A stretch of 8,135 nucleotides of DNA, taken from Candidatus Desantisiibacteriota bacterium. GTDB taxonomy: Bacteria; JACRDZ01. Position numbers and translations under genes: made by a program. Below the pieces are notes generated by a model. The model had not been told where the DNA came from, ran no database searches, and saw only the letters and a list, made by a program, of their open reading frames with translations. Shown here piece after piece: positions 1 to 8,135 of the stretch (the first letter of the stretch is position 1; each line of letters opens with the position of its first letter). The DNA lies in assembly GCA_016209155.1 (NCBI GenBank), contig JACQWU010000029.1, positions 1-8,135 on the forward strand, read 5' to 3'.

Positions 1-1092
1 CAGGCGGTAAAATATGTAAGAGATTTCCAACAGAGAAAAATTCTAATTTTTCTTGCCGGTGAATCAGGCGGAGACAGTGTTACAAAACAGTTAAGAAGAG
101 AAAATATAGAAATAGGGTGGGAAACATATATTGTCCCTCTTGGTCCGGATACAATTTCCACAATTTATGCCCTTAACTTTGCTGCCCGTTCAGCAATTAC
201 CTTCGGAGGTATTAAAGGCGGAGATTTTAAACGTATTTTAAAATATACTATGGAGCGTGTTCACGCATTTGCAATGGGTCTTGGCCCGCTGGATGATTTA
301 AAATGGGCTACAGGCGCGGGGGCTATTAATTTTGGATTCCCTGCAATCTGCGATACGGATGTTCCTGAGATAAGACCTAATGGCGTATGCAAATATGAAG
401 AAGTTGTAAAACAGCTTGATCCTGATAAAATAGTTGATACATGCATAGAAGTGCGCGGAGTAAAAATTGATATAACTCATGTTCCTGTTCCTGTGCCTTA
501 TGGTCCTGCATTTGAAGGAGAAAGAGTAAGGAAAGAAGACACTGTGCTTGAATTCGGCGGGAACAAATCACTCGCTTTTGAATATGTTGTTGGCACAAAG
601 ATGGATTCAATTGATGATAATAAAATAATTTTGGACGGTCCTAAAATAGATGAAAAAGCAGGACTTTATCCTCTTGGAATATATGTTGAAGTTGCCGGAA
701 GAAAAATGCAAAAGGATTTTGAATCCATTCTTGAACGTAAGATTCATCACTTTATCAGTGAAGCGCATGGGATATTCCATATGGGACAGCGTGATATGAA
801 CTGGATTCGTGTAAGCAAAGAAGCGTATGATGCGGGTTTCAGACTTGAACATATAGCTAAAATAATACATGCAAGACTTCATTCTGAATTTCCTGCAATA
901 GTTGATAAAGTACAGATAACGCTTATAACTGATGAAAATAAAATAAAAACAAAAATCGAAGAAGCACGAAAAGCTTATAAAGATCGTGACGAAAGAGTTG
1001 CCGGTTTAACAGACGAAGCAGTTGACACTTTTTATTCCTGCACACTTTGTCAGTCATATGCTCCAAGTCATGTTTGTGTTATCACCCCTTAA
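1..1092 (+). CDS. acsB: Acetyl-CoA synthase (CODH/ACS alpha subunit), upstream part, 5' partial, ends at in-frame TAA
   Basis: Reading frame 1 is open from the first base, so the start lies outside the window. The protein is the catalytic subunit of the bacterial CODH/ACS complex, which makes acetyl-CoA from CO, a methyl group delivered by the corrinoid protein, and CoA in the cytoplasm. By my alignment from memory to the 729-residue Moorella AcsB, codon 1 lies near residue 160. The middle domain is visible (GLGPLDDLKWATGAGAINFG at codons 94-113). The first A-cluster motif CTLCQSYAPSHVC follows, with Cys347, Cys350 and Cys359 (Moorella Cys506, 509, 518) as 4Fe-4S ligands. The frame then meets TAA at codon 364, five codons before the fourth ligand. 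Everything downstream in the same frame is also AcsB, so this is one gene broken by a single codon. A product ending here would lack the fourth cluster ligand and the nickel site and could not be active. Confidence 0.95.
   Translation, partial: QAVKYVRDFQQRKILIFLAGESGGDSVTKQLRRENIEIGWETYIVPLGPDTISTIYALNFAARSAITFGGIKGGDFKRILKYTMERVHAFAMGLGPLDDLKWATGAGAINFGFPAICDTDVPEIRPNGVCKYEEVVKQLDPDKIVDTCIEVRGVKIDITHVPVPVPYGPAFEGERVRKEDTVLEFGGNKSLAFEYVVGTKMDSIDDNKIILDGPKIDEKAGLYPLGIYVEVAGRKMQKDFESILERKIHHFISEAHGIFHMGQRDMNWIRVSKEAYDAGFRLEHIAKIIHARLHSEFPAIVDKVQITLITDENKIKTKIEEARKAYKDRDERVAGLTDEAVDTFYSCTLCQSYAPSHVCVITP
1090..1092 (+). other. In-frame TAA replacing a conserved Glu codon within acsB
   Basis: Seen directly: the frame reads VITP-TAA-RLGLCGAYNW. 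Known AcsB proteins carry Glu here (TPERLGLCG, near Glu523 in Moorella numbering). One G-to-T change at 1090 (GAA to TAA) explains it, with no length change. Sequencing or assembly error, a strain-level nonsense mutation, or a recent pseudogene would all look like this. TAA is neither a selenocysteine nor a pyrrolysine codon, and it serves as the normal stop of the neighbouring acsA and surface-repeat genes. Confidence 0.95.
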
Positions 1093-1686
1093 AGATTGGG
1101 ATTATGCGGAGCATACAACTGGCTTGACGGAAAAGCAGCATTTGAAATTGATCCTCTTGGCAATACCCTTGAAGAAAAATACGGGCAATGGGATGGTGTT
1201 AATAAATTTGTATATGGTAAATCAAATCAGGCTATAGAGAAATTTAATGCTTATTCAATGATAGTTGATCCAATGACATCATGCGGCTGTTTTGAATGTA
1301 TTGTCGGAGTTGTACCTGAAGCAAACGGGGTTATGATTGTAAATCGCGGATTTACAGGAATGACTCCTGTTGGTATGAAATTTTCAACTTTAGCCGGTTC
1401 AGTGGGCGGGGGACTCCCGACTCCCGGATTTATAGGAGTTGGCCGTATTTACATCTCAAGCAAAAAATTTATTTCTGCTGACGGAGGATTAAAAAGACTT
1501 GTATGGATGCCGAAAGAATTAAAAGAAAGCCTGCGCGAAAAGCTTGAGAAAAGAGCTAAAGAAGAAGGCATTCCTGATTTGCTGGATAAAATTGCTGATG
1601 AGACAATTGCTGAAGATGCAGAAAAACTTTTAGAGTTCCTGCAAAAGGTTAATCATCCGGCTCTTACAATGGATCCTATAATGTAG
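1093..1686 (+). CDS. acsB: Acetyl-CoA synthase, downstream part (same gene, after the in-frame stop)
   Basis: This is the C-terminal A-cluster domain of AcsB in the same frame as the part before the stop. It supplies the fourth 4Fe-4S ligand (Cys369, in RLGLCGAYNW) and the Cys-Gly-Cys motif SCGCFECIVG (codons 428-430, Moorella Cys595-Gly596-Cys597) that holds the distal nickel. The loop between them is about 8 residues shorter than in Moorella, and the gene ends at a natural TAG followed by TAA. The total length then matches a full AcsB. A TTG at 1096 could in principle start a 196-residue protein, but no ribosome binding site precedes it and no AcsB is known to begin there, so independent translation is unlikely. 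The absence of any further lesion suggests a very recent mutation or an error. Confidence 0.92.
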   Translation, partial: RLGLCGAYNWLDGKAAFEIDPLGNTLEEKYGQWDGVNKFVYGKSNQAIEKFNAYSMIVDPMTSCGCFECIVGVVPEANGVMIVNRGFTGMTPVGMKFSTLAGSVGGGLPTPGFIGVGRIYISSKKFISADGGLKRLVWMPKELKESLREKLEKRAKEEGIPDLLDKIADETIAEDAEKLLEFLQKVNHPALTMDPIM

Positions 1687-1703
1687 TAAAAAAGTGATAT
1701 GGT

Positions 1704-1727
1704 GTAGCGGCTGGATTACTATCCAGC
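1704..1727 (+). repeat. GTAG-headed hairpin in the acsB-acsA spacer
   Basis: GTAG at 1704-1707 is followed by CG and a perfect 7-bp palindrome, GCTGGAT (1710-1716) and ATCCAGC (1721-1727), with loop TACT. No T-run follows, so it is not an intrinsic terminator. It could stabilise the acsB message end, reduce read-through into acsA, or be a REP-like element of the kind also seen at 3723 and 4497. The rest of the 125-base spacer (1687-1811) shows only the acsA ribosome binding site. Confidence 0.5.
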
Positions 1728-1796
1728 TTAAACAATTAGCAATTGACCCGACATACATTAAAAAAGTAAGCGATGTCTCTTCAAGGCTAAAAATTG

Positions 1797-1803
1797 AAAG
1801 GAG
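1797..1803 (+). promoter_or_regulatory. Ribosome binding site fixing the acsA start
   Basis: AAAGGAG lies 8 bases before ATG 1812. It overlaps the upstream in-frame TTG (1794) and is only 2 bases from ATG 1806, so 1812 is the preferred start. Confidence 0.85.
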
Positions 1804-1811
1804 TTATGATT

Positions 1812-3704
1812 ATGAGTAAAGATGAAAGAACTTCAGATCAAAAAGCTTATGATTCTGCTTCGATCAGCATGATAAATAAAGCAAAGGAAGAAAATATTAA
1901 TCTTTCGTGGGATCGCTATGCTTCAGTACAACCGCAATGTACATTTGGAGTAAAAGGACTCTGCTGCCGTTTTTGTAATATGGGGCCATGCCGTTTAAAT
2001 CCAAAAACCGGTGCGGTTAAAGGTGTCTGCGGTGCCGATGCAGATCTCATCGCTGCAAGGACATTGACAAGAAGCGTTGCCGCCGGAACAGCCGCTCATT
2101 CAAACCATGGACTTGAAATGGCATATATATTACTCGATGTAGCGGAAGGCAAGGCAGCAGCTTACAAAATTACAGATGAAACTAAATTAAAACAAGTAGC
2201 ACTTGATATGGAAATACCGATTGAAAGCAGAAGCAAAGAAGAAATAGCAAAAGATGTCGCTCTTGCCGCTATTTCAGATTTTGAAAAAAGCCATACAAAA
2301 CCGCATTTTTTAAAACGTGTAATAGCAAAAAGAATAAAAATATGGGAAAAACTCGGCATTGTTCCAAGAGGTGTTAACGAAGAAATAGTAGAGGCTCTGC
2401 ACCGTACAAATATGGGTATGGGTTCTGATTATAAAGAAATTACAATGGCAGGTATGAGAGTAGCTCTTTCAAACGGCTGGGCAGGATCAATGCTGGCAAC
2501 TGAAATTACAGATATTTTATTCGGCACACCAAAACCCTTGCGCTCCACTGTGAATTTAGGAGTTTTGAAAAAGGATATGGTAAATGTACTAATTCATGGT
2601 CATGAACCGCTTCTTTCAATGGTAATTATAGATGCCGCTGTTGATCCGGAAATAATAAAACTGGCGCTATCTGTCGGTTCAAAAGGAGTTAATATTGCAG
2701 GCATATGCTGTACCGCAAATGAAGCGCTCATGCGTCGCGGTCTTCCGATAGCAGGAAATTTTCTTCAGCAGGAACTGGCTCTTGTAACTGGTGCAGTTGA
2801 AGCTATGGTTGTTGACGTACAATGTATTATGCCGTCACTGCCGGAAATAGCAAAATGCTACCATACTAAAATTATTTCCACTTCACCAAAGGCAGTAGTA
2901 AAAGGTGCAGTCCAAATTATGTTTGATGAGGAACATGCCTATGAAAGAGCCAAAGACATATTAAAAGAAGCAATAAACAATTATAAAAACCGTGATCAGG
3001 CTAAAGTAAATATCCCTGATAAAAAAATGGATCTTGTTGCGGGTTTCAGTCATGAAACAATTAATTACATGCTGGGAGGAACTTTTAGAGGTTCATATAA
3101 TCCGCTCGTAGAAAATATAAAGAACGGTCGTATTAAAGGTGTTGTTGGAATTGTAGGATGTAATAATCCGCGTTTTACATCTGATGCTCCGACAGTTAAA
3201 CTTATACGAACGCTTATAAAAAATGATATCCTTGTTGTTCAAACAGGCTGCGCTGCAATTGCGGCGGCAAAAGAAGGGTTAATGGTGCCGGAAGCAATGG
3301 ATCAGGCAGGTGCGGGATTAAGAGAAGTGTGTGAAGCAGTAGGTATTCCTCCTGTTCTTCATTGCGGCTCATGCGTTGACAACACCCGAATACTTATTGC
3401 ATGTACAGAAATGATAAAACACGGATTGGGTGAAGATTATTCAGATTTACCTGTCGCAGGAGTTGCAATTGAGTGGATGAGCGAGAAGGCTCTTTCAATC
3501 GGGAATTATTTTGTTGCCCAGGGAGCAATGGTTCTTGTAGGTGTTCAGCATCAGGTAACCGGAAGTGATAATATGACAAATTTTTTATATAATGAAATGG
3601 AAAATTTAACCGGCGGAAAATTTGTTTTCGAACCGGACCCTGATAAAGCCGCGCAAATAATAATTGAACACATTAATAAAAAGCGAAAAGCATTGGGAAT
3701 TTAA
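1812..3704 (+). CDS. acsA: Anaerobic carbon monoxide dehydrogenase, CODH/ACS beta subunit
   Basis: This is a 630-residue Ni-Fe-S carbon monoxide dehydrogenase that interconverts CO2 and CO and feeds CO through an internal tunnel to AcsB. Metal ligands can be followed along the chain: Cys43 and Cys51 (D-cluster), Cys52, Cys55, Cys60 and Cys73 (B-cluster), then the C-cluster set His264 (HGHEP), Cys300 (GICCTANE), Cys338, Cys450 (GCNN), Cys480 (TGCAA) and Cys521 (GSCVDN). The proton-transfer lysine is Lys559 (MSEKA) and the histidine-rich stretch AAHSNHG lies at 95-100. The segment before GSCVDN (GIPPVLHCGS) lacks the ~9-residue insertion typical of monofunctional CooS, which favours the ACS-associated AcsA type, as does its position directly behind acsB. 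It is slightly shorter than Moorella AcsA (674 residues), mainly at the N-terminus. No lesion is seen, so CODH should be functional even if AcsB is not. It is probably co-transcribed with acsB and ends at a strong terminator. Confidence 0.97.
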   Translation: MSKDERTSDQKAYDSASISMINKAKEENINLSWDRYASVQPQCTFGVKGLCCRFCNMGPCRLNPKTGAVKGVCGADADLIAARTLTRSVAAGTAAHSNHGLEMAYILLDVAEGKAAAYKITDETKLKQVALDMEIPIESRSKEEIAKDVALAAISDFEKSHTKPHFLKRVIAKRIKIWEKLGIVPRGVNEEIVEALHRTNMGMGSDYKEITMAGMRVALSNGWAGSMLATEITDILFGTPKPLRSTVNLGVLKKDMVNVLIHGHEPLLSMVIIDAAVDPEIIKLALSVGSKGVNIAGICCTANEALMRRGLPIAGNFLQQELALVTGAVEAMVVDVQCIMPSLPEIAKCYHTKIISTSPKAVVKGAVQIMFDEEHAYERAKDILKEAINNYKNRDQAKVNIPDKKMDLVAGFSHETINYMLGGTFRGSYNPLVENIKNGRIKGVVGIVGCNNPRFTSDAPTVKLIRTLIKNDILVVQTGCAAIAAAKEGLMVPEAMDQAGAGLREVCEAVGIPPVLHCGSCVDNTRILIACTEMIKHGLGEDYSDLPVAGVAIEWMSEKALSIGNYFVAQGAMVLVGVQHQVTGSDNMTNFLYNEMENLTGGKFVFEPDPDKAAQIIIEHINKKRKALGI

Positions 3705-3722
3705 TTTGAGGTTTTAATTTTC

Positions 3723-3748
3723 GTAGGGCGAACCTATGTGTTCGCCCT
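3723..3748 (+). repeat. REP-like palindrome, GTAG-headed
   Basis: CGTAGGGCGAAC then CTATGT then GTTCGCCCT forms a perfect 9-bp stem (3725-3733 with 3740-3748) preceded by GT, so the left edge reads GTAGGGCGAAC. REP elements mobilised by RAYT transposases typically have a 5' GTAG-like tetranucleotide next to a short palindrome. This copy coincides with the acsA terminator hairpin, so it may be a repeat that has been recruited as a terminator. Repetition elsewhere in the genome cannot be seen from this window. Confidence 0.5.
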
Positions 3749-3755
3749 TTTTTTT
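3725..3755 (+). terminator. Intrinsic terminator of the acsB-acsA operon
   Basis: A 9-bp GC-rich perfect stem (AGGGCGAAC with GTTCGCCCT), 6-base loop CTATGT and 8 consecutive T (3748-3755) start 20 bases after the acsA stop codon. This is a textbook Rho-independent terminator and implies that no further acs genes follow acsA in this transcript. Confidence 0.92.
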
Positions 3756-3811
3756 GTCTGATGAATTGGCACTTAAATAAACAATAAATAATTCCTATCA
3801 GAGATAGAAAT

Positions 3812-3838
3812 ATAGGCGAAGTAAAAGCTTCGCACTAT
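3812..3838 (-). repeat. Palindrome, possibly REP-like
   Basis: On the minus strand it reads ATAG, T, GCGAAG, CTTTTA, CTTCGC, CTAT: a 10-bp imperfect stem with one bulged base. The head ATAG differs from GTAG by one base. It lies just past the stop of the minus-strand surface-repeat gene, where it could act as a weak transcript end, though only a broken T-rich stretch follows on that strand. The rest of 3756-3871 shows nothing recognisable. Confidence 0.4.
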
Positions 3839-3871
3839 TGAGCTATTCATTTTTATCTCTTTTTTTTCCCC

Positions 3872-4399
3872 TTATTTAAATGAAAAATTTACGATCGGCA
3901 AAATGTAATATGGATTCTTACTTCCATTAATATTTATTAAACCGATTTGTAATCCCTCTAAACTATTTGTATTATTCACAAGCCCAAACTGAACACCTTT
4001 AATTTTGTTGGAATAATTATATATTCCTGTTTGTAAACCCAAAAAATCACCTTCTGTAAGATTAACCATACCACCCTGCCAGCCGGTAAAGTTTCCTTTG
4101 GTACGATTTATTATGCTCTCCTGCAAGCCATTAAAATTTCCTTTAACACAATTTGCAAAACCATATTGGATACCTGTAGCATTTCCTTTTACTTTATTAA
4201 CGATACCTATGTCAAGACCTGTGATATTATTATTAACACCATAAATTAAATTTAATCTGACTCCTTCAATTGAGACATCTTCGCTGTAAATTTGAACCGG
4301 ATTAAATAAAGAAAGCTGTATTGGTTTGGTGTCCTCCGCAAAAATTTTTGAACTTCCTATAAGAATTAGTATAGCCAAAATCGAAAACTTTTTTTTCAT
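3872..4399 (-). CDS. Exported repeat protein, LA_2272-type surface repeat family
   Basis: This is a 175-residue protein of unknown function. A signal peptide occupies residues 1-21 (MKKKF, hydrophobic ILAILILIG, likely cut after IFA); there is no lipobox cysteine, so it should be released by signal peptidase I. Residues 46-162 are eight tandem units of 14-15 residues with the pattern G-[LIVW]-Q-x-G-[hydrophobic]-x-N-x-x-x-G-[DN]-[FA]; the first and fourth copies are the most diverged. The C-terminus ILPIVNFSFK is characteristic of the LA_2272 surface repeat proteins first named in Leptospira, which suggests placement at the outer membrane. That family assignment is from memory of the pattern. 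The chosen ATG at 4399 follows a good ribosome binding site; the in-frame ATG at 4414 lies upstream of that site and is rejected. It is transcribed alone, opposite to the acs operon, from its own promoter. Confidence 0.85.
   Translation of the reverse strand: MKKKFSILAILILIGSSKIFAEDTKPIQLSLFNPVQIYSEDVSIEGVRLNLIYGVNNNITGLDIGIVNKVKGNATGIQYGFANCVKGNFNGLQESIINRTKGNFTGWQGGMVNLTEGDFLGLQTGIYNYSNKIKGVQFGLVNNTNSLEGLQIGLININGSKNPYYILPIVNFSFK
3914..4264 (-). repeat. Eight tandem ~45-bp coding repeats
   Basis: Units begin at protein residues 46, 61, 76, 91, 106, 121, 135 and 149: five of 15 residues followed by three of 14. The copies are well diverged in DNA, so the array is old and structurally maintained rather than a freshly slipped microsatellite. 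Confidence 0.8.
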
Positions 4400-4403
4400 G
4401 ATA

Positions 4404-4411
4404 CTTCCTTT
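4404..4411 (-). promoter_or_regulatory. Ribosome binding site fixing the surface-repeat gene start
   Basis: On the minus strand AAAGGAAG ends 4 bases before ATG 4399, with GGA spaced 6 bases from it. It lies downstream of the alternative ATG at 4414, so translation should begin at 4399. Confidence 0.8.
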
Positions 4412-4432
4412 CATTTTAGGTTTATACAGTTG

Positions 4433-4461
4433 AGTATATATAACTTATTAGTTTAAGTCAA
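4433..4461 (-). promoter_or_regulatory. Sigma-70 type promoter of the surface-repeat gene
   Basis: On the minus strand TTGACT (4461-4456) and TATACT (4438-4433) are separated by exactly 17 bases; each matches consensus at 5 of 6 positions. Transcription would begin near 4426, leaving a ~27-base leader that contains the ribosome binding site. This is the best promoter match in the window. Confidence 0.7.
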
Positions 4462-4496
4462 CCATGTGAATTAGGTGGTTCCCCATGTATTTTTGT

Positions 4497-4520
4497 GTAG
4501 GAGTGATCTCCTGATCACGA
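4497..4520 (+). repeat. REP-like palindrome, GTAG-headed, with two alternative hairpins
   Basis: GTAGGA is followed by GTGATC (4503-4508), loop TCCT and GATCAC (4513-4518), then GA. The form GTAGGAG...CACGA closely resembles the GTAGGAGCG...CGCGA layout I recall for RAYT-associated REP elements in gammaproteobacteria. An alternative stem AGGAG/CTCCT (4499-4503 with 4508-4512) is mutually exclusive with the first. Six T follow at 4521-4526 on the + strand, but no + strand gene lies upstream, so a terminator role is doubtful. The rest of 4400-4546 holds the promoter and ribosome binding site of the downstream gene. Confidence 0.5.
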
Positions 4521-4546
4521 TTTTTTATGATAATCTACATTTCTTA

Positions 4547-5422
4547 TCAGTTTTCATTTAAAAAATCTTTTATTAATTTCTTTTCCCCATTTTTATCATA
4601 TTGGTATAATTTGTCTTCGACTTTCATAAATCGTCTGCCATTCCATTTATATATAATTTCCTGTCCCTGGTCAGCCCTCCATGGATCTCGTGTCTTAAAT
4701 AGTAACTCCCCATTAATAGTGCCTTCATTTAATTTCGCCCCGCGTAATGTACCAATATGCTTATATGTTTTACCAGTCTTACCAAAAATGTAAAAATTAC
4801 CACTGTTGTGAGCACCTCTTATATTGTTGTATTTGCTGCGATACTCAGCTTCAATGGATATTATTTCTTCATATTCGCCGATTTTTTGGTGTCTGCGGAG
4901 TATGCTGTCAGCGGCAATTTTTAATAGTGTGTCAGGGTCAGATGGCAGCTCATTTTCCCTTGCTATGAATTCAAAAATCTCTTTATAGGAGGCCAGTGGC
5001 TCAGGTGCTTTTGCGTCTTCAGCGATTTTTTTGTCAATCTCCGCAGAAGGCTCGCCATCTTTAGTAAAAGCTCGTTCCCCGCTTATCGTTCCGTCTTCTC
5101 TGTAATAAATAAACGTTCCGGTAGGTTTCCCCATGCTATAATTACCCTTAACACTTACCTTCCCATTTGGAAACCATGATGTATAGTCACCGTCCGCATA
5201 TCCATTTATTATTTTTTGTTGAAATCTTATCTTCCCATTTTCATGGTATTCCTTTTCAATAATAGTTTTTTGATCAATTATGGAAATAACAGTATTTTTT
5301 GCACCGGATGGATACCGAGATACAATAATTCGTTCATTTTCTTCTGCGTGAATTATCTGCAAGTATCGCAAGGATACAATCAATATAGACAAGCTTATGA
5401 AATATCTAAATAATTTTTTCAT
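4547..5422 (-). CDS. Exported MORN/YwqK-like repeat protein of unknown function
   Basis: A 291-residue protein with an N-terminal signal peptide (MKKLFRYFISLSILIVSL, probable cut after IHA at residue 26) and no lipobox cysteine, so it is likely periplasmic or surface-exposed. Residues about 37-125 contain three or four degenerate ~23-residue units such as YHENGKIRFQQKIINGYADG and WFPNGKVSVKGNYSMGKPTG. This is the aromatic-x-x-N-G-K pattern of MORN-like repeats, also found in proteins annotated as YwqK-family antitoxins. A charged linker (126-145) leads to a C-terminal domain (about 146-291) that I do not recognise, ending in the beta-rich stretch IIYKWNGRRFMKVED. The YwqK label is a similarity name only: no toxin gene is adjacent and the protein is exported, so an antitoxin role is not supported. 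The ribosome binding site before ATG 5422 is weak (GAGAAG). It lies behind its own candidate promoter and 147 bases upstream of the surface-repeat gene on the same strand. Confidence 0.85.
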   Translation of the reverse strand: MKKLFRYFISLSILIVSLRYLQIIHAEENERIIVSRYPSGAKNTVISIIDQKTIIEKEYHENGKIRFQQKIINGYADGDYTSWFPNGKVSVKGNYSMGKPTGTFIYYREDGTISGERAFTKDGEPSAEIDKKIAEDAKAPEPLASYKEIFEFIARENELPSDPDTLLKIAADSILRRHQKIGEYEEIISIEAEYRSKYNNIRGAHNSGNFYIFGKTGKTYKHIGTLRGAKLNEGTINGELLFKTRDPWRADQGQEIIYKWNGRRFMKVEDKLYQYDKNGEKKLIKDFLNEN

Positions 5423-5459
5423 ATTTTGCTTCTCATTAGATGGTTATTGAATAGTTTTT

Positions 5460-5487
5460 TGTATAATATAATACCATAAAATTTCAA
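5460..5487 (-). promoter_or_regulatory. Candidate promoter of the MORN-like gene
   Basis: On the minus strand TTGAAA (5487-5482) and TATACA (5465-5460) are spaced by 16 bases, 38 bases before ATG 5422. The region is very AT-rich, so chance matches are likely. Confidence 0.4.
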
Positions 5488-5557
5488 TTTGAATATGTAA
5501 AATTAATTTGTACATTTTGTAACCGTTTCCCATTGTAATTTAAAATCAGATCCTTAC

Positions 5558-5586
5558 TTTACATTAATAATTTTGAATGTTATTAA
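5558..5586 (+). promoter_or_regulatory. Weak candidate promoter of the ligase-thiolase operon
   Basis: TTTACA (5558-5563) and TATTAA (5581-5586) are spaced by 17 bases, 38 bases before ATG 5624. The -35 matches 5 of 6 and the -10 matches 4 of 6. The 201-base region 5423-5623 separates divergent genes, so a + strand promoter must lie in it, but this exact pair is uncertain. Nothing else recognisable is present there. Confidence 0.3.
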
Positions 5587-5623
5587 TTATATAGGGAATA
5601 AGAACAAACCCAAAGGGTGATAT

Positions 5624-7096
5624 ATGCAATGTCAAAATTGGGATAAAATGAAAAAAGATGACATTTTGAAATTGCAGGGGAATCGTTTGCATCATTTCTT
5701 AAATACAATGATCTATCCTTACAGCCCTTATTACCGCGATCTATTTCAAAAAAACAAGATATCACCTGAAAAAATCAAAATGGTTGAGGATTTAAAAAAT
5801 ATTCCTTTTACCACTAAAGTCGATATAGCTCCGACTCTTGAGGATCCTCAAAAATATAAATCTATTATTCTACAGCCCAATGCCGATAATATAAGAAAGT
5901 ATGCGCCGGTTTCTAAAAAAATTGAACTTTTAATAAAAAAAATTATAAAAGGAGAAGATGCAGTTAAGCTTGAATTGACAAAAGAATTTATGCCGATATC
6001 GCTTTTTTTTACTACCGGAAGAACTGCTCTTCCTACAGCTTTTGCATTATCTTTATTTGATACAGGACTTTTGCAAACCATTGGTGAGCGGATTGTTAAG
6101 ATTTTGGATCTTGATTCTTACAATGACAGGGGTTTAAATATGTTCCCTTATGCGCCGCATCTTGCTTTCTGGCAGGTAGTTTTTAGCGGATGGGGTGGGG
6201 GAGTTCTTCTTTTGAGTACAGGAGGAGGAAAAGTTGCAGGGACAGAAGGTAATATAATGGCAATTGAAAAATTTAAACCATCATTACTTATCGGTATCCC
6301 GGGCTATGTCTATCATATACTAAGGCAGGCTGAACAGGAAGGTCATAAATTTAATTTTGTTACTAAAGTTGCTTTAGGCGGTGAAAAAGTTTCTCAGGCA
6401 TTAAAAGAAAAAATACGAAATATTTTAAATAATATGGGAGGGCATAATACGAAAGTGATGTCTGTGCTGGGATTTACAGAAGCCCGAAAATGCTGGACTG
6501 AATGTCCGTCAGATATATCAACCGGATTTCATACGTACCCTGATCTTGAGATATTTGAAATAATTAACCCTGAAACAGGGGAGGTACTGGATGAGGGGAT
6601 GACAGGGGAGCTTGTTTATACTTGTCTTGAAGGACGCGGAAGCTGTGTTATAAGATACAGAACAGGGGATATTATTGAGGGCGGCATCACATACGAAAAG
6701 TGTCCCGGGTGCGGACGAACTTTGCCGAGAATTTCAACAAAACTTTCAAGAGTATCCAATATTAAAGATTTACAGCTTTCAAAGGTCAAAGGCAATCTTG
6801 TAAATTTAAATTTATTTATTCATATTTTAAGCGAAAATCACGATATTGAAGAATGGCAGATCGTACTTAAAAAGAAAAACAATGATCCCTTTGAACTTGA
6901 TGAAGTATTGATATATCTGTCAGTAAAAAAAGGTATAGACATAGAAAATCTGCGCAGAACAGTTAATGATAAATTTATTGATGAAACAGAAGTTCATCCT
7001 AATGAAATTATAATAACAACATTAGATGATATGCTTCACCGTCTCGGTATGGATACAAAGCTGAAGGAAGAGAGGATATTGGATTTACGTAAATGA
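5624..7096 (+). CDS. PaaK-family (phenylacetate-CoA ligase-like) AMP-forming acyl-CoA ligase, atypical
   Basis: A 490-residue adenylate-forming enzyme of the PaaK (COG1541-like) group, expected to activate a carboxylic acid to its acyl-CoA through an acyl-AMP. Visible landmarks are the N-terminal YSPYYRDLF (33-41) and DLKNIPFTTKVDI, an altered phosphate loop FFTTGRTALPTA (128-139), GFTE (283-286), the aryl-binding-like stretch TYPDLEIFEIINPETGE, YRTGD (345-349) and CPGCGR (360-365). The C-terminal KEERILDLR carries Lys481 at the place of the catalytic lysine of PaaK. Cys294, His303, Cys360 and Cys363 could bind zinc. The usual SSGTTGKPT loop and the GRxDD hinge are both changed (SRVSN at 375-379), so substrate or activity may differ from phenylacetate-CoA ligase. 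The start is supported by AAAGGGTGA 4-5 bases upstream. Translational coupling to a thiolase points to acyl-CoA metabolism, not necessarily aromatic. Confidence 0.85.
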   Translation: MQCQNWDKMKKDDILKLQGNRLHHFLNTMIYPYSPYYRDLFQKNKISPEKIKMVEDLKNIPFTTKVDIAPTLEDPQKYKSIILQPNADNIRKYAPVSKKIELLIKKIIKGEDAVKLELTKEFMPISLFFTTGRTALPTAFALSLFDTGLLQTIGERIVKILDLDSYNDRGLNMFPYAPHLAFWQVVFSGWGGGVLLLSTGGGKVAGTEGNIMAIEKFKPSLLIGIPGYVYHILRQAEQEGHKFNFVTKVALGGEKVSQALKEKIRNILNNMGGHNTKVMSVLGFTEARKCWTECPSDISTGFHTYPDLEIFEIINPETGEVLDEGMTGELVYTCLEGRGSCVIRYRTGDIIEGGITYEKCPGCGRTLPRISTKLSRVSNIKDLQLSKVKGNLVNLNLFIHILSENHDIEEWQIVLKKKNNDPFELDEVLIYLSVKKGIDIENLRRTVNDKFIDETEVHPNEIIITTLDDMLHRLGMDTKLKEERILDLRK

Positions 7097-7110
7097 AAGG
7101 GCGTAAAATG
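7093..7110 (+). promoter_or_regulatory. Ligase-thiolase junction: ATGA overlap and ribosome binding site
   Basis: The ligase stop TGA (7094-7096) overlaps an in-frame ATG at 7093. A second in-frame ATG at 7108 has AAAGGG (7096-7101) 6 bases before it and begins MKEIVIAGG, the usual thiolase start, so 7108 is preferred. Either way the two genes are co-translated. Confidence 0.7.
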
Positions 7111-8135
7111 AAAGAGATAGTAATTGCGGGAGGCATAAGATCTCCATTTGCAAAATCAGGTACATATTTAAACAATATCTCTGCCTATAATCTTTGCGCT
7201 GTGGTTTTAAAAGAGCTTCTTTATATAACGGGTATTTCCCCGAATGTAATTGATGAGGTCATTATCGGAAATGTTGCCAATCCGCCTGAAGCTATGAATA
7301 TTGCAAGGGTTATAGCTCTTCTTGCGGGATTACCGTATGATATTCCGGCATTTACTGTGCATCGTAATTGTTCTTCAGGAATGCAGGCAATAACAACAGC
7401 TTATGAAAAAATTATGGCAGGGACTGCCGAATTCATTCTTGCCGGCGGGACAGAATCAATGAGTAATATCCCTTTCTATTTTACAAATGAATTGAAGGAA
7501 AAATTTTCAGGCATTTTACGTGCTAAAACTATGATGGAAAAATTCAAGAAAATAATCAGTATCAAACCTCACGATGTTTTACCTGTTATTGGTGTTTTAA
7601 AAGGGCTTACGGATCCCGTTAGTACGCTTAATATGGGACAGACAGCGGAAGTGCTTGCAAAGGAATTTAAGATTCCCAGGAAAGAGCAGGATGAATTTGC
7701 TTTTCTAAGCCATAGAAGAGCGCTTGCATCAATTAAATCGGGAAGATTACAGGAAGAAATAATGCCGATTTATATTCCGCCGGATTACAAACAATTTCTT
7801 GATAAAGATTCCTGTCCGCGCGAGGATACTAATATGGAATCGCTCGGCAAACTTAATCCTGTATTTGATAAAGTAAACGGGACTGTTACAGTAGGTAACT
7901 CCTGTCCTATAACCGATGGCGCCTGCATGCTTGTGGTCACTACCTATGAAAAAGCGCAAAGTATGGGTTTGCCGATAATGGGAATACTTAAAGCATATGC
8001 ATATGCAGGACTTGATCCTAAAAGAATGGGGCTTGGACCTGTATTTGCCATGCATAAATTATTTAAAAAAGAAAAAATGACTTTAAAAGATATTCAATTA
8101 ATTGAGATAAATGAAGCTTTTGCAGCTCAAGTGAT
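7108..8135 (+). CDS. Thiolase (acetyl-CoA acyltransferase, FadI-like), 3' partial
   Basis: The first 342 codons of a thiolase, which either cleaves 3-ketoacyl-CoA with CoA to release acetyl-CoA or condenses two acyl-CoA molecules. The N-terminal MKEIVIAGGIRSPFAKSG is typical. The acyl-carrying nucleophile is Cys88 in RNCSSGMQA, followed by LAGGTESMSN, the segment GLTDPVSTLNMGQTAE that recalls the FadI/FadA2-like branch, GNSCPITDGA (where Ser is more usual than the Cys) and NEAFAAQ at the right edge. The catalytic His (GHP) and second Cys expected about 30-70 residues further on lie beyond the window, so completeness cannot be judged. It is translationally coupled to the PaaK-like ligase upstream. 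Direction (degradation or synthesis) and chain length cannot be told from sequence. Acetoacetyl-CoA thiolase is an alternative, less favoured given the FadI-like middle segment. Confidence 0.92.
   Translation, partial: MKEIVIAGGIRSPFAKSGTYLNNISAYNLCAVVLKELLYITGISPNVIDEVIIGNVANPPEAMNIARVIALLAGLPYDIPAFTVHRNCSSGMQAITTAYEKIMAGTAEFILAGGTESMSNIPFYFTNELKEKFSGILRAKTMMEKFKKIISIKPHDVLPVIGVLKGLTDPVSTLNMGQTAEVLAKEFKIPRKEQDEFAFLSHRRALASIKSGRLQEEIMPIYIPPDYKQFLDKDSCPREDTNMESLGKLNPVFDKVNGTVTVGNSCPITDGACMLVVTTYEKAQSMGLPIMGILKAYAYAGLDPKRMGLGPVFAMHKLFKKEKMTLKDIQLIEINEAFAAQV

Follow-up and report, generated by a model that had tools for sequence, protein, structure and literature searches.

Does the TAA codon that interrupts the acetyl-CoA synthase gene acsB in this bacterial draft genome mark an enzyme that has been lost, one that is still made by read-through, or a wrong base in the consensus? 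The window, the whole stretch of DNA analysed here (8,135 nucleotides), comprises all of contig C263 of the source draft genome G000, an assembly of 3.08 Mb in 352 contigs with 78.8% completeness and 2.3% contamination. No other genome of its family was found among the genomes searched. The gene acsB lies on the plus strand at positions 1-1686 and runs from about codon 160 to its end, its 5′ part being absent at the contig end. It is followed by acsA, encoding the catalytic subunit of CO dehydrogenase (1812-3704, plus strand), which is intact, as the preliminary description of this locus had stated. Beyond the acs genes, two genes on the minus strand encode a VC2662/LA_2272-family surface-repeat protein (3872-4414) and a MORN-repeat protein (4547-5422); after these come a PaaK-like AMP-dependent ligase and a thiolase, the latter truncated by the far end of C263.

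The acsB frame and its single stop codon

Frame 1 of the window encodes AcsB across a stretch of 562 codons, in which a TAA at 1090-1092 (plus strand) is the sole internal stop; AcsB is thus not encoded in one uninterrupted frame. The stop takes the place of residue 364 in the A-cluster ligand segment (1039-1107, plus strand), after the third and before the fourth Fe-S cysteine, leaving Cys347, Cys350 and Cys359 upstream and Cys369 downstream. All four ligands are kept with a spacing of 3-9-10. Sequence comparison also identified a retained Cys-Gly-Cys motif at residues 428-430 (1282-1290, plus strand), which, from family knowledge of acetyl-CoA synthases, we take to be the nickel-binding motif. 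Both flanks of the stop align end to end with one family, and the matches to PF03598 and PF19436 are above their cut-offs. Scored separately against NF040764, the pieces before and after the stop reach 494.9 and 328.1 bits, both below the curated cut-off of 800 bits; read through the stop, the gene scores 845.6 bits and exceeds it. The preliminary description, which had counted about 560 codons of otherwise perfect AcsB carrying every ligand, is borne out by these data.

It had further placed the stop at a conserved Glu and proposed a comparison with acsB of related genomes. The comparison agrees with this placement: Glu, encoded by GAG or GAA, occupies the column of residue 364 in 92 of 92 AcsB rows, drawn from relatives and the genome collection and including at least one record that appears twice. 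The only two rows with another residue at this column belong to remote relatives of 27-30% identity. As GAA is the preferred Glu codon in the source genome (1935 GAA versus 430 GAG), one G-to-T change at position 1090 is enough to produce the TAA. The codon is therefore a single nonsense position within a conserved frame and not chance noise.

Apart from this position, acsB bears no mark of decay. Measured against 131 columns that are conserved to at least 97% in the other 84 AcsB sequences, the gene departs at two, the stop itself and one Gly-to-Ala exchange, and 29% of intact AcsB relatives depart at as many conserved columns or more. Since the loss of conserved residues is not in excess, we reject gene decay of acsB. 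In the source genome acsA, acsC, acsD and fhs all have open frames as well. As acsB has evolved under normal constraint, its stop is either false or very recent.

One gene on two contigs

A feature that the preliminary description did not cover is that acsB is also cut at its 5′ side by the contig end, its first ~115 codons being located on another contig. With the full AcsB of the relative G003 as query, only two places were found in G000: C263, where the gene extends from about codon 160 to its end, and the terminal part of C36, with approximately codons 1-115. Upstream of the C36 fragment, which continues past the end of its contig, lie acsC and acsD, both intact. G003 carries acsD-acsC-acsB-acsA in this order without interruption, and because the fragments on C36 and C263 fit this operon, G000 has a single known acsB, of which ~45 codons have fallen into an assembly gap. 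Besides acsA, one more member of its family was found in G000, a second Prismane/CODH-family gene on C51.

The genome contains the first 400 bases of the window only once, and a contig break induced by a repeat was rejected on these grounds. A break within acsB that involves no repeat fits thin coverage, and low coverage would be its simplest cause.

Gene breaks elsewhere in the assembly

We compared the reliability of the two assemblies by a matched ortholog test, in which open reading frames from 1.2 Mb of G003 were set against 0.72 Mb of G000 together with the window. Seven of 115 orthologous places were disrupted in G000 (five by frameshifts, two by stops); the reverse comparison found all 115 undisrupted in G003. 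In rpoB on C276, a short deletion near position 2769 shifts the frame and removes codons 846-855 of the relative; this is the sole match to the RNA polymerase beta subunit in the genome. In accA, about 20 codons are deleted and the frame is shifted relative to G003 (C51, near 5065-5080), and in nnr, encoding an NAD(P)HX epimerase/dehydratase, a 28-base tandem duplication shifts the frame (C1, near 7349-7390). An rtcB-like gene and recJ are each disrupted by a deletion, mltG contains an in-frame TAA within an A-rich stretch (C280, near 2400), and the stop of acsB in the window is itself one of the seven. Inspection of C36 by eye (6330-8283) additionally revealed an IspD-like frame that passes directly into that of an RlmD/RumA-like methyltransferase, the latter being split again before 6908; these look like more frame or assembly errors.

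A frameshift in rpoB is hardly compatible with life, and a knockout of accA is implausible in such a bacterium. The break of rpoB on C276 is therefore likely a false break of an essential gene and, because loss of both RNA polymerase beta and the alpha subunit of acetyl-CoA carboxylase is implausible, we conclude that the G000 assembly contains false gene breaks. These are no proof against the base at 1090, however, as they are mostly deletions plus one duplication and not single-base changes. Nonsense codons of the substitution type recur as well. When the thresholds of the stop scan were relaxed, G000 yielded one more credible in-frame stop, its third, and convincing genes of G003 yielded none; two further low-threshold matches (queries L147 and L115) were dropped as spurious open reading frames by sequence. 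Together with acsB and mltG, this amounts to three substitution-type stops in ~43,600 codons of G000. About 4.7% of single-base changes in the acsB frame create a stop; if all three stops were errors, their number in 43,600 codons would imply an estimated rate of about one wrong base per 2,000, although the mltG case and the third one could themselves be real.

Origin of the stop codon

On the basis of these results, we consider the TAA to be most probably a wrong base in a consensus of poor quality and not the trace of a lost pathway. The breaks in essential genes and the contig break within acsB itself shift the weight towards a sequencing or assembly error; that base 1090 in particular is wrong is what we infer from them. 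On this reading, acsB is an ordinary gene in an ordinary acsD-acsC-acsB-acsA operon, and its 3′ three quarters lie in the window. The wrong base may stem from sequencing or assembly, or may represent a minority-strain base that entered the consensus, whereas the living population would have a sense codon at residue 364 and make a normal acetyl-CoA synthase.

Second in probability, though rather unlikely, is that a genuine nonsense mutation arose very recently, by which the lineage or the dominant sampled strain would have lost acetyl-CoA synthesis by AcsB, since each fragment retains only part of the A-cluster ligands. One G-to-T exchange would be enough to create it in a genome so rich in GAA, no second acsB was found in the 78.8%-complete assembly, and no genome of the same species contradicts it; the lack of further decay in acsB or in the remaining operon and the error-prone assembly speak against it. 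The preliminary description had also raised the possibility of another acsB copy. A search of the same assembly found none, and we consider it very improbable that the gene is a redundant pseudogene whose intact counterpart lies in the fifth of the genome that the assembly lacks. The incompleteness of the assembly leaves room for such a copy, but the sole N-terminal fragment on C36 and the sole C-terminal one on C263 fit one operon that is contiguous in G003, and relatives with a strong AcsB match have one strong copy each.

Similarly slight is the chance of a genuine TAA at which read-through or recoding yields some full-length AcsB. A precedent exists in the same operon type: acsA of Clostridium autoethanogenum contains an in-frame TGA, confirmed by Sanger sequencing, at which read-through is infrequent (PMC4895105). 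When TAA was put in place of this TGA, however, no full-length product was obtained in either C. autoethanogenum or E. coli (PMC4895105). In the source genome TAA is moreover the commonest terminator (48 of 81 genes checked), no stimulatory RNA structure was detected 3′ of the stop (1085-1165 folds no better than shuffled sequences, z = +1.44), and none of the AcsB relatives has a stop at the column of residue 364. Reassignment of the codon was rejected on account of its frequent use as terminator and because internal stops in convincing orthologs number only three in ~43,600 codons. Most improbable of all would be a TAA fixed in a living Wood-Ljungdahl lineage, with AcsB supplied by ochre read-through or by two polypeptides that rebuild the A-cluster. 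Among the alternatives that the preliminary description had rightly listed, assembly error has thus gained from the falsely broken rpoB and accA and from further such genes, read-through has lost ground, and a recent loss is possible, albeit unproven. Searches for literature on premature stops in acsB, or on assembly errors mistaken for pseudogenes, returned nothing under those exact terms.

If the stop is an artefact, it matters for annotation only. Gene callers split acsB into two pieces below 800 bits plus a third on another contig, so that automatic pathway calling may overlook acetyl-CoA synthase although the genome probably encodes it. The breaks in rpoB and accA likewise warn against trusting other absences and pseudogenes in the G000 assembly. 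If the stop were real, the window would be a snapshot of the loss of the key enzyme of the Wood-Ljungdahl pathway.

The gene in the window resembles known bacterial AcsB of CODH/ACS (PDB 6ytt, 1oao and 1ru3; NF040764) in its full-length similarity, the spacing of the A-cluster cysteines, the Cys-Gly-Cys motif and its context in an operon with acsC, acsD and acsA, and differs from it by the TAA at the conserved Glu and by the division of the gene between two contigs. With acsA of C. autoethanogenum (PMC4895105) it shares an in-frame stop in a key gene of the same operon type with intact flanks. In contrast to that Sanger-confirmed, weakly read-through TGA in acsA, the stop described here is a TAA in acsB, found unconfirmed in a fragmented draft.
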